Shown: positions 1 through 64,000 of the stretch, piece by piece
Position numbering within the stretch: the stretch's first letter is position 1
Layout: every line of letters begins with the position of its first letter
Source: Zychaea mexicana
Lineage: Eukaryota > Mucoromycota > Mucoromycetes > Mucorales > Lichtheimiaceae
Direction of reading: 5' to 3'
NCBI RefSeq assembly: GCF_025766255.1
Contig: NW_026516735.1
Span: forward strand, 1-64,000
Length of the DNA: 64,000 bases
Notes under the pieces: model-generated
Databases searched by the model: none
The model's input: only the letters and a program-made list of their open reading frames with translations
What the model was told of the DNA's origin: nothing
Translations under genes and position numbers: made by a program

Positions 1-1648
1 GCTTCTAAAATATCATACACAATGTTAAAATAGCAATATGTCAGCGAGACAGCACCTAGTAAAAGAAAGCTTGGGTCTACTGACATATTAAATGATCCTC
101 CTTATTCAGTGATTTAGATAAAATTCCTTTTGAACTACGCGGAAAAAGTAGCAGTGGAATTTTCGCTTAAACAATTATATTGCTCTTGATGTCACTCCTC
201 AATTAACTAATCACTGCAATGAAATAATTGCGCCACACCTGTAACGCTACATTTTGCAGCAACATGCATCTATAATACACATTTGAGATGAAGCGCGACT
301 AAGAAAAGAGATAACTTTCGTCAACGCTACTAAACTTATTCCTGTCTTGACATCATATCAAAACATGTATACACATCGCTATTGACAACGATGTTGGGAA
401 GAATAGCTAATAACGATACTCGGTACAGGAGGAGAATAGAAAAAGGAAAGTCCAATCGATACATAACAATGTTTCTCAAAATAGGAAAGGGGTAGAGTTG
501 ACTATGACGATGCGCACGTATTCGGACGTTACGTCGCAACACGCAACGAAAGTTAAAGACTCAACAGACTTGCAAATTGTATTTGTTCATAGTTATGATA
601 ATCAGGGGACAGAAAACATGTACAGTTATGCATTCGTTTCCACTACATATATGAGAGCCTAGAAAGAGAAAAATTGTCTTTATGACTCTTGAAAGAAAAA
701 AGTATATACTCCGGCGCCGGTTGTAAGTAAATATTCAAAAAAAAAACATACTACGTGATAATTGTATGCATACACACACACCCGTGCAACATGAAATAAA
801 AAAAGGGATACAAAAGGCATGCAAGCGCGTAAGTTTAAGTAGTCTGATGGGGTGGCTACAATCCACCATTCTTCATCTTTATTCCTTATATCATACAGTA
901 GTACAGTGGGGTCCTCGCTAATTTCAAGCAAATGTATTAGCGGCCTCTGTCATTTTCGTTTGTCCACCACCTACCAAAGTTTGCAAGGTCTGGAAGCTTA
1001 ACTGATGTGAAATCAACGAGGATCCACTGAAGAAGCTTTTTATGGTCCATAGTACATACAAACTAAAGTTGTAAATCGAGATCATCTTGCTTTCCATAGT
1101 AGTACAAACAGTAGCTATATATACTGGAGGTGCTTCTGCTGACCCTCACTATACTACATATGCTGTTCTACTCGATAGTATATTACAACTTTGATGGTAG
1201 TCGTGAAAATAATGAAAACCGGCTATCATTGCCTGAAACGTTTACTTGCAATGACAACAACTCACGTACAGTTCTGTCGAAAGATAAAAAAAAGAGAGCA
1301 AAAGTTACTGCATCAAGCTATTCAAGCGAGGGTGTTGTATTTTTGTCATGCATATCTGTTGTTACACGGCAGATCTGGCTCGCACCAATCCAATGTGGAA
1401 AATCATTGCCGCAGCCAGCCGAACATTGGGAACTGATGATGTGAGCTTCTTTCCTTGTATTGTTATACAAACAAAGTGTTGGGTCCTGCTTTAAATGGAA
1501 AAGAGCGAGTGATACACTGTGTTACAAGATTGTGTAGCTCTGCTTACTATTTTACGGCAGTCATTACTTTATTTCTTACCAACAAGGACGGACCCTTTCC
1601 TTCTCCTCTTTTGTTTCTCATTCTCACTACCTGCGTATATTTTGCTCA
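1..1648. other. Gene-poor stretch at the left edge
   Basis: No convincing gene is visible. On the minus strand around 840-1060 there are two short gene-like stretches in different frames, one reading LLYDIRNKDEEWW and one reading LLQWILVDFTSVKLPDLANF, separated by stops. They could be remains of a decayed gene or transposon, but no family is recognisable. The rest is AT-rich with short chance frames only. Confidence 0.4.
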
Positions 1649-3951
1649 ATGGAGAAACCGCATCCAGTAAATACTACAGTCAAAGCTGACATTGTTGTTG
1701 TAGCAGACAACGCGGTTAAGAAGGGTGATGGTACGTCCATGTCTTCCTACTACGACAAAAATGATCCACACACTATAGCCTCTGAGAAAAAACTACGAAG
1801 GTACATATTACAGAAGCACATAATACCCAGTATTGTTTATACAAGATCCGAGGTGCAATTACTCAAGCAGTTATATATATTCCTTGATCGTTTCTAGAAA
1901 GATGGATATGCACATCATGCCGATTCTGCTGTTTGCAGAATTGTTTGGACGTTACGAACAGTAAGAGTGATTATCAAGACAAATGTGTATATCTTGGACC
2001 ACGGGTTCAGCTGATCACCACTGCACCTTTTCTCATCATGTATGAATCATTATTAATGATAGATCGGTCGTAACGAATGCAAAGTTGGGTGGTCTTTTGG
2101 AAGATTTGAATATGTCTGAATTCCAGTATCGCTGGTGTCTATCTGCATATTATGTTGCATTTTTTGTAGTCAATATTCCTATCAATATTCTCTTTCGTCG
2201 CGGGCGGCCATCCATCTTTTTGACAATCCTCATATTGTAAGTGTGGGAGAAACCTTTTGTGTGATGCTGGGGGTTGTCTTGACTCAAAATCATCTTTTAT
2301 CTACTTCAGTACCTGGGGCACACTTGTCCTGTGCATGACAGCTACCACAAATTTTGCAGGACTACTTGTATGTAGAATCATTTTGGGGGCATCAGAAGCA
2401 GGTAAGTCGATAGCAAAAATAAGCGGGTGGCTAATGATATGTAAATCATGGAACCTTCTGTAACATTATCATATTCTCGAAAAAAAGTGTACGATCCGAT
2501 TCAAATGTACGGCTGTATTTTCTTATTATTCTTTCGTTCACAAAATCAGCACCATTTTCTATCATAAACAGTATTGATGGGCTCCCTCTCTCTCTTTCTT
2601 AATTTTATTGTAGGTACTATATTTCTCTTTGGTATACGAGACACGAGCTTGCTCGACGCTCTGGATTTACGGCTATTGTCTCAGCCTTAGGTGGGGCCAC
2701 AATTGGACTGATAGCATTTGGAATCAGTCAAATACCAACCAACACGTTGAATACTTGGCAATGGTTAGTTTTTTCTGAAGAGAGTGAGATAGCAGAAGAT
2801 CGTTGTCTTAAAAAATTATTTTCCTATTTTAGGCTATTCATCATATTCGGTGCACCATCCATTCTACTCGCAATCGCTACGCTATTCTTCCTTCCCGATA
2901 AACCGGAAACTGCAAAGTTTTTTACAGAAGAGGAGCGTAAACTAGAGTTGGATCGACTTAAAGCTGGTAATTATTCAACGTCACACTTGCATTTCTGCAT
3001 ACTATATAAGTACATAGTATATCTTTCTGACAATGTTACTACTATGTGTGGGTATGATGACTTTTAATGATAGATCAAGGTGCTGCAGAGGATTCAACTT
3101 GGTCGTGGATCCAAGTGAAAAGTGTGTTGACGGATTGGAAAACATATGCATATGGGATTATCTCTGGTTTGAGTACCATCCCTGGTGCTGGTGTGCGACT
3201 TGCCTTACCATCCATCATCGATGGCCTGGGTACCTGGGCAGAAGATATCTCACAAGCTTTGACGACACCGCCAAACATTGTGGCATGTTTTTTTATCTTT
3301 TTGACAGCGTATTATTCGGGTGAGTTATCCAGAATTTTTGTTTGAAAAAAGAAAACTCATCAAATACTACTGTATGTGTATTTTCTCATGTTAGATCGGC
3401 TATTTCAGCGAGCTTACTTTTTGATCGCGGCTAATGTGGTCGCTATCATTGGATTTTTGATGATCATGTTTATCCCAGAACAGCATGTTGGTGTACGGTA
3501 CTTTACAGTGTGTATCCTTATCGCAGCCACGGTAAAATTGTCTCATTTTTCAGTTCGTTTATCGCACTAAGAGAAGAGAGTGCACAACTACTAAAAAAAA
3601 CAATTTCAGCGAGTAGATGGGCCGATCCGTTTAGCATGGTATACCAGTAACCATTACGGCTTGACGCGACGTGCTGTTGCATCGGGCATCATCTTTTGTA
3701 TCGATGCTATCGGTAGCGCTGTGGGTGGTCAGATATATTTCGATCCACCACTGTATTGGAAAGGCCATGCCATCGGACTGGCCACAGTTGCTCTTCAATC
3801 CATCGCAATCTTGACCCTACGATTCACGCTCAAGCGCATCAATAGCAATCGAGCCAAAATGACACCAGAGGAAAAGGAACGGCAAATTGAAAAGTATGGT
3901 GGACATGAGTTGGTTGGTGACAGACATCCTGATTTTAGATATGGATTGTGA
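1649..3951 (+). CDS. MFS permease, allantoate/Dal5-like (ACS) family
   Basis: Probable plasma-membrane transporter of the major facilitator superfamily, anion:cation symporter (Dal5/allantoate permease-like) group, which imports small organic anions, ureides or vitamins. Exons read as 1649-1800, 1898-1960, 2063-2236, 2310-2401, about 2550-2570 (uncertain), 2614-2763, 2833-2966, 3074-3319, 3395-3531 and 3610-3951. Family signatures seen are VTNAKLGGLLEDL after the first membrane segment, the GASEAG motif, LWYTRHELARRSGF (loop with charged residues), and FFLPDKPETAKFFTEEER in the central loop. A conserved C-terminal tail ends in DFRYGL. The substrate cannot be told. One junction (2402-2613) closes in frame only if a further microexon is used, and the first membrane segment looks short, so a damaged copy is possible. 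Confidence 0.8.
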
Positions 3952-4573
3952 ATATGTGATACTGCAATAAGTGATACACTATTGATCGCAAGTGCGATAA
4001 TAGAGGAGACCACTTCCTTGCCCCACGGGATATCACATAAACTTCTCTGGCAGTTCCTGTGTCGTCGTGGCTTTTGATTCTTAATAATCTTTCATTGTGA
4101 TCTGTATGATGAACGCGAGCGTTTTACATAGCATCTCAATTCTCTAATAATAATTATATAAATTCAATAGTTACCAGCTAAAATATGAGCTTCACTAAAT
4201 GCTTATTTTCATGCTTCCTCGGAACATGGATTGGCAAGCATGATAGGGCTCCCACAAAAAGAAAAAGCTTGTGCTACGATAAAATCTCTCGAAATTGTTG
4301 GTGGCTATATGATATATCCACTCGCACAAAAAAAACATGCTATGATAGGTCACGACAGACGTAAACATTTTCAATCAATGTTGCTGTTGCATTTAGGGAA
4401 ACCTAATTAGGTTTTGATTGAACAAATGGGCCTTTTGAATACATTTATTTTTTTTTGCCTACAAGCGAGATATGCACCAGAGACACGTTATGACGGTAAT
4501 GAACTACAGAGCAACAATAAAAAAAATTGGTTGATTCAGTTCTCCTCCATGTCCTACTTTTAATATGTTAAAT
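3952..4573. other. Spacer between convergent MFS permease and POLE2
   Basis: AT-rich 3' flanking DNA of two converging genes. Nothing gene-like is seen. Confidence 0.5.
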
Positions 4574-6523
4574 TTAGAGATAAAGTGTGTACCATTTCTC
4601 AGATAATCGCGTCGCCGGATAATACGTTCTCCAAGAAAAGTCTGAAGTTGGGAAACTGCCCGGGCAAATGCAATGGGTGCCTTCATACGTCAAACCGAAT
4701 GATTCGCATTGATCTGCCAAGATGAGCTATATATGTAGTATGTGTGTATTAGTAGTGCTTATATTGTTCGCCATGGCAACATGGAGTGTAAAGGTTGGAG
4801 TGGCTGAGAGAGCTTACTGCATGCGGTAAGGGGTATAATCGCAAGGCATGATCGAACGCCCAATAGATGGGTTTTACTGTTAAAGGAACCGGGCATAAAT
4901 GGCCTTGATCAATGACTGTGCGTACAAGCTAAGAGAAAACGAGCATGATCGATCAGCCATCTTTCTTTTTTTTCTTGTTTCATCACGAAAAGCTGTCCTT
5001 CATCATTTACATGTTTGGTTGGTTCATCTTCTTCAGTCATTTGAGGGAATAATAAGGAGTTTCGCCATAAGCGACTAAACAAATCTTCGCGGAAAACGAC
5101 GATATCTTGCGTGCAATAGCGTATTCTTGATTAAAAACCCAAATCATTTTAGACTTTTTTTGTTGTTATCATTGGTTTTCCACCCAAAAAAAGGGTACCC
5201 ATGTGCCTATCAACTTACCGACATGGATTCGATGCAAAGATGGCGTTCCGTACTCTTCCTCTCATACGCGCTGTGAACCATTCAGGAATCACTGTCTGTG
5301 GTAAGCTGCCGCCACCCATGGAAGGATCTTTATTACCGGGAACAAACACAAAGTACGAATGTGTTGCTATGCCTCGAAATTCTTGAATCAGGTCTGCCAA
5401 TGCAGTGAAATTATCTGGATAATCCCGTAAGGTAGAGGTTTTCTTCTTTTTTAGTCTCTTTCTCATTTTCTCCGTTGAATATGAATCTATACATATGCTA
5501 CTAGTACTACTAACCTTTATAGACATGTGGATCGATAGAATTGTCTTTACAAAAGTCGCCACAAAGAATAAATGCTAATGGGATCTGTGTGTCGTTTTCA
5601 TAACCTTCAAATACTCGACGCAACGCATTCATCACCTGTTTTTTTTCCAAAATAGCGGGTGTTAGCCTTTTTTCAAGTAAATCCCCGGGAAACAATGAAT
5701 ATCAGTTCTTTACCCGTGGTTCATCGAGGTGCACATTGGATAGAATAGCAAAGAATACATTGGTGTTTGCGACTTCTTCCGCTTTTAGCCGATCCTAATC
5801 TCAAGTGTTAGTGTGTGAAATTCCTGGATCTTACATCATATTTAATTGACTTACCTCTTCCACTTTCAATTTTCTCAATCCAAGGAAATCAACGCCGGAG
5901 TAAAAGGTACTTTTTGAACGGTATAGCACATTGAGTATTGATTACTATATTACCCCCAGTAGCACCCTCGTTTCCCCCCCCCCAAAAAAAAAAAAAACCA
6001 AGAAACTTACTCTGTGAGCGCCCGTGATTCTGGAGGTGGGAAACCAAGTTCTTCTGCATGGAATATATGATCATCACCATAGAGACCTTCGACCAAGGCA
6101 AAAGTGCCGTCGGTAAACATCCCTGCATCATATGCACATGACGAGAGATCCAGCTCTATATGTGCATCCTCATCTTCCAAGAATATTTTCCCTTCTTCCA
6201 GCTGTGTCAACATGCCAAAAAGCAAGAAATGCTCGCGATCACGACCAATGAGCGTTTTGATGGGTGCAATCTGTGAAAGGGGATGTACGCGCAAGTCAAT
6301 AATAGAAAGAAAAAAGGCAAACATATATCACTTTTTACCTTTAGATACGTATCATTATCTGATACATGCGTGGATGGTGGACAGAAATTCTCATTGTGCA
6401 TAAGCCGTTGTTTGATAATATCGAAGCGATCGCGGTACAGGGCAGCTTTTTCATTTGCGGATCCAAGCAATACAGGCTTGTCGTTGCACCTAATACACAC
6501 ATATTTTTTTTCCTGTAAGTCAG

Positions 6524-6561
<38 letters not shown>

Positions 6562-7059
6562 CAGGCAAGGTTCTTTTCTTTCCCCTCTCACACCTTCTTA
6601 CGTTATAAAAGTCTTGCGAACATGGTTAAATCGTAACCGAGGCATATCAAAAGCACTGACCACGTCAAAATGCTGTGTGACATCGACGCGATCAATGATT
6701 GACATTGTACGCATATCGTTATTGATGTTCTCTTCTTGTGTCGAGTCTCCTGCTCCTTCCTCTTCCTCTTCTTCTTCTTCTTGTGAAGTCATTCGCGTAA
6801 AAGGTGTCGGTGCATGTGCTTTTGCTTTTTTGTTTTGCATGGCCAGGACCACTTTATAAAGTGCCTCTTTACTGACAATCGGATCGCCCTGGAACTGTTT
6901 CAAATAACCTTGTGCGATCGTCTTGATTGTGTCGGCTGCATGGGTGTCGTTTTTTAATAGTTCTGCGAGGTAATTGGTGGCTTCCGTTTTTAAATGGAGA
7001 TTGTGGCCCTTGGTGAAGGTAATGTAAGTCAGTCGTCTGATTTTGGCTGGTGTGCTCAT
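4574..7059 (-). CDS. DPB2: DNA polymerase epsilon subunit B (Dpb2/POLE2)
   Basis: Second subunit of the leading-strand replicative polymerase epsilon, acting in the nucleus with the CMG helicase. The spliced reading follows the family from end to end. There is an N-terminal helical domain ending in [16 protein letters not shown], then [10 protein letters not shown] and [14 protein letters not shown], and the OB-fold stretch [20 protein letters not shown]. The inactive calcineurin-like phosphoesterase fold follows ([54 protein letters not shown]). The C-terminal exons read [29 protein letters not shown] and [18 protein letters not shown], ending SEKWYTLYL. At least eight introns are needed; the one between 6489 and 6600 holds a long (CT)n tract. 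The start chosen is [10 protein letters not shown] at 7059; an in-frame ATG 13 codons upstream (7098) is possible. There is an acidic Glu run in the N-terminal linker. Confidence 0.93.
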
Positions 7060-7572
7060 GTTTGCTTTTTTCGAGAAAAAGGGAACAGACACAGGCACGA
7101 CGCGAACTTTTTTTTTTTCAGCGCGAATTTTAATAGCGGATACCCAACCAAAATTTACGCGAAAACTAAAGTAGGCACGCGTTATTCATTTGGAACAAAC
7201 GCGTTCCTTGTTTTGATACACAGTTTTTTTTTGGGTGATATCTAAGGAAGTTTTCGCTTTTTTTTAATGATAATAAGAATAATAATAGATATGCATTGTG
7301 CGAAACATGTAATGATGTATAGAGGAACACGTGTGGGTTGGCCAAAAAAAAGGGACAGCTCTAATGATTGTTGGGTAAGAGTGGTTGTTGTTATAACAAA
7401 GGTTGGAGGGGGATAAGTGCATTGCGAGTTGTGTGCGGCGGTTGGGGGTGGGGGGGGTAGATAAGTGATGATGCAACAATGTGTAATTATTTATAATAAA
7501 TATGTGTGAGTGTGAGAGATGGCAGATTGGAGAGAATGAAAGAAAGAGAAGGACCAAGGTTGGATAAAGAGA
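7060..7572. other. Spacer upstream of POLE2
   Basis: Contains T runs, a G-rich patch near 7400-7460 and AT-rich sequence. It serves as the 5' flank of POLE2 and the 3' flank of the homeobox gene. No gene seen. Confidence 0.45.
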
Positions 7573-9117
7573 TCAAAAAGAAGAGGACTCGTCCGTCCAA
7601 CCACCGAATCCCAAGGGCAGACTCTGATGTCGCCACAACATGTTTGGGTCATCGACAAAAACACCCGAGGGAGGACCTCCTGGTTCAGCCGAGGATGAGC
7701 TGGTGTCGATGGAAAACCGAGTGATGTGACACAACCCATCGTCCATACTGGCAATATTAAACAATTCCTGACGCAGATCGGCTGTCAAGCCACGGATCGT
7801 GTGTCGAAGAATACATGTTGCTTGCATGCCTTCAGTAAAATCACTGCATTGGATCCAATTGTTGTTGTTGTCGCTGCCGTCGCCAAGGGCTGCATTCGTT
7901 TCCATGAAAAACAACGGTGGCTCGGTCAGGTCCAGATGGATATCTGCCGAAACATTGTCGGCCAGACTGTTGATCTCAATAGAAGCAATGGTGTCGAACG
8001 CGAGCACCATCTTGAAATGGTAGTCGCTGTCTCGGATATGCCATGCGAATGTTCGGTCCGCTGAGTGGTAGTAGCACAGTAGGTCTTGTTGGGTGATTTT
8101 CATACGGTGCCAGGTGCCAACAGTGAGCGTGTTGGCTGTAATCAGTCCGTCGTGAGTTGTCGTTGTCGTTGTTGTTGGTACAGCGGCAATGGGATCTGGA
8201 CCGAGTGAAAGGGATGGGTCATGGATCATGGGTGCAGGTTCACTATCTACATTTTTTTGTTCAAGTATACGTTCCACTTAGCCTTTTATACTCAGGTAGG
8301 AATTAATAAAGCAGGTTTATGTATTGCATGCGTATTTACCAATTCGTCTAAATCGCATATCATCCACATTTTCCGGATAGCCCATGGTTTCATTTGGCAT
8401 GAGGTACAATGGAAGTGGCGGTGTAGCCGTTGTGAAGGGTGGAGGAGGAGGTGGTGGTGGTGGTGGTGGCGGTGCACCAGCAAATGTAGGAGGAAACGGT
8501 GTTGCTGCTGCTGCTGGTGGAGGTGGTGGTGGTGGCGGAGGAGGAAGGGGACCCGCAAATGGCGGCGCAGGAGCAGGATTAGATGTCGCTGCTGCTGCTG
8601 TTGAAGAAGAAGATGACGACGATGAAACAATGTCGGAGCTCCATGCACGTTGGATGGGTACTTTAGCTCCTCCTTGTGGATGATGATGGTGAGGATGATA
8701 TTGATGCGACCGACGCGGGTACCAATAAGGTTGTTGTTGATGAACATAGGCAGCTGCTTCTGCATACAATCGAGCTTTGGCGGCTTCTTGTTCTTCTCGC
8801 ATCATTGCACGCTTCTGTAGCATTTTCACCTTGGCGCGACGGTTCTGGAACCAAATCTGAATCGAACGCTCTGGCATTTGAAGCTTTTGTGCGAGTTGTT
8901 TGCGCATCTTGTTATCTGGCGTTGCACTAATGGCGAAGGTTTCTTCCAGAATGGTCAACTGCGACGGGGTTACGCGAGTGCGTTTCTTTGGTTGTTGTTG
9001 TTGTTGTTGTTGTTGATGATGATGTTGAGGTTGCGGAGGAGAATGGTGAAGATGGTTGCTGTTGATGGTGACGGCGTGTGCGAGTGGAGATGGACTGCTC
9101 TGGTGAAAGTGGCTCAT
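7573..9117 (-). CDS. Homeobox transcription factor with conserved C-terminal domain
   Basis: Nuclear DNA-binding regulator. Exon 1 (8340-9117) starts MSHFHQSSPSPLAHAV, has a Gln run, then a full homeodomain from KKRTRVTPSQLTILEETF to recognition helix SIQIWFQNRRAKVK, with the diagnostic W, F, N and R. Long His, Gln, Ser, Ala and Pro tracts follow (the GGT/GGA runs at 8430-8540 on the plus strand). A 63-nt intron (8277-8339) joins ...RFRRI to VERILEQ. Exon 2 (7573-8276) holds a folded-looking domain with GTWHRMKI, DLLCYYHSADRTFAWHIRD and FKMVLAFDTIASIEI, then an acidic Ser-rich tail. Homeobox proteins followed by a beta-rich C-terminal domain occur in fungi (Pho2/Phx1-like proteins), but I cannot assign an orthologue. 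The targets are unknown. Confidence 0.88.
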
Positions 9118-10954
9118 GATGGAGTATATGTTAGAAGAGAGTAAGAAAGAATGAGGAGAGGAGGAAGAGGACTTGAGGGACTATTTTGAGTAAAGGAATG
9201 TAAAGGAATGACTGTAGAACGAGGTGTTTGGGTGGTTTATAAAATGGAGGGGGGGGAAGGAAAAAGAATGGAGGAAGGACTGGCTACAACAGAGTCATAA
9301 AGAAAAGAGTTGGGTTAAAGAGAGAGAGAGAGAAAGAGAGAGAGAGGGTGGCGCTAAAAAAAAAGAAGGGCGATTTCTGGCTCTGCTTGTAAAATGTCCA
9401 GGTTCGCGTGACACAAAGAACAAAAGACCCGCCACCAGCCAACGCTATAGCATTCATAGCACGCATTTGATTGTGCTTGTCCTGGGGTTGGAGGTAAAGG
9501 AGGGGATGTGGGCAGTAATTCGATCATCCAGAACTGCTTATTGCCGCCTATACAAGTATACATTTCGTTGTTGCTTGTTTCTTAGCGTGGGCCCTGACTA
9601 GAGTGTCCCATACAGCGCGTAATGGTCCTCCCTCCCTCCCCCCCCCCCGGAAAACTTGTCAAAAAGATCATCCCCCGCTTTGATATATCGGAGTATCAGC
9701 TCTCTCAGAGAGAGAAAGAGTTAATTTTAGAATTGCCTGTACTTTACTGGTTGTAATTTATTATCAATTGTGTCCGAACATTCGCTATGAAACTCTCTCT
9801 CTCTCTCTCTCTCTGCTGGTGGCACTGGCGAGCTAACTTTTTCCCATCAGCATCATCAGCATTTATCATCAGCAGCAGCAGCAGCAGCAGCTAGACGCAC
9901 CGAGGTTGAGGAGGAAGGAGGGCCCTTTCGCTGGGAGTGGTATGGAATAGGAGAGAGGGTTCTCGTCCCTTTGTGTCAACAGCGAATTAATAGATTAGTT
10001 AAGGTTGCTCCTTGATAATCTTTTATGCACTGAGCCCAGTCAGAGATTCTTTACGAGTGGTACGTCGTCTATTGTGTGCTCATTGAAGGTACGGTTCTCT
10101 TATTGCAACTGAAGGTGAGAAATGAAAAAAAAAGAAGGCTCCTCTAGACGTGTGTGTGTGTGTGTGTCTGTGTGCCTGTGTGTAGCAGCAAGAGATAACA
10201 GTCGATAGAAAAGAAGGAGAGTGATTAGGCATAGGAGGACAGCAATAAATCAGTCAGCCCCAAGCATGTGATATTTGGTATGCAGCAACGCCTTTTGTTG
10301 TTGTTGTTGTCGTTGTTGTTGATGTTGTTGTGTTCACACAGACACAGACACACACAATCTACTGCCTGGGTGATATTCGGGCTATGTACGGCTGTTGTTG
10401 TGTGCTACCTGCAATGCTGCAAGTGATTCAAGAGAGAGAGAGAGAGAGAGAGAGAAAAAGAACCGTGCTCGCGGTCCAGTGTTGAAAAGGGAAGATGCGA
10501 ATGCATTCGAGGTTGTACAGAAGAGGAAAAAGGAATTAGCGTGCATGATAATGGGACTATGTGCCCAGTGAAGCGCAGAGAGAGAAACAGAGAGAGAGCA
10601 GGGGAGGATATGATACGACGTGCAGGTGTACTCTTGATACATGTGGAGGAGTGGGTGTAAGTATGTACAGCACATGGGCTACCAACCTGTTTGAACTGAA
10701 AAGGGTCCTCCTCCTCCTCCTCCTCCTCCTCCTCCGATCTCTCTTTTCTTTTTCTGTTCTTCTTCTTCTTCTTCTTCTTCTTCTTCTTTTCATTCACTCT
10801 CACTCTCACTCTCACTACTGCTACTACTACTACTTCTTTTATACATATCACCAACCAGCCTTACTCCATAACTATCATTACTCATTATTACTTTGTACAT
10901 AAACCAACACTGTCCATTTACAACAGCATCTATCATATATAAAACTAACTCATC
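9118..10954. repeat. Long divergent intergenic region loaded with microsatellites
   Basis: This is the shared upstream region of the homeobox gene (minus) and the coiled-coil gene (plus). Many simple tracts are visible: GA near 9318-9348, CT near 9788-9814, AGC near 9880-9892, GT near 10149-10170, TTG near 10294-10330, GA near 10430-10455, TCC near 10705-10735, TTC near 10755-10790 and CACTCT near 10795-10815. Apparent reading frames across it are made of these tracts. The last 150 bases before 10955 are CT/CA-rich with TATATAAAA at 10934, which fits the core promoter or 5' UTR of the downstream gene. Confidence 0.6.
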
Positions 10955-13314
10955 ATGGCTCGTCGCAACGCACCTCCACCACTCACCTGCCTTTTACAGC
11001 AGCAACAACAACAACAACAACAACAACGAGTACCAAACACTGAGCCTGTCTCACCAGGGGCAATATCCACAGCTTCATTCATGTCGTCGTTCTCATGGGT
11101 GGCCGAAAAATCATCTGCAGAATTGACTTCACTTTTAAAGAACGCGTACTCTACGCTCCGTGAAAAAGACAGAGGTAATACTGGCTGACAAGGGCTGTCC
11201 TTTTTATTTCTCTTTTTTTTTTTCGCTCTGCCTCTGGCGTTTATACAAGGGTCGTGTGTGTGTAAGTCGTGCGGGTGAGAACGAAAGGGGGCGGCTTTGT
11301 TTAAAAAAAAAAGGGGGGGGGTGTGCGTATGCATGCATAAAACACAGGCAAAATCGCAGTGATGTTATTTTTTATTCTTTCTTTCTTTCTTTCTTTCAAT
11401 CAGGCCATATCACTGTTATTGTTGAAGAACTAATCACTTTTTTATTTCTGGGTTGCGCCCACAGACCTCGCACTAGCTGCCGAAATCGGCAAGTCTCTCC
11501 TCGAGAATAACATGTGTTTGAAGACACGTTACGAGAATTTGCTGGATCAAGTGAACCAGTGCAACCAAAGTCTGCCTTCGCCGTCGATCGATGAAGGCGA
11601 GGCTCATGATGACAAAGAATCACGACAACAACAACAACAACAACAGTGCTGGGACAGCGCACACGGAAGCCAAGATGAAAAAGACGATGACGCAGAAGAC
11701 TACGACAATGCGATGCGACTGATATCTAATCAAAATGCTCGCGAGGCACTGATCGAAGCACTGGAACGCAAAAACGCCGAGATGCAAATGATGCTCGATA
11801 ATGCCCTGAACGAATCATCAGCATCCACCCAGGCCAACGAAAAACAGATGCGGAAACTAAACAACGAAATCGAACTCTTGCAGAGTAACCTGGATTGTGC
11901 TGCACAAAAGATCCAGGAGCTTGAAGAGGCACGCAATGCTCGGCAGGAACGAGCAGCAGCCTTGAAAAGAAAAGACAGCAGCAGCAGCAGCAGCAACGAT
12001 CCATATGATGCTAATAGTGCAAGAATAACGCCCTTGTATAACATGCACGACAAAGAAAATGAATGGGGTGCTGCCGAAGAGTTAGCCGAAAAGATGATGC
12101 ACATGCAGTCTGAAAACCAAGGGCTTGCACACGCAAAAAAACTGATTGAAGACAAACTCGAAACAGCGCTTTCGGATCTCGACACCATGCGCCAGCAGTT
12201 CCATCAGTTCCAATTCACTCGAGACGGTTACGAGAATCTGCAGGAAGCCTATCAGCGCCAATTCAAACATATTGAGGAACTCACGACCAGTTTGGAGGAG
12301 CATCGTACGATCTTGTCACGCTTACGGGACCGTGGTATCGGCTGGTCACCCAAACCATCGCCCTCACCCAGTGAATATGGTGGCGTTGTCTTTTATGGTG
12401 AGCAACAACGTGGAGGTCCACTACCACCAGTAGCAGCAACACCAACAACAACATCGCTATCATCATGCGCCCTGCAAGATCTACGTATGACAACGCCAAA
12501 ACAAAGTTTATTGGGCGAGCTAGAGAATGCATGGCTCAGAAGCCTGCAAGAACAACAGAACAAGCCAGATGACATGGTTGCTCCCTCACCCACAGCTACA
12601 ATTGACCAAGACGACGACGACGACGACGAAGGACACGCTAGCAATTCCGATTCAGACTCATGCTTGTCGTCGTCGTCGCCGACGCCGTCTGTAGCTCGCA
12701 AACTGCGCGACGTTGCAAGTCTGACCGAGCAGAATTTGGCATCATTTTACAGAGCACCGGCCGAATACGCACTAGAGACACCCGTGACGTCGTTCTCACC
12801 TCCATCGCCAACGCCAGCGGGTTGTTTTAGTAAGGAGCCATCAATGATGATTCAGGAGGCGGCGGCGCGTTACATCAAAAGCACCAGGAGCGTTCACAAG
12901 GGTAGTAGTAGTAGCAGCGCGAGAAGCGTCAAGAGTAAGAGTGGCAGCAGCATTGACTTTGACCTGTTTTCACCCGGTGGTTCCGGAAGTGTCTATGCCG
13001 CCCACGATCTCTATCCACGGCTCTCGTCCGAGCTCTTGTTCACATCCTTTGATTGCCGCTACTACTCCAACAACAACAAAGGACGACGGTCACCATCAAC
13101 ACCAAAATACTACGCTCCTTCTTCTGCTGTTGCCGCTGAACATAATAGCGTCGAACTATTCCATGAAGTGCCGTCTGGACTCACTGGCGGCGCTTATTGG
13201 GTCCTGCAATGTCTCTTTGGTGCATTGTGCCAGTGGTGTCGGTTTTCATTAATCCTCATGGCTGCCATACTCATCAATCTCTGGCAAGGTCCAGAAGCAA
13301 TCATGGAGAAATAA
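10955..13314 (+). CDS. Tail-anchored coiled-coil protein with a CC1-box-like motif; candidate dynein adaptor
   Basis: Two exons, 10955-11174 and 11465-13314, give about 690 residues. The N-terminus has a poly-Gln run, then ELTSLLKNAYSTLREKDRD running into LALAAEIGKSLLENN across the intron. The AAxxG pattern followed by LLExN matches the CC1 box of BICD, Spindly and HAP1/TRAK-type adaptors, which binds dynein light intermediate chain. Long heptad-rich coiled coil follows (ALERKNAEMQMMLDNAL; KLNNEIELLQSNLDCAAQ; NLQEAYQRQFKHIEELT). The C-terminal half is low-complexity Ser/Asp/Pro. The last 40 residues contain one hydrophobic segment (FSLILMAAILINLW) with a short tail, as in tail-anchored proteins. 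The coiled coil, motif and membrane segment are seen in sequence; the link to dynein-driven organelle or nuclear transport is inference. Confidence 0.75.
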
Positions 13315-13883
13315 CATATTCTCTCCCCTCTCAATCTTTTTCCTTATCCAATCCATTCACCGACCTCATCCAAATCCATACATACAACCCCCATCCAACC
13401 CTTCCTTCCCAAATGTTCATATATCATCTTTTTTTTTGTTTCTGCTTTTGCTCGTCCTTTTTTTTTTCAAGTACATAATAATTATAATTTGTCTGTAGTA
13501 TTTTGCTGTAATTGCCAACACCTTTTTCTTCTTATCCACTAGGTTTTTTTTTAAACAAATTCTTGTGTGCTTTTGCAAAATAACACCGGTGTTTTCCTGG
13601 GTATCGTCCCCTGTCGTCGTTCATTATCAACCTACTCACTCCAAATCCTTCTTCTAATTGACCAACATGTCCTATATATGCATTTGGTACAAATTAATTT
13701 TAGCTTTCCCTGCTGGTGGTAGCCCCCTCATTCAGATACAAAAGTTACCTGATCCGCTTGACCGGATGCTGCACCGTCTGCTACTGGGTCACTTTGTTGT
13801 GGGTTCGACCTACACATCACATTTTCGTTGTTGTTTAGTCATCTTCACAGGTAACCCTTAGTTATTTGTCGTTCGTCATAAGG
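13315..13883. other. Spacer between convergent genes
   Basis: The 3' flanks of the coiled-coil gene and ASF1. T-rich tracts and a hexamer-like AATAAT near 13475 are seen, but no gene. Confidence 0.45.
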
Positions 13884-14770
13884 TTACCAATTGATCGTGT
13901 ATCTAATAAAATTTTTATTTTGTTAGCAACCAGTGATCTCTCTCTCTCTCTCTTACACATAACCTTTCATAGGAATTGTTTTTCCGCACCTGGTGACTTT
14001 AGGCTTGTCTGCCAAAATGTTGCGTTGTAACTTGTCAACCTGCACTTGGTCTGGAGGGTTCTCGCGCAACGCTTCATCCACATATTCATTGTTCACGTAA
14101 TATCCGACACGCACAAATTCCTTGTCGTGATACAAGCAGCTCAATAGTACGACAGTAACCTCGAGAAGATCCTTTTGGGGTAAAAGATCGAGGTTGGGTG
14201 GACCCGCCTTTTTGAAAGAATAACAACATCACCAGAGAGAGAGAGAGAGTGTGTGTGTGTGTGTGAGTTGATTATACTACTTTATACTTGTCCTCTGTTT
14301 TATCATATAGAAACAAGAGTTTTCTCCCTATTCAATAACCACTCGACTTATAAACTCACCGAAAAGACAAACTTGTTGACGCCCACAGGAACGGGTCCTA
14401 CCATAATGGAATCAAGGACTTGATCATATTCTTGACTTTCAGCCGAGCCCACATAGATCATGCGCCATTCCAAATCTAACGTAAACCGTTTTTTTAGATA
14501 GAGTCCCCTTTGTTTTTTTAATAGAGCAGGTCTTTATATGAAAAGAGAAAGAAGAAGAGTAAATGCAGAAAAGACGCGTCTTCTTTTCTCACACCTTGTA
14601 TAGGTTCGTGTAAATCGTAACAAAATTTATATACATTGTAAGGAAAAAAAAATAGACTTACCATCTTGAAGTTCAGCATTGCATTCAAAAGTGATTTCAA
14701 ATTGAAGAGGGCTGGTGATGGACGATGGGTTATCCAATACAGCAATATTCAAAATGTTGACGAGAGACAT
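13884..14770 (-). CDS. ASF1: Histone H3-H4 chaperone ASF1
   Basis: ASF1 hands H3-H4 dimers to CAF-1 and HIRA during nucleosome assembly in the nucleus. Exons on the minus strand run from 14770 ([31 protein letters not shown]), through [37 protein letters not shown] and [20 protein letters not shown], to [12 protein letters not shown] and LRENPPDQ. A last mini-exon (13884-13902) gives the expected ending VTRYTINW after an intron at 13903-13989. Without that mini-exon the frame would read into a non-family tail, so the splice is favoured. The whole conserved immunoglobulin-like core is present. The acidic C-terminal tail common in yeasts is absent, leaving a core-only protein of about 155 residues. 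Confidence 0.93.
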
Positions 14771-15744
14771 TGACGCTATGAATGGTTTAGTTTGCCGAAA
14801 GAAAGAATGAAAGAAAGAAAGAGAACGCGTATTCGCGCCGTCGCGCTCTACGAAAATTAGCGCCAAAAAAACAGAACCGCGTTATTATTTTGGTGTGTGC
14901 TGGACCTGAAGCTGGATATAACTCCTTATTATCTGCTTACTACGACTAGAATCAAAATGGTAACTATATCAAACATGTACATAACAATGCAGCAGCATTC
15001 CCATGGAAATACACACAATTATTATCAAGTGAGTGATATATTGAAAGAGAGAACATCTCAGTAACTACTGCTGCCACGAACGTATCCTTAAAGTCAGAGC
15101 CATCATGCTTTATTCAAGTCCTTTGCAGCAATGCTGCACTGTCATTATGATATATTATAAAGGCACTATTTTTTGTAGCAATGATCTGCGGGAGAGCTCA
15201 AAACCAGAAATAGGGCTGTCTCGCATTAAATACCATCGGCACGACTTGGAATGTCTGTGCGTGACATCAATGTATCCACGCTTTTACATGGCAGTGCTGC
15301 ATATACATACCACTTTTTTAAATTGTAGACTGAGCCATGCTTCACTACTTGTTTCGTTACAGATTTCTAGCCTTGTTCTTCCCCACCTCGCCCCACCCCT
15401 CCACTCTCCAATTATGCTTATAAACATAGTGTCTACTATATGCAAGAAGTTCTTGAGTCATCAATTCAAGTACGTATATGTTTTAATTTGAAAATCTTGA
15501 TTATTATTGAGAGAACATTGAGTTCCTTATATTTATTGCTACGACACATGGAAGATAGCTATATATACTACTAAAGTTTACATCTGTGCGCTACTACATA
15601 TGGAATGGTACTATACGAATAGTAAAACTTTCAGTATCGGTGTTATACCCCCGCGTTAAACCCATCTTTTGAAACTATATATGTGTATATCAACTTCTTC
15701 TTGTTGGTTGTGGTGGGGTCGCTGGGGTGGGGGGAAGGCAAGTT
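14771..15744. other. Spacer upstream of ASF1
   Basis: AT-rich; holds the ASF1 promoter and the 3' flank of the DUF2358-like gene. No supported gene. Confidence 0.45.
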
Positions 15745-16560
15745 TCATAGCCCTGGGCTTAGCTCTGGTACTCTCCTTCGCTTCATCTCCTCCCAATATG
15801 CCCGCAATCGACCACCGAGTGAATGCACAAACAAGATACGTCGACTGGGCGGCGGAACAATATGCTCGATTCGATGTTCGCCAATGTAACCTTCTTGATC
15901 AAACGTGTACAAAAATACTCCTTCGTAATGCTTTATAGGTCCTGCCAATTTAAGGAAAAACGATGGATGCCGCACGCCTTCGAGTCGCCAACGAATTTCA
16001 AGGTGCCGGATCGTTGGTTTGTTGTTATTGTTTTTGATATCGTCTATAGACGGTCGTGGTGATGGTGAATTGCTATTGTCATCGTCATCGAACCCTTGTT
16101 GTTGTTTATCTGGCAATACACGTAGCCGGGTAATTTCCATTTGGATATCGTCAAAGTACATGCGGAGACTCCACCGAAGCGTTTCGGCTATGCCAAGGTA
16201 TGCTGTTTTGCCAGGTACAGACAAGCGTGTGTAGTGCGGATCCGACAGCACAATGTTTTGTGAGTATATGGAATGTTCCGTCAAACCATGTGTAAAGAAA
16301 TGGGGCAATTCGTCTTGTAGAATGGCAATGGCTAAAACACATTACATGTATATTATTTATGCTGTTGAGTTACGTTGTTGTGTATATGCCTTATTACCGA
16401 AACCAACGCGAAGTTCATATTCGTTAGGTCGAAGGTGTCGTTTGCTATGTACTGATCTCCATTGCTGGTGTGGTATTAAGCGTAGTTGGCTATGGTTAAT
16501 AGTACGCGTAGTATGATAACAACACCGTATATATCTTGTGCAGGGTGCTAGTCGAAGCAT
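15745..16560 (-). CDS. DUF2358-like (C6orf136-type) mitochondrial protein
   Basis: Function unknown. Exons are 16398-16560 and 15745-16331, joined by a 66-nt intron to give about 249 residues. The N-terminus (MLRLAPCTRYIRCCYHTTRT...) is rich in Arg, Ser and Thr and lacks acids, like a mitochondrial presequence. The body starts AILQDELPHFFTHGLTEHS and follows the DUF2358 layout: YSQNIVLSDP, then a region of hydrophobic and basic residues (LRWSLRMYFDDIQMEITRL), an acidic low-complexity insert, LEIRWRLEGVRHP, and a closing FDQEGYIGEHRIEHI. Such NTF2/SnoaL-like proteins occur in plastids and mitochondria. Family assignment is from pattern memory and is fairly good; the role is not known. Confidence 0.75.
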
Positions 16561-16706
16561 CTTTTTCTTTTCCAGTGAGCAAAAAAAAAAAAAGATTTTC
16601 TGCCCGCTGAGAATGTCGCATGAAATAGTCGCTGTGTGTGTGGGGAGTAAAAAAAAAAGCTCCGTTTCCCCTCCTCTCTTATTTTTGTTTTCGCGTTATA
16701 TGTATC
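16561..16706. promoter_or_regulatory. Short divergent promoter, DUF2358-like gene / SEH1
   Basis: Only 146 bases separate the two start codons on opposite strands, so both promoters must overlap here. The stretch contains A runs and a T-rich patch; no clear TATA box is seen. Confidence 0.55.
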
Positions 16707-18414
16707 ATGAGCAGTGTAACGAAATTTGACACTGCTCACGAGGATTTAATCCATGACATTTCATACGACTTTTACGGGAAGCGTCTTGTTACGTGTTCAT
16801 CCGACCAACGACTCAAAGTATGGGATTTCGTTGAACGCGAAGATGCAGCCGTATGGGAACTGAATGATACATGGAAAGCACACGATTCGTCTATTCTCAA
16901 AGCAATATGGGCTCATCCCGAGTATGGTCAGGTCATTGCAAGCTGTTCTTTGGATCGACTCGTCAAAATATGGGAGGAGCAACCAATGGGTAATAGAACA
17001 AACAGTTTCCTTCTGCCTACTTTAACACTTGTGCTTTCATGTGTTTCTTTTTTTTTTGGGGAGGAAGCGTTAGTTGATAACTCTTTTGTTTCGGGCTATC
17101 TTTATAGAATCTAAAGCAAGTCAAAAACGATGGGTCGAACGATTCCGCTTGGTTGAGTCGCGCGGTGCTGTATTAGACATTGCATTTTCACCAACGCAAG
17201 GTGCTTTAAGACTGGTATATAGAGTTTAGAAAGAAAAAGAGAGATAGCTTATCCAATGGATGTGTTCCTGGATTAATATATTAAAAAAGGGGGCCCGGGT
17301 GTGTATGTGTATATAACATTAGGCAACGTGTTCAGCAGATGGTATTGTACGGATATACGAAGCATTAGAGCCTACCAACCTTGCACAATGGTCCCAAATG
17401 GAGGAATTCGAAATTACATTACACAGCGACGGCAATGTTTCCCAACAACCTACATTGTCAGGCACACCACCTACATCCCTTACTTCTATGCCCCCGCAAC
17501 CATCCGCCATAGTGCAACCACCATTGCAACAACAACAACAGCAGCAGCAACAACAACAACAACAACCGATGAACACCCACAGTACAAGTTCTAGCAACTC
17601 ATCCATCGCCAGCCACGCATTATCCACACCTGGCCTCGACGCGCCCGGAAATGTCAACCCGTTTCCAGTCATGACGAGCGCCAGCGGTACAGCCACCACG
17701 ACACAAACCACCACAAGTGCAATAGCCACAACCGTGTCACCCACATCACAAAACAATGCCACAGCATCTGCCATCATGCCGACGAGTAGCAGCAATAACA
17801 ACAATTCTAATGTAGCGACAATGAATGGACCTGGAGCGGCTGACAGTGGCTACTGCATTGACTGGTGTCCAAACCGTACAGCAACACCCATGATGGTGGT
17901 CGGGCTAGGCAAGGAGATTGGTGCACGCATCTTTCGTCACGACGGACATAGTCGATGGCATCCAGGCGAATATTTACCGGGTCATGAGCAAGAAGTACAT
18001 GATGTCAGTTGGGCTCCAAGTATGGCGCGAACGTATCAGTTGATTGCCACGGCAAGCAAGGATCATTATGTTCGGATATTCAAGATCACTGAACCATCCA
18101 ATACTACCAGTCCATCATTTGCTTTGCAACAGCAACAAAGATATGGTCAATCACCGACTGTAGGTTCGGCTTCATCCGCGATGCGACAAAACAAGGCTGG
18201 TGGACAACAACAACAACAACATATGCAGATTGAACTCGTAGCTGCATTCAATGACCATAATGCAGAAGTGTGGCGTGTAGAGTGGAATATCACCGGTACC
18301 ATTCTCTCGTCGTCGGGTGATGATGGAAAAATTCGATTATGGAAGGCTGGATCGGATGGTGTGTGGAGGCAAATGGCTGCTATTGCTGCAAACCAACATT
18401 ACTCATCATCATAA
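16707..18414 (+). CDS. SEH1: Nucleoporin / SEA-complex WD40 protein SEH1
   Basis: Seh1 is a WD40 propeller of the Nup84/Y complex of the nuclear pore and of the SEA/GATOR2 complex on the vacuole. Exons are 16707-16989, 17108-17214 and 17323-18414, with both junctions closing in frame. Hallmarks are FDTAHEDLIHDISYDFYGKR at the start, SSDQRLKVWDF, WKAHDSSILKAIWAHPEYG, ASCSLDRLVKIWEE, RLATCSADGIVRIYEALEP, WCPNRTATPMMVVGLG, HDVSWAPSM and FNDHNAEVWRVEWNITGT, then SSSGDDGKIRLWK. A Gln/Thr/Ser-rich insert of about 130 residues sits between blades 3 and 4, and a second Gln-rich insert lies near 18130-18225. Both are unusual for the family and look like disordered loops. The start is set at the ATG giving the family N-terminus. 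Confidence 0.93.
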
Positions 18415-18596
18415 TAAATGGAAAGCCCACCATGTTCATCATAATATCCGCATTGTTATTTATGTATGTATAGCAAAAGAGTGTAAATCATGTGACATTG
18501 GGGGCAGAGTGTGGTCGCAAAGGGAGAGGAACGATCTGTTGTACGTATGCAGGATGTATGCATGTTCCTAATTTTAAAGACAAGGCATCACTATCA

Positions 18597-20009
18597 CTAC
18601 TTTGTGTATTTTGCAATGGTACGCTTGGCTCGTTTCCTATTAGTGGCGGGTATATCGTGGTCGGATGGTGTCTTGCTACGTTTTCCTTTACCATAAGCGC
18701 GGGGCGAACCATCTTCATTTGTTATGATAATCTGCGGTGGCGTCGACCGGATGGCATCTTCTTCAGGCGGCGGCGCTACTTTACTTGTTGCTGTTGTTGC
18801 GACGGCTGCGGTGGTGGCACATGCAACAGACTCGTTGTCTTTCTCTACAAGAGATTCTTGTTCGATACGTGTCGCGTCTGCTTCGGCATGTTCATCATCA
18901 TCATCATTCAGCTCATCCATTTCCTCGTCGGTGACTTGGAGTTTATCAAGAAACACAGCCACCGGATACTTGTTCCCATCGTTGCCATTTCCATCGGCTA
19001 TCATTGCTTTTTGACCAACGATGTCAGTGTCGTCTTCTTCCTCTTGAGCAAGTTTGTTGTCATCGTCTTCTTCTGATCCACGATAAGTTGTTGTTGTTGC
19101 TGTTGCAGCAGAAGTGGTAGGTCGCGTCTCATCTTGTACCACAGGCAATTTCTTGGGTCGTCCTGGACCGCGTTTGACATCATCTCTTGCAGTCGTTGTT
19201 GTTGTTCGTAAGTCTGCCTCTGCTGGTATGACCCTGGGAATTTTAATTTTCTTCGGACTTGTCACGCGTTGTTGGTCCTGTTCAACACGTATTTTGCGAG
19301 GTCTTCCAGGTCCACGCTTTTGCTTTGGAGGTCGTCCAGGTCCACGTTTTTCCTTTGGTGACGCAACCAGCTTCGTTGCCTCTTGAACTTTTGGTGGACG
19401 ACCCCGCTTGCGCTTTGGAGCATCTTTGACTATCTTGGGTGGACGCCCTCGTGGTCTTTTTATTGTCTCTGTCGGCTTTGACAAAGACGGCAGTGAAGAA
19501 GTACTCGCTAAAGAAGTCTGTGATTGAACTGCTTGTTGTGCTGCATTTATGGTATCGCCATTCAGTTGTTGTTGATTTTCTTCTGGCCTGATTATCCGAG
19601 GTCGCCCAGGAAGTCGACGTACTTTGCGAGGTCTGCCGGGTCGACGCTTTTCCTTAAGAGGTTCAGTTGGATTTGGAACTTTGCGAGGGCGACCTGGCTT
19701 GCGCTTCTCTTTGGGTTGGGTTTCTTCTTCTGTCCGGATTTTTCTTGGACGTCCCACTTTTCGTTTCACGGTTGGGATCACTTCTTCTGTCCGGATTTTT
19801 CTTGGACGTCCTACTTTTCGTTTCACGGTTGGGATCACTTGAAGAGGTTTCAATTTGCGCGGTCTGCCTGGCTTTCGCTTGATTGGTGTGGGGTCTTCTT
19901 TCATTGGCGCTGTTGCTGTCTGGGCCGGTGTGCTTATGTCATTCGGCGTATGAGTAGTAGAAGAAGAGGTGGTGTTGGTGTCACCATTAGCACTTGTAGG
20001 ATCAGTCAT
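18597..20009 (-). CDS. Multi-AT-hook nuclear protein (11 hooks)
   Basis: A single-exon 470-residue protein. The first two thirds carry about eleven AT-hook cores of the type RKPGRPRK, RKVGRPRKI, RGRPPK and PGRPKK, each flanked by Lys/Arg, which bind the minor groove of AT-rich DNA. The C-terminal third is acidic (DEEMDELNDDDDEHAEAD) and ends in a basic motif (RKRAKRTIAKYTK). Two neighbouring hooks are a near-perfect tandem DNA repeat (about 57 bp, within 19735-19850), suggesting growth by local duplication. It is probably an architectural or HMGA-like chromatin protein; no enzymatic domain is visible. It is convergent with SEH1, 182 bases apart. A GA tract near 20125-20152 lies in the 5' flank. 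Confidence 0.85.
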   Translation of the reverse strand: MTDPTSANGDTNTTSSSTTHTPNDISTPAQTATAPMKEDPTPIKRKPGRPRKLKPLQVIPTVKRKVGRPRKIRTEEVIPTVKRKVGRPRKIRTEEETQPKEKRKPGRPRKVPNPTEPLKEKRRPGRPRKVRRLPGRPRIIRPEENQQQLNGDTINAAQQAVQSQTSLASTSSLPSLSKPTETIKRPRGRPPKIVKDAPKRKRGRPPKVQEATKLVASPKEKRGPGRPPKQKRGPGRPRKIRVEQDQQRVTSPKKIKIPRVIPAEADLRTTTTTARDDVKRGPGRPKKLPVVQDETRPTTSAATATTTTYRGSEEDDDNKLAQEEEDDTDIVGQKAMIADGNGNDGNKYPVAVFLDKLQVTDEEMDELNDDDDEHAEADATRIEQESLVEKDNESVACATTAAVATTATSKVAPPPEEDAIRSTPPQIIITNEDGSPRAYGKGKRSKTPSDHDIPATNRKRAKRTIAKYTK

Positions 20010-20123
20010 CCTTGTGATGGAATTTGTTTGCGTTTGAGAGACAGATGCTGAATCGGAAACACTCGACTTGGTCTTGAGTGAATTTTAGGTAGTTTGCTGC
20101 GAAAAGAAAGGAGAGAACGCGTT

Positions 20124-20154
<31 letters not shown>

Positions 20155-21329
20155 TAAAGAGCAAAAGACCGATTTTCCAATGATTGGAACAAATTAAAAC
20201 AACGAACCTGGGGCGTATTGTTGGGGCCTCAACCATCAGAGCTATAAGTAAGGCATCAATGCACAAAATACACAGGAAGTATCCGTATAACTTTTATTCA
20301 TTGGTGAAGTTTAGATAAACCGAGTTCCGGATATAACTGTCTACTCTATCTCACTAAAAGCGTTTATTCATATTCATGTAAGGATATACATGGTTGTAGT
20401 TATCGAACCAGCGCCATCATACTTATCAAACTCGCAGTAGTTGATACAAACCCCATCCTACTAAATCTCAAAACTTGCTAAACAATGGCGCTCCGTGTTT
20501 TGCTAATAAGAGACGCGTGATATTATGGTGTGCACTCAAAGCTTTCATAAGCGTATCTCTAACGTATGCCTAACATTCTTTTTCCATTTTCAAATATATT
20601 TATACTGGTCTTGAATTACATCGCTCATAATACCTTGGGGTATTGACAGTCACTACATATTATAATGTGTGCCAATTGAGTATGTTAGTATTGATATATT
20701 AGGTCTTCAATTAATACCATATGAAGTCAAACTCTCGTCACGGTCTTCGCAATATACTTATTCGATGCTTTGCCAAAAAGCTGGAAAGTTGAAGCGAACA
20801 ACAAAACTGGGAGATAAAGCTATGTTCGTGGCTGTACATATTATCAGTAGAGTGGCATAGCCTTCCGTAAATAAAATTCAGCCTTTGTTTCGCGCGATCG
20901 TTCGCTGTCGCGTTTTGACTTTCAGTGACATTGTACATGGTATATATACGCCGACCAAGAGTCATTCTAGTGTAACTGGGCGGAACGTTTTAATATGCGT
21001 CCACGCATTTTCGTCACAAATCAGTGGTTGAAGACACCAAGATCCACCAAATGAGTTGTTCCTTCTCTTTTTTTGAAGTTCTTGTCTTCTTGATGGTATG
21101 CAAAAATGATCTTGCAGTAGGGACGACTGGTTCACTAATCTTCGGGCGGTGCAGCAATAATCCCGTAGCATTGACTGACAAAGGATGGTGCTTATTTATT
21201 ACTAACACGGCTACGGGACATAGACACAATATATATCCTTGTGGCGGATGCTTTTCAACCCTGCCAAAACGACACATCAGCACACAAGAGATCAGGACTT
21301 TGTCCGCTTTAATCACAATCACATATATT
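20010..21329. other. Spacer upstream of the AT-hook gene
   Basis: Contains the (GA)n tract at about 20125-20152 and then AT-rich sequence with no gene I can support. Confidence 0.45.
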
Positions 21330-22019
21330 TTCAAAACTGATTAGATAAAAGCTAAGCGCATTATAATTTTGAATCGTCGCTAGCACAAAACAACTCGCCT
21401 ATACAAACTTGGCAAACTTGGCAACTTTGGCGCCGGTGAAAGCTATTGGAGACAAGAGATATTAATAACTTGTTGGGATAGCTTAGTATAATCGTAAGCA
21501 GTGATGGTACATTTCATATTCAATCTATCTATGAGTATTACTAGTATACGTGTATCAGTAGTATTAATCTTGAGAGATTGGTGGCAAGACCCAACAAGTT
21601 GGATTATGTAACTTCCCAAATGAGCTTATGTACTGGGCCTTTTATACTGCAAAGAAATCAAGGCAAACATCATTTAGTTTGGGTTGGCGATCTGGTTCGT
21701 GTATATGTGAATATGGGGATGGTCTGTTTGCTTTGCGATACGGTTTTTTATTTTGCCACCAGCAATTTGCAATCATTGTTGGTATAGTCGTGAAGGTAAA
21801 CCAGCTGTATTGTTTTTGAGAGCACACATGCGAATGCACAGCCTACGGTTTTCTCGACGACTCAAGCACAAAAAGGCTCATTTGCAACTACATAACTGCT
21901 CCAGAGAAAGCACCAACAAGTACCAAGCGCAATGGCAGTAGGAAGATATAAAAAAAAGATCGCGTTTATTACAATCGTCACTCGATCTACCCAATAGTTA
22001 CAATTACATTATTCAAGAA

Positions 22020-22582
22020 AGTACAATAAGAAACCAAGTTTATTTGATGTTGCCTGACAAGTCGACCGACTTTTATGAATCCTTCGTTTCTCAAGGGAGG
22101 TTGCCCTCCCTTGTTCCCCGCAAGCCTCAGTTCCCGGCAGAACCTACACCTCTCCCTTTCTTGTCCACAAGCCTCAGTTCCCGACGGAACCTACTCCTCC
22201 ACAGTTCCTACAAATAAAAGAAACATCAAAAAGGTCTGCCAACGGCGGGAATATACGTACCTCGACTTTTATGAATCCTCCGTTCCCAAGGGAGGTTGCC
22301 CTCCCTTGTTTTCCGCAAGCCTCAGTTCCCGTCGGAACCTACTCCTCCCTTTCTTGTCCGCAAGCCTCAGTTCCCGACAGAACCTACTCCTCCACAGTTC
22401 CTACAAATTAAAGAAATAGCACAAAGGTCTGTCAGCGGCGAACATATACGTACCTCTTTGCACACACTCTCGCTTTCAGTTTTTGAGGAAGATAAAAAAC
22501 CAAGATGAAACTAAGAACTTTGCAACTGTACAAAAGATGAGCAAGAGCCAGTCGTGCACGACTAGCTCCCTTCAACTATGTA
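22020..22582 (-). ncRNA. Left copy of the tandem exon-intron repeat (two intron-like units)
   Basis: On the minus strand, 22401-22453 and 22208-22260 each begin GTACGTAT, contain a CTGAC- or TTGGCAG-type branch region and end TTTGTAG or TTAATTTGTAG. The units between them are near copies of the exon-like units of the right arm. A hairpin palindrome (22529-22582) lies upstream and an AATAAA-type hexamer (minus strand, near 22040) lies downstream. This matches the right-arm array, with fewer units. The plus strand also shows open frames rich in KPQFPTEPTPP, but they are interrupted by the intron-like parts. Transcription is inferred. Confidence 0.45.
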
Positions 22583-23138
22583 CACCCACAGGGCCCCTCG
22601 TCCGGGATAATAAAAAAAGAAAGGTAAAAAGTGATAATGAAAGAAACACTGCAAATGTACAAAGATGAATATGAAGACTAAAGAAAAGAATAAAGGGCAA
22701 AACGCGCAGTCGATTCTTTTTTTTTTATGAGCCCGATAAACAAAATGACGGAGCTTAAAAATTTTGTTGACACTACTGCCCTAAGGAGCCAGTGAACTGC
22801 AGCAATGTGAAGAAGTGCCTTGATGATAATTATCGTTGTAGTCTGTCAACTGTCTTTTTCTTATGGTGCGTATATGTTTGTTTCACTATGCGGCTCCGCT
22901 TGCCGTGCTCCGCTCTGATCCAACAATTGTCGGCGACGGGTCTGTGCGCTTTAATGGAACAAAGAACCGGCGATATAAAAGAGTATGAAACCTGGGGATC
23001 ATGATGATTTTTATATGTGAAGCGTACCCAGCAATACTATTGATACTCGATATGACCTTCTTTTCTTAGCTGACGATCAAGAAACGGCCGCTGCCAATTT
23101 CATCAGCGCAATTTATAACGGTTTGACAATCTCTTTTA

Positions 23139-23310
23139 TGAAACGTGGGGATCGTGATGATTTTCATAAGTGAAGCTTACCACCTATTCAAGAAGATGCT
23201 CGGACTTTGGAGGACCATGCTGCCATGTCCAGTGACGATAACCCTGTCGCCACTACTAAAGGAAGCAACAATAGTAATGATACCTCGCCAACACAGCATC
23301 ATCCATAACC
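23139..23310 (+). pseudogene. 3' remnant of the broken right-arm gene
   Basis: The plus-strand frame reads PPIQEDARTLEDHAAMSSDD and continues about 20 residues to a stop. It corresponds to the end of the minus-strand reading at 44417-44525 (IQEDAWTLEDHAAMS). Everything upstream of this remnant is missing in the left arm. A related 40-bp segment (about 22985-23030 and 23140-23185) occurs twice around the gap. Confidence 0.6.
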
Positions 23311-23567
23311 TGTCCATCGCAATAGCACGAGCCAAATTTAATCTTATATACAAAGTTTTTAATGCAATGGTTTTATCATGTAGAAGCAGGCCCTTCTTTT
23401 TTTATATTCTGGCATACGTATCATATAAAATCATTCAATGCTTATAAAAATCTTATTACTCATAGTTTAACTAACTCTTCTTTACAAATTACTACAGTAC
23501 TGTAATAACAGTTAACGATAGTGATGATAATAGTATGGCTAGTTATATGACAGCAAATATATTGCAT

Positions 23568-25515
23568 TCAAGAGATATCGTGCCATGAGCTCTCTAGTGG
23601 TATTATTCCTCCAACTTGAACGTTTATGCGACGCCAAGTAGCAAACATTTTCGAAGCCCTTCCTTGACCCATGGTAAAACAATTGTTCACATCCATTAAT
23701 GCACATCGATGACGGAGGCAAAAAGTTTCGAGACTAGTCGGATTCTCGATGTTAAACGATAGACACTCGATACTTATCGAACAATCAAGCTCCAACTTTG
23801 TTAATTGATCCCCATAAAACCAGATGAATTCTTGCAGTCTTTTGTCGCTATAATGATGATTCTGAAACACAAAATGTAGTCAGCCGAAGGCACTTTTGCA
23901 TTAAAGAGACGGTCCGATACGTTATGTCGACGCGATTCCTCTTCATCGTCATCAATTTTGTATTCTGGCTTTTTTTCTTTTCCTTGAAACTCTGTTTTTT
24001 GTGCTTGTTTTCGCTTTTTGCTCTCTGTTATTGCTTTACGAGCGACAGCATTTTGAGGAGGAGAAGGAGGATGACTGGAAGGTTCTCGCAGGGTGAAATG
24101 ATCGCGTCGATAGGTGAAGCTCTCCAGCATCGTGGAAGAAGAAACGATAAGGTAAATAATCCGATTAATATCGTGTGATGATTTGCGCGTCGTTCCTCTG
24201 CCCAAATGCACAGCAAAGTAGCGCAAGTCATAAAAACTTGTAAAGAGAACGTTATAGATAAAAAGATGTTGCCAGACAACATTCTTGGCTGTGTAAAGAC
24301 TTTCAAGGAGAATCTTTCGGAATGAGCTTTGTAAATGGGTCACGCCAATGCCATTGGGAATCCAGTGTGAATTACCGGTAGCTCGGCGCCCTTCTTCAAT
24401 AAGGATCAAGTGTTGTGGCCGCATTTGCATACTATAAAGAGTTCGTCGATGCAAATGATACGATTTCAACTCTAACGAAGACGTTGGCAATGGCGTGGTG
24501 ATTGTTGTTATTCCGTTCGTCGTTCCTGGTTGAATGCCACAATGCTTGCTACTACCGAGGACCGTATCTGCTCTGCCTCCGTCTGCCATGATCAATACGT
24601 GGAGATAATTAAGGTATCTGACACAATATCTGAGAATATTAGCGTGGCCTAACGTGGTAGTAAGTGGGTTCAGTATTACATGGGTGAGGTTGTGGCTCTT
24701 CTGAAGTAGATCCATAACATGACCGGCAGCGGTGCTATCAACAATATGGTTCAATCGTAAAGAGGCGAGGTGCATGTAAACAGCAGTTGGGTCCAAATAT
24801 CGAGGTTTATGTGGATATTGACGTACTGTACGATGTTGATTTTTGGAGTTAGCGGCCATTGTCTTTTCCGTAATTCTTTCTCGTCAACAGAGATCATCGC
24901 AAACTCCAAAAGCTGCCGGCAGTGTTGCAGAGTTCTGGTATGTAGCTATTATCGCCAACATTTTCAATGACATGTCGATAGGATTGACAAGGACGATGCG
25001 CTTTAAGCTGTTGGCACTTTGCCGGACGATATTATCGAGTCGGTACCGAAAAAGATCAAAGGTCAGACCTTCAATTTCTGATTTGTGCAAAGACAAAAAC
25101 ATACAACGAGATCTGCGTATCGGTCAACCAGCACCCAACGGTAAAAAAGGAAAACACGGGTTTGAAGTGAATACCTAGCTCGTTGAAATGGTTCTTCGCT
25201 GCTGTTGATAAACGTTAAGCAGAGTCGTAGATTATCTTGGTTCAGCCTAGCATGTCTGAGACTCTGATGAGATAACGGATGGATGACTTGCTGGGCAAAG
25301 GTGTCTGGTAGCAGCATATCTCGTATACATGTGTACCATTGTTCCGAGACTTTGATACATATGATCAAGTCTTCTTCGGCTCTAAGGTGTTCAAAAACGT
25401 GTTGCCATATTTTAATTGGCAGCTCGTCGGCTGACAGTACTCCATATTCACTTAATAGCGTGCTGATTGACGATAGTTTACTGAGGCTATGTTCGCGATA
25501 CTTGTGTATGTGCAA
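23568..25515 (-). CDS. F-box / leucine-rich-repeat-like protein, frame disturbed
   Basis: Probable substrate receptor of an SCF ubiquitin ligase. The first exon (25175-25515) carries an F-box-like stretch, LPIKIWQHVFEHLRAEEDL then VSEQWYTCIRDML. It splices in frame (AG|gtattc to an exon at 25112) into RCMFLSLHKSEIEGLTFDLF and LKRIVLVNPIDMSLKML, spaced like LRR units. Further LRR-like stretches (YMHLASLRLNHIV; NLTHVILNPLTTTLGHANIL) are in another frame at 24859-23880. A last part reads WFYGDQLTKLELDCSISIEC to the stop at 23568. A Lys/Glu-rich insert lies near 23900-24060. At least two changes of frame (near 24890 and 24850) are not explained by clear introns, so this may be a pseudogene or contain missed introns. 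Confidence 0.6.
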
Positions 25516-26603
25516 GGCCCTGACTAAGTTTATGCTGCATATTTTTTTGTTACACTTTAATTGTGTTTAAACCTCACCGTAATTAAATTTTCTTTCTCGA
25601 TATTGCTGTTCTTTTGTCGCCTTCTCAAGAAAAACTTCTTCATTGTTGCCACAGTTGAAGCACAGTATAGTAGTACGTACTATTTTACTTTATATAATTG
25701 TTACCGAGTAGGTGTAAAAAGAAAGTGAAAAAAAGAACAACAAGACCTTTTACGAAAGCTTTGCTTTGCCAGATGCATTTCCTTTTTTTTTATTTCATTC
25801 TTAAGCACAGCCGCCTTGTGTGCAACCGTATGTTCACATAATTGAAGCTATATAGATATATGGGCCAATTCCATAAAGCCGTGGCACTGACATGCATAGT
25901 TTTGCATACAGAACGCGACAGATGGTGCTTATCTGATAACTGGTGAATCTGATAATTAGAGCACTTTTAAGCATTACGGAACTAATTAAATTATTATTTT
26001 TAAGCGAGAAGTGCACTGCTATTATATACCGTCACAGCGAGAGACAACAGCAATAAATTAACACATTCAATTTTGTTGTGAAAGATTAACACACGCATAT
26101 GCATTAGATAAATCGCGTTCGTCAATCCTCCTCCGTTTCATCAACAGCCGTGAGCTGAGAAAAATAGAAGCGCAACTGAGTAAACCCACACAACAGGCGC
26201 TTGTATTGCAGCCTCTTGACTGATCGCCCTTAACTCACTACAACTACGCAAGTTTCATACTACCAAATATTGTTGGAACGTAAGAAAGCCGAGTGTTTTA
26301 GTGATGAAGTGCCTGTGCAATCCTATCATCAGTTTTAGGTAACACAAAAAGTATAGATCAGAGCCAATAAGCATGCAGTCGCCGCACTGGTTATGAGGCA
26401 TGAAGAGTACTTTAGGCTTTGCCTCTCAGCCTCTGTCTCCGCTTACTCCACACACACCTCCTCGTCCACGGCTTTCTTTTTTCTTTTTCTCATTACTATC
26501 ATTACCACCACCAGAAAGAAACAGAGGAAAACAAAGAACACTTAATTTCAAAAACCATTAGTTCGTTCTTTCCTTTCTTTTTCTTTTTTCTGTATTCTTC
26601 CTG
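25516..26603. other. Divergent spacer, F-box/LRR gene and Myb-C2H2 gene
   Basis: Shared 5' region. AT-rich, then CT-rich for the last 200 bases before 26604, as expected for a fungal 5' UTR. No gene seen. Confidence 0.45.
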
Positions 26604-28295
26604 ATGGCACGTGTATATTCATTTGCATCGTCGTCTTCCTCGGACAGACGTCGACGCTTATCACCAGTCGTTAAACAAGAGGAACCTCCAGTGCCTACAG
26701 CGCCGGCAAGGATAGAACAAGTGGATGTAACAGCTTCGCCACATGCCAACCATGACTTAAACATGATGAATGCGGCTGTTGCTGCGGCCATGAACGACGT
26801 CAAGGGCAAAAAACCAGCAACAGCACTACCAGAAGCAAGTAGTAGTGGCAATATCTCAAGTACAGCAACGACAACTACTGCTACTAGTACTTCACAACAC
26901 GAACTCATGGAACCGGCCTTACAATTACTGGGGTTAGCTACAGCCCAACAGCAACAGCATATACAACAAGAACAGCCACTATTAATTTCACGAGACGACA
27001 ACGGCGCCGCCGAGCAGCACTTGCAACTACCAGAGCAACAAGAAGATGATGATGACGGTGACGACGATGATAGTAGAAGCAGAAGCAACAGCCCGAATAC
27101 AGCAACGCCAACGACAGCCGGAGAAGTGGTAGAAGGAGCCCAAGCGAGTGGTGACGAATATTATAAACGAGGCAGTTGGACAGCGGAAGAAGATGAGCTG
27201 TTGGTTCAGGGCATACGACAGTTTGGATACGGACGATGGAAGGAGATCGCTACAATTATACCCGGTCGACGAGGGAAACAACTGAAACAACGGTGGGACA
27301 ATAGTTTGGCCTCCAAATACGTCGATACAGAATGGCTTCAAAGCAAAATCCAAGAACAAGAGGAGGAACCGGCCGAGAAGCTGTTTCGATTATTTGAGAC
27401 GTCTGACTGGGCCGAGATTGCGCAACGGATTACAGAACGTGCACGTGAAGGGAATGGTGCTGAAGTCATTGAGGCTTTATTGTCGCATGCTTTGATGAAT
27501 CAAACATATTTGTTTCAACAACAACAACAGCTGCAACAAGAAGAACCTCAAGAACAGCAACAACAACAACAGCTGCAGGACCAAGAACAGGTTCACAAGC
27601 AACAACAACAGCAGCAGCAGCAGACATTATCACAACCTCGACCATCATCTGCACCACGTAAACGCAGACGATCTGATCCTGCGTTGGCCGAAACACAATC
27701 TGCTGCCATGTCCATATACGCATCTGCCACGCCAGTCACCACAACCATTGACAACCAAATGCAAACCGTTTATCCATGTCTGTTTCCCAACTGTGGAAAG
27801 AGCTTTGCACGTCTGTATAACCTAAAGAGCCATTCGAGAACCCATACCGATGATCGACCGTACATCTGCCAGTATTGTAACGCAGCATTTAGCCGGAATC
27901 ACGACTTGAAACGACATTCCAAGATTCATGGACAAGATAAGCCGTACAAGTGTCTTGGATGTAACAAGGATTTTTCAAGGTAAGTATTATTTTGGTGTTG
28001 AGAATGTCATTGGGAAGTTTTAATACTGTAAGGAAGCACTAAAAGCACACACACGCATATGTAATATAGATTGGATGCTTTAAAACGACACAAGAATAAT
28101 AAGCGTAACAAACCAGCTTGTATGGCGCCTGACCCACCGCAGCTTAATACATTACAACAAAATCCTCATCAACAGCAACAACCTATAACTACTACTGCGG
28201 CGGCGGCAGCAGCAGCAGCAGCAGCGGCAGCTGCTTCTCTTACATCATTACAACAACCACCGTCATCTTCAGCATCATCATCACAGCACCCATAA
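26604..28295 (+). CDS. Myb/SANT plus C2H2 zinc-finger transcription factor
   Basis: Exons are 26604-27979 and 28070-28295, about 533 residues. A Ser-rich start and a long acidic/Gln-rich region precede one Myb/SANT repeat, [20 protein letters not shown] then [20 protein letters not shown] (conserved W residues visible). Next come [17 protein letters not shown] and Gln tracts. Near the C-terminus are three C2H2 fingers: [19 protein letters not shown] (next H after two residues), [20 protein letters not shown] and [17 protein letters not shown]. The 90-nt intron interrupts the third finger between DFS and R-LDALKRH, and its frame closure confirms the splice. The tail is poly-Ala and Ser. Both DNA-binding types in one fungal protein is uncommon. 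Targets are unknown. Confidence 0.88.
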
Positions 28296-28428
28296 ACAAC
28301 AAATTCGACTCTCCATCATGATTCCCCATGCTTATTAGTCTTTTCTTTCTTCAGCTGTATAGCCATCCCTTCACAATATTTTATATTCTCGCTTCTTCGA
28401 ATTTTTGTACAATAAACCGTTTCATTTT

Positions 28429-28699
28429 TTATTTTGAGGGATTTCGATCTGGATTTAGTTGATAGGTGGTCAGCTTGCCCTATACATAAGAGAGACAATG
28501 GCGGTAAGCTGTTTATTGTACATATTTCCCAAACTATCCTTCTTCTTACCCGATGAGGTTGTTTAAAAACGTGTTTGCTATGTATAAGTTCCTTTAAGCA
28601 TTCTGTAACTTTATGCGGTTGTAGTTGAGTGTTTTTCGCTAGTTCAGCCAGCGTGGATCCTTGTGGTACTTTCATGAGTTGCCTGAGTACTTTTTCCAT
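28429..28699 (-). CDS. Winged-helix mini-protein, 66 residues
   Basis: Exons are 28550-28699 and 28429-28479, joined by a 70-nt GT-AG intron in phase 0. The protein starts MEKVLRQLMKVPQGSTLAEL, continues KNTQLQPHKVTECLKELIHS and KHVFKQPHR, then GKLTTYQLNPDRNPSK to the stop. Helix, turn, helix, recognition helix (KVTECLKELIHSKHVF) and a closing beta-wing (GKLTTYQLNP) give a complete small winged helix. It resembles nucleic-acid-binding wHTH units such as those in RNA polymerase III subunits, but I cannot name a family. The next gene (DAM1) lies upstream in the same direction. It may have further upstream exons that I could not see. Confidence 0.55.
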
Positions 28700-28909
28700 A
28701 TAATTGGTATATTCCTATCGGGTGAATATGATAGTCAGATCCATGATCAACTCTCTCTATCTCTCCCATTATCAATTAGAAAAGGGTTTCCCTTTTAGAA
28801 AGCATAACCAACTATACTAACACTTTGTTCACGAAACTGCCGCGGAAGTCCATCAATGATCTTGCGAATATTAACCTATCATTACATAAGCAGTTCCCTG
28901 ATGTATTAG

Positions 28910-29469
28910 TTATCTCTCTCTTCTGTTGCAACTTTTAAGGCATACCCTCGATGGAAATTGTCGTCCTTTTTGCGTGTTCTTTTCTACTCTGCCTTGCTGT
29001 ACTGCTCGATGTGATGATGGTTTTGATGACACAGCTGCTGTTGTTGACGATGATGACGATTCTGATGCTGTTATATTTGATGCTGAGAAATCTGGTACCT
29101 TTGATCAGAGAAATAATCCATCACCAACCACCAACGCATAAATTAATTCCCTTTTTCGTTCGGTATTATATTAAAAAACCAGAAAGAGAAAAATATTACA
29201 TGACTGTATCGTAACCCGGAACTATGGGCTGTTAGACCAACCATAAACGAGCCAAAGGATCGATTCAGCCGTTTTAGTGATTCATTCGCCTCGCTCATTA
29301 TTATCATTTCTTTGTCCAAGGTACTGAATCCGTCAGCTACAGCAATGATAGTTTCAGCCAGTGAATTCAAGCTGGGCGGTTCTACTTCGTCTTTTAGAAT
29401 GGTTGTCGCAATTCCTATTGGTGGTGGTGTTGATGATGTTCGATGTGTTGGGTTGTTGTTTTCATTCAT
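28910..29469 (-). CDS. DAM1: DASH/DAM1 complex subunit Dam1
   Basis: A kinetochore protein of the DASH ring that couples chromosomes to spindle microtubules. Exon 1 (29200-29469) gives PPSLNSLAETIIAVADGFST and ANESLKRLNRSFGSFMVGL, matching the conserved Dam1 core (SL.. .hADLD....I.ESL..FN.SF.SFLYGL). A GT-AG intron (29099-29199) leads to exon 2 (28910-29098), VPDFSASNITASESSSSS, then a basic tail ending LKSCNRRER. A Ser-rich basic C-terminus fits the Aurora-regulated microtubule-binding tail of Dam1. The total is 152 residues, shorter than the yeast protein. Exon 1 is well supported; exon 2 rests on frame closure and composition. It lies 33 bases from the PEBP stop codon, in the same direction. 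Confidence 0.68.
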
Positions 29470-29501
29470 GTTTGTTTATTATTTTTTAACTTGATACAAT
29501 T

Positions 29502-30387
29502 TCAGTTGTGCGAAGAAGCTTTGAAAAAGTTGACTCCAACTAGAGAAAGTTGATGTTCGCGAGCAAATTGCTGGAAATCAAACTGCGCGCGTGATTCCGC
29601 GACTTGAACAGCATCATCCTTAAATTCGCCTTGTTCTTGCTTGTACAGGAGGAAAATGTAACGATGTGGGCCAGTGCCAGCCGGTGGTGCTGGCTTGTAA
29701 TAAGATGAGAGTTGCTGTGCTGTCGTTCCATTGATTTGTGAAGAGGATCCTGTTATGTGTAACTTAATTTTTAGATATCTATTACGGTGATACTGAAAAG
29801 TATATCCACCTACTACTACTACTACTACTACTACTGTTACCTTAAAGTGCAAATTTATGTATTACCTGGCACATTAGTGACAATCCAGTGTCGGAACGGG
29901 CTGCTGCTATTATCTTGAGCTGATGGTGCATCAGGATCAATCTAGACATGTAAATTTTGCTCAGTATCGATCTTAGAAGAGAAACAAATGTGTGGATAAC
30001 GATCTAGCGTGTTTATATATGGTTACCAGCATCAGTGTATAGAAACCAGACTCGTCCGCGGGGAGGAAGAAGATGTCAGGTGGATTGGCTGTATCTTGCA
30101 AACTCAATTCGTTTCCTAACGCTACATCTTGGTCATTTGCATACTTTATTTCCATCATTGTTGTAGGCAAAAAGCTTTCTGCGACCACTGTAATGAGAGA
30201 AACAAAAAGCGAAGTGTTAATAGGCAGGATGGTGTTGATGATGATGAAATAATATATGGTCTTTGTATACATATACAGCTCCTTCCTCAATCTTTACAGA
30301 TACTGGATGTTAAAACTAACAGTGGGGTGTGATCTTCGCCTTTTTCAAGGCCATTCCCATATTCATTTCGCTCGTCAGTAATGGCAT
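29502..30387 (-). CDS. Phosphatidylethanolamine-binding protein (PEBP/TFS1 family)
   Basis: PEBPs are small cytosolic or vesicular proteins. Yeast Tfs1 inhibits carboxypeptidase Y and Ras-GAP, and others inhibit kinases. Exons (minus strand) are 30321-30387, 30027-30187, 29866-29941 and 29502-29749; all three junctions close in frame and give 183 residues. Family signatures are ALKKAKITPHLVAESFLP, the anion-binding motif YTLMLIDPDAPS, FRHWIVTNVPG, and GPHRYIFLLYKQ, followed by FDFQQFAREHQLSLVGVNFF at the C-terminus. There is no signal peptide. Length and motif order are normal. Confidence 0.93.
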
Positions 30388-32056
30388 GGTGGTTGTTTTC
30401 CCAGTACAATTGATTTGACAACAGCAAAAACAACAAGACCCTTAATAGTTAAACTTTTTTTGCTATTAAAAGGGTGAAACAAGGGAAAAACAATCCACTT
30501 TGCAAATATCGGAAAATACAATGACGAGATTAGGGAACAAAGAAGTGCTTTTTGATACAAAAAACAAATACACAGCAATCACCATCACGGAATTCCATAT
30601 TTAGGTTCGTTTTTGTTGTTGTTTTTAGAAACTTACATATCACTTGTTGCAAAGAGCAACAAATAAAAAGGGGGACAACGTTTTGATTATCCGTATCATA
30701 TGAGAGGGATGCTAGCTATTACAGAAACAGCTAGTCAAATTTCTATGCAAATGATCATCAGCGTCACCACCAACCCTCTACGACGACGCACATGAAAGAC
30801 AAAAGACAACGAAGCTTACTATAGGACTTTGACCATTACCAAAAAAAAATGATACAGAAGCAAAAAGAAAAGATTAAAAATACACAGCTTGAGAATAGTT
30901 TCACTGCAAAAGATCCCCTGTTTATGCAAGAAGGATAAATAGCAGGAACATTGGTACAATAAGGGCAGGTGATTCTGGAATTTGGGAACAATTCTCTACT
31001 TTTATAGAGGTCTCTCTCTATATGTATGCATATTCGCATAAACGACTTATTGCTTCGACTGCTGCCAGTGCTACTAACTGCTGCCGTGTGAGTGACAGAG
31101 AAATAGAGAGAGACAATTGATGTCACCATGTCAGAATTGTTTTTTTGACTATATCATATTCGTGCTGTGCACTTATTGCCGCAATTATCGCCGGTGTATA
31201 TAAAGAATTAGTCGCTGCAACAGTTGAATGGTAGAGGTTTTAGTGTAGTAAAAAACAGCCACACAAAAGCATTGGTAACAGCGCGCGAAAGTACAGTGGC
31301 CTCTCTTATTTTATTTATCAGGGCTTATCATGCTTGTGGCTATGTACGTGATCTAATCCCTCCGCTCCCACCCCTAAACTATATCTGCTGTGAGCATACA
31401 AAATCTTTCTTTACAGAACGATGACGATGAAACAGAAAAAAAAGCAAAAGTAAAAGGGGAGCATAGTCCTTTTTCTTTCGCAAAGGGCAAAGGGGGAAAC
31501 GTCAAAGGGAGAAACAGGAGTTACCAGGTGGATGAATGAAATAGAGAAAGAAACGACAAAAAAAGGAGGGGTAAGGAAAAAGGAACGATATACCCAAACA
31601 ATGGCAGATAGAGAAACGATGCTTATAAATCTGTCAAATGGAGAAGTAAATACTGAAATAAAAGGGAGAATTTAATAACTAGTGCAAGGGAAGAAGAGCA
31701 GTAAAGCACCAGTTGCTAGAGACAAGAAGCAAGAGAAGCAATAGTGGGCCTACTAAGTGTGCTTGTTTTAATTTTAGAGTGTGTAAAGAGCTAGTATAGT
31801 ACGAAATGTCATATTTGAATCAAGACGGATCTCCCTATATTGGGTTTTCTTTTTTCGTTCTTTGCAGCGAGAGAGCATATATAATGCAGCAGCACCAGTA
31901 GCAGTACATGAGTGGTGGTATATATAGTGTTTCGTTTGTAAACAAATCTGCAGCAACAATCCCGAAATCCCTTTCCTCTCTTTTGATTTTCTTTTATTTT
32001 TTTTCTTTACACTTCACTTATATCATCAATAGCTATAACGACAGTTCAATCCAAAC
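30388..32056. other. Long divergent spacer upstream of PEBP and the Zn2Cys6 gene
   Basis: A purine-rich plus strand between about 31420 and 31730 (repeated GAAA/GGGA) and a CT-rich stretch near 31970-32030 are the only patterns. No gene is supported. Confidence 0.45.
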
Positions 32057-33362
32057 ATGACAGTCAGCTGTAATAAAAGCATGACATCTGGTACTGCACA
32101 ACTCCCGCCAACAACAGCCAGTACGACCACTGCAGCAGCAGCAGCAAATGGAAGGAGCAGCAATCGTCCTGCGTCTTCTCAACAGGGAAACAAACGGGAT
32201 AATCAGCAGCAACAGAAACAGCAGCAGCCGACCATGACACGAATGCACCCCTCAATGAAGAGACCAAGGGCACCAATCGCCTGTTTTCGCTGCCACCACA
32301 AAAAGGTAAGTAGGAAAAAGAACTCCCATGCAAATGCCGGTCTGTGCGTTAAGTTTCTTCAGGGTCTCCTCTCCTCCTTGTATTTACCTCTTTCTATACT
32401 GCATCTATCCATAGGTACGCTGCGATGGTCTCCATCCCAACTGTACTCGATGTCTCACCACCGGTTTGTTGTGCGCTTACCCAAGTTCCCGTCGCTCCAG
32501 AAACACACAGCCAACCAATGTCGATCCTTTCATTGACAACCTGTCGCATCTCGAAGCCCGAATACGACGTATTGAGACCGATTTGGAATCTCAGCGAGCC
32601 ATGATGCACTCATTATGCAAGAACAACAATGCTAGTAGTACTGCTGCTGCCAACGCCACGACGACCAATAATAGTCCCCCATTGACGCCTTCGTCTTCTT
32701 CTAATACAACAACGAGTGCCAAAAGCAACAGTAGTTGTGTTAACAGTGGGTGTAGCAGTACATCATCACCTACTCATACTACTACTATTAACAAGACTCA
32801 AGAATTGGCTGCTCATATGCGCAAAACAGAACAAGAGGTTCAGGAATCCCGATCGATTTTGGCACAGTTGCGCTTACGAGGTGAGCAACGAATTGCTCGG
32901 GGTAAACGTAGTAATGGCACGTCTACTGCTACAAGCATCACAACGTCATCGACTTCTACAGCTGCAGCAGCTGCGACTGCGGCAACAGGACCAGCAACAG
33001 GACCAGCAGCAGCAAAGCGTAAAAGACAAAAAACCAATAATCAAGACGAGTCTACCGTTGCCATCAATACTTCTACTGCTACTGTCACCACAAGTAATGC
33101 ACCTGCAGGTCTGCCACCACACCCACAACCACCCTCGTTTTACTATACGGGTCAAGATAACCTCATCACGCCCCCGCCTCCAGATCCCTTTTACTTTTTC
33201 CCAACAGCAGCGGGCTCGCATTCGCCCTTTGCTGACTCGCTGATGATGGGTGATTGGTCACTTTTCAATCATATGCCGTATGACGGAATAAAGCAACAGT
33301 ATGAGCTACAACAACATCCAGGAGCTGCTACTGTCACTACCACGCCAACAGCAGGACATCCT

Positions 33363-33397
<35 letters not shown>

Positions 33398-33668
33398 CAT
33401 TGAACACCAGCAGGATCATCAAAACCACTACCATCATCAGCAATCTGGAATTGCCCCGCCGTTATTATCAGTGGATCCACCCGCTCTTCCTACGGATAGC
33501 ACTTCTGTTGCTGCCGCTGCCGCTAATGCTGTATGTACACAGGGCGAGCACTATTTTATGATGGATGGCTCTTCCACTGCCAGTAAGTATACTAGCATCC
33601 CATCTTTTTTCCCCTTGAATAATGTAAACTGGATTAAACCTGTTTCTTCTAATTTTTTGGGTGGTTAA
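32057..33668 (+). CDS. Zn2Cys6 (Gal4-type) transcription factor
   Basis: Exons are 32057-32305 and 32415-33668, about 500 residues. After a Thr/Ala/Gln-rich start, the binuclear cluster spans the intron: IACFRCHHKK then VRCDGLHPNCTRC and TTGLLCAYPSSR, giving the six Cys in CX2CX6CX(5-7)CX2CX(6)C spacing. A short heptad segment (LSHLEARIRRIETDLESQ) follows and would serve as the dimerisation coil. The remainder is low-complexity Thr/Ser/Gln/His/Pro, with no recognisable middle homology region. An intron placed inside the zinc cluster is common in fungal members. The regulated pathway is unknown. Confidence 0.9.
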
Positions 33669-34152
33669 TGGTTAGACCTTCAAACATCATCGATTTTTGA
33701 CACTACTTCTGCAGGCTGGTCCTGCTAAAGAGAAGAACTTTTACTAAATACTATTACTATCACTACTTTAAACAATAATAATAATAACAGCTTATCAACA
33801 AGAGAGAAAAGACTGCAACTAAACAACAAAGAGGGAGAAAAAAATAAAATTTTATGAAAGGTGTAATGAGATAATGATGAAGGATGTGAGGATGTGTGTG
33901 TGTGTGTGTGCATTGTTTTTTTGTACTGTATGTTATCAATACTGAATGTTTTTATGTGCGCTGTTACTATACTTCCGTGTTACCGCTGCTCCCCGGAGGG
34001 CGATTGTGTAAGGGGAGGAAGGAAGAAACGGGGATGAAGATGTAGGTGGAAAAAAAAAGGGAGAAGAGAGAGATGTTGATATGACGATTGAAAGATAACG
34101 GAGGGGGGTGTAGAAGCATCGCAGAAGGACGAACAAAGAAAGAAAAATAAAG
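33669..34152. other. Spacer between convergent genes
   Basis: Contains a GT run near 33893-33910 and a purine-rich patch. No gene seen. Confidence 0.45.
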
Positions 34153-36862
34153 TCAATGCTCCATGTCTTCCATTCGACGAAAGATATGCCAAAGCATGTC
34201 CTTGTTATTCCAATACGAGAAATGTGCCCGCAAGCCCAGAATATACTCGTTAGAGATCATTCCCATCAAACTTTCCGGCGTCAATTCATAGTCATAACGT
34301 CGGCCCAATGGTAATGCTGGCTGTTTCGCATCTTGTTGCTTTTCTTCTAACAAGGACGAAGACATTCTTCCAATGTCACAAAACTCCTCATCATTACCGT
34401 TCCAACATGATGATGAGGATACAGAAGACGACAGTAGCGGTGTCGAAAGATGTTCTGATGTTGGGGTCTGTGGAGCTGTCGTTGGACATGAAGATGTAGG
34501 AGTAGCTGAAAGTGATGGTGTAGGCATGATAACATCATCGTGTACTTCTCCTACTGCAGGACTCATTCTAGTCAATGCTGATGCTGCTGCACCAGTAGCC
34601 AAGGAAGGCATCGTATTACATCTCTGTCGTTGTTGTTGTTGCTGCTGCTGTTGTGATTGTTCCAATAATGACTTTGTCATGGGCTCGGGTCGCTGCTGCT
34701 TCTTTTTTATTCTGAGAATATCACCCTCACTTGCACGTCGCTGTGGTTGCTGCTCTTCGTCTTGTTGATCATTTCCTGTCTGTGATGATGAATAATTAAA
34801 GTAGCCAAACAATGACGAAAGAATGCCTCCTTGTTGAGCTGCTACTACAGTTGTTGTTGTTGTTGCTGTTGTTGCTACTACTCCTGTTTGATTTTGCTCC
34901 TTGGCAATGGTGGTAGCATTACTACCCCGAAATAGGGAAAAGACCATTGATGCAAAGGAGGACGGTTGTTGAGGGATAGCTCGTTCTATCGCCACAGCCG
35001 GTTCGTCAAAGTCATGGTTTAAAAGGGGCTCTAAGCGAAAAGCCAGGGGATCCATCGGATGAAAGATGTTTTCGTAAACGGTGCGATAATCTGGGTGGTA
35101 GTAGCGAGGATCCTGGTCGCGCGCAACCAATAAACCGGCCATAGGACATCCCATACCAAACAGGAAATCTGGCTGAAAATCAAGTTTCGGAAAATTGACA
35201 TCGTATTTGCCCAATTGTTCCATTTCTTGAGGGGTCAGGTCTTGTCGTTGATGTGATAGAATATCCCATGAAATAAGGCCGCCAAGTCTGTGTGTTTTTC
35301 GCCGGGAGTATCGTCATCAAGGGAGGAAAAGAGAGAAGGATTTTTAGTAAAAAAAAAAGAGCGAGAAAAAAAGGGGCGTAAAGGAAAGATTAGATTTTTT
35401 GAGGCTTAGGACCAAAAGACAACAGAAACAACAAACTAAAGAATGGGATGAACAAGTGAGACTTACGAGTAGCCAAGGATAGCCACCTTGCCATTAAAGT
35501 TGGGCTGTTGCTCCATAAAATCATGATAGGACTGATTAAACGAACTAGTAACATGGTTGATGATGCTTTGTCCACGTTCTTTGGTGAAGTAGAACATGAC
35601 ATCAGAGAGATAATCGCTTTCAATCAAACGGATGGTTGGGATCGTCTTGGGCATGACACGACTCAAAGTGTCATCCGTCTGTGAATGGATATGGCGATGC
35701 CATTCAATTGGAATCATCTTGATACGAATGTCTTCTTGTGGCATTCGACTAGATAGTACTTGCTTCATCGTTTCTCTTAGTGCATTCACTGTATATATTT
35801 TTCATAGGTTCCAAATGGGTTAGTTCTCCAATAAGACTATGGAATCTTGACTCTTTTTTTTTCATAGTAAAAAACTAAAGTCTTACTGTGTGTATGGAAC
35901 ATGCCATATTGCTCAGTTTGCTAGAAACATAACACATTTTACACGTATCAGCAAAAACCATTTCATAGTAAAACAAGAAAACTTTTATCATATCACATAC
36001 CTGGCCGATACCCTGAGATTTCAATGTACAAGTAATAAATCGGTATATGTAAGTAAAAAAAGATTATTACCATTTTTGATCTACATTAAAGAATGCAAAA
36101 CAAAAGACTCCCCAGGACTTACATGGATGACAAATACGACATGATCAGCATTAGCGTAATACTCGGTATCGTCTTCAAATAATTGAGACGGTACGTCAAG
36201 CGGTGCTGATTGCTGCGACTTGTTGAGATCTTCTGGATCTTCCATTGCTAAATTGATATATACGGTGAACAATGTTTATCAGTATTAGCTGATCCGAGCG
36301 CTTTGTATAATTTCTTTGTTTTCGGGGCACCAACAGCTATACGCGTACCTGTGTAAAAGCTTGGGGCAAGTTCTGGCGTGTTCAGACCAGTAGTTTCAAA
36401 GTACATTTGTGAAAGATTATATTTTATGAAATGTGAGGGAAAGAAGTAAATAGCAATTATCTGCACAAAAAAATGTCAATAAAGGAAGAAAAGCAGCAGT
36501 ACTTTGGAGAAATAGAGAGGAAGAAGAGAAAGAAGAAGCGAGGAGGTGGGGACAAAGAAAGATAGGGGCGGATGGGGGAGGTGGCAGCGATCCAATAACG
36601 AGCGTACACTGCTTACAGCTACTGGTGGATAAAGCTTAACTGGCGAGAAGATGTTGATGGTAGTATCCAATGTGGCTTTTGTTCTTTTGGCCTCCTCCTC
36701 TTCTCCTCCTGCCCTCCAAACCCCCGTCACTCCACCTCCTCCCATATTTACCTCCCCATCTTCTTTCCCTATCAATGGAGAGTGGCCACCAACATGTACC
36801 ACACTGATGCCACTAACTGCTGCTCCCCTTATTATTGGGCACACGAGGTTTTCGTTCGACAT
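34153..36862 (-). CDS. DDHD-domain phospholipase A1
   Basis: An intracellular PLA1-type lipase (Sec23IP/DDHD1/yeast Ddl1 relatives) acting on phosphatidic acid or other glycerophospholipids at internal membranes. Minus-strand exons read are about 36623-36862 (uncertain), 36349-36460, 36123-36247, a 12-nt microexon 36001-36012, 35887-35920, 35467-35788 and 34153-35287. Spliced, they give DHVVFVIH-GIGQ-QTEQYGMFHTH, then RIKMIPIEWH. The serine lipase motif GYSLGGLISWDIL is split by an intron after GYS. The DDHD domain follows with KLDFQPDFLFGMGCPMAGLL and NIFHPMDPLAFRLEPL, then ILGLRAHFSYWNNKDMLWHI. A long Gln/Ser/Thr insert lies inside the domain. The 5' end is unsure: MSNENLVCP at 36862 is only one option. 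Confidence 0.85.
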
Positions 36863-38087
36863 GCCGACAATCTCAATACTATTCTCTATAGATGCGTTGT
36901 CGCCAACAACAATGAAAATATGAGAATTATCTAAGCTTCGCACGTTTTTGTTTCTTTATTTTCGCCACCCTGCTGTTGTCTCTCTCTTTCTTTTATGCGC
37001 TCAACACAGTGATTTTGACACATTACGCCTGTACTTTCTACTGCAGTTGCAGAAGTAATAAAAAAAGAGATTATCATTTATGAAACCCTATCTACTATGA
37101 TCGTGCATAGGGTGCATAGTCGAGGCTAGAAAGAAGAAAGGAATGTGGCAGCAGCAAATTTGTTTGATGCATATCTGTGATGCACCATCATGCACTCCCA
37201 CTTTTTGAGGGATATACACTTTGACATGTAGTAAGTAGTTACATGGACGGTATATGACATTACGTATGTACTCAAGTGTCACTTCTGCTGTATTGTACAC
37301 TCACAACGAATCTGGTGATGGTGACGACGGCGACTATATACCACAGGAAAAAGCAAGGTAAGGGGGTTAAAGCTTTCAAAAGGATCAAGTATACATAAAT
37401 TACATATACGCAAATATAATGAAAGCAGCAGTAATCCTTTCCGGAAAAGCAATTACAGCTAAAATTGAGCAATAATATAAAAATAAAGCAATATGAAATC
37501 CCAGAATGACTTGCACAGTACATATGTACAGCTACTACTGCTTCATTTGATATCGTCACGAGCGAACGAGAACCCTGCGTCAGTTAGCACGTCGATTGAC
37601 AGGATGTAATAAGATTATCATTGTCTCTGATAAAGTTTCTCGTCCCACTTATTGTTAGCAGCTGTTAGTAGCCGGTTTCCCTGCTGTTGTATCAGTCTTT
37701 AGTTGAAATCTCTGAATCGCCATGAAGAAGATGGTTATCCTCCGTAAAATGGTCTGTGCGAATGAAGGATTTTATGTAGTATCTCCTAGATTTTTCATGT
37801 TTATATGCACCGGTGCTGTTGATGACACTACCCATTTACAAAGCCTAATAATTGTGTTCTACATCTAGAGCAGTTACTATGGCTTTTTTTATTGCCATAT
37901 TGCCTACTGTGCAATTTGACTAGGAACTCACATCAAACAGGAAGCGCATGATTTTTGGGAAAGCAATAGGTTAGAGTGGGCGAGACTTTTCATACCCAGA
38001 CATCCGTTTCGGGAAGGTGCCTGCGATCCCGACAAAATCGTACGCACTTGCTGGGCAAAGACGCTCTCTCCTTCCGATATAATCACC
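36863..38087. other. Divergent spacer between DDHD lipase and eL14
   Basis: AT-rich; expected to hold the eL14 promoter. No further gene is visible. Confidence 0.4.
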
Positions 38088-39057
38088 ATGGTGGTACGTA
38101 TACATATAACATGAAAAAGGGGGTTGATGAAAAGGAAAGGGATTATGAATCGAAAGTGGGAAAGTACATTTGAGTCAAAACGAAAAACGCATACGGATGG
38201 ATGAATGATATGGATGGATGTATCAAATGGATGGATGAGAATATCTGTTAAAGGTGAATGAAACATGTATATACTAAAAAAATCAACTTTGTGAAATTCT
38301 CATTATTATAGCAAGGTTCTTTCAAGCGTCAAGTCGAGGTCGGCCGTGTTGTTCTCGTTAACAACGGTGCTGATGCCAACAAGTTGGCTGTCATTGTCGA
38401 CATTATTGATCACAAGCGCGTAAGTAGTTGTATTTGATTAATCTTTTCAAGGGAAATCTTCCACACAACATTCGAAGAGAAAACAACTACGACATCAACA
38501 ACGTCAACAACAATTCACGCACACACACATACATACATAACAACTCCCCATCTATACAACGCGATTCGAGCTTTTTAAAAAAACGAATCATCTTTTTGAC
38601 GCAAAAAAAACGAACCCACTTTCTTTTTTCTTCTTTTGAATTAGGCCCTCATTGACGGCCCTACCACTGGTGTCTCTCGTCAGTCTTTGGCTTACGCCCG
38701 TCTTACTTTGACCAACTTGGTTGTCAAGGGTCTTCCCCGCAGCGCTGGCCAGGCTACCCTCAAGAAGTACTTGGAGAAGAGCCAGGTCATTTCCCAGTGG
38801 GAGAAGTCTGCCTGGGCCGAGAAGCTCAAGCAGCGTGAGGTCCGTGCTAACTTGACCGACTTTGAGCGTTTCAAGATTCAAAAGTTGAAGAACAAGGTAA
38901 AGAAATGATTGCAAAGGGAGAGGGATATACAGCAAGAAGGGAGATGTTGGAGAGTGTGGTTGAACTCTATACTAATGACTTGCCTGTTTTTTTCCATATA
39001 AATTAGCGTGCTTTCGCTGTTGGCTCTGCTGTCTCCAAGGCCAAGAAGTCGGCTTAA
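38088..39057 (+). CDS. RPL14: 60S ribosomal protein eL14 (L14)
   Basis: A structural protein of the large cytosolic ribosomal subunit. Exons are 38088-38093, 38312-38419, 38645-38896 and 39007-39057, giving 138 residues. The first exon is just ATG GTG, with a 218-nt first intron, the classic layout of fungal ribosomal protein genes. Sequence runs [38 protein letters not shown] and [19 protein letters not shown], then the basic C-terminus [12 protein letters not shown]. Codon use in the exons is clearly biased (AAG, GGT, TCT, GTC), as expected of a highly expressed gene. An AATAAA lies near 39079. Confidence 0.96.
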
Positions 39058-39199
39058 ATTCTTTTCTTGTTTTGAACAACAATAAAAACCACACATATTG
39101 CTCCATTAAATCAAATCAAAAGACAAAGGAACAAAAGGAAGATTGTAAAAGTAGTAATGTTGACGATGATGTAAATAAGTTCGTTATTTTCATTATTGT

Positions 39200-42100
39200 C
39201 TATCTTTTTTTCCATGAATAAGCGTAGGTCTTGTTAAAGCTCATTGTGCGTACAATTTGATCCCATTCATCCACAGTTTTCACGCACAGTCGTCGTCCTG
39301 TTTCAGAATCACCAAACATTTCCGCCCACCATGCTAGATTTTCGTCATTAGTGACCAACACCAATCGTTCCTTGAGGTTATAGAGCATGCAACTGATAAT
39401 GGGTATGTATGCTCGGGGTACTTGGCTAAACCGTGTAACAGCGGCGACGGCAGCATCATCATCTTCATTATCTCCTCCTTCCTCGCTTTCTTCATCATCC
39501 TCGCTCACTTCTTCTGAACTACTAGGATCCTCTGAGCTATCATCGTCTTCGTCGAACTGGCGTCTCCGAGACCCAAAGAAATCGTCACTGGACGATAATG
39601 ATTCCACATCACTTTCATGTATGACCTTGTCTCCATTGTCCTCATCGTCATCATCCGAGAGAAGCGCGTCGACTATATTTGCTCGGCTTTCTTCACCGAT
39701 CCAGTAGGCTTCGGCTTGACTCCATTCCGTCAACTGTTCGTTGATTTTTTGGGTACGGAGATAAGAGGAAGTGGTATCGTTTGGCTTTTCACGAGCAAGA
39801 TGCTGGTCCAAGAAACGGATCGATTCGCGTGCTTGCATGTTCATATGTGATGAGCCCTTTTTGTGGACATCGAGAGAATCGATTGCTAATAGTACATATA
39901 AGTAATGACACCTTGTTACTTCACTAGTGGATGTTTATCTTTGTTCAAACTTACTTTCCAAGGGAACAAGAACTTCTAGTACACTGTCCTGCGCACGATT
40001 GTTTGGATTCAGAGTTTGGTTGGCCCATTTCTTGATCTTGTTGAGACCATCGAGGAACGCAGTGACATCCACCACGACTGTGTATATCTCCACCTTGTCT
40101 GGTGGCGGTGGAGCCAGATTCATGCGACTGACATTTTTCTCAAGTGAGGAGACTTGATCAATAAGTCGTTGGGTGGCCAAAGCTTTCATGAATCGACTTT
40201 GTTGTTGTCGCTTAGCATTTTCGTCAACAACACTGTACTTTTGCTCATTCTTATTGTATTGAACAAAATCAAATGCCTAACAAGGGTATACAACACGAAA
40301 ACACTGTCAGCAACACATAATCGATACACACGCGAAGGAGGAAGCTACTTACACTTGATTCGGCAATCTTTTTAACAAGTTCCCGTACGCGACCCCATCG
40401 AATTTGTCGTCGCGCATCAATCTTGGATTCGTTTTCAGCTTCATACGCGTTTTCTTTAAAGAAATCCACCGTGGCATGAAATCGCAACAAAGGCACCATG
40501 CCGAGCAACATGACATCCTCTGATACTGGATAACTGATGGGCAACACATTCACCACAGGATCTGGAAACATGGGATGGTTGATAAGAGCAGACAAGAACG
40601 ACTGGACCATTTTCACCAGCTCTTTTTTTTCATTGTCACGCCGTCCATCCACTGCACCAGCCGATGACGATGGTGTGCAGTATTGGGCAATCACGGGCAG
40701 ATTGTTGGCAAGAAAGGTACACCAGATGGATAATGCGGATAGGACTGCGTTTTCGATCATGGCGCTGAGCTGTTCGTACTTGGTATCAGTCATCTTTTCT
40801 TTGGCATCTGCCCATCCTTTCTCTTCTTGTGTAGTCGCTTTGACTAGTCCGGAGAGTAGTGTAAAGCCCAGAGTCAGTAGGCGTACGTGCGACGATTGTA
40901 GCTGTGTCCACTGCGGTAGATTTCCTAAAGGCGTTTTCTTTAATCAGTATCTATATATGTTTTTATAGTGAGAGAAAATGAAATTGCATTACCTTTGTTT
41001 TTCATACGTTCTCCGATGTCCCAAATGGTAATAATCAGAATGACAACTGTGCGCGACAACATGCTCTTAAGAACGTGTACTGTGGAGGTTTCAGGCTTGT
41101 TGATCTCATCCTGGTTGGCCACGGACGAAACTATACGCGCGACCACCGTCTGCAGCGTATCCGGAGTGGATGCAATACTAAACAAAGATAGGTTATATGA
41201 TTAGCATCTTCATTAAAAACCACTTCACTCGGGTTACTTTTTCTTTCCAAACTTACCTATGAGGATCGCCAAACATGGCTTGCTTGTGAATTTGAAGAAA
41301 CGACTCAACAAATTGAGAAATCATCTTGGTACTGCTGCTCTCATTGCTATGAGCTTTGCTGTTATCTGGAGAAGAAAACCGGATTTTGGAGTAAAAAGCC
41401 TTCAAATTGTCTCGGCCGACGCTGGAGGGCTGTTTCATGGCCAGACTCATGCAATAATACCACACGACATCTACAGCACTTCCACTTGATAGCGACACAA
41501 GAGCAAGTTGCGAGTAAGGCTTTCCACTGAATCGATACACGTCAATTGCCTTTTGATAGCAGCTTTTCGCAAGTCTCCAGTTCTCGCCGTGGGCCTTGTT
41601 GTTGTGGATGGTACCCGTCGATGCGCGATAGCGTGCAATGTCGCCCATGCAAATGTAGTTGGATTGTAATATGACTGCGACTTGTTCATCGCCTGTTAAT
41701 GTGGCAGTACCGTGTCGGAATAAATCTGAGGGACAGTAACTGTATATTAGTATATTTATTCATACGACATCAATTTGCCTTCCTACTATTTACCTATACC
41801 GATGGTCTTTGTATCGATAAGGTGGTCACTTTTGATGCGGTTGTTAAGCTCACGATAGAATTTGAAACTGCTGTCTATGTGTTTCAGCAACTGTTTCTGG
41901 AGTCGTTGCCGAATAGCTTCATCTTCGTCTGGATGCAGCTATTGAATGAATGAATGAAAATACTCGATACAAGTGTGAATAAGCGCTGCTCAATTTCCCC
42001 ACAATTGCAAAGCAACAGCAAAGACGATCTCAGTATGAGATTTTTACCTTGCGTAACTTGCTCCGGACTTGTTCGATGGTTGCATAGCAGATGTACCGCC

Positions 42101-42539
42101 ACAACTTGTCTTCGATATGATGTGTCGCAGCATACGATAAGTCATCTGTGAGAATTTGGCGGTAAATGATTTTCAAACTGATGGGAGAGTACAGTTAACA
42201 TCATCAGTTCTCTTTTTCTCTCCCCTTGCTTCACAGGGCACGTGTGTTCTTGGGTCATAGAACTTTCCTCTCCACAGCGAAATTACCTTTTGCGAACATA
42301 TTCAATTTCATCTTCTGTGGCAACAATTTGTTCTGTAGCGATGGCATTGGCCCGTCGACCTTGTTCCTTGCTGGGCATGTTTGCATGGTTGGCTTTCAAC
42401 TGTGACTGAAGTTCTCCGAGTTGTCGTTCGAGAGCCGAGGCCTCGCTATATATTCTTTTCATCAGCATATTTGTTTTTCTTTCTACCTTTCGGCGGGGAG
42501 GCAAAAGAGAAGGCATAATTCCGTCTTCCTCTTTTTATG

Positions 42540-42574
<35 letters not shown>

Positions 42575-42803
42575 TCTCTCTCTCTCTCTCTCTTATGAAT
42601 TGATACTTTTAAACGACCAAAGTCTGAGCAGCAACTCACCTAATCAAATCATTCAAATCAAAGTTTTTTGGCTGATTAAATACTACGTCTACTTCTTGTT
42701 GCTGTTTCTTCTTGTGACGCTGTCGTCTACGTGTACGACGCTTTTGGTTCTGCGACGTCTTATTCTTTACGTCTGGAGGAGAAACTGGACTGGGTTTTTG
42801 CAT
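39200..42803 (-). CDS. SMG6/EST1A-like NMD endonuclease (EST1 + PIN domains)
   Basis: An endonuclease and telomerase-associated family; SMG6 cleaves mRNA in nonsense-mediated decay. The start at 42803 reads MQKPSPVSPPDVKNKTSQ then a very basic stretch, and splices to SEASALERQLGELQSQL. The EST1 14-3-3-like/TPR domain follows: HIEDKLWRYICYATIEQVRS, GDIARYRASTGTI, WRLAKSCYQKAIDVYRFSGK, PYSQLALVSL and DVVWYYCMSLAM. The C-terminal PIN domain has YTVVVDVTAFLDGLNKIKKW, PLEAIDSLDVHKKGS and LVLVTNDENLAWWA, so the three acidic catalytic positions appear present. An acidic Ser/Asp/Glu loop is inserted within the PIN domain (about 39460-39680). Many short introns. It converges with eL14, 142 bases apart. 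Confidence 0.9.
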
Positions 42804-43159
42804 TCTTGTTTAAACACTAATTCCATTATCAAACAGAGAGGGAGGGAGTAAAGAAAGTCTTTCTTTTGGGCTAGAGCTGTCTCTGTCGGGCTGGAAGCTT
42901 CTTTTTGTTATTTTCTTGTAGTTCGTTTCGTTCGTTTTGTCTTTTTTTTTTTTGCTTTCTTCTTCCGGTGCAAAAAAAAAGTGGGGTTTGTCAGTCGTGT
43001 TATTGCGAATTTGACTTGTGATTAGACTGTCAACAGGTTGGCATTGGAGGCGAATTGCTGATTAAGGAAGAGAAGAGAGAGGGAGCGAGGAAAAAAAAAG
43101 TAGACTGTACGAAAAAAAAAAAGAAAGAAAGCGCTGTTGAACATATACATAACTTTGAG
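42804..43159. other. Spacer upstream of the SMG6-like gene
   Basis: T-rich and A-rich runs with no gene. It separates two minus-strand genes. Confidence 0.45.
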
Positions 43160-43538
43160 CTAAAACTCCGCCCCTCGTTGGCTGCGTAACTCCCACCTAG
43201 TGGCATCCAATGCCATTTGACATATTTGCATCTGTTTGTCCAAAACGCCTTTATTTCCATTGAAAGAAGTACGTGTGTGCTCCTGCATGTCCGTATAAAC
43301 ATAATGGTTGCATTCTAGAGTCATTCTGACAGCGTTCCCATGCACTAGTACTGCTGCTGTTGCTTCTGCTACTACTACTACTACTACTACATGGTGTGGT
43401 CGTGGTAATATTGACTGGCACGAGGCTTGCAGTCGGTTCAGAGTAGTGATGGAAATTATCCAAAGGAGCAACTATTTTAAGGTTGTTGGACTTTAGAGAT
43501 AAGAAGCGTTCGCACGATGGTGGCGTGGCAGCAGACAT
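43160..43538 (-). CDS. Small protein of unknown function, 110 residues, microsatellite intron
   Basis: Reads MSAATPPSCERFLSLKSNNL and KIVAPLDNFHHYSEPTA up to VNITTTTP. It then changes frame across a GTA/CAG-repeat segment, continuing HGNAVRMTLECNHYVYTDMQ and GVLDKQMQICQMALDATRWE to the stop after RGAEF. Treating 43345-43390 as a 46-nt intron (GTAGTAG ... ACTAG) restores one 333-nt frame. The second half looks like an amphipathic helical protein of a small complex subunit, but I do not recognise the family. An unspliced transcript would read a Ser-rich run and stop at FFQWK. Confidence 0.5.
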
Positions 43539-44244
43539 GTGGTTTTGTCGTGTCAGCGAGTGTGTACTACCCTAAAACTTTCCTTTTTCGAAACACTCTT
43601 CTTGTTACATGCTACTGGCTACTCAAACTCCTCCTCCACATCCATTATCACAGACGCTCATAAGCTTGGAGTAAAGTTCTGCCCAACTGGTGATGTCCCA
43701 TCATTTGAGAAAAAATGACACAGCATTACTAATGAAGTTGAAGAGCTCAAAATCATTGTCTATCATGCTGCTGGGGTGCACTACTACGAATGGTGACACA
43801 ATATGCGGATTCCATATTTCAGTCGATGTGCGCTTTCAAGTTCGCTCTTGTCTTGAATGTGGGGTAGTAATCCAGCCTGAAGGCCTTTTTTACGTGATCA
43901 AATGATGGAATTGCGTGAGGGACCTGGCCTGTGCAATATCTTTACGGTAACATGTTTGTGTGACACTGTAAGATATATTTTAAATCGATAAAATTTGTTT
44001 GGGATTTGTCTTGCGGCGATGGTTAATCCGATCTATACACGAGCATCGTTGAATCAGGATGCTGGGAGCCATTGTTAGACATTTGCTCTAGTGTGAGCAT
44101 AGGTAAAAGCACCCATTCGGTCCGATAAGTGCAATTTTGGTATTGTTGCGTCCGTTGCGTCTGCCGCCGCACGGTAAGAAGTATGCTCTCTTTGCGAATT
44201 GTTTGCGTACGAAGCACTAGACATATTTATGTAAACCGGTGAAG
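43539..44244. other. Spacer inside the right inner border
   Basis: Contains short open stretches on both strands (for example around 43690-43905 plus and 44023-44217 minus). Neither has a recognisable family or splice support. Confidence 0.35.
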
Positions 44245-44416
44245 CATAATATCAAAAAAATGAGGACCTGCTTCTACATAATAAAACCATTGCATTAAAA
44301 AACTTTGTCCATAAGATTAAATTTGGCTCGTGCTATTGCGATGGACAGGTTATGGATGATGCTGTGTTGGCGAGGTATCATTACTATTGTTGCCTCCTTT
44401 GGTAGTGGCAACAGGG

Positions 44417-45513
44417 TTATTCATTGGACATGGCAGCATGGTCCTCCAAAGTCCAAGCATCTTCTTGAATAAGTGGTATACGTAAGGCTGAAATGACGCT
44501 ATCACGATGAGTAGACATGCTGCTACGGAATGGGTTGGTCGATGCTGTTGAAGCTGAGCGCGCTACTGTACTACCGCCAGCGCTTGCTAATGCGATGTCC
44601 CATAACATTCTTCCTTTGTTATTGTTACTGTTATCGCCAGAATCTGTTTGAATGTGTTGAGGTCTCTGCTGCTTAGACTCGTCAGTGGTATTAGAGGTAG
44701 AACTATCGTTATTGACACTGCTTGCATCGGTTGTTGCTGTGATGTCAGATGCATGTGCGCCCGTTGCCCACCCTTGCTGCCATCGTGCTGCAATTTTCTT
44801 CAAGAGCCAGCTTCCTCGCTTGCCACCGTCACCGCCGCCGCCGTTGCCTCCAAAAGCATCCATCTCAGGTGATTGACGTGATTGATCATGGATAGTAGGT
44901 ACAAATGCTGGAACATAGGCACCACCACCAGCTGGTACCGTATTGTCTTCTGGCGGAGCACTGACATGGAAGATGGATGCATGGAGATTGTTATAGGTGG
45001 ATTCGCGGATGACAGTAGTAGGAGGGCGTTCGACTGATGAGGTTGCTGCAGAAGCTTGATGTAGTTGTGTAGCGTAATTGTATGCAGCTGCTGTACCGAA
45101 AGGATCGATGGCGGATGCTTGAGACAACCAGCTAGCATGTGGATTGGGTCGATATGGATCATATTGCTCCTGTTGTCCTGCCTGAATTCTAATGTTGTCA
45201 TGGTTATCCGCAATGGCATGCGTCGGAGAAGAAGGTCCAAAAGCTAGGTTGCATAGTACTGTTGATCTTCAAATGTTGCGGGATCCAGTTCTTCTACCTT
45301 GGGTTGCCGGTTATTATAATTGTTGTATGTAGCAACAGCCAGTACGCCAGCTCCAACAGCGCCGGCCATACCTGTAGCTGCTGATTATGGCAGTGGCGGT
45401 CATTGTAGCGATCACTCAGACATGCCTGATTGAGAACCACCACGCAAATAATCCTGCTGGCTCTCCATACTGCATAAACGTGACAACGAGCGACCCACAG
45501 CTGTACCTGTCAT
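44417..45513 (-). pseudogene. Broken gene for a Ser/Thr-rich protein, possibly membrane-attached
   Basis: Minus-strand readings in order are MTGTAVGRSLSRLCSMESQQ from 45513, then MAGAVGAGVLAVATYNNYNN from 45369, then, after a shift of frame near 45245, FGPSSPTHAIADNHDNIRIQ and YDPYRPNPHASWLSQASAID. The end is RMLWDIALASAGGSTVARSA and IQEDAWTLEDHAAMSNE. There is a short hydrophobic Gly/Ala segment near the start and a long disordered part. Against the left-arm remnant, two bases are missing just before the stop, so this copy ends about 20 residues early. The family is not recognised. An intron could join the first two pieces, but the later frame change looks like true damage. Confidence 0.6.
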
Positions 45514-46395
45514 GAGCGATACCAAAATACTGTGCTTTGAAGTCTATGGTTATTGTGAATGGCGTTGCGTATCACACGCCCACAGCTCTGAGGTCGTCCT
45601 TTGCTGCCGTCTTCTGTTCGACTCTGTTCAACCTCGTGCGCTCGGGTACTGACTTGACGCGATCGTCGTTTTTGACGAGGGCACACACAAGAATAATCGC
45701 ACTTGTAGCTGGGCCAGCAGTAACATCAGCAATCGTTCACCTCATAAATTGGCTGCTGTTGTACAAATGCTTCTCAGCATCTTCACACTCGCCGGTTCCT
45801 TATCAGTTTTTGATTTCCAGGATATTCAATTCTACCGGAAATTGATTAAAGGATCTTTTACTCAATATATTGACGACCGCAGGCTGCATCCGTTGAGGTA
45901 TCATTAGGAATAACGAGCGCTCTATGCACGTAAACTGTACGATCCATACAAGCATAATGCTGCTGTGGTGCTTCAGCTTAACACACAGTTTGTCCAACGG
46001 TAAAATGAAAAAAAAATATTAACGGTTCTTTGTTCCATTAAAGCGCACAGACCGTCGCCGACATTGTTTGATCAGAGCGGAGCACGGCAAGCGGAGCCGC
46101 ATAGTGAAACCAACATATACGCACCATAAGAAAAAGACAGTTGACAGACTACAACGATAATTATCATCAAGGCACTTCTTTACATTGCTGCAGTTCACTG
46201 GCTCCTTAGGGCAGTAGTGACAACATAATTTCTAAACTCCGTCTTTTTGTTTATCGGGCTTCATAAAAAAAAGAATCGACTGCGCGTTTTGCCCTTTATT
46301 CTTTTCATATTCATCTTTGTACATTTGCATTGTTTCTTTCACTATCACTTTTTACCTTTCTTTTTTTTTTATCCAGGACGAGTGTCCCTGTGGGT

Positions 46396-46643
46396 GTACA
46401 TAGATGAAAGGAGCTAGTCGTGCACGGATGGCTCTTATTCATCTTTGTGCATTTGCAATGTGGGTGTATAAAGATGCAGGGAGCTAGTCGTGCACGACTG
46501 GCTCTTATTCATCTTTGTACTTTTGCAGTGTTTCTTTCACTATCACTTTTTACCTTCTTTTGATTCGGGACTACGGTCTTGGTGGGTGTACAAAGATGAA
46601 GAGAGCTAGTAGTGCACGACTGGCTCTTGCTCATCTTTTGTAC
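46396..46643 (+). repeat. Three tandem hairpin palindromes
   Basis: Copies lie at 46396-46450, 46466-46520 and 46588-46643. Each is an imperfect palindrome of about 55 bases centred on AGTCGTGCACGACT, with outer arms GTACAAAGATGAA and TTCATCTTTGTAC. RNA from either strand could fold into a long stem. One copy lies in the left arm at 22529-22582. Confidence 0.75.
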
Positions 46644-47790
46644 AGTTGCAAAGTTCTTTGTTTCATCTTGGTTTTTTATCTTCCTCAAAAACTGAAAGCG
46701 AGAGTGTGTGCAAAGAGGTACGTATATGTTCGCCGCTGACAGACCTTTGTGCTATTTCTTTTATTTGTAGGAACTGTGGAGGAGTAGGTTCTGTCGGGAA
46801 CTGAGGCTTGTGGACAAGAAAGGGAGAGGTGTAGGTTCTGCCGGGAACTGAGGCTTGCGGGGAACAAGGGAGGGCAACCTCCCTTGTGGAGGTACGTATA
46901 TGTTCGCCGCTGACAGACCTTTGTGCTATCATATTTCTTTTATTTGTAGGAACTGTGGAGGAGTAGGTTCTGTCGGGAACTGAGGCTTGTGGACAAGAAA
47001 GGGAGGAGTAGGTTCCGACGGGAACTGAGGCTTGCGGAAAACAAGGGAGGGCAACCTCCCTTGTGGAGGTACGTATATGTTCGCCGCTGACAGACCTTTG
47101 TGCTATCATATTTCTTTTATTTGTAGGAACTGTGGAGGAGTAGGTTCTGTCGGGAACTGAGGCTTGTGGACAAGAAAGGGAGGAGTAGGTTCCGACGGGA
47201 ACTGAGGCTTGCGGAAAACAAGGGAGGGCAACCTCCCTTGTGGGTACGTATATGTTCGCCGCTGACAGACCTTTGTGCTATCATATTTCTTTTATTTGTA
47301 GGAACTGTGGAGGAGTAGGTTCTGTCGGGAACTGAGGCTTGTGGACAAGAAAGGGAGGAGTAGGTTCCGTCGGGAACTGAGGCTTGCGGAAAACAAGGGA
47401 GGGCAACCTCCCTTGGGAACGGAGGATTCATAAAAGTCGAGGTACGTATATTCCCGCCGTTGGCAGACCTTTTTGATGTTTCTTTTATTTGTAGGAACTG
47501 TGGAGGAGTAGGTTCTGCCGGGAACTGAGGCTTGCGGAAAACAAGGGAGGGCAACCTCCCTTTGGAACGGAGGATTCATAAAAGTCGAGGTACGTATATT
47601 CCCGCCGTTGACAGACCTTTTTGATGTTTCTTTTATTTGTAGGAACTGTGGAGGAGTAGGTTCCGTCGGGAACTGAGGCTTGCGGGGAACAAGGGAGGGC
47701 AACCTCCCTTGAGGAACGAAGGATTCATAAAACTCGGTCGACTTGTCAAGCAACATCAAATAAACTTGGTTTCTTATTGTACTTTTATAA
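46588..47790 (+). ncRNA. Tandem exon-intron repeat array; putative spliced repetitive RNA
   Basis: Six intron-like segments lie at 46718-46770, 46892-46949, 47069-47126, 47244-47301, 47442-47494 and 47590-47642. Each starts GTACGTATAT, carries a branch-like CTGAC or TTGGCAG and a T-rich tract, and ends TTTGTAG. They are 53 or 58 nt long. Between them are near-identical exon-like units of 121, 119, 117, 140 and 95 nt starting GAACTGTGGAGGAGTAGGTT. A final unit is followed by AATAAA at about 47757. Most units are not multiples of three, so no long frame survives splicing, which favours a non-coding RNA. The opposite strand has proline-rich open frames, but these would run through the intron-like parts. 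Splicing and transcription are inferred. Confidence 0.5.
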
Positions 47791-48434
47791 ATAATGTCAT
47801 TGTAACTATTGGGCAGATCGAGTGACGATTGTAATAAACGCGATCTTTTTTTTATATCTTCCTACTGCCATTGCGCTTGGTACTTGTTGGTGCTTTCTCT
47901 GGAGCAGTTATGTAGTTGCAAATGAGCCTTTTTGTGCTTGAGTCGTCGAGAAAACCATAGGCTGTGCATTCGCATAGGTGCTCTCAAAAACAATACAGCT
48001 GGTTTACCATCACGACTATACAACAATGATTGCAAATTGCTGGTGGCAAAATAAAAAACCGTATCGCAAAGCAAACAGACCATCCTATATTCACATATAC
48101 ACGAACCAGATCGCCAACCCAAACTAAATGATGTTTGCCTTGATTTTCTTTGCAGTATAAAAGGCCCAGTACATACGCTCATTAGAAAAGTTACATCATC
48201 CAACTTGTTGGGTCCTGCCACCAATCTCTCAAGATTAATACTACTGATACACGTATACTAGTAATACTCATAGATAGATTGAATATGAAATGTACCATCA
48301 CTGCTTACGATTATACTAAGCTATCCCAACAAGTTATTAATATCTCTTGTCTCCAATAGCTTTCACCGGCGCCAAAGTTGCCAAGTTTTTAGAAGCGCAT
48401 TGTTTTGTGCTGCTAATGATGAGTCAAAATAATA

Positions 48435-49394
48435 CAGTTGTACCCCGGTTTTTGCAACCCCCGGGTTTGCAATTCCTCGTATATCTGCAACTTTTTTTGA
48501 AAAATCCAAAAAAAACTTAGTAGTTTCGCAAATTTGCAACTTGCAAATGAGTTTATACGATTTGCACGTTATCGGGGTAAAAACAGCTTCAATTTCTGCA
48601 ATATCAACTGAAAGAAGCATCTGTTGCGGATTATGAGGAATAAAATGATACGGTTACTGCAAGATAAATATGTAAATATGAAGATGTATTTATTGTCAAA
48701 ATAAAAATTATTACTTGGTAGTTGAGCCGGTAGAATCGGGACACATATATAGCACTGATTGGGTTGAATCAATAAAAGAAATGAAGAAGATATAAGAAAA
48801 AGTGAACACACTACATATAGATATAGAAATAAAATGTTTGCTCAAATGAGCTTTCAACTATATACATCGAAGAAGTCATCAAGGGATGATTGTCGGGAGA
48901 ATGATTGCTGCCTGAGACTCTCTTGAATCCTACGCAAAGACTTCTTTAAGTCGCAGTCATCGATATTATTTAAAAAGCTCAAAACTCCTGCAATTGCAAC
49001 CTGTTTTTCCTTTGACGTTGGCCCTGGAATAGGCGAATCAGCGCTTTCGTCCACCGCCCGCTCAAGTGCTCGTCGTAGGTTCGATCCTCTTGCTTAGAGG
49101 TGAACTTGTGGAACGATTTTGTCATGCTTAAAAGAGCTAATAATTATCAAACCACTAGACAGCTTAATAAAAGAACGGTCTTATATATGCAAGTAGTAAC
49201 ATTTAGAGCTGTATGAATATTCCCACAGAACGTATCGTACATAATCTCTGACAGATAAACAATGGGCTAGTGTTAATAGGATGACTTATCCAGTGTCTAT
49301 TTGAAGCAGAATTGTTTACCCCGTTACTTGCAAATCCTCACTTTTTGCAAAAAAAATCGGAAAACCCTCGGTTGCAAAAACCGGGGTACAACTG
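48435..49394 (-). mobile_element. Pogo/Tigger-like DNA transposon, internally deleted, 960 bp
   Basis: Terminal inverted repeats of 25 perfectly matching bases begin CAGTTGTACCCCGGTTTTTG at 48435, with the complement ending at 49394. A TA dinucleotide flanks both sides (48433-48434 and 49395-49396), as expected for Tc1/mariner/pogo insertions. Inside, the minus strand keeps the C-terminal end of a transposase. Secondary TIR-like sequence (TTGCAA-rich) follows on both sides. The orthologous empty site is kept in the left arm near 21362. Confidence 0.85.
48854..49054 (-). pseudogene. C-terminal fragment of a pogo/Tigger-type transposase
   Basis: Reads MDESADSPIPGPTSKEKQVA then VLSFLNNIDDCDLKKSLRRI and SRQSSLDDFFDVYS. 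The acidic/proline-rich linker and the closing QSSLDDFF helix resemble the region after the DDE catalytic core in Tigger/CENP-B-like transposases. The DNA-binding and DDE domains are absent, so it cannot move itself. Confidence 0.55.
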
Positions 49395-49430
49395 TAATGT
49401 GCTTAACTTTAATTTTCTTATTTTGAGATT

Positions 49431-52400
49431 GATTTACTCCCCTTCTTTGTCTTGTCATGATCGCCTGCTTTTCCAAACTACACCGAAACGGCATCCGGCA
49501 AGCCGGTTTTCAAGAGACATTCAGAAATGTGGTAAGGTCCGTACAATTTTTTTGTTAGCGTTGAAGTCTCAAAAATTACTTGGAGCTATACTACTGAAAT
49601 TCTTCATGCAATCTAGTAAAGCTACTTCGGATTTTTTGATTTGCTCGACTCTAATTCGATATCAATACTGGCGAAAGTATCAAAAGTAGGGAATGGTGAT
49701 AAGGAAACCCCGATCGGATCTATACGTTTACAGTAGTTTGATCCAAAAACGGTACATATTGTTGCATTTACTACTTCTCCACGAAAAGTGCAGTATCGAG
49801 TTTCTGGATAACACAACTACCGCTACTATGCTCCCCCTTTCTCTCACAGGTCAATTAATACTCGCGAGAGTGCAGGCTAGTACTCCTTTAAATTCCAAGT
49901 TCATACCAAACCATAAGTGTAGCTATACAATGAACTGTTTATGCATGCACTCATTCTAATTTTATTGATCCAGCTAATCTATAAAAAACTTGACAACGCA
50001 AAAAAAAGTCCATTTGTCGTAACCAGCTTTTTGATAGGTCGTACCTTCTTGGTTGAAACCGAGTGAGATGGGTAAGTGCCTAATTTGCACTGTACATACC
50101 TAAAGAGATGATTCAATGCCTTTGTGCCGTTCTTCTACTTTATTGTATATGTGTATATGTGTATAGCATGATGTGCCACATAAATTATTCATGGAGGTTA
50201 CGCGACAGAAATAATGCGAGGATGATAACTAAAATGATAAAAGAGTCATTCTTCGCCTGTAAGCGCGAGGGAGAAGTAACGCAAGCTCAAACGCCATTGA
50301 CAAGGTGGATTCCGTTTACGAAAAACGAATGGTCAAAACCAGGGAATAGCGGGAAAAAAGGCAATACCAGCGCGTTATAAAATATCGTATAAGCCTTTTT
50401 AAACCAAGCTTTGACAACGCGAATCCGCAGCAGTCGGTCAGGTCAAGCTTGACTTGAAGTCAAGCGTGTCTCAATTGCTGCCGTTGATGGCCATTTGTTT
50501 CAAATGGATCTTTGCATCACAGAAAAGAAAAACACAGACGCAACCTCGTTTCTTTCTTTCAAGAACTATAGCAGGGTCCGTGCGTAGAGAACACGGTGTC
50601 AAAGAGTTGCCACCGCTTCATATGCACTTGAAAGAGATCCTAAATCTCAATCAGTACAATCACAAACAAAGTACAAAAGTACATCACAAGGTCGATCAGT
50701 AAGCGAGAGATCTTTCTTTGTGAATTGGGATGTCATTACCCAACGGATTATCAACTTTTCGTTATAATAATCTTTTTGTCATTTTCTTATTGTATTTTAA
50801 AGAGAAACCCTCTTTTCTAGGAAGTTCCAATAGAAAAAGAGGGGAAAAACTCCTGCTGTCTCTTTTTTCCAGGAAGACAACAAAACCTGATCGAAGACGC
50901 AGGTAGTGAATGGTCGCTACGCAATGAGAGACCTTCGCCATTCACTAGTGGCGCCCGTGCCGTGTGTGCCCACAACGTCAACTAAGCACAAAGACGCCTC
51001 AAGGTTGTTGTATTACGTTGATGCAGCCCTAGGGCATGCTTCCAACAACCTTGCTACCGTTGAAGCATCTTTCGGGTGAAAATATCCACCTCGACTCGGC
51101 GGATAGCTTTCCAAGTCAAGGATTCACACAACACTTTGCGCTTCATAAAGTTTGTGTAAATGGAACTGAAGAAGAAAAAAAAATGGGAGGGATGGGGGGT
51201 TTTTGGTATTCTTATTCAGACAATTTTTTTTGCCGTCACGCTCGGGTCTTCAATGAAAATCCATCATTTTTGATTGGCTCCGCTCTGGTTGGCTCCTTTT
51301 ATGGACCGCTTATATCATATGACGCAACTTGGCCCAAAAGCAAAGGGAAGGGGAAGGAGATGTGTAAGTGATAGTCGTCGTGAAGAAGTCAAATACGCTA
51401 TAGCAGCAGTGATCGACATGCTATGTATGTTTCACCATGCCGATGTACCCTCCGATACTGTCGCCGCTTATTTTGAAAAGAAGCGTCGGTGCACACACCC
51501 AGCCTCCGCGTCAAATACAGGTACGTTTCGATTGCCAACTTTTTCAATGAGTACGCAAGAAAAAAAAAAGTGCGACTGAACAACTCAATTAGAAATGGCA
51601 AGGAAGAAAGACAGAATGCCAACGATGATTAAGAACGACGGATGAGTGCTCGTGTGCGATCTGGGAAGCAGTAACTGCTAATTTGCCAAGGACTCGCATC
51701 ATTTGCCCTGGCGGACCAGATATCTACAAGTGATAATGTGGATTCTGTCCGACCCATGGAGTATTTTGTTGAAATTCGCTCGACCCAATTCCTTCCAATT
51801 TTTCATAGGTTGCTGATTTGTTATGTACACGGTGGCGAAGGTGTGGCAAGCTCCTTTTGCGATTGGGTAATAGCGCTGTCATACTAGATGACGAGGACTG
51901 GTTATGTGTCATTCTATCAGGACCTTTCAATTCTACGATGCTTGGTTCTCCTGTTAGACTTTGCACTGCATTCTCTTTTAAAACCGCCTCGTTTTTACAC
52001 CTCTTGGGGCTTGGAAAACTCCTCGTTGTTGATACATCCTGTAGTTACTGGGAGTATTGCAATTAGACAATTGTCAAGAGCTCTACGTCATAAAACATAT
52101 TACCAAATTTGTTGACTAAACTCTTCTTTATCCGAATATACAAAGCTGTCTGTTCTCTCAAATTGATAAACACAACTGAATGCTTAATAAAAGGCAGCAG
52201 CTGATGGGCGCGACTCTATATCTACGCACTCATTATTCCCTGGATTGCGATCGCCTATTCTGGTGCTCCCGACGTTCAAGCTATACAAGTTCTGAGGTAC
52301 TCTCGTTTAAAAAGGAAGAGTCATTCTCACTTCTTTTACAAACTCTCAATCAAGGTCTTTCTTCATATTATCCACGATGCAAAACATACAGTTGATTAGG

Positions 52401-54122
52401 TTCATCGACTGCAAGTAGTACAATTAACAAGCGGTCAGTGTGTGGAGGATCAGCAAGTATATTACCAGGCTTCCTTGCTTTACGCCATTGCAAAAAGTAG
52501 TTCCTGGCCATTCGCACCGAAGCTTAAAAACAGTATGGTAAACTCGACGGAGCCCTGAAGTGCGCTAGTCGCCTATTGTGACGCTAGTGTTTTCTTCAAA
52601 AGCAACAACCTGAGCGAAGCGGTCGAAACATTTGATGATTTTGTTGGTCAATGTCATTATTATCCTCTTGGGGAGGTTGTGGGAATTTTCAAGCAGGCAA
52701 TACGTGATCCCAATATATAAAAGGCTTTTGAGCGCTCTCACATACTTTTACATGTCTTTGAATGACTGTAAATGCCGTTCAGGGAAGCATTAAGATATTG
52801 CAAACGCATCTGAAGGCGTCCATTTTATATTACATAATATATGCTCTTCAAGATCAATATTTGGTTCAAAAAGTTGGTGGTTATGAATGGCAGAAAAGCC
52901 ATGTCGTTGTTTGAGGGTCCGTTCATTGGAAGCTGGTGTTCCTTTTATTATAGTATGATATCAGTCTCAAAGTAAAGATGTTATCTCTCCTTTTGTTCGT
53001 GGGATGATGTTAGAAAAGGATTATCTGAAAGCAGCAATAATACATATCTTCTGTATTCTGCTGCTTATCATTTAATGCGGGACTGAACTGTAAGGCATCA
53101 AGCAATAAAACGAGCACCTTCTGTGTTGCAAACTTGCTGTACATGATCGACAACAGGTAGTATTGTTATGGTAGTGAAAGTGTTGAATAGTTGAGGAGTT
53201 TCATTTGTGCACATAATAAACAGAGTTGTAATTATGTAAGCGAAGATTGTTGTTAAATATCATATGTTAGCAGCGAGGATCCAAATTTGATGCATGATAT
53301 CACCTCAGTCTACCTCTTAACATCACCTTGCATGATGAATATTTGTTGGCTGAACAGCTGGAACAAATTCTATGTTCTAGAAAACAGTCGAACAATGACT
53401 CGTCAGTTACTGATCCATAGTAGAAAATAAATAGACTACATGAGATGATATCATATATAGTTTGATTGTACGTGTTCTTTATTGTTATAATATTTTCCCC
53501 ACGTTCATTCAGCAGTTTACAATGATACCCTAATACGTTTATTTACTTTGATAAAAAAAGCAAGAGCACTTTATGTGTTGGTTAGAGTAAGACGTATATG
53601 TATGTAATGAAATCACATAGAGGGGATGTAACAAACATGATTTGTATATAGAAAGATAGTAAAGGGCACAATACAACTACTTGTAGGGTTTGAGAAAAGT
53701 ACATATAACAACAGATGATAGAGGAAAAACGATATTGACGATACATCTTGTAATTATGTGCTACTTGTTGACGACCCTTTCCCGACATTACAATGTTTGC
53801 GGTCCTTCGTCTATGCTGTTTCACTTCTATGACTTTGCTTCCTTGTCTATGAGGCTTTCTAATTTTGATGTGTTCATGCTCCGTTTGTTGTTGTCGTCCG
53901 GTACCTCAATTCTTAAAACGTCCTTCCCATTGTTCCTGAAATGTACCGTATGTTAAAGTTTGGTATGTTGAAGCATAATATAACAAGAAGAATGCATGAA
54001 GCAATTCTTCGCTCGTGTCACGGATCCTTGCCTTCCAACTAAATATGCGCACGCTTCCTTCGTCTCTTGCATAACTTTCTTGCTCTCTCTCCCTCTCTAT
54101 TTCTTACCTCTCTTTTTTGTCA
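49431..54122. other. Gene-poor tract of decayed sequence
   Basis: No intact gene. Gene-like stretches interrupted by stops are seen on the plus strand: about 50454-50700 (HMHLKEILNLNQYNHKQS), 51385-51525 (RREEVKYAIAAVIDMLCMFH), 51720-52110 (LLLDFALHSLLKPPRFYTSW) and 52400-52720 (GQCVEDQQVYYQASLLYAIA; SALVAYCDASVFFKSNNLSE). A 9-base inverted repeat (AGTGAATGG/CCATTCACT) lies at about 50907-50949. These look like old transposon or gene remains; I cannot assign a family with confidence. Confidence 0.4.
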
Positions 54123-55336
54123 TTAGAAACCTGAATCGATAGCAAAATGATGACGTACTTGATGCTGCAGGCTCATTTCTTGCATTGCACGGATAGCGGC
54201 CTGAATAGTTCCTACAGCGCGTCGTGCAGCTATAACATGCGGTCTCAAAGTTGTAACTTGTGCAACTAGCCATTTTAGTGTGTCAGCGTCTTTCTATAAT
54301 ACATAATCGAATTAGTGAGCAGCTATCAAACTCCTTAACCAGCATTCACTTTGCTTTTTCGTCCTTCTGCATCCCAAACCAGCTAACCAATCATGACTTT
54401 TGCTGTACCATTAGTATACAGTATAATAGCAATTATTACCTGGGAAAACCTTGGGAGATTCCGCATATCTCTTTCCAGACCGTTGAATAGTCCGTCCAAC
54501 GTATGAAATTGTCTTTGCAGCGCATTTAACCACTCTTCCAACGTATAAAGCTGTCCTTGCAACTCGTTCAATCCTCCTTCCATGGTTTCAAAATGTCTTT
54601 GCATCCCGGTCAACCCTTCTTCCAACGTTTCAAAATGTCCTTGCAACCCGTCCAACCCTCCTTCCAACGTTTCAAAACGTCCTTGCAACCTGGTCAACCC
54701 TCCTTCCAACGTTTCAAAACGTTCTAGCAACGCGGTCAACCGTCTCTCCAACGGGTTATTACCATGATGCATTCTCATGGTTTCGAGTGCAGTGTCGATA
54801 GTATTCATGTTCCGGATGACCTGTTCGACCTATTTCGTTTTGATTATCGTTTCCCGAGGTATAAAAAATTTTAAATAGTAGAATAATGGAACTTGTGAGT
54901 ATCACTGCTTCTTTTGTTTCTCTCACGTCATTCACTCGCGCTAAATCGTGTCTGATATTCTCAAAGTAAACCAGGAATATGTAATTGTCGCAATTTTTTC
55001 ATGAAGGAGAAAACTTACCTGTTCTCTCAAAGCTTCAAGCTCTACTGCATTATCGGTGTCATGTGCGCCTGGTGCTGATGCGGGTGGTTGCATTATCAGT
55101 TGAGCGGCATGAATGGAAAGGTTGACGAAGGCAGAAAACCAAACAGTAAGAAAAATAAAGGTAACAAGGACGAGCACTGAAAGGTAAGTGAGCTCCTTCA
55201 ACGGTAGCTGTACAGTGACGTTCACTGCAACCAACTCTTGCTTCTCGAGTAAAATGGGGTTTTCGAAAAAAGTGGGATCTTTCAGTGGATTGTGGTCTTT
55301 GAATGGATTGTACATTTCGCATGAATTGTAAGACAT
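54123..55336 (-). CDS. Single-pass membrane protein with 14-residue coiled-coil repeats
   Basis: Exons are 55019-55336, 54440-54829 and 54123-54293; both introns are GT-AG in phase 0, giving 292 residues. The N-terminal 45 residues are polar (MSYNSCEMYNPFKDHNPLKD). One membrane segment follows (LTYLSVLVLVTFIFLTVWFS). Then comes a coiled coil whose core is six to seven copies of a 14-residue unit like RFETLEGGLTRLQG, that is two heptads each. The last exon continues helical (LKWLVAQVTTLRPHVIAARR, AIRAMQEMSLQHQVRHHF). No family recognised. An upstream in-frame ATG at 55411 would add 25 residues. It could be an organelle-surface tether or spacer, which is inference only. Confidence 0.72.
54475..54745 (-). 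repeat. 42-bp tandem repeats coding for the coiled coil
   Basis: Successive 42-base units (for example CAACGTTTCAAAATGTCCTT and near copies) repeat about six times and keep the frame of the membrane coiled-coil gene. The inner copies are nearly identical and the outer ones have diverged. Confidence 0.8.
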
Positions 55337-56769
55337 TATTTGTAATAATGAACTTAACGGGATAGTTTTTGGTTTTGTTGAACACAGTATATTTATACAG
55401 CTTTGTAACACTGATCATAAACAGCCAGAAATGACAAAGGCGTTCTTTGTCACCAAGAAGCACATGTATGCTCATCGTTGTTGCTAGACAATACCCGAAT
55501 GAAGCCATCATCGTCATATTTTACTATGAGTGAATCCACTCTTTGTTTCCCTGCGCCATGACGAATCATTAGCACACTACTTACATGTTTACTTCTGGGC
55601 TACCGACATCATCGCATTGTCACTCTCTTTTGGGGTGATATACATAGTAGATTATAGAATCTTTAAAATACTAGCATATCTTGCTCAGGAAGAAACAGCA
55701 CAATGATACTTTTTAGGTTGGCAATTAAAAGTCGAGGAGATCGGCTTCCTAGTGATATGTCCGCTTTACTTACAACGTGCATGGGTGCTAACCAGTGGCT
55801 GTTATACCACATCTCCTGCAGCGTTCATGGAACAGTCAACTTACCATCGCGTGAGGGGAGCAGCTTTAGCTGAAACGCGGGTTGTAGAGTTCATGCCGTT
55901 GCTTCCTGGAAAAGAAAGCCCGCCGATACTTACTCTGTTTAAATTTGCGACATATCGTCTTTAAACAATGGCAAAAATTGTTGCTAGTGTCAATGGCACA
56001 CAATGAGTATGAAGTGGTCAAATTTATTGGATCCCCCAAAGATAGCAGCAGCACTTTGCAGGCTTAAAGAACATTCTGCTGCAACATTTGTGCTCCCACC
56101 TCCCACAGTGAGTGTGATTCCACGCAGCATAGCTCCACGCAGACAATTCCTAGTTAGTAACGCATACTGCAGGTGTGTTTTCGTGTTTGCTGCGCTCTTC
56201 ATTGTACTCTTCAAGTAATATACAGCTCCCTCTTTAGTGAGGCAGTGGTTATGAATATCACAGTTTTCTTATATATTGAACTGTTGCCACTTGCGTCGTG
56301 GGTGGTATGTATCTTGACCGGAAGACTCACCGACCTTTAACTTGGCGCTGCAATATGAGTTTGATAATGTGTATCAAACCTCTATAGAAATCAACGCAGC
56401 AGCAAAATAATATAAAAGACGGTAAGGCCGAATGCTATCAGTATATGGTGGCAATCAACATAGCTCCCTTTGTTTATCCGATATTATGCATGACTTGTTT
56501 GAACGCATGGTCGTTCCCCGAAAAGCTGTCAAAGCGGGGATTTTACCCAAGGTGATTGGTCGATTGAACTGCTTACAAAGACTTTCCTCAATCGGAAAAA
56601 CTCTCATATAAATAATGCGGGGGGGGAAGGGACACGCAGAGCCACGTAAGCAATTTCACTCCGTCCCGTCCGACCCGCGAGTATATATAAAACCGCAAGT
56701 ATCAAAAAGCACAAAACGGAAGAAGTTTAACCTGTGTTTACTTTTTCATTTTTAAGAACAAAAAAACAA
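55337..56769. other. Divergent spacer, membrane coiled-coil gene / methyltransferase
   Basis: Scattered short frames only. A TATATAAAA near 56685 lies about 85 bases before the methyltransferase start and could be its TATA box. Confidence 0.4.
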
Positions 56770-57517
56770 ATGGTCGACTGGGAAAAGAAATGGCAAGATA
56801 AGGAAACGTTTTGGGACGCCGGCGAATCCAGTCCAGCTTTGGTCAAACTGTTAAAGGAGCATTCAGACTTGATTCCTGCCAAAGGTCGAGGTTTGGTGCC
56901 CGGTTGTGGAAGTGGTTATGATGTCGTACTCTTTGCCACCGAGGACCGACACATGACCGGTCTTGATATGAGCACCACTTGCATTGATTTGGTTAAAAAG
57001 GTTAGAAAGAATAACGATGCTGCCCCCATACGTAGAAACTCTCCTTTTTTTTTCTAATCAGAAAAATATTATCAGAAACGTGGCACCGGTGATGGAAAAT
57101 ACGATTTCATCTGCGATGATTTTTACAAGTTCAAAGTACCAGAAGGTGGCTACGACTTGGTATACGATTATACGTAAGTTTTACTACGACTGCTGTGCTA
57201 CCAAGCCTATAGATCATTTGGCTGATATATCCCTTCATTTTGATTCCCCTTCAAGCTTCCTTTGTGCTATGCCACCTACTATGCGTCCCGATTGGGCTGC
57301 ACGTATGGCTGAGATCATCAAGCCTGGCGGTGTGCTCGTTGCATTAATATTTCCACTCAGTGACAAAGGCACTCCAGGAAAACCTCCTCACACCGTCTCC
57401 GTTCCACTGTTTTATGAACTTCTTGGTGAAAACTTTGAAAACATCTTTTTGGAGGATGCCGAAGGCCATAAGGATCGTATTGGTGACGAGAAAATGAGCG
57501 TTTGGAGACGCAAGTAA
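56770..57517 (+). CDS. TPMT/HOL-type SAM-dependent methyltransferase
   Basis: A small cytosolic class I methyltransferase of the thiopurine/halide-thiol methyltransferase group, which transfers methyl groups from SAM to thiols, thiocyanate or halides. Exons are 56770-57000, 57076-57173 and 57256-57517; junctions close in frame and give 196 residues. It begins MVDWEKKWQDKETFWDAGES. SAM motif I is GRGLVPGCGSGYDVVLFA, and motif II-like GLDMSTTCIDL follows, then YDFICDDFYKFKV and YDLVYDYTFLCAMPPTMRPD. The sequence IIKPGGVLVALIFPLSD precedes the C-terminal VPLFYELL. Length is close to the family norm. The second acceptor choice (at 57075) was made by frame. The real substrate is unknown. Confidence 0.88.
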
Positions 57518-58795
57518 AAATAATTACACACACAATGACGACTCAAATGTTGTTATTACCCTTCTTCTAAACCAGCATGATGTAAATAAACCCTTGATTC
57601 TGCGAATAGATACCGAAATGCGATTTTCTGGTGTAGTGAATAGGGCGGGACTATGTAAAAGGTATCAATTCTTGCCATGGGTTGTTTTAGACTTCTTGCC
57701 TCTCCTTCACAATTCAAATAGCTTGGCTCGTTGATTGTTTAATGGCAAGCGCTTTTGCCAAACAAGTGTCTTGTGATATGTACTGGCTCAGTGTAGTTAA
57801 ATACATGCACGGCGACCAAGGTCGAAATGATTGGAAATACAAAAGGGCCGGGTCCTCACCACTCTCATGTTACGCGATCTACAGACCATGAACTATTCGC
57901 ATTAAATAAACGCCATTTTCCCCGATTAGATGGGAGTGAGAAGCTTCCTTCAGATGCTGTATAAGTATTCTCTGTCTTGCATCTTCACTATTGAAGTAGC
58001 AGCACTGGGTGACATCATCAAGCAAGCACCACATGATGTTGAGCAAGTGTCTGTGTATGTACCAATGCTAAAATGGTACTGTATAGGATGTATCTTTATT
58101 GTGAACGTGTCTGTGTATTGTATGTATTTCTAGACCCAACCCAGCAAATTAATTATGTCGTATGATTAAATTTCTTTGACACTTTCCCTGATCTCATTAT
58201 TTTTATGCGTGGCATGATTTTTTTATTTTCTAACCTGGAGAAAGAATTGGGGGATTAGGTTTCGGTCACAGGGGGTGGCCCACTCATCATGATCATACAG
58301 TAGTCATCGGTATAGCCATCCGGTGGTCGGTACGACACACAGGCCACTCCCTCATTCCCCAACTGCTCGGTGCGTGTCTGTGTTTTAACGTTACACCTCC
58401 AAAAAGAAAGAAAGAACAAACACTTATAGATGCGTGTGTTGTTTATTGCAAGTAATTGGTATGTGTACTATATAAAAACACCAAGAGTGGGGAAAGTCGT
58501 ATTTGGAGGAGATTTTGAATATAAATTATACTCAAAAAGAAGTAAAGAAAAGTGATTTTGTATTAGAGTAAAGAATAATAGAAAATTGTCCGAGAGAATT
58601 AAGATTAAGAGGGGAAATATCGAAACTGATCAAGTGGATAGATGGGTGGACGGGATGGATGGACGGGAGACAGAGAGAGAGAGAGAGGAAAAGGGAATAC
58701 ATAAAACAAAAGAAAAAACATTAAAAGTGAACAGGGTTTTTTTTATAATAAACATGGGAAGCAAAAGAAAGAAAGAAAGAATAAAGGCTGCCGTT
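57518..58795. other. Spacer between convergent methyltransferase and ERG25
   Basis: A purine-rich stretch near 58550-58790 is the 3' flank of ERG25. No gene is supported. Confidence 0.4.
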
Positions 58796-59979
58796 TTATT
58801 GAGCCTTGGACTTCTTGAGACGCTCATCCTTTTGACGCTTGCGGTACGCAACGTACTTGACGTTGGTGCCAAAGAGATGATCCCACCAACGGAACGACGA
58901 GGCATAATTACCGACAAACATCTGGTGGTGATAGTCGTGGTGTTCGGCACCCTATAACATAGGAAACGTTGGATGAGTCTTTTTTCCACATTCTTTTAAG
59001 CTCTTGCTCCTCATGAAATTGAATAAAAAGAGTACACTACTTACAGCCCAAAAAGGTACCCAGTTGTGCAAGCTCCAGGGGAAGTCGTAGCCAGAGTGGG
59101 CATCGATGGCCTGGAACAAGCGACAGATGATCCACACGAGCATGGTAGCCAAGTGAAGATCCCACTTGGGTTCCAAGTTCAACGCAAGCGTGACGACAGC
59201 GTGGTAGATCAAGGGACCGCCCACAGTGCCGAAGCCGAGGATCATTGTTTCGATGGGATGGGCATATTCAGCAGCGATCCCAAAGGGAGCAGAGTAATCG
59301 TGGTGGATCTTGTGGACCTTTTTATAGAACGGAGGCCAGTGCATGAAACGATGCATATGGTAGTGATAAAAGTCTTCAAAGATGAAAAAGAGGGCAATCT
59401 CAACAACCATTTGTTGCCTATAACGGAGGGGTTTGTGTGTGTGTGTGTTTTAGTTATACGTCGTCGTCGTCGTCTTCGTCGTTGTCGTTGCCGCCAGTTA
59501 GCACTTACCATGCAGGGAATGGCGCAGATACGCGCATACCGAGGAACGTGGCCATGGGATGGAAGAAAAAGATGAGTGGACCCTCAAACAAGAAATGAGA
59601 CTTTAACACCTTCATGGTACATTTCCAGTAATCGTCGTTCGTGTTTGACTTGTTCTAAAAATTATTGTATAAGGTTTTTTCCCTCTTCTTTTTTAGCACA
59701 ACACACGAACGAAAAAGGTAGAAAAAAAGAAAAAACACAGAAACTTACAGGCTGCAGTTTGTATTTTTGGAAATAAGGAATAAAGTCGCAAATGAGGAAC
59801 GGGATGAAACGTCCAAAGTAGACAATCTCGTGCAACAGGAACGCAAAGATACCAGTGACGATCAGGGGATTGCGGCCTTCGTACATGCCTTCCCACAAGG
59901 TTTCAACGTAATTGAGCTGATAAGGTACGTTGTCATTGGCGACAGTTGCTGCAGTTGCTGTTGCGTTAAGTGCTTCCAT
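58796..59979 (-). CDS. ERG25: C-4 methylsterol oxidase ERG25
   Basis: An ER-membrane di-iron oxygenase that starts C-4 demethylation in ergosterol synthesis. Four exons read [20 protein letters not shown], then [36 protein letters not shown] and [20 protein letters not shown]. The three histidine boxes are all present: [25 protein letters not shown] and [34 protein letters not shown] precedes the C-terminal KKSKAQ, whose lysines resemble an ER-retrieval signal. Hydrophobic segments fall where expected. First exon 59749-59979, second about 59508-59654; the last ends at 58796. Conserved and apparently intact. Confidence 0.94.
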
Positions 59980-60667
59980 TGTTATTATATTGGTTGTCCT
60001 GGGTTTCTTTTTTCTTTTCTCTCCTCAATGGAACTTCTTCCCCCGGGAATGAAAGAAAGAAGAAGCTGGAGATGAAGTTGGGAAGGAAAAAGAAACAGAA
60101 AAAGGAGGGTTGTGTTTCCGCGACAGCCCGTTTAAAATATTTTCGGTTTGAAGGTACGGTTGTACAGACAGGCCCGGCACGCCTCACAGCAACTGGACCA
60201 CATTCTTCTTTTTAGTGTACCTCACACCATCCGTATAATAATCATACGCCGATATCTGATTTTCAATTGTCAGTAGTGAGCCAATCAGAAGCCTAGAAGG
60301 AGATACACTTACTTCCTTCTCGGAAACCCTTTGGGAAAGCCTGTCGTTAACCAGGCCGGGTTGATTGAAAGTAACAGGAAGAGAAAGAGTGAGATAATAA
60401 CTACAATGAAATAGAGAGAGGGAAAAACGTTTGATGGCTTTTTTTGCTCTTTTTTTTATATGTGCTTTCTTATGTTTTTTTTTCTGTGGCTTTTTCGTGC
60501 ATTTTTTTTTGATCTGATAATCATGATGTATATGCAATGAGTGGATGGTAGATACGTATACAGGGTATTCATAGCGTAAAATAAAAATTGTTCTTTCACC
60601 AACGTCCTCGTCATCATGCTGATGTATGTTGTTATGTCCTTGGCACCTTCTAATTACCACTGTTTTC
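59980..60667. other. Spacer upstream of ERG25
   Basis: T-rich and A-rich runs. It contains the ERG25 promoter; no gene is supported. Confidence 0.4.
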
Positions 60668-60835
60668 TTATTCTTCATCATCTGCTAGATCCTCCCCATC
60701 GCCGTGTTCCTCTTCGCTGTGCTCCTCTACATCCTCCTCCCGTGTTTCTATTAAATACATGGCTTGCATCAATCTTTCCAACTGTTTATCCTGCTCTTGA
60801 TACTGGTCTAAAAAGGTCCTCCTCTTGTATACCAT
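60668..60835 (-). pseudogene. Acidic C-terminal exon of an unidentified protein
   Basis: Reads VYKRRTFLDQYQEQDKQLER, then MQAMYLIETREEDVEEHSEE and a Glu/Asp tail ending DDEE. A splice acceptor (AATAG) precedes the ATG. The KRRTFLDQY start is weakly like the last helix of a tubulin, but no other tubulin exon is found upstream. A gene-like stretch at about 60900-61010 (minus; VIVPARRNHLALAEQK) may belong to it. It may be a fragment or the end of a gene with exons I could not place. Confidence 0.35.
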
Positions 60836-61290
60836 CTATTCTCAATGAGAATTATGTACTCACAAACTTTATACGCAAGGAAGCACTAAAAAAAAGTAAA
60901 CCAAAATACCAATAGCCGATCCGACGACCACCAATTTTCTGCTCAGCAAGCGCCAAATGATTTCGTCTAGCAGGTACAATTACGTATCGAGTTATCAATT
61001 TCGTTCTACTAATAAAACATATATCGTTGAATTGATCATCACCTATGGTGTCTAAGGCGAGTAAATAGACGACTTCAATTGGGTTAATTCGTCCTAATCT
61101 CTTACATATTTTAATAAACGAAACATGTCAGTAGTTCGTTCTGTGTAATCCTCGATACGGTAACTTTTTCACAGGAATGCAAAGAGGTAATGATCTTATC
61201 TACTTCTGTTTTACATATATGTGCTCTGTCTTCGGCTTGTAGATGTTGGGATGGATTCCGATATAATCCAGCGAACACAACTATCATCCA

Positions 61291-61500
61291 TCAAGGTAAG
61301 ATAAAAGAGACAGCACGCAACTCTCTTTCAGGTCTCAAGATACGGCAACGTTCTTCAGGTGGCGATGTCGGTATTAACGTCACAGCGTCGCTGCATACTG
61401 ACATAGGCAGCTGGAGGATGTTGTAAGTTGCCTCTTGAGCAGACACCTCACTGGTGTTGTAATACGCGTTTGAAAGTGAGCGTAAAAACGCGACCACTAT
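61291..61500 (-). pseudogene. Helitron/PIF1-like helicase fragment
   Basis: Reads VAFLRSLSNAYYNTSEVSAQ then EATYNILQLPMSVCSDAVTL and TSPPEERCRILRP. The order (E)-VSAQEA-x-L-x-LPMS-CS-x-V then TSPPEER is typical of the segment between the Rep-like and helicase parts of fungal Helitron proteins. Nothing of the rolling-circle or Walker motifs remains nearby. This is a decayed relic. Confidence 0.6.
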
Positions 61501-61594
61501 ATAGTATGCGTCTATATTTAGTATAGTAGTATAGTATACCTGTGTCCGCCGCTGTCAAAGTTAAGCCTACATCAATAAGAAGGCTCCATGATCA

Positions 61595-62280
61595 TTATAC
61601 GAACTGTGGATTCTTGGGCTTGAAAACTGTTGCATAGTCGCTGTCTATCGCTTGGTTTAGTGCTTCCATCAAAATGCGAATGTAATCGATCTGTTATATA
61701 CCCAATATGTCAAAATAACACTGTCAGCCAAGCTACGAGCCTTAGCAAGGATTAGAAAAACGAAATAGGATTTAAACATACGTCATTTCCCGCAACATTT
61801 TCTTCAATAGCATCCAAGACTATTTTATGGTGTGCGAAAATAATGATCTTCGAATTTGACCGTGCAACCACATTGTCAATATAGCGAACCAATCTTGGGA
61901 TTTTTGCCAAAGCAGTGGTCCGATGCTATTTTTGAAATTTTGTATGTCTTATTAGCAGCCTTGATACCAATGAAATTTACATATGTGGATAGACTGGTGT
62001 ATGCGATAAGGATGACTTACATATGCAATTAAACTTGTCTTATTGTGAATGACAGGTACTTCTGCGACAACCGGATCTAGAGTGTTTGTTTGTCGGATTT
62101 TCATTGGAAGTTCAACTCCAACATCTTGCTTTCTCCGGCGAATTGGCACCGTGTTCTGTAGTAGAAAGTTGAGCTCAATTAGATTAGCGGCATCAAAGCG
62201 TGGGCAGGCTGCCCATCCGTGTGACTCCCTTTCAACTTTTCTGCCGGCAGCTTTTTATCAGTTGCCCGAATGAATCTTGC
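61595..62280 (-). pseudogene. SMARCAL1/ZRANB3-like SNF2 helicase fragment
   Basis: Three pieces splice well. The first reads FDAANLIELNFLLQNTVPIR then RKQDVGVELPMKIRQT and HNKTSLIAY. After a GTAAGT intron the second is ALAKIPRLVRYIDNVVARSN then IIIFAHHKIVLDAIEENVAG. After another intron the third is DYIRILMEALNQAIDS and the stop. The IRRRK...LP pattern and KIIIFAHHKIVLDAIEE followed by DYIRI are hallmarks of the annealing-helicase branch of SNF2. The ATPase motor upstream and the rest of the second RecA lobe are missing, so this is a truncated fragment, probably moved here by duplication or transposition. Confidence 0.65.
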
Positions 62281-62458
62281 GGCAATTACTCAATTCCGTA
62301 TGTCCGGGGCTGACATGATCCGTCGTGCTTTGGCACCCTTTGGATAACGACGAGACAGGCAATACAACCAATCCGCAATCCTGGACCACCCTGAAGGGTA
62401 AACGAGCGTAATTCTTCTCAAGTGCGGATATTCCATGTCAACGCCTTGGTCGCTACTA

Positions 62459-63112
62459 CTAGCCAGTCAAAAGCGCATTTGCACCGGTCAGTTTCAACTC
62501 GGGATAATCGCGGACAGTAGTGCGAATGGATGACATCCAAATCCGTAGCGCGCAGTGTTGACAATACGCCAATGAGGGATAAGGAGCGTAAATTAGGCGT
62601 GGTGACACAAGGTTTGATGAAGGAAACTCGACCTTATAGGAAGGCCAGTTGGCGATATCATCAGTTGCGGTTACTCCAAAAAGCAACAGAGCATTAAACG
62701 TTGGAGCTGTGTCGTTGCGTGGATTGACTTCAACAAGGGTATGCACGAGTGAGAAGAGTAGTGTGGATCGATGTTGTTTTTTCAAAAGACGCGAAGATAT
62801 GCTACGGCCAGTGGAAATACAGGGAAGCCAAAGTTTATTTATTGCATCATCGGTCAAGACGCCTTCGTCGATAGACAGTTCGCGAACGGCTGGACCCAAC
62901 AACTGCGGTGACAGTCGAGCACTGTTATAGGCATCGGTTTGAAGCTGTCTTACAATCAACAAAGTGTATAATGTAGGCACAAAGTTTTGGTACCACTCTT
63001 TGCAGACGAAGACACAAGCATGAATGTCGCTGAGACCGAGGTGAGCTGCAACCAGAGTATAGATTTCAGGAGGAAGGGACACGCTCGGTCCGCTCGGGCA
63101 AAGCGGTTGCAT
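62459..63112 (-). CDS. F-box protein
   Basis: A single-exon protein of about 217 residues from MQPLCPSGPSVSLPPEIYTL. The F-box-like helix set LPPEIYTLVAAHLGLSDIHA then VFVCKEWYQNFVPTLY is clear. The rest (LLGPAVRELSIDEGVLTDDA, INKLWLPCIS, YPELKLTGANALLTG) looks like the start of an LRR-type partner-binding region. It is short, and a C-terminal part may be missing: the next sequence downstream is decayed. An in-frame stretch upstream of the chosen ATG is unlikely to be coding, because it overlaps the divergent neighbour. The substrate is unknown. Confidence 0.68.
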   Translation of the reverse strand: MQPLCPSGPSVSLPPEIYTLVAAHLGLSDIHACVFVCKEWYQNFVPTLYTLLIVRQLQTDAYNSARLSPQLLGPAVRELSIDEGVLTDDAINKLWLPCISTGRSISSRLLKKQHRSTLLFSLVHTLVEVNPRNDTAPTFNALLLFGVTATDDIANWPSYKVEFPSSNLVSPRLIYAPYPSLAYCQHCALRIWMSSIRTTVRDYPELKLTGANALLTG

Positions 63113-63226
63113 TTGGACTGCTTTTTCTTTTTTTGGATCGCGGTGCTCATATTTTTTTGAAAGGGCAACGACCCAACAGAAAAAAAAAACATTAAACTGG
63201 GCCAAATACCACATTGAAACCACCCA
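63113..63226. promoter_or_regulatory. Very short divergent promoter, F-box gene / mS26-like gene
   Basis: About 114 bases lie between the two opposed start codons. It includes A and T runs near 63125-63190 and no evident TATA box. Confidence 0.5.
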
Positions 63227-63928
63227 ATGCATCGCTTCATTCAACCACGACGACTCTATTCAACCGCACGTAGTTTTGCACCAGGTTTTGAACCACCTGT
63301 AGGCAGCCGAGAAACGCCCAAAATAGTACCAAAACGACGCAATCCCGCCAGTTCATTACCGTCTCACTTGGGCAATGCCAAAAAAAACACCACCACAACT
63401 GTCACCACTAGCCCCAAGAAACACCATCGCGAACAATTACGTCAGGCACGTCACGAATACGCACAAGAACTCTTGACAAAGCATGGCAAACGTGAAGCAA
63501 CAGCCGCAACAAAACGTGCTGAAAATGAAGAGCGAATGCAACAAGAGAAACAAGCATTGGCAGCAGAACGACAACACGCTTTAGAACGCGAGGCACAATT
63601 GGTCAACTTGTTGAACTTGGATTTGGCAAGCAACAGCACCACAGCCACCCGGGATTCATCAAACCGTCAAGCTGTGCGTGACCAGAACCGTGTGGCCCAT
63701 CAAGAATTGTTGCGCGAACAACGTCGTAAAGAATTGTTGAAATTGTATAGCTCGGCCGAAAGTTTTGTCACGTTGGAGAATTTGGATGCCAAGATCGAGG
63801 CTGCGTTGTCTACGAAGCCTCATCCATCATACCATACGAGCTTGGAGGAATATATCTTGACCTCGACGTCAGAATCGTCCGAGGTGGAGAGAAGAAAGGA
63901 GGTCATCAAGGAAGCCATGGGATTGTAA
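63227..63928 (+). CDS. Mitochondrial small-subunit ribosomal protein mS26 (Pet123-like)
   Basis: A 233-residue single-exon protein. The N-terminus MHRFIQPRRLYSTARSFAPG is a good mitochondrial presequence (Arg-rich, no acids, RLYST cleavage-like site). It is followed by a long basic helical coil: EQLRQARHEYAQELLTKHGK, RAENEERMQQEKQALAAERQ and VAHQELLREQRRKELLKLYS, then ESFVTLENLDAKIEAALS near the end. The helical layout and the SAESFVTLENLD-type ending fit fungal Pet123/mS26, a structural part of the mitoribosome. Identification is by pattern only. Confidence 0.72.
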   Translation: MHRFIQPRRLYSTARSFAPGFEPPVGSRETPKIVPKRRNPASSLPSHLGNAKKNTTTTVTTSPKKHHREQLRQARHEYAQELLTKHGKREATAATKRAENEERMQQEKQALAAERQHALEREAQLVNLLNLDLASNSTTATRDSSNRQAVRDQNRVAHQELLREQRRKELLKLYSSAESFVTLENLDAKIEAALSTKPHPSYHTSLEEYILTSTSESSEVERRKEVIKEAMGL

Positions 63929-64000
63929 AGTTATTGTGGTGGTTCCTGGTTTTTCTTTCTTTCTTTTATATATATATATATATATAAATATGTATCATTT

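Follow-up and report, generated by a model that had tools for sequence, protein, structure and literature searches.

A dispersed repeat with intron-like cassettes and circularly permuted copies in the genome of Zychaea mexicana

Introners sit in many different genes, and circular nuclear DNA is known from the same fungal order as Zychaea in the form of the circular plasmid of Absidia glauca; the known fungal nuclear plasmids of this kind are protein-coding. Among dispersed repeats, region B of wine yeasts is a 17-kb Zygosaccharomyces bailii segment dispersed via an extrachromosomal circle, and its permuted copies, little breakpoint homology and working origin led its authors to a circle model (PMC3053389, in the part of the report drawn on here). 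According to the same part of that report, region B is large and gene-bearing and reaches at most 4 copies per yeast strain. Fungal introner-like elements, in turn, are described in the corresponding excerpt of PMC4457414 as invasive introns that multiply.

Here, we analyze a repeat with intron-like segments from Zychaea mexicana, found in the first 64,000 nucleotides of contig C276 (this whole stretch being the window), together with its relatives in the genome of the same fungus (G000; 50.3 Mb, 305 contigs). Like region B, as far as the cited part of its description extends, the repeat has circularly permuted copies at unrelated sites, possible tandem integration, an inferred circle, and little or no breakpoint homology (2-3 shared nt at some region B breakpoints). 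Unlike region B, the Zychaea unit is small and noncoding, is present in tens of copies belonging to two families within one genome, and has a shared intron-bearing, RNA-like module with a variable number of cassettes. By analogy, the circle-mediated dispersal of region B in wine yeast appears to be the closest precedent within the published text considered, and we regard it as probable that a noncoding, circular, nuclear element dispersed by DNA circles has the array in the window as its core. It would belong to the circle-dispersed repeats and stand apart from them by its unusual, spliced-looking module; a description of it was not found in the open-access literature, as covered by titles and the openings of abstracts under the search terms used. 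Unlike plasmids of the Absidia glauca type, it is noncoding and known here from integrated copies alone.

The intron-like array and the element around it

The initial annotation had described six consecutive intron-like segments with splice signals, preceded by hairpins and followed by poly(A) signals, as well as two such introns in a reverse-oriented copy to the left. All of these features were confirmed, including the hairpins at the array start (units at about 46305-46654); the coordinates originally assigned to the array thus enclose real features, but they leave out the flanking parts of a longer dispersed element. The features of both copies in the window are as follows.

44223-49747, plus strand: element copy of the long type with a nested MITE inside (blastn of the window against own-genome loci)
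44417-45761, minus strand: antisense fragment in the long unit, from the 3' part of a host gene (an open relative of 697 codons lies at C101:167241-169332; homologues in Mucorales)
46305-46654, plus strand: tandem strong hairpin units (repeats and folds; 1 to about 5 copies in other loci)
46718-46770, plus strand: intron-like segment 1, 53 nt (sequence signals, intron scan over loci)
46892-46949, plus strand: intron-like segment 2, 58 nt (sequence signals, intron scan)
47069-47126, plus strand: intron-like segment 3, 58 nt (sequence signals, intron scan)
47244-47301, plus strand: intron-like segment 4, 58 nt (sequence signals, intron scan)
47442-47494, plus strand: intron-like segment 5, 53 nt (sequence signals, intron scan)
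47590-47642, plus strand: intron-like segment 6, 53 nt (with the terminal exon, the module common to both families)
47643-47838, plus strand: terminal exon with two hairpins, then AATAAA (sequence, folds, family comparison)
48156-48164, plus strand: TATAAAAGG, candidate promoter (sequence; string shared among family-1 entries)
48435-49394, unstranded: nested pogo-like MITE (TA on both sides, at 48433-48434 and 49395-49396; 25-nt inverted ends by eye)
21362-23411, minus strand: second element copy, reverse-oriented, partial, with two introns (sequence comparison)
22208-22260, minus strand: intron-like segment of this copy (sequence, junction scan of loci)
22401-22453, minus strand: intron-like segment of this copy (sequence, junction scan of loci)

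All six segments of the plus-strand copy start with GTACGTAT and finish with TTTGTAG, with CTGAC, TTGGC or TTGAC about 20 nt in. The exons between them measure 121, 119, 117, 140 and 95 nt, one of the five being divisible by three, the cassette periods are 174, 177, 175, 198 and 148 nt, two of the five not being divisible by three, and AATAAA occurs at 47759-47764 and again at 47833-47838. Tandem repeats are strong in this region (TRF score up to 1293). Because the array units are 94-97% alike throughout, the earlier argument from a full splice-site grammar kept in every unit is weak within the array itself. Its matches elsewhere in the genome place the array inside a dispersed noncoding element, of which it forms the middle part; it is neither a stand-alone gene nor an introner burst. 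The two ends of the 44223-49747 copy lie about 370-390 nt apart on the circular map of the unit (see below), and the MITE, 960 nt long with matching inverted ends and a TA on either side, breaks the element homology in the window and has a 94.5% relative in L015. The TATAAAAGG string is present in 22 of 33 family-1 entries, in L037 outside the element; on a circle, this candidate promoter would point round to the hairpins and cassettes.

Searching the genome with the window array yielded at least 91 matching stretches, from the 40 best candidates, and 38 places were fetched together with 3 kb of flanking sequence to the left and right, as far as the contig extended. Family 1 comprises 33 entries, namely 31 loci (L009-L039) and the two window copies, and a script counted 93 introns in 32 of these entries, one to six per entry. 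GTACGT starts 90 of the 93 introns and TTTGTAG finishes 87; the GT and AG columns are invariant in all of them, as are several other columns. Since the number of introns per entry ranges so widely, array length is unstable, and the unequal halves of a tandem dimer (L009 with six introns, L020 with three or four by different counts) indicate therefore that the array expands and contracts. In these respects, it seems to behave like an unstable tandem repeat that contains an intron-like segment. Processed (spliced) copies were considered and rejected: the exon-exon junction of a spliced copy was found 0 times in the fetched loci, compared to 91 acceptor-exon strings, and two exact 15-mers for the spliced junction had 0 matches in the genome. 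With no exact spliced junction in either search, the copies thus look DNA-derived.

The reading attached to the array by the initial annotation held up in part. Its preference for an RNA over a protein is borne out by the mixed exon lengths, the two cassette periods that are not multiples of three, and the four scanned open frames, none of which reaches a Pfam cut-off, and its proposal of a family of multi-intron repeats by the recurrence of the intron-like signals in a second family, in a shared block that is only about 79% alike. In contrast, introner-like amplification found no support, as the array, family 2 and a 19-mer of the terminal exon, each used as a query, led only to loci of the element class (the first two among the best 40 candidates), and the same intron in many unrelated genes was not encountered in any of these searches. 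Like fungal introner-like elements, in the excerpt of PMC4457414 used here, the array combines a large number of almost identical introns with good splice signals; unlike introners, its introns occur only in this element class, among the matches listed and in the 19-mer search. It also resembles intron gain by tandem genomic duplication, as outlined in the part of PMC4974935 drawn on, in that tandem duplication is tied to intron number, and differs from it in that whole intron-plus-exon units multiply inside a mobile noncoding repeat. Tandem exon-intron arrays can hence be a by-product of unstable repeats and not of intron-gain machinery.

A module common to two families

The 19-mer from the terminal exon occurs at 50 places in the genome, 45 of them exact, compared to 0 and 1 for the backwards control. 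Nineteen of these 50 places were assigned by coordinate to family 2, and L040-L046 were fetched. The block clearly common to both families extends from a few bases before the donor to past the second poly(A) signal, scoring 171 in one pair of loci, where the best of five shuffles reached 51; upstream, at map positions 1632-1857, between-family similarity is weak (score 81 against a maximum of 61 in five shuffles). The block holds the donor (GTAAGTAT/GTACGTAT), a branch-like motif (CTTGACA/CTGACAG) and the acceptor (TTCTATTTGTAG/TTTTATTTGTAG). No viral contigs with an 18-mer of the terminal exon were found.

This recurrence bears on the possibility that the intron-like segments are an inert minisatellite spacer that gives rise to no RNA, their splice signals being relics of recent amplification. 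Such a spacer would account for the high likeness of the cassettes, for their number of 1-6, and for GT and AG columns that are not clearly more constant than others; it sits less well with a donor, a branch-like CTTGACA and an acceptor that recur at the same place in family 2, and with a clearly shared block that starts just before the donor while similarity upstream is weak. We therefore regard an inert spacer as rather unlikely. An intron and terminal exon common to otherwise different families suggest that the RNA module is important to the element.

The two hairpins of the terminal exon recur in family 2. In family 1, the longer one consists of nine pairs capped by a GCAA loop; in family 2 there is a tenth pair, gained on both sides (as seen in the folds and by eye, outside the column counts). 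Two-sided change was observed in 1 of 23 predicted pairs in a 13-sequence alignment, and the old copies L038 and L039 break some predicted pairs; with covariation this slight, an RNA structure of the terminal exon is plausible, not proven. Compared with shuffled sequences, the upstream hairpin unit at 46584-46650 folds much better (z of -4.7) and the terminal exon only moderately so (-1.5, -2.4 and -0.6 in three copies); for an internal exon, z is -2.75. A known RNA family was likewise considered and rejected: Rfam returned 0 matches at the gathering cut-off in the window, L022, L044, L034 and L032, and the weak matches, which stay far under the cut-off (E 0.0002 to 4.5), involve seven miRNA models and one snoRNA model, all on the hairpin repeats.

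Circular permutation and integration sites

Copies of the element rarely share ends, and both opening points and flanks vary between them. As native map we used L022, which consists of one unit plus a 774-nt redundancy and whose own terminal direct repeats (98% alike) set the unit at 3462 nt (~3.46 kb). On this map, start and end coincide within 45 nt in 13 of 25 copies and within 10 nt in 9, compared to a mean of 2.0 (maximum 9) and a mean of 1.0 (maximum 7), respectively, when end pairing was shuffled in 20,000 runs. For this test, L009 and L020 were joined as one copy, and L017, L021 and L036 (contig ends), L025 (mixed tandem), L033 (sharing its left flank with L011) as well as L038 and L039 (old, decayed) were left out. 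The ends of L012, L013, L016, L023, L027, L029, L030, L032, L034 and L035 were extrapolated or read by eye, and because some map positions were read by eye, the closure test was repeated without a map by seeking the last 150 nt and the first 150 nt of each copy in other loci (24 copies, L013 being left out for its inversion; boundaries entered by hand except for three left ends found by script). Here, 12 of 24 copies have ends that adjoin within 45 nt in 14-24 other loci, and the remaining 12 close in no other locus. The gap is at most 8 nt in the nearest loci listed for 8 of the 12 closing copies; L016, L023, L029 and L032 leave gaps, the nearest measuring 10-19 nt map-free and 18-41 nt on the map. 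The 12 non-closing copies are partial ones, including both window copies, and L022 with its redundancy of 752-771 nt. Roughly every second dispersed copy tested is a circular permutation of the ~3.46-kb map, which is longer in the long units, and most of these copies span one unit.

The closing points lie at about 540, 666, 853 (L013), 887, 953, 1020, 1050, 3260, 3362, 3369 (twice), 3440 and 3460. These 13 points of the map test fall within 1290 of 3462 nt (37% of the map) and spare the hairpin-cassette-poly(A) part; for the largest empty arc, p is 6e-5, or 4.6e-4 with near-identical points merged to 11. The opening points of L018, L031 and L034 are no more than about 10 nt apart, and these three copies are possibly not independent; L018 and L031 have the opening point in common and different flanks. 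L013 (C284:748880-755733) closes only by hand reading, if 70 unaligned AT-rich bases belong to the unit. This copy seems to be a complete unit in which one segment is inverted, possibly the record of a circle isomer or of a later inversion.

L009 and L020 form an exact tandem dimer with a TA-flanked pogo-like insert between the units, and L025 is a mixed tandem of one short and one long unit. Flank repeats amount to 0-3 nt among the 24 copies compared, with 3 nt (CAG) in L015 only, and no consistent target duplication was seen; end overlaps of 2-9 nt occur in several copies. Permutation, missing target duplication and junctions of the end-joining or microhomology kind are all features of circle-dispersed repeats. 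The right flanks of L010, L014 and L015 start with TA-CAG. Moreover, a left flank is common to L011 and L033 and a right flank to L033 and L036, which we read as probable segmental duplications that include a copy of the element. A fragment at C137:39425-40057 and another at C68:367346-367764 abut (query positions 633 and 632), which would fit a single copy broken apart by a rearrangement.

Family 2 is likewise permuted in the two copies checked. On the L044 map (~5.46-kb unit), the copy at C282:123759-129209 starts at 1115 and, after passing round the unit, stops at 1112. The other, at C273, has an identical stretch of nine bases at its start and its end, and its left flank recurs at a near-identical place on C282. 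A further copy, on C12, runs from 3795 to 3437, so that about 360 nt are absent; among the matches listed, many family-2 places are without the 3440-5457 part of the L044 map, and a tandem run of family 2 stands at the end of C256.

Given the mixed tandem at L025 and the run on C256, some copies may come from arrays. Taken further, a satellite-like tandem array could break up and repair could scatter its fragments, unit-length copies then being array pieces formed without any circles. The L009-L020 dimer would fit such a process as well, as would the three contig ends that fall inside family-1 copies (L017, L021, L036). However, linear pieces need no equal start and end phase, yet 12 of 24 copies have it, and chance would give 2 of 25 in the map test; later recombinational contraction keeps an equal phase but does not create it. 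Break-up of an array as the general source of the copies is thus quite unlikely.

We consider it very unlikely that the repeat is a transposable element of a conventional kind (LTR retrotransposon, Penelope-like, Helitron or MITE) whose body is noncoding and whose ends were misread. The 774-nt terminal direct repeats of L022 resemble LTRs or a Penelope partial tandem and had prompted an LTR reading, which was dropped since the ends differ in nearly every copy. Direct repeats of at least 80 nt at a distance of at least 1.8 kb occur in 3 of 38 loci (L009, 111 nt; L022, 774 nt; L025, 1.1 kb), and fixed terminal repeats with target duplication, as expected of LTR elements, were not found among the 38 loci checked for repeats. 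Penelope-like retroelements can be tandem or partly tandem, retain introns and capture host sequence, as do the copies described here (PMC3846280, in the part of that report used), but here no consistent target duplication, as sought for this class, was found in the 24 copies compared, flank repeats being no longer than the 0-3 nt given above, and half of the copies end at the point where they start. The window and the four loci scanned have no Rfam match, and three loci have no tRNA.

Captured host gene, coding potential and proposed mechanism

The gene carried antisense in the long unit has a full-length open frame of 697 codons at C101:167241-169332, beside an element copy, whereas in the 26 further stretches that match it the open frames are 42-302 codons long. 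Its homologues (16 proteins) come from Circinella, Fennellomyces, Lichtheimia, Backusella and others, and the carried gene is therefore a Mucorales gene. In short units, the match is confined to roughly the last 140 nt of the gene. Because the gene stands next to an element copy there, the C101 place is a candidate parent of the captured gene; that copy is a mixture of short and long unit, which is not proof of an origin at this place. An element-encoded replication protein was rejected, as the 283-codon frame at 44417-45268 is the 3' part of the host gene; no replication gene was found. A protein encoded on the opposite strand of the array, where proline-rich open frames of 152, 189 and 204 codons occur, is extremely unlikely. 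The longest frame matches Pfam twice below threshold (E 0.0002 and 0.0065), over 11-14 residues, but these frames shift between units owing to the two periods not divisible by three, cassette number varies between copies, and none of the four array open frames scanned reached a Pfam cut-off.

We favor dispersal by circles because the ends of copies abut in other loci, because copies have the length of one unit, and because there is no consistent target duplication. Monomer and dimer DNA circles would form by recombination between tandem units or persist as an episome; they would open once and be end-joined into chromosomes, sometimes via a few bases of microhomology. The TATA promoter would drive one long transcript round the unit, through the hairpins and spliced cassettes to the AATAAA signals, the cassettes having presumably multiplied by ordinary tandem duplication of intron plus exon. 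At some time, presumably as a circle, the element captured the 3' part of a neighboring host gene, of which short units retain a small remnant. Permutation and unit length in about half of the copies, the missing target duplication, the two families and host-gene capture are seen in the sequence itself; free circles, their replication, the TATA-driven transcript, its splicing and a function of the RNA are steps that we infer. With some 50 places and two families in one genome, such dispersal would make circles a standing route of repeat spread in these fungi. A more far-reaching proposal, which we offer as speculative and consider unlikely, is that these are selfish nuclear circles of a new class in Mucorales: protein-free replicons that join a constant module of intron, two-hairpin terminal exon and poly(A) signals to an interchangeable passenger, including captured host genes, and that open outside the RNA core before being end-joined into chromosomes, the RNA serving their upkeep and cassette number tuning its output. 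The family-1 closing points, which spare the hairpin-cassette-poly(A) part of the map, would fit this proposal.

Two other repetitive features were observed in the window. An array of 21/42-nt units (TTCCAACGTTTCAAAA.. CCTTGCAACCC), with about six copies of the 42-nt unit, occupies 54481-54753. Furthermore, a 495-codon open frame on the minus strand (18597-20084) is rich in repeated RGRPP/GRPRK motifs, which we take to be AT-hook-like.
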